A stretch of DNA of 6,844 nt from Conexibacter sp. Its GTDB lineage: Bacteria; Actinomycetota; Thermoleophilia; Solirubrobacterales; Solirubrobacteraceae. Positions within the stretch are counted from its first letter, which is position 1; every line of letters starts with the position of its first letter. The translations under genes were made by a program, and so were the position numbers. A model generated the notes under the pieces. That model saw nothing but the letters and a program-made list of their open reading frames with translations. It made no database searches and was not told the origin of the DNA. Below, in pieces: positions 1 through 6,844 of this stretch. The stretch spans positions 1-6,844 of the forward strand of contig JAOPZD010000050.1 of assembly GCA_025964295.1 (NCBI GenBank). The letters run 5' to 3'.

Positions 1-605
1 CCGTCGGCCTGCAGGCGCGGATGATGAGCCAGGCGATGCGCAAGCTCGCCGGCAACCTGAACCGCACGCAGACGCTCTGCCTCTTCACGAACCAGATCCG
101 CGAGAAGGTCGGCGTCATGTTCGGCTCGCCCGAGACGCAGCCGGGCGGTCGCGCGCTGAAGTTCTACTCCTCCCAGCGCCTGGACATCCGGCGCATCGAG
201 ACGCTGAAGGACGGCACGGAGGCGGTCGGCAACCGCGTGCGCGTCAAGGTCGTCAAGAACAAGGTGGCGGCGCCGTTCCGCCAGGCCGAGTTCGACATCG
301 AGTTCGGCACCGGCATCTCGACGTCGGGCTGCATCCTGGACCTCGGGATCGAGCACAACATCGTGTCGAAGTCCGGCTCGTTCTTCTCCTACGGCGACGA
401 CCGCCTGGGCCAGGGGCGCAACAACGTCAAGAAGTTCCTCGACGAGCACCTGGAGCTCCGCGCCGAGATCGAGGCCAAGATCTACGAGGCGCTGGCCTTC
501 GACCGCGACCTGGTGACCGAGATCGACCGCGACGAGGTGCCGGAGGGCGTCGATCCCGCCACGGGCGAGATCAAGGCCGAGCGGACGGCGGCGGCGACCG
601 CCTAG
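1..605 (+). CDS. recA: RecA recombinase, C-terminal part (5' truncated)
   Basis: RecA is the cytoplasmic ATP-dependent strand-exchange protein that forms filaments on single-stranded DNA and triggers LexA self-cleavage. The frame is open from base 3 (VGLQAR, then MMSQAMRKL) to a TAG at 603-605, so the N-terminal Walker A and B region lies outside the window. Diagnostic RecA sequence is visible: [16 protein letters not shown], then the L2 DNA-binding loop and [17 protein letters not shown], then [18 protein letters not shown]. The C-terminal domain follows ([41 protein letters not shown]). The tail is short, mixed acidic and Ala/Thr-rich ([17 protein letters not shown]), as RecA tails usually are. 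No intein or frameshift is seen in the visible part. recX follows after 22 bases, almost certainly on the same transcript. The ATG at 21 is only an internal methionine codon. Confidence 0.97.
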
Positions 606-613
606 CACCGGTC

Positions 614-620
614 AGGGGGA
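614..620 (+). promoter_or_regulatory. Shine-Dalgarno fixing the GTG start of recX
   Basis: AGGGGGA lies 7 bases before the GTG at 628, inside the 22-base recA-recX gap. It is the only purine-rich block there and supports a GTG start rather than a later one. Confidence 0.7.
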
Positions 621-627
621 CGGCACC

Positions 628-1125
628 GTGACGACGGCCGAGCGTGCGTTGGATCCGGAGGCGCGCCTCCAGCACGCGCTCGACCTCAGCTACCGCTACC
701 TCGGGTTCCGTGACCGCACGGTGCTCGAGGTGCGGCGCCACCTCGAGTCCAAGCGCGTCGAGCCGGACACGATCGAGCAGACGGTCGCCGAGCTCCTCGA
801 GCAAGGCTACCTCGACGACGCGCGCTTCGCCCAGCGCTTCGTCGAGGACCGCCGCACGCTCGACCACTGGGGCAACGAGCGCGTCGAGCGCAAGCTCCTC
901 GCCTCCGGCATCGACCCCGACCTCATCACGGCCGCGCTCCACGGCCCCACGCCGGACGGCGCCTCCCACTCCGAGTTCGACGCCGCCCTCGCGACCCTCT
1001 CCCGCCGCTTCCGCACGCCCCCCGAGTCCGACCGCGACCGCGACCGCGCCCTCGGCTTCCTCGTCCGCAAGGGCTACGAGCTCGAGACCGCCTACGACGC
1101 GATCCGCGCCTACGGGCGCGACTGA
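628..1125 (+). CDS. recX: RecX family regulator of RecA
   Basis: RecX binds RecA filaments and modulates, usually inhibits, their extension and ATPase activity. The 165-residue product has the size and all-helical make-up of RecX, which is built of tandem three-helix modules. Module 1 is around residues 12-55 (ALDLSYRYLGFRDRTVLEV, RRHLESKRV). Module 2 is around 56-100 and carries the family hallmark GYLDDARFAQRFVEDR, then WGNERVERKLLASGID. Module 3 is around 110-165 (ALATLSRRFRT, then ALGFLVRKGYELETAYDAI). The start is GTG at 628, chosen because of a good Shine-Dalgarno 7 bases upstream; the next gene begins 36 bases after the stop. Position directly behind recA is the classical arrangement and argues for co-expression. 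No odd residues or truncation were noticed. Confidence 0.94.
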   Translation: MTTAERALDPEARLQHALDLSYRYLGFRDRTVLEVRRHLESKRVEPDTIEQTVAELLEQGYLDDARFAQRFVEDRRTLDHWGNERVERKLLASGIDPDLITAALHGPTPDGASHSEFDAALATLSRRFRTPPESDRDRDRALGFLVRKGYELETAYDAIRAYGRD

Positions 1126-1161
1126 GCGGCTCACTCGCGAACCCGGAGCCCGTGATCTGCG

Positions 1162-1638
1162 ATGCCCGAGATCGCCGAGCGGATGCTCGAGCTGGCGAAG
1201 GAGGCCCTGGCCGAGCAAGAGCGGCAGGTGGCCGACATGCGCACGCGCGCCGCCACCATCCTCGGTGCCGGAGGGGTCATCGGCGGCCTGCTTGGTCCGC
1301 AGGCGTTCGCCGGTCCGCATCCCACCACCGGATGGGACTGGCTGACGTTGATCACCGGCCTCGTCGCGGCGGCGGCGCTGCTCGTCTGTGCCTTGTTGGT
1401 GTTCACCCTGAGGTCGCTGGCCTTCAGCATGAACGCTACCGCCACCTATACCTGGTTGTACAACAACGGCTTGACGGTCCAGCCCTACGTCGACCTCGAG
1501 CTGGCCGATCGCCTGGTGACGACGCGCGACGTAAACAACGAGGCCGTGACGCCGATGCGGTGGTGGTTCCGGGGCGCCCTGGGCAGCCTGGTCGTCATGA
1601 CGGCTGCGCTCGCGACGGCGGCGGCGCTAGCATCGTGA
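1162..1638 (+). CDS. Small membrane protein, three predicted helices, unknown function
   Basis: I do not recognise a named family. The 158-residue product begins with an amphipathic, charged helix (about 1-28, MLELAKEALAEQERQVADM, coiled-coil-like). A Gly/Ala-rich hydrophobic stretch follows (about 31-50, ATILGAGGVIGGLLG), then a strong transmembrane segment (about 60-83) and a roughly 50-residue polar part (TYTWLYNNGLTVQPYVDLEL, then DRLVTTRDVNNE). A final transmembrane helix covers about 135-157. The start is ATG 1162 because an in-frame TGA sits at 1153-1155; a GGAG at 1145-1148 is rather far away, so an internal ATG at 1183 is possible. Codon use differs from its neighbours: five TTG leucines plus TAT, TGT, GTA and CTA codons, all scarce in recA and recX, which may mean recent acquisition. 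The helix-plus-membrane-hairpin plan loosely recalls SLATT or Pycsar-type effectors, but no nucleotide-cyclase partner is nearby, so this is only a shape resemblance. Confidence 0.75.
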   Translation: MPEIAERMLELAKEALAEQERQVADMRTRAATILGAGGVIGGLLGPQAFAGPHPTTGWDWLTLITGLVAAAALLVCALLVFTLRSLAFSMNATATYTWLYNNGLTVQPYVDLELADRLVTTRDVNNEAVTPMRWWFRGALGSLVVMTAALATAAALAS

Positions 1639-1817
1639 GCATGGCTGAGCCCGAGCCCAGCACGCCTCCACCGGCCCCTCAGGCAGCGCCTGCTCCCGAC
1701 GAGATCCGGCCGATGCCGGCCGACGTCATGAACTGGGAGAAGAAGGCCGAGGAGCGCCCAGGCGAGCGGCCGACGCCCGCGCCCGGTGGCGCGGAGCGCC
1801 ACGGCGAACGCCGATAG
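1635..1817 (+). CDS. Tiny Pro/Glu-rich protein, possibly translationally coupled
   Basis: A 58-residue frame starts at ATG 1641 (MAEPEPSTPPPAPQ). Alternatively it is 60 residues from GTG 1635, whose last two bases lie inside the upstream gene's TGA (1636-1638), a GTGA overlap typical of coupled translation. It ends with TAG at 1815-1817. The product is low-complexity, rich in Pro, Glu, Ala and Arg, with one less repetitive stretch (DEIRPMPADVMNWEKKAEE, about residues 20-38) that could be a short helix. There is no signal peptide or membrane segment. Third codon positions are mostly G or C, as expected for coding sequence here. No Shine-Dalgarno is evident, consistent with coupling to the membrane-protein gene. 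It could be a real small partner protein or a chance frame; I give roughly even odds. Confidence 0.5.
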   Translation: MSMAEPEPSTPPPAPQAAPAPDEIRPMPADVMNWEKKAEERPGERPTPAPGGAERHGERR

Positions 1818-1856
1818 CGCGCGCCCGGGGCACATCTCGAGACGGACCTGCGGCGC

Positions 1857-1882
1857 ATCGCCGTGACGCTTCTCCCGGCGAT
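1857..1882. terminator. Possible hairpin between convergent genes
   Basis: ATCGCCG (1857-1863) and CGGCGAT (1876-1882) are exact reverse complements, giving a 7-bp stem with a 12-base loop. It lies in the 80-base gap between the converging small + strand frame and the minus-strand secreted-protein gene. There is no U-tract on either strand, so intrinsic termination is uncertain; such hairpins in GC-rich actinobacteria sometimes act as bidirectional terminators. Nothing else is visible in 1818-1897. Confidence 0.3.
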
Positions 1883-1897
1883 CCGGGTGCTGCGGCC

Positions 1898-3079
1898 TCA
1901 GTCCGGCTGCATCACGACCTGCAGCAGTGTCTCGTAGCCCGGGTGCGTGATGGGCGTCCAGACGGCGCCGGCGTTCTGGCTGTCGCCGCCGGAGGTGTGG
2001 GAGGAGGTGGTGATGTCGGCGCGGGCGGCGAACCAGACGTAGGCGTGCGACGTGGTGGTGCCGGAGTTGTCGACGGTGACGATGTCGCCCTTGCGGACCG
2101 TGCAGCAGGCGAAGCTCAGGGCGCTGGTCGAGTACGAGTGGGTGCCGGCGTCGTGGGCCGACAGCGTGTACACGGGGTTGGTCGTCGTGACAACGGTCAC
2201 CGTGCCGCCCGCGCTGGGGCGGACGACCGAGAAGCGCAGCGGCAGCTCGACGGGGCTGTCGCCGGTCTTCAGGCGGAACGAGGTGATCGTGCCGTCGGTT
2301 GGGACGGTCAGCGCCGGCGTCCAGAACTCGGTGTCGTCGGGCGCGAACCTGGCCGGCAGCGCGACGGGCGTCCCGGACAGGTCGCTGCCGAACGTCAGCG
2401 GCTCCTTGGCGGGCGCCAGCGCCTTTGCGCGCCGCAGCAGGCGCTTGGCGCAGGAAGCCGCGCCGCCGGCGCGACCCGCCTCGAGCTTGACGTCGACGCA
2501 CTCCAGGTCGTCGTAGACGTCGGCGAACGCGACGCCGTGCAGGGTCTGGCCCGAGAACCGCCGGGCGACGATGCTCGACTGCAGCTTGCGCAGCGTGGTC
2601 GCCTTCGCGCCATAGGCCCTGCCGGCCGTCGCCCGCGCGGCGATGGCCTTCAGCTTGCCGTCGACCGCCAAGAGGTCGCCGGCCAGGCCCGCCGCCTTGC
2701 CCGCCGCGGCGGCGCTCGCGAGGTCCGACCGGCACGTGCGCGCGTCGGCGAGCCGCGCCCGCACCAGCCGCTTCTTGTCCGTGTTGCGCGCCCGCTGCAG
2801 GTTGAGCGAGATGCAGTCGAAGTCCTCGATGACCGTGGCGGCCGAGACCCCGCCGACCTGGTCGCTGAACGCCCCGACGATCACCTCGCGCTTGGTCGCA
2901 TGGGCCCGCGCCCGCGCCGCCGCGCCCGTCACCGACGGGCTGGACAGCTGCGCGACCAACCCGCCAAGCCCGCTCTCGAGCTCGTCGGCGGTCCCCGATC
3001 CGGCCGCCGACGCGGGCGCGGGAAGGGCCACGACGCCGACGAGGACCGCGGGCAACCACCACTGGAGGGGCTTGAGCAC
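1898..3079 (-). CDS. Secreted protein with duplicated Cys helical motif and C-terminal beta domain
   Basis: Function is unknown. The 393-residue product starts with a signal peptide: K3, a hydrophobic core at about 9-20 and a likely cleavage after PASAA near residue 26, so it is probably extracellular. Residues about 60-220 are helical and contain the same unit twice: IEDFDCISLNLQRAR with a later Cys (C89, C116) and VYDDLECVDVKLEAGR with a later Cys (C194, C210). Spacing suggests one disulfide per unit. From about 228 the composition switches to Thr/Ser/Val-rich beta strands (FWTPALTVPTDGTITSFRL, then RKGDIVTVDN), with an adjacent Cys pair at 325-326. That domain resembles beta-sandwich tails of other actinobacterial secreted proteins, possibly for surface or ligand binding (inference). 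The GTG at 3079 is the only start that keeps the whole signal peptide; ATGs at 3087 and 3090 are out of frame, and no Shine-Dalgarno is evident. It lies 69 bases downstream of the two-domain phosphatase-like gene, perhaps in one operon. Confidence 0.85.
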   Translation of the reverse strand: MLKPLQWWLPAVLVGVVALPAPASAAGSGTADELESGLGGLVAQLSSPSVTGAAARARAHATKREVIVGAFSDQVGGVSAATVIEDFDCISLNLQRARNTDKKRLVRARLADARTCRSDLASAAAAGKAAGLAGDLLAVDGKLKAIAARATAGRAYGAKATTLRKLQSSIVARRFSGQTLHGVAFADVYDDLECVDVKLEAGRAGGAASCAKRLLRRAKALAPAKEPLTFGSDLSGTPVALPARFAPDDTEFWTPALTVPTDGTITSFRLKTGDSPVELPLRFSVVRPSAGGTVTVVTTTNPVYTLSAHDAGTHSYSTSALSFACCTVRKGDIVTVDNSGTTTSHAYVWFAARADITTSSHTSGGDSQNAGAVWTPITHPGYETLLQVVMQPD

Positions 3080-3117
3080 CGCGGCATCATCGACGCTGGA
3101 CGTGCGCGCGGCAAGGG

Positions 3118-3139
3118 CGCGGCGCCGCGCGGCGCCGCG
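3118..3139. repeat. 22-bp perfect GC palindrome between two minus-strand genes
   Basis: The sequence is its own reverse complement over all 22 bases, centred between 3128 and 3129 (core GGCGCCGCGCGGCGCC at 3121-3136). It starts 10 bases beyond the stop of the upstream minus-strand gene (stop codon 3149-3151). In RNA it could fold to a stem of about 9 bp with a 4-base loop. No U-tract follows, so it may be a terminator or attenuator, an RNA-stabilising hairpin, or chance in very GC-rich DNA. Confidence 0.45.
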
Positions 3140-3148
3140 GCCCGCCCC

Positions 3149-5320
3149 TCAGCCGCCGAACGGCATGTTCTGCCAGCTGAACACCGTCGGCGAGCTGGGG
3201 TCGATCCGCAGCTTCAGCCACTCGTGCGGCTGGTTGGTCGAGCCCTGGACGGTCAGCCGCTGCAGGTTGCTCACCGATGCCTTGATCCCGTAGATCTTGT
3301 TGTTGGTGGCCGTCGGGTCGGCCAGCGGGAAGTCCGTCTCGTACAGGTGCGAGTCGCCGTTGAGCAGGAGCACCGGCTTGCGGAACCGGCGCGCGCGCTG
3401 GGCGAGCTCCTCGACGAACGGCTTGAAGCCCGAGACCTGGTCGGCGGCGATCGCGGCCGGGTCCCACATGTCGGCCTGGATGCCGACCACGACGGCCTTG
3501 GCGTGCGTCTGCTCGGCGGCGTCGAAGAGGTGGTCGACCCAGCGGATGTCGGCGATCAGCCGGCCCGCGTACTCCTTGAGCTGCCGCGCGCGCTGGTCGT
3601 CGGTCTCGGCGGTGTCGAACCACGGCGCGAGGTCGTTGTTGGACCCCGGCACGTCGACCACGCCGAACACCGTGCTCGCGTCCTTCCAGAGGACGTTCTC
3701 GACGTACGGCGCGAGCTGGTGGGCGACCGCCTTGTCGGCGCCGAGCGTGTGGCCCGGCCGGTCGAAGAACAGCGACCGCACCGTGTCGAGCCGCTCGTCG
3801 GGCTGGTAGCCGCCGTTGTTGGCCCGGTGGCAGTCGGTCCACTCGTTGTCGCCGGGCGTGTAGACCAGCGGGTCGGCGAACGCGTCGAAGTCCGAGCGGA
3901 TCTGCTGGAAGTAGCTCGTGTCACAGCGCGACGAGCCGTCCTTGATGTCGCCCAGGTGCATCACCAGCCGGACGTCGGGATCGGCGTTGATGGCCTTGAC
4001 GTCGTCGGGGAAGCTCGCGAGCTGGGCGGCGCCGTAGGGCGTGTCGCCGATGACCGCGTAGGTCTGGGTCGGCAGGACCGGGTCGTGCAGCGTCGGCACG
4101 TCGACCTGGATCACGTCGGAGTAGTCGGGCAGGCCCGGGTTGCGGCCGGTCGACCCGAAGTTGGTGTCGTTGACGACCGCGACGCGGTCGCCGCCGGTCG
4201 GCAGGATCGCCTCGACCGTCTGGTAGGGGAAGGCGAACGGGTTGCCGAGGCCGACGTCGCCGGGGCGCGCACCCACGGTCGAGATGCCGGCCGGGTCGGC
4301 GAGGTCGAGGAGATCGAGGGTCTGGCGCTTGGCCAGCGTCCCGTCGCCGCCGGTCTGCGCGAGGTCGACGACGAACGCGCGCTTCCACGCCGCCGCGGCG
4401 CCCTGGTCGTTGTCGCGCTCGAGCGCGAGCAGGTGCGTCTTGTCCAACCCATACAGGTCGGAGACCGAGTAGCCGTTGGTCGCGGCGTCGCCGGGCGTCC
4501 CGACGCGGTAGGAGCGCCGCACCGACGTGTAGGACTTGGTCTTGAGGTCGAACTCGTACATCCGGCGCACCTGCGGGTCGTCGCCCTTCACCGCTCCCTC
4601 GAGCGTCGGGTAGAGCTTGGTGCCGTCGGCCGACAGCGCCATGCCCTCGAAGCCCGCGGAGCTGTTGAGGTTCGCGGCGCCCGCGACGGGCGCGGGGAAG
4701 TCGGCCGGGTAGTCGGGGGACTTCACGTCGGGCGTCGGGATCGGCGCGTCGAGCACCTTGCCGGTGGCGTCGGTGTGGACCAGGAACGGCCCGAACTCCT
4801 CGCCGAACCAGAAGTCACCGCGCTTGGTCTGGCGGACCGACTCGATGTCGAAGTCGCCGCCGGTCAGCAGCCGCTCCTTCGTCGCGCCGTTGACGATCGC
4901 GAACGGGATCCTGTGGGCGGGGTCGCGCAGCGTGATCGCGTCAAGCACCTTCACCGCGCCGCTGCCGCCCTTGGCGGTCCGGAAGCTCGCGTGGATCTTG
5001 TAGAGGCGCAGCAGGAACGAGCGCGAGTTGGCCTTGGTGCCGAAGCCGTTGTCGGGCATGGCCCAGTAAGTGGACTTGCCCCCGGCGTCGATCAGCGCCG
5101 AGAAGCCGCCGACCGGCTGCGTCGCGCCGGGCGCCGGCGCCGGGTCGGTGTTGATCACGCCCGGGAAGGGTGCGGGGGCGGTCGCGTCGGCGGGGAGGAT
5201 CGCGCGACCGAGGAGGGTCGCGCCGGAGGGCGCGGGCGCCGCGATGGCCGCCGCCGGGGCGACGCTCGCGAGCACCGCGGCCGCCACGGCCAGGAGCGCG
5301 GGAAGGGGGCGTGTGGTCAT
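3149..5320 (-). CDS. Exported fusion: phytase-like/esterase-like domain plus metallophosphoesterase domain
   Basis: The 723-residue product has a signal peptide (TTRPLPALL, then an Ala/Val core to about residue 28), so it acts outside the cytoplasm. Residues about 34-412 match the phytase-like (esterase-like activity of phytase) family: GGFSALIDAGG at 71-81, YWAMPDNGFGTKANS, FDIESV at 157-162, WFGEEFGPFLVHTDATGKVL at 171-190 and GFEGMALSADGTKLYPTLEG at 223-242. Residues about 420-723 form a calcineurin-like phosphoesterase: YAVIGDTPYG (D426), MHLGDIKDGS (D458), YTPGDNEWTDC (D491, N492) and LLLNGDSHLY (D656, H658). In the classical fold these positions bind two metals; here GNHE is replaced by GDNEW and the final GHxH by GDSHxY, as I recall for a secreted subfamily. 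C466 and C497 could pair. I chose ATG 5320, which has GGGGTG upstream; an in-frame GTG at 5329 is the alternative. The substrate is unknown; a phosphate ester is a reasonable inference. Confidence 0.9.
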   Translation of the reverse strand: MTTRPLPALLAVAAAVLASVAPAAAIAAPAPSGATLLGRAILPADATAPAPFPGVINTDPAPAPGATQPVGGFSALIDAGGKSTYWAMPDNGFGTKANSRSFLLRLYKIHASFRTAKGGSGAVKVLDAITLRDPAHRIPFAIVNGATKERLLTGGDFDIESVRQTKRGDFWFGEEFGPFLVHTDATGKVLDAPIPTPDVKSPDYPADFPAPVAGAANLNSSAGFEGMALSADGTKLYPTLEGAVKGDDPQVRRMYEFDLKTKSYTSVRRSYRVGTPGDAATNGYSVSDLYGLDKTHLLALERDNDQGAAAAWKRAFVVDLAQTGGDGTLAKRQTLDLLDLADPAGISTVGARPGDVGLGNPFAFPYQTVEAILPTGGDRVAVVNDTNFGSTGRNPGLPDYSDVIQVDVPTLHDPVLPTQTYAVIGDTPYGAAQLASFPDDVKAINADPDVRLVMHLGDIKDGSSRCDTSYFQQIRSDFDAFADPLVYTPGDNEWTDCHRANNGGYQPDERLDTVRSLFFDRPGHTLGADKAVAHQLAPYVENVLWKDASTVFGVVDVPGSNNDLAPWFDTAETDDQRARQLKEYAGRLIADIRWVDHLFDAAEQTHAKAVVVGIQADMWDPAAIAADQVSGFKPFVEELAQRARRFRKPVLLLNGDSHLYETDFPLADPTATNNKIYGIKASVSNLQRLTVQGSTNQPHEWLKLRIDPSSPTVFSWQNMPFGG

Positions 5321-5419
5321 GCCGAGCACCCCACACGCGCCGGGAGCCGCGGATGTATCCGGCGTGTGAGCGGCCGGTGACCGTCCTGAGAACGACGGCC
5401 GGGACTACGCTCCGATCCC
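5321..5419. promoter_or_regulatory. Divergent intergenic region
   Basis: These 99 bases separate the start codons of the minus-strand fusion gene and the plus-strand acetyltransferase, so both promoters should lie here. On the minus strand, GGATACATCC (5351-5360) is the only AT-richer patch and might contain a -10 element; GGGGTG just before the ATG serves as its Shine-Dalgarno. A 5-bp inverted repeat, CCGTC (5381-5385) and GACGG (5394-5398), is present but weak evidence of an operator. Confidence 0.45.
5384..5411 (+). promoter_or_regulatory. Candidate promoter giving a leaderless mRNA for the acetyltransferase
   Basis: TACGCT at 5406-5411 fits the actinobacterial TANNNT -10 pattern and ends 8 bases before the ATG at 5420, placing the transcription start at or next to the start codon. 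A weak -35 (TCCTGA, 5384-5389) has a 16-base spacer. No Shine-Dalgarno precedes the ATG, which agrees with leaderless translation, common in actinobacteria. Confidence 0.35.
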
Positions 5420-5938
5420 ATGCCCATCGACTTCGGCATCGACCGCGTCGCGACCGCGCACCTGGCCGGCCGACGGCCCGAGGAGGGCGATGCCCAGGCG
5501 TTCGCGCGGATCCTCACCGATCCCCGCGTCGACGAGGAGGCGTGGCCCGCGCACCTGCGCACGACCGACCGCGCCCAGAGCATGTTGGACGACATGATCC
5601 GCCACTGGGAGCGCTGGGGCTTCGGGCCGTGGACGGTCCTGCTCGACGGCGAGCCGATCGGCTACGTCGGGCTGCGCCACGCCGACGTCGCCGGCCATCC
5701 CGAGGTCGAGCTGCTGTGGTTCCTCGACGCCGACCACTGGGGCGCGGGCTACGCGACCGAGATGGCGCACGAGGCGCTGCGCGTCGCCTTCGAGGTCCTC
5801 GAGCTCGACGCGGTCGTGGCCCAGACGACGACCGCCAACAGCGCCTCGCGCGGGGTCATGGAGCGCCTCGGGATGACCCACGAGCGCGACGCAGTCCACG
5901 CCGGCCTGCCGCACGTCGTCCACCGCCTGCGCCGCTGA
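5420..5938 (+). CDS. GNAT family N-acetyltransferase (RimJ/RimL type)
   Basis: This is a cytoplasmic enzyme that transfers an acetyl group from acetyl-CoA to an amine; the acceptor cannot be told from sequence (a protein N-terminus, an amino acid, or a small molecule such as an antibiotic). The 172-residue length is normal for a single GNAT domain. The RimJ/RimL-like layout is visible: GRRPEEGDAQAFARILTDP at about 17-35, WTVLLDGEPIGYVGLR at 71-86 (strands beta2-beta4), and the acetyl-CoA pyrophosphate loop HWGAGYATEMAHEAL at 106-120. The last replaces the usual R/QxxGxG/A with WGAGYA. The C-terminal motif is TTTANSASRGVMERLGM at 136-152, with the Asn/Ser/Arg/Glu pattern typical of this group. 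The start is ATG 5420 with no Shine-Dalgarno and a possible leaderless promoter. It is divergent from the secreted phosphoesterase gene and upstream of the riboswitch, with no obvious functional link to either. Confidence 0.9.
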   Translation: MPIDFGIDRVATAHLAGRRPEEGDAQAFARILTDPRVDEEAWPAHLRTTDRAQSMLDDMIRHWERWGFGPWTVLLDGEPIGYVGLRHADVAGHPEVELLWFLDADHWGAGYATEMAHEALRVAFEVLELDAVVAQTTTANSASRGVMERLGMTHERDAVHAGLPHVVHRLRR

Positions 5939-6023
5939 GCCCTCACACACGACCCACAGGTTCATAAGCGGACCGCAACTGTCGTGCGCGCGGCGAGTTC
6001 TCATCGCCAGAACTGTTCGATCA
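5939..6023 (+). promoter_or_regulatory. Leader region upstream of the riboswitch, with inverted repeat
   Basis: This gap should hold the promoter for the riboswitch transcript, but I could not identify a convincing -35/-10 pair. It contains an exact inverted repeat, AGTTCT (5996-6001) and AGAACT (6009-6014), with a 7-base spacer. This could be an operator or a small hairpin just upstream of the aptamer. No clear terminator for the acetyltransferase is seen. Confidence 0.35.
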
Positions 6024-6161
6024 GGCCGAGTCCCACCGTCTCCGGACGGCGGGAGCGGGGGAACCACTTGGAGCGGCAGCGGATGCCGGTCCCGGGGCGA
6101 ATCGTCGCGGTCCATGCGACGTAGCGCTTGCGCGCGAGCCCGTCAGCTCACCTCGTAGGCC
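6024..6161 (+). promoter_or_regulatory. Cyclic di-AMP riboswitch (ydaO/yuaA type)
   Basis: This RNA aptamer binds cyclic di-AMP. Conserved blocks appear in the right order: GGCCGAGTCC (6024-6033), GGGAGCGGGGGAACC (6051-6065), GGGGCGAATC (6094-6103), CCGTCAGCT (6140-6148) and CACCTCGTAGGCC (6149-6161). Closing helix P1 can form from GGCC 6024-6027 with GGCC 6158-6161, extended by GAG 6028-6030 with CTC 6152-6154 across a GTA bulge. Variable hairpins sit where the family has them: CCGTC/GACGG (6036-6040 with 6045-6049, TCCG loop), CGGCA/TGCCG (6074-6078 with 6084-6088) and GTCGC/GCGAC (6104-6108 with 6116-6120). Block order and spacing agree with the ydaO RNAs I remember. In actinobacteria this class commonly precedes cell-wall hydrolase genes and lowers expression when c-di-AMP is high; the downstream gene here is a peptidoglycan-binding protein, which agrees. 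The exact outer ends are approximate. Confidence 0.9.
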
Positions 6162-6178
6162 GCCACCCACGCACGAGG
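6151..6178 (+). promoter_or_regulatory. Possible anti-Shine-Dalgarno pairing (expression platform)
   Basis: CCTCGT (6151-6156), part of the aptamer's conserved 3' block, is exactly complementary to ACGAGG (6173-6178), which covers most of the Shine-Dalgarno GAGGAG. The stem would be 6 bp with a 16-base loop and cannot form at the same time as the P1 region of the aptamer. Only 27 bases separate the aptamer from the start codon and no U-tract is present, so translational control is more plausible than an intrinsic terminator. Confidence 0.4.
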
Positions 6179-6180
6179 AG
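6175..6180 (+). promoter_or_regulatory. Shine-Dalgarno of the peptidoglycan-binding gene
   Basis: GAGGAG lies 8 bases before ATG 6189, ideal spacing, and fixes that start codon. Confidence 0.8.
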
Positions 6181-6188
6181 CACCCCTG

Positions 6189-6844
6189 ATGGACGCCGCC
6201 TACGCCCGGATCAGCACGGACGACCGATTCGCGATCTTCGCCGCCCCGCCCGGGATCCGCGACCTCGCCGCACCGGAGTTCTGGGAGCGCTCGCTGGCCC
6301 GCTCGCACCGCCGGCGCCAGGCGGCGGCCGCGCGCGTCATCGCGCTGCCCAAGGCGGCGACCGCCCGGATCTCCGCCGCGCTGATCGCGGCCGGGATCAT
6401 CGGCCAGGCCGGCCCGATCGTCGGCGCCGCGCAGGCCGCGCAGACGACCTCGACCACCACCGGCGGCGAGCAGCGCGGCGCGGCCGTGATGGCCCTGCAG
6501 CAGGCGCTCGGCGTCCCCGCCGACGGCGTCCTCGGTCCCCAGACGCGCAAGGCCGTCCGTGCCTACCAGCGCGCGCACGGGCTGATCGTCGACGGCGTCG
6601 TCGGGCCGCAGACCCGCGCCGCGCTCGGGCTCGGCTCGGCCGGCTCCGGCACGGCGACGACCACGACCCGCACCGTCCGCGCCGCGGCGGCCCGGCTCAA
6701 CGCGTCGCTCCCGGCCGCCACCACCCGCGCCGTGCAGGCCAAGCTCGCGCTCGCCGCCGACGGCGTCTTCGGCCCGCAGACCCGCAAGGCCGTGCGCGCC
6801 TACCAGCGCGCGCACGGGCTGATCGTCGACGGCGTCGTCGGGCC
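6189..6844 (+). CDS. Peptidoglycan-binding repeat protein, probable cell-wall hydrolase (3' truncated)
   Basis: The frame from ATG 6189 stays open to the window end (218 full codons), so the C-terminus is missing. Residues 1-57 are a charged, Arg/Ala-rich leader (RSHRRRQAAAARV at 38-50). A hydrophobic stretch follows at about 61-83 (ISAALIAAGIIGQAGPIVGA) ending AQAAQ, which looks like a signal peptide with an unusually long N-region, or a membrane anchor. A Thr-rich linker leads into a PG_binding_1-type domain at about 97-147 (VMALQQALGVPADGVLGPQT, then KAVRAYQRAHGLIVDGVVGP). After a Gly/Ser/Thr linker (149-162), a second copy starts at about 165-180 (LNASLPAATTRAVQ, then LALAADGVFGPQTRKAVRAY). 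Such domains anchor enzymes to the cell wall; related actinobacterial proteins often end in an M23, NlpC/P60 or transglycosylase domain, but none is visible here. The upstream c-di-AMP riboswitch and good Shine-Dalgarno indicate regulated cell-wall remodelling. Confidence 0.9.
   Translation, partial: MDAAYARISTDDRFAIFAAPPGIRDLAAPEFWERSLARSHRRRQAAAARVIALPKAATARISAALIAAGIIGQAGPIVGAAQAAQTTSTTTGGEQRGAAVMALQQALGVPADGVLGPQTRKAVRAYQRAHGLIVDGVVGPQTRAALGLGSAGSGTATTTTRTVRAAAARLNASLPAATTRAVQAKLALAADGVFGPQTRKAVRAYQRAHGLIVDGVVG
6519..6607 (+). repeat. Direct repeat, copy 1 (peptidoglycan-binding module)
   Basis: This 89-base stretch matches 6756-6844 at 83 positions, offset exactly 237 bases (79 codons). 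The last 47 bases (6561-6607) are identical to 6798-6844. It encodes the C-terminal half of the first peptidoglycan-binding module. Confidence 0.9.
6756..6844 (+). repeat. Direct repeat, copy 2 (peptidoglycan-binding module, cut by the window edge)
   Basis: Second copy of the 6519-6607 repeat, in the same reading frame. The identity runs to the last base, so it may extend further. The six differences all lie in the first 42 bases, five of them at third codon positions and one changing Leu to Phe. Confidence 0.9.

Follow-up and report, generated by a model that had tools for sequence, protein, structure and literature searches.

The window, that is, the whole stretch of 6,844 nucleotides analysed here, ends in a gene for a peptidoglycan-binding protein, and the leader of this gene raises two questions: does it contain a genuine c-di-AMP riboswitch, and if so, what would that riboswitch do to the gene behind it? 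A preliminary description had placed a riboswitch of the ydaO class at 6024..6161. A cmscan search against all of Rfam bears this out: the c-di-AMP (ydaO/yuaA) riboswitch RF00379 is matched at 6014-6176 on the + strand with 54.6 bits (E 7e-11), which exceeds the family's gathering score of 38 bits by 16.6 bits, and the alignment takes in model positions 1-134 of 134, with the interval first proposed running from the outer end of P1 to the outer end of P1. RF00379 is the sole family past its own threshold within the window; no second RNA element scored over threshold there, and at E<=1 the Rfam scan returned just a sub-threshold match to p27_CRE on the - strand. Judged by the covariance model, 6014-6176 is a real, conserved aptamer of the c-di-AMP (ydaO/yuaA) class, which would be expected to bind this ligand. 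On the + strand, it occupies the leader of an open frame that is read in the same direction and has Pfam matches; the ATG of this frame, at 6189, follows 27 bases past P1, which ends at 6161. The features are given below, with helix coordinates taken from the RF00379 model structure as mapped onto the window via the cmscan alignment.

6014..6176, + strand: full RF00379 aptamer (54.6 bits, above the gathering score of 38; E 7e-11)
6024..6027, + strand: P1 5' strand GGCC, paired with 6158-6161 in the Rfam alignment
6031..6054, + strand: first variable hairpin (closing pairs 6031-6033/6052-6054)
6055..6060, + strand: P2 5' strand GCGGGG, paired with 6151-6156
6065..6094, + strand: second variable hairpin (model pairs 6065-6066/6093-6094)
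6095-6097/6139-6141, + strand: inner helix, from the Rfam alignment
6103..6121, + strand: third variable hairpin (closing pairs 6103-6106/6118-6121)
6124..6135, + strand: short fourth hairpin GCGC/GCGC (closing pairs 6124-6127/6132-6135)
6139..6150, + strand: conserved core CCCGUCAGCUCA, with C in place of the second A of the consensus CAGCUA
6151..6156, + strand: P2 3' strand CCUCGU, whose partner in the free minimum-energy fold is 6173-6178
6158..6161, + strand: P1 3' strand GGCC, from the Rfam alignment
6175..6180, + strand: Shine-Dalgarno-like GAGGAG, identified by eye, 8 bases before the ATG
6189..6844, + strand: gene for the peptidoglycan-binding protein (PG_binding_1, PF01471, 9.1e-29), cut by the window end

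Three of the four hairpins in the window aptamer hold inserts relative to the RF00379 model, in agreement with the three variable hairpins named earlier. The core departs from the consensus in two places (GAG for GAA and CAGCUC for CAGCUA), and the other conserved blocks are kept. One model pair, 6066-6093, is nonstandard (A-C). At position 6149, the conserved A of CAGCUAACC is C, as it is in 27 of 151 aptamers with the window counted in; in 20 of these 27, the ACCC of the P2 strand is replaced by ACCU, a variant that never occurs without the A to C change in the 17-base motifs of the 151 aptamers.

P1, P2 and the inner helices of the aptamer are kept through compensatory change in relatives. 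Specifically, 28 aptamers were aligned with MAFFT, comprising the window, 23 found upstream of homologues of the protein's N-terminus, and those of L001, L005, L008 and L028; the aptamer of L089, nearly the same as that of L087, was left out. Standard pairs fill 94.8% of 724 pair cells, compared with 40.6-50.6% after a shift of the partners by 1-3 columns, a percentage on which the scored structure, being the window's own Rfam match, favours itself. Changes on both sides were seen in 9 of 26 pairs and in 33 cells, against shuffle means of 5.0 and 10.5, and 0 of 500 shuffles reached the observed values. Across the 28 aptamers, helix 4 is weak (two pairs, 58.9% paired) and helix 5 is invariant; in helix 6, the third variable hairpin, each of the four pairs is altered on both sides somewhere among relatives.

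The gene that follows was first described as encoding a peptidoglycan-binding protein, which the PF01471 match supports, but the product is probably more than that. The ATG at 6189 opens a frame of 218 codons that runs to the window end. Among 120 listed relatives, the 34 best are 65-77% identical across the whole fragment, measure 343-382 residues and are listed with the NlpC/P60 domain PF00877, so the target is probably an NlpC/P60 (C40) peptidoglycan endopeptidase with peptidoglycan-binding repeats, whose catalytic domain would lie past 6844. The organism is named for three of these 34 and is Baekduia, which, like Conexibacter, belongs to the Solirubrobacterales; the window itself thus probably stems from a Baekduia-like bacterium. 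PF01471 repeats, present here in the non-catalytic part, are frequent in C40 endopeptidases without defining them. The product is likely exported, because its residues from about 60 to 85, behind an unusually long charged N-terminus, look hydrophobic by eye and end in AQAAQ. A single plasmid record matched, and its 22% of the query falls on the peptidoglycan-binding repeats.

The aptamer-gene pair is conserved. A search of 232 genomes from the order that includes Conexibacter (G001) with the gene's first 85 residues retrieved 27 loci (L063-L089) in 25 genomes, and Rfam on all 27 placed an aptamer directly upstream at 24, corresponding to 23 of the 25 matched genomes, although the loci had been retrieved by protein alone. 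The proposed check of whether relatives keep the pair thus came out in its favour at these 24 loci. At L082 and L085 the aptamer is absent from the Rfam results even at E 0.5, and that of L088 lies some 960 bases upstream, before another gene. Homologous loci in just 25 of 232 genomes also mean that the gene family is not general across the order. An additional scan of genome contigs with the whole protein gave 22 loci, many via generic peptidoglycan-binding repeats alone; an aptamer was present in 3 (L001, L005 and L008) of the 16 examined, a count that leaves L016-L021 outside.

The riboswitch itself scored over the cut-off in all 61 genomes of the order that were searched, with 2-11 matches each; of 14 well-known genomes used as controls, B. 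subtilis and C. glutamicum gave a match. In the three genomes closest to the window by this protein, 8, 5 and 8 matches were obtained, 20 of these 21 over the cut-off, and the diadenylate cyclase (DAC) domain PF02457 gave one match apiece in four related genomes. To describe the genes headed by the riboswitch, 116 of 141 aptamer-fetched loci were kept (3' motif, enough flank, non-duplicate, start codon) and 25 dropped; the 116 come from the best-scoring aptamers, a non-random choice, and most of those from part of the retrievals end about 1 kb downstream. At E<=1e-4, their downstream proteins contain PG_binding_1 (35), peptidase M23 (19), DPBB lytic transglycosylase (18) and transglycosylase-like (10) domains, counts that overlap and leave many proteins without an assigned domain. 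NlpC/P60 was found in 0 of the 116, where loci ending about 1 kb downstream may cut the domain off, and no transporter is among the 12 Pfam families matched. In a further set of 28 proteins (the window, L001, L005, L008 and the 24 retrieved by protein), NlpC/P60 occurs in 9 and M23 in 10. The 0 of 116, together with the gene's presence in 25 of 232 genomes, means that NlpC is not the usual riboswitch target in the order.

How would the aptamer act on its gene? In this order, it generally abuts the ribosome-binding site, since both start codons and Shine-Dalgarno sequences are found in excess over control sites. A start codon lies 6-69 bases past the conserved AGGC in 144 of 151 aptamers (median 22, middle 90% 12-43; the script required an open frame of 50 codons or more, and its search range itself limits the distance figure), compared with 33 of 124 control sites placed 160 bases further upstream and 55 of 151 on the antisense strand. 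Likewise, a Shine-Dalgarno duplex at or below -5 kcal/mol was found in 115 of 151 cases, against 5 of 124 shifted and 13 of 151 antisense sites. The short spacing from aptamer to start leaves little room for a terminator; within the window, 5900-6260 holds neither terminator-like nor sigma-70-like promoter sites, and the Shine-Dalgarno-like sequence begins 13 bases after P1.

The available data are compatible with a model, which we consider probable, in which the leader of a likely NlpC/P60 (C40) endopeptidase gene in the Solirubrobacterales carries a c-di-AMP (ydaO/yuaA) riboswitch that turns translation OFF. At high c-di-AMP, the aptamer would fold around its ligand and P1 and P2 would close; the ligand-bound RNA would then stand beside the Shine-Dalgarno sequence and obstruct the ribosome, thereby reducing hydrolase synthesis. 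We infer the OFF direction from the Corynebacterium and Streptomyces relatives, and the action on translation, presumably by steric blocking, from the geometry of aptamer and Shine-Dalgarno sequence. Specifically, the C. glutamicum nlpC riboswitch is a ydaO-type OFF switch, with reporter protein going down when c-di-AMP is made or left undegraded; the transcript is reported as unchanged, so that control is probably translational (PMC9960051). This result and an aptamer that abuts the ribosome-binding site together point to an OFF switch on translation.

Several observations nevertheless pull in other directions. The ydaO-like riboswitches of S. coelicolor and S. venezuelae include that of S. 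coelicolor rpfA, for which control by transcription termination is reported (PMC10117811), and ligand binding in the window might similarly cause early termination without a canonical hairpin and U-tract terminator. That this is reported for an actinobacterial wall-hydrolase riboswitch lacking a canonical terminator (PMC10117811, PMC9960051) lends it some weight; however, the terminator-free stretch at 5900-6260, the mere 13 bases that separate P1 from the Shine-Dalgarno sequence and a C. glutamicum reporter transcript that, as reported, did not track c-di-AMP (PMC9960051) make it unlikely here. A decayed aptamer that has lost c-di-AMP binding is very improbable. Its score of 54.6 bits does lie below many of the order's aptamers (best listed 94.9), and it combines the nonstandard pair with the GAG and CAGCUC departures, the latter replacing a core A by C, as in 27 of the 151 aptamers with the motif, a change that may affect binding and is also a point against the OFF reading. 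Yet the same departures recur in relatives whose helices covary, and the remaining conserved blocks are intact. The restriction of the homologous gene to 25 of 232 genomes and the 0 of 116 for NlpC/P60 likewise weigh against the translational OFF switch as we have described it.

The opposite direction of control, a translational ON switch, is suggested by the fold of the window RNA. Without ligand, the P2 3' strand CCUCGU (6151-6156) would pair with ACGAGG (6173-6178), and the ligand, by drawing this strand into P2, would free the Shine-Dalgarno sequence. Precisely these six pairs form when 6014-6215 is folded freely to its energy minimum, which at -89.1 kcal/mol lies 5.7 below the -83.4 kcal/mol obtained with P1 and P2 enforced, in energies that cover secondary structure and place ligand and tertiary contributions outside the model; the masking hairpin may thus form in the window RNA. 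Strand and own tail pair with -12.0 kcal/mol, the third best of 137 tails and the best of 137 strands. Taken over whole groups, the duplex energies with own tails were equalled in 17 of 2000 tail swaps within the CAGCUC/ACCU group (n=18), which is better than chance, and in 70 of 2000 over all 137 (slightly better than chance), but they showed no advantage in the two remaining groups, where 479 and 1208 of 2000 swaps were as good. In ensemble folds of 101 aptamers, with swap statistics that ignore sequence kinship, the n=18 group has 2.22 expected strand-tail pairs with its own tails against 2.03 (sd 0.30) with swapped ones, 10 of 40 swaps being as high; for the groups of 78 and 5 aptamers, the corresponding swap counts are 4 of 10 and 18 of 40. 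At least four such pairs are reached by 5, 7 and 0 aptamers in the groups of 18, 78 and 5, respectively. Since no group beats its swaps, masking by the P2 strand, favourable as its fold and duplex energies are in the window, is unsupported as a conserved mechanism. Some match is moreover expected between the pyrimidine-rich ydaO P2 strand and a purine-rich Shine-Dalgarno sequence, the Shine-Dalgarno bases are largely paired in the P1/P2-enforced fold too, and the C. glutamicum relative behaved as an OFF switch in the reported experiments (PMC9960051). An ON switch in the window is therefore distinctly unlikely, and slightly less likely still is its extension to part of the order, in which a P2 strand with CAGCUCACCUCG in place of CAGCUAACCCCG would constitute a built-in anti-Shine-Dalgarno. 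If true, such a c-di-AMP ON switch on translation would need almost no separate expression platform.

The translational OFF switch has its closest counterpart in C. glutamicum nlpC (cg2402), where an aptamer of the ydaO/kimA class is described before an NlpC-type wall peptidase without a canonical terminator (PMC9960051). The two differ in that C. glutamicum represents a separate actinobacterial lineage, that the N-terminal peptidoglycan-binding repeats are a feature of the window gene, and that the OFF direction was established there by experiment whereas for the window it is drawn by analogy. A parallel is found in Streptomyces, where one riboswitch class serves several wall-hydrolase genes of the same genome, but S. 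coelicolor rpfA encodes a lysozyme-like Rpf instead of a C40 peptidase, and the reported mode of control is transcription termination (PMC10117811). The B. subtilis ydaO/kimA element, a c-di-AMP riboswitch of the family RF00379 named for ydaO/yuaA, acts by premature termination according to the same C. glutamicum report (PMC9960051). That of B. thuringiensis kdp is also a c-di-AMP riboswitch, but controls a K+ transporter operon (PMC6488665), unlike the 116 downstream proteins in the Solirubrobacterales and their transporter-free 12 Pfam families. A literature search on riboswitches in Solirubrobacter returned one paper, which by its title concerns Mycobacterium, and one on translational control of NlpC by c-di-AMP riboswitches returned none. 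The arrangement of a riboswitch before a wall hydrolase, known in Streptomyces and Corynebacterium, is thereby extended to the Solirubrobacterales, where many of the downstream genes examined encode wall-hydrolase or peptidoglycan-binding domains, and it would fit an old actinobacterial link between c-di-AMP and wall opening. For the window, a regulatory annotation is gained rather than a new mechanism, the target class having been shown experimentally elsewhere. As such, the 'firm functional anchor' claimed in the preliminary description holds as a regulatory one, and it is not new, given the wall hydrolases of Corynebacterium and Streptomyces.

Other features of the window deserve a brief mention. 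Before its hydrophobic stretch, the protein has a charged N-terminal segment of the type RDLxxPExWExSLxRSRxRR (window 6189-6360, 57 codons, and L063-L089), which no Pfam family covers. Proteins with this type of N-terminus differ in length and catalytic type (NlpC/P60, M23). The segment occurs in 23 of the 24 aptamer-linked homologues, a circular count given that it was the search bait; among the 116 aptamer-retrieved proteins, 4 have RDL within the first 60 residues and none has the whole motif (by eye). The frame behind the aptamer of L065 (G098 C1) departs from the family sequence after about residue 70-77, and this copy looks frame-shifted or mis-sequenced. Elsewhere in the window, the frames at 1898-3079 (- strand, 393 residues) and 1162-1638 (+ strand, 158 residues) matched neither Pfam nor NCBIfam families at E 0.001. 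The C-terminal part of RecA, followed by RecX, occupies 3-1125 on the + strand, and 3149-5329 on the - strand encodes a protein of 726 residues with a phytase-like esterase domain (PF13449) and a weak match to calcineurin-like phosphoesterase (PF00149, E 0.00018).
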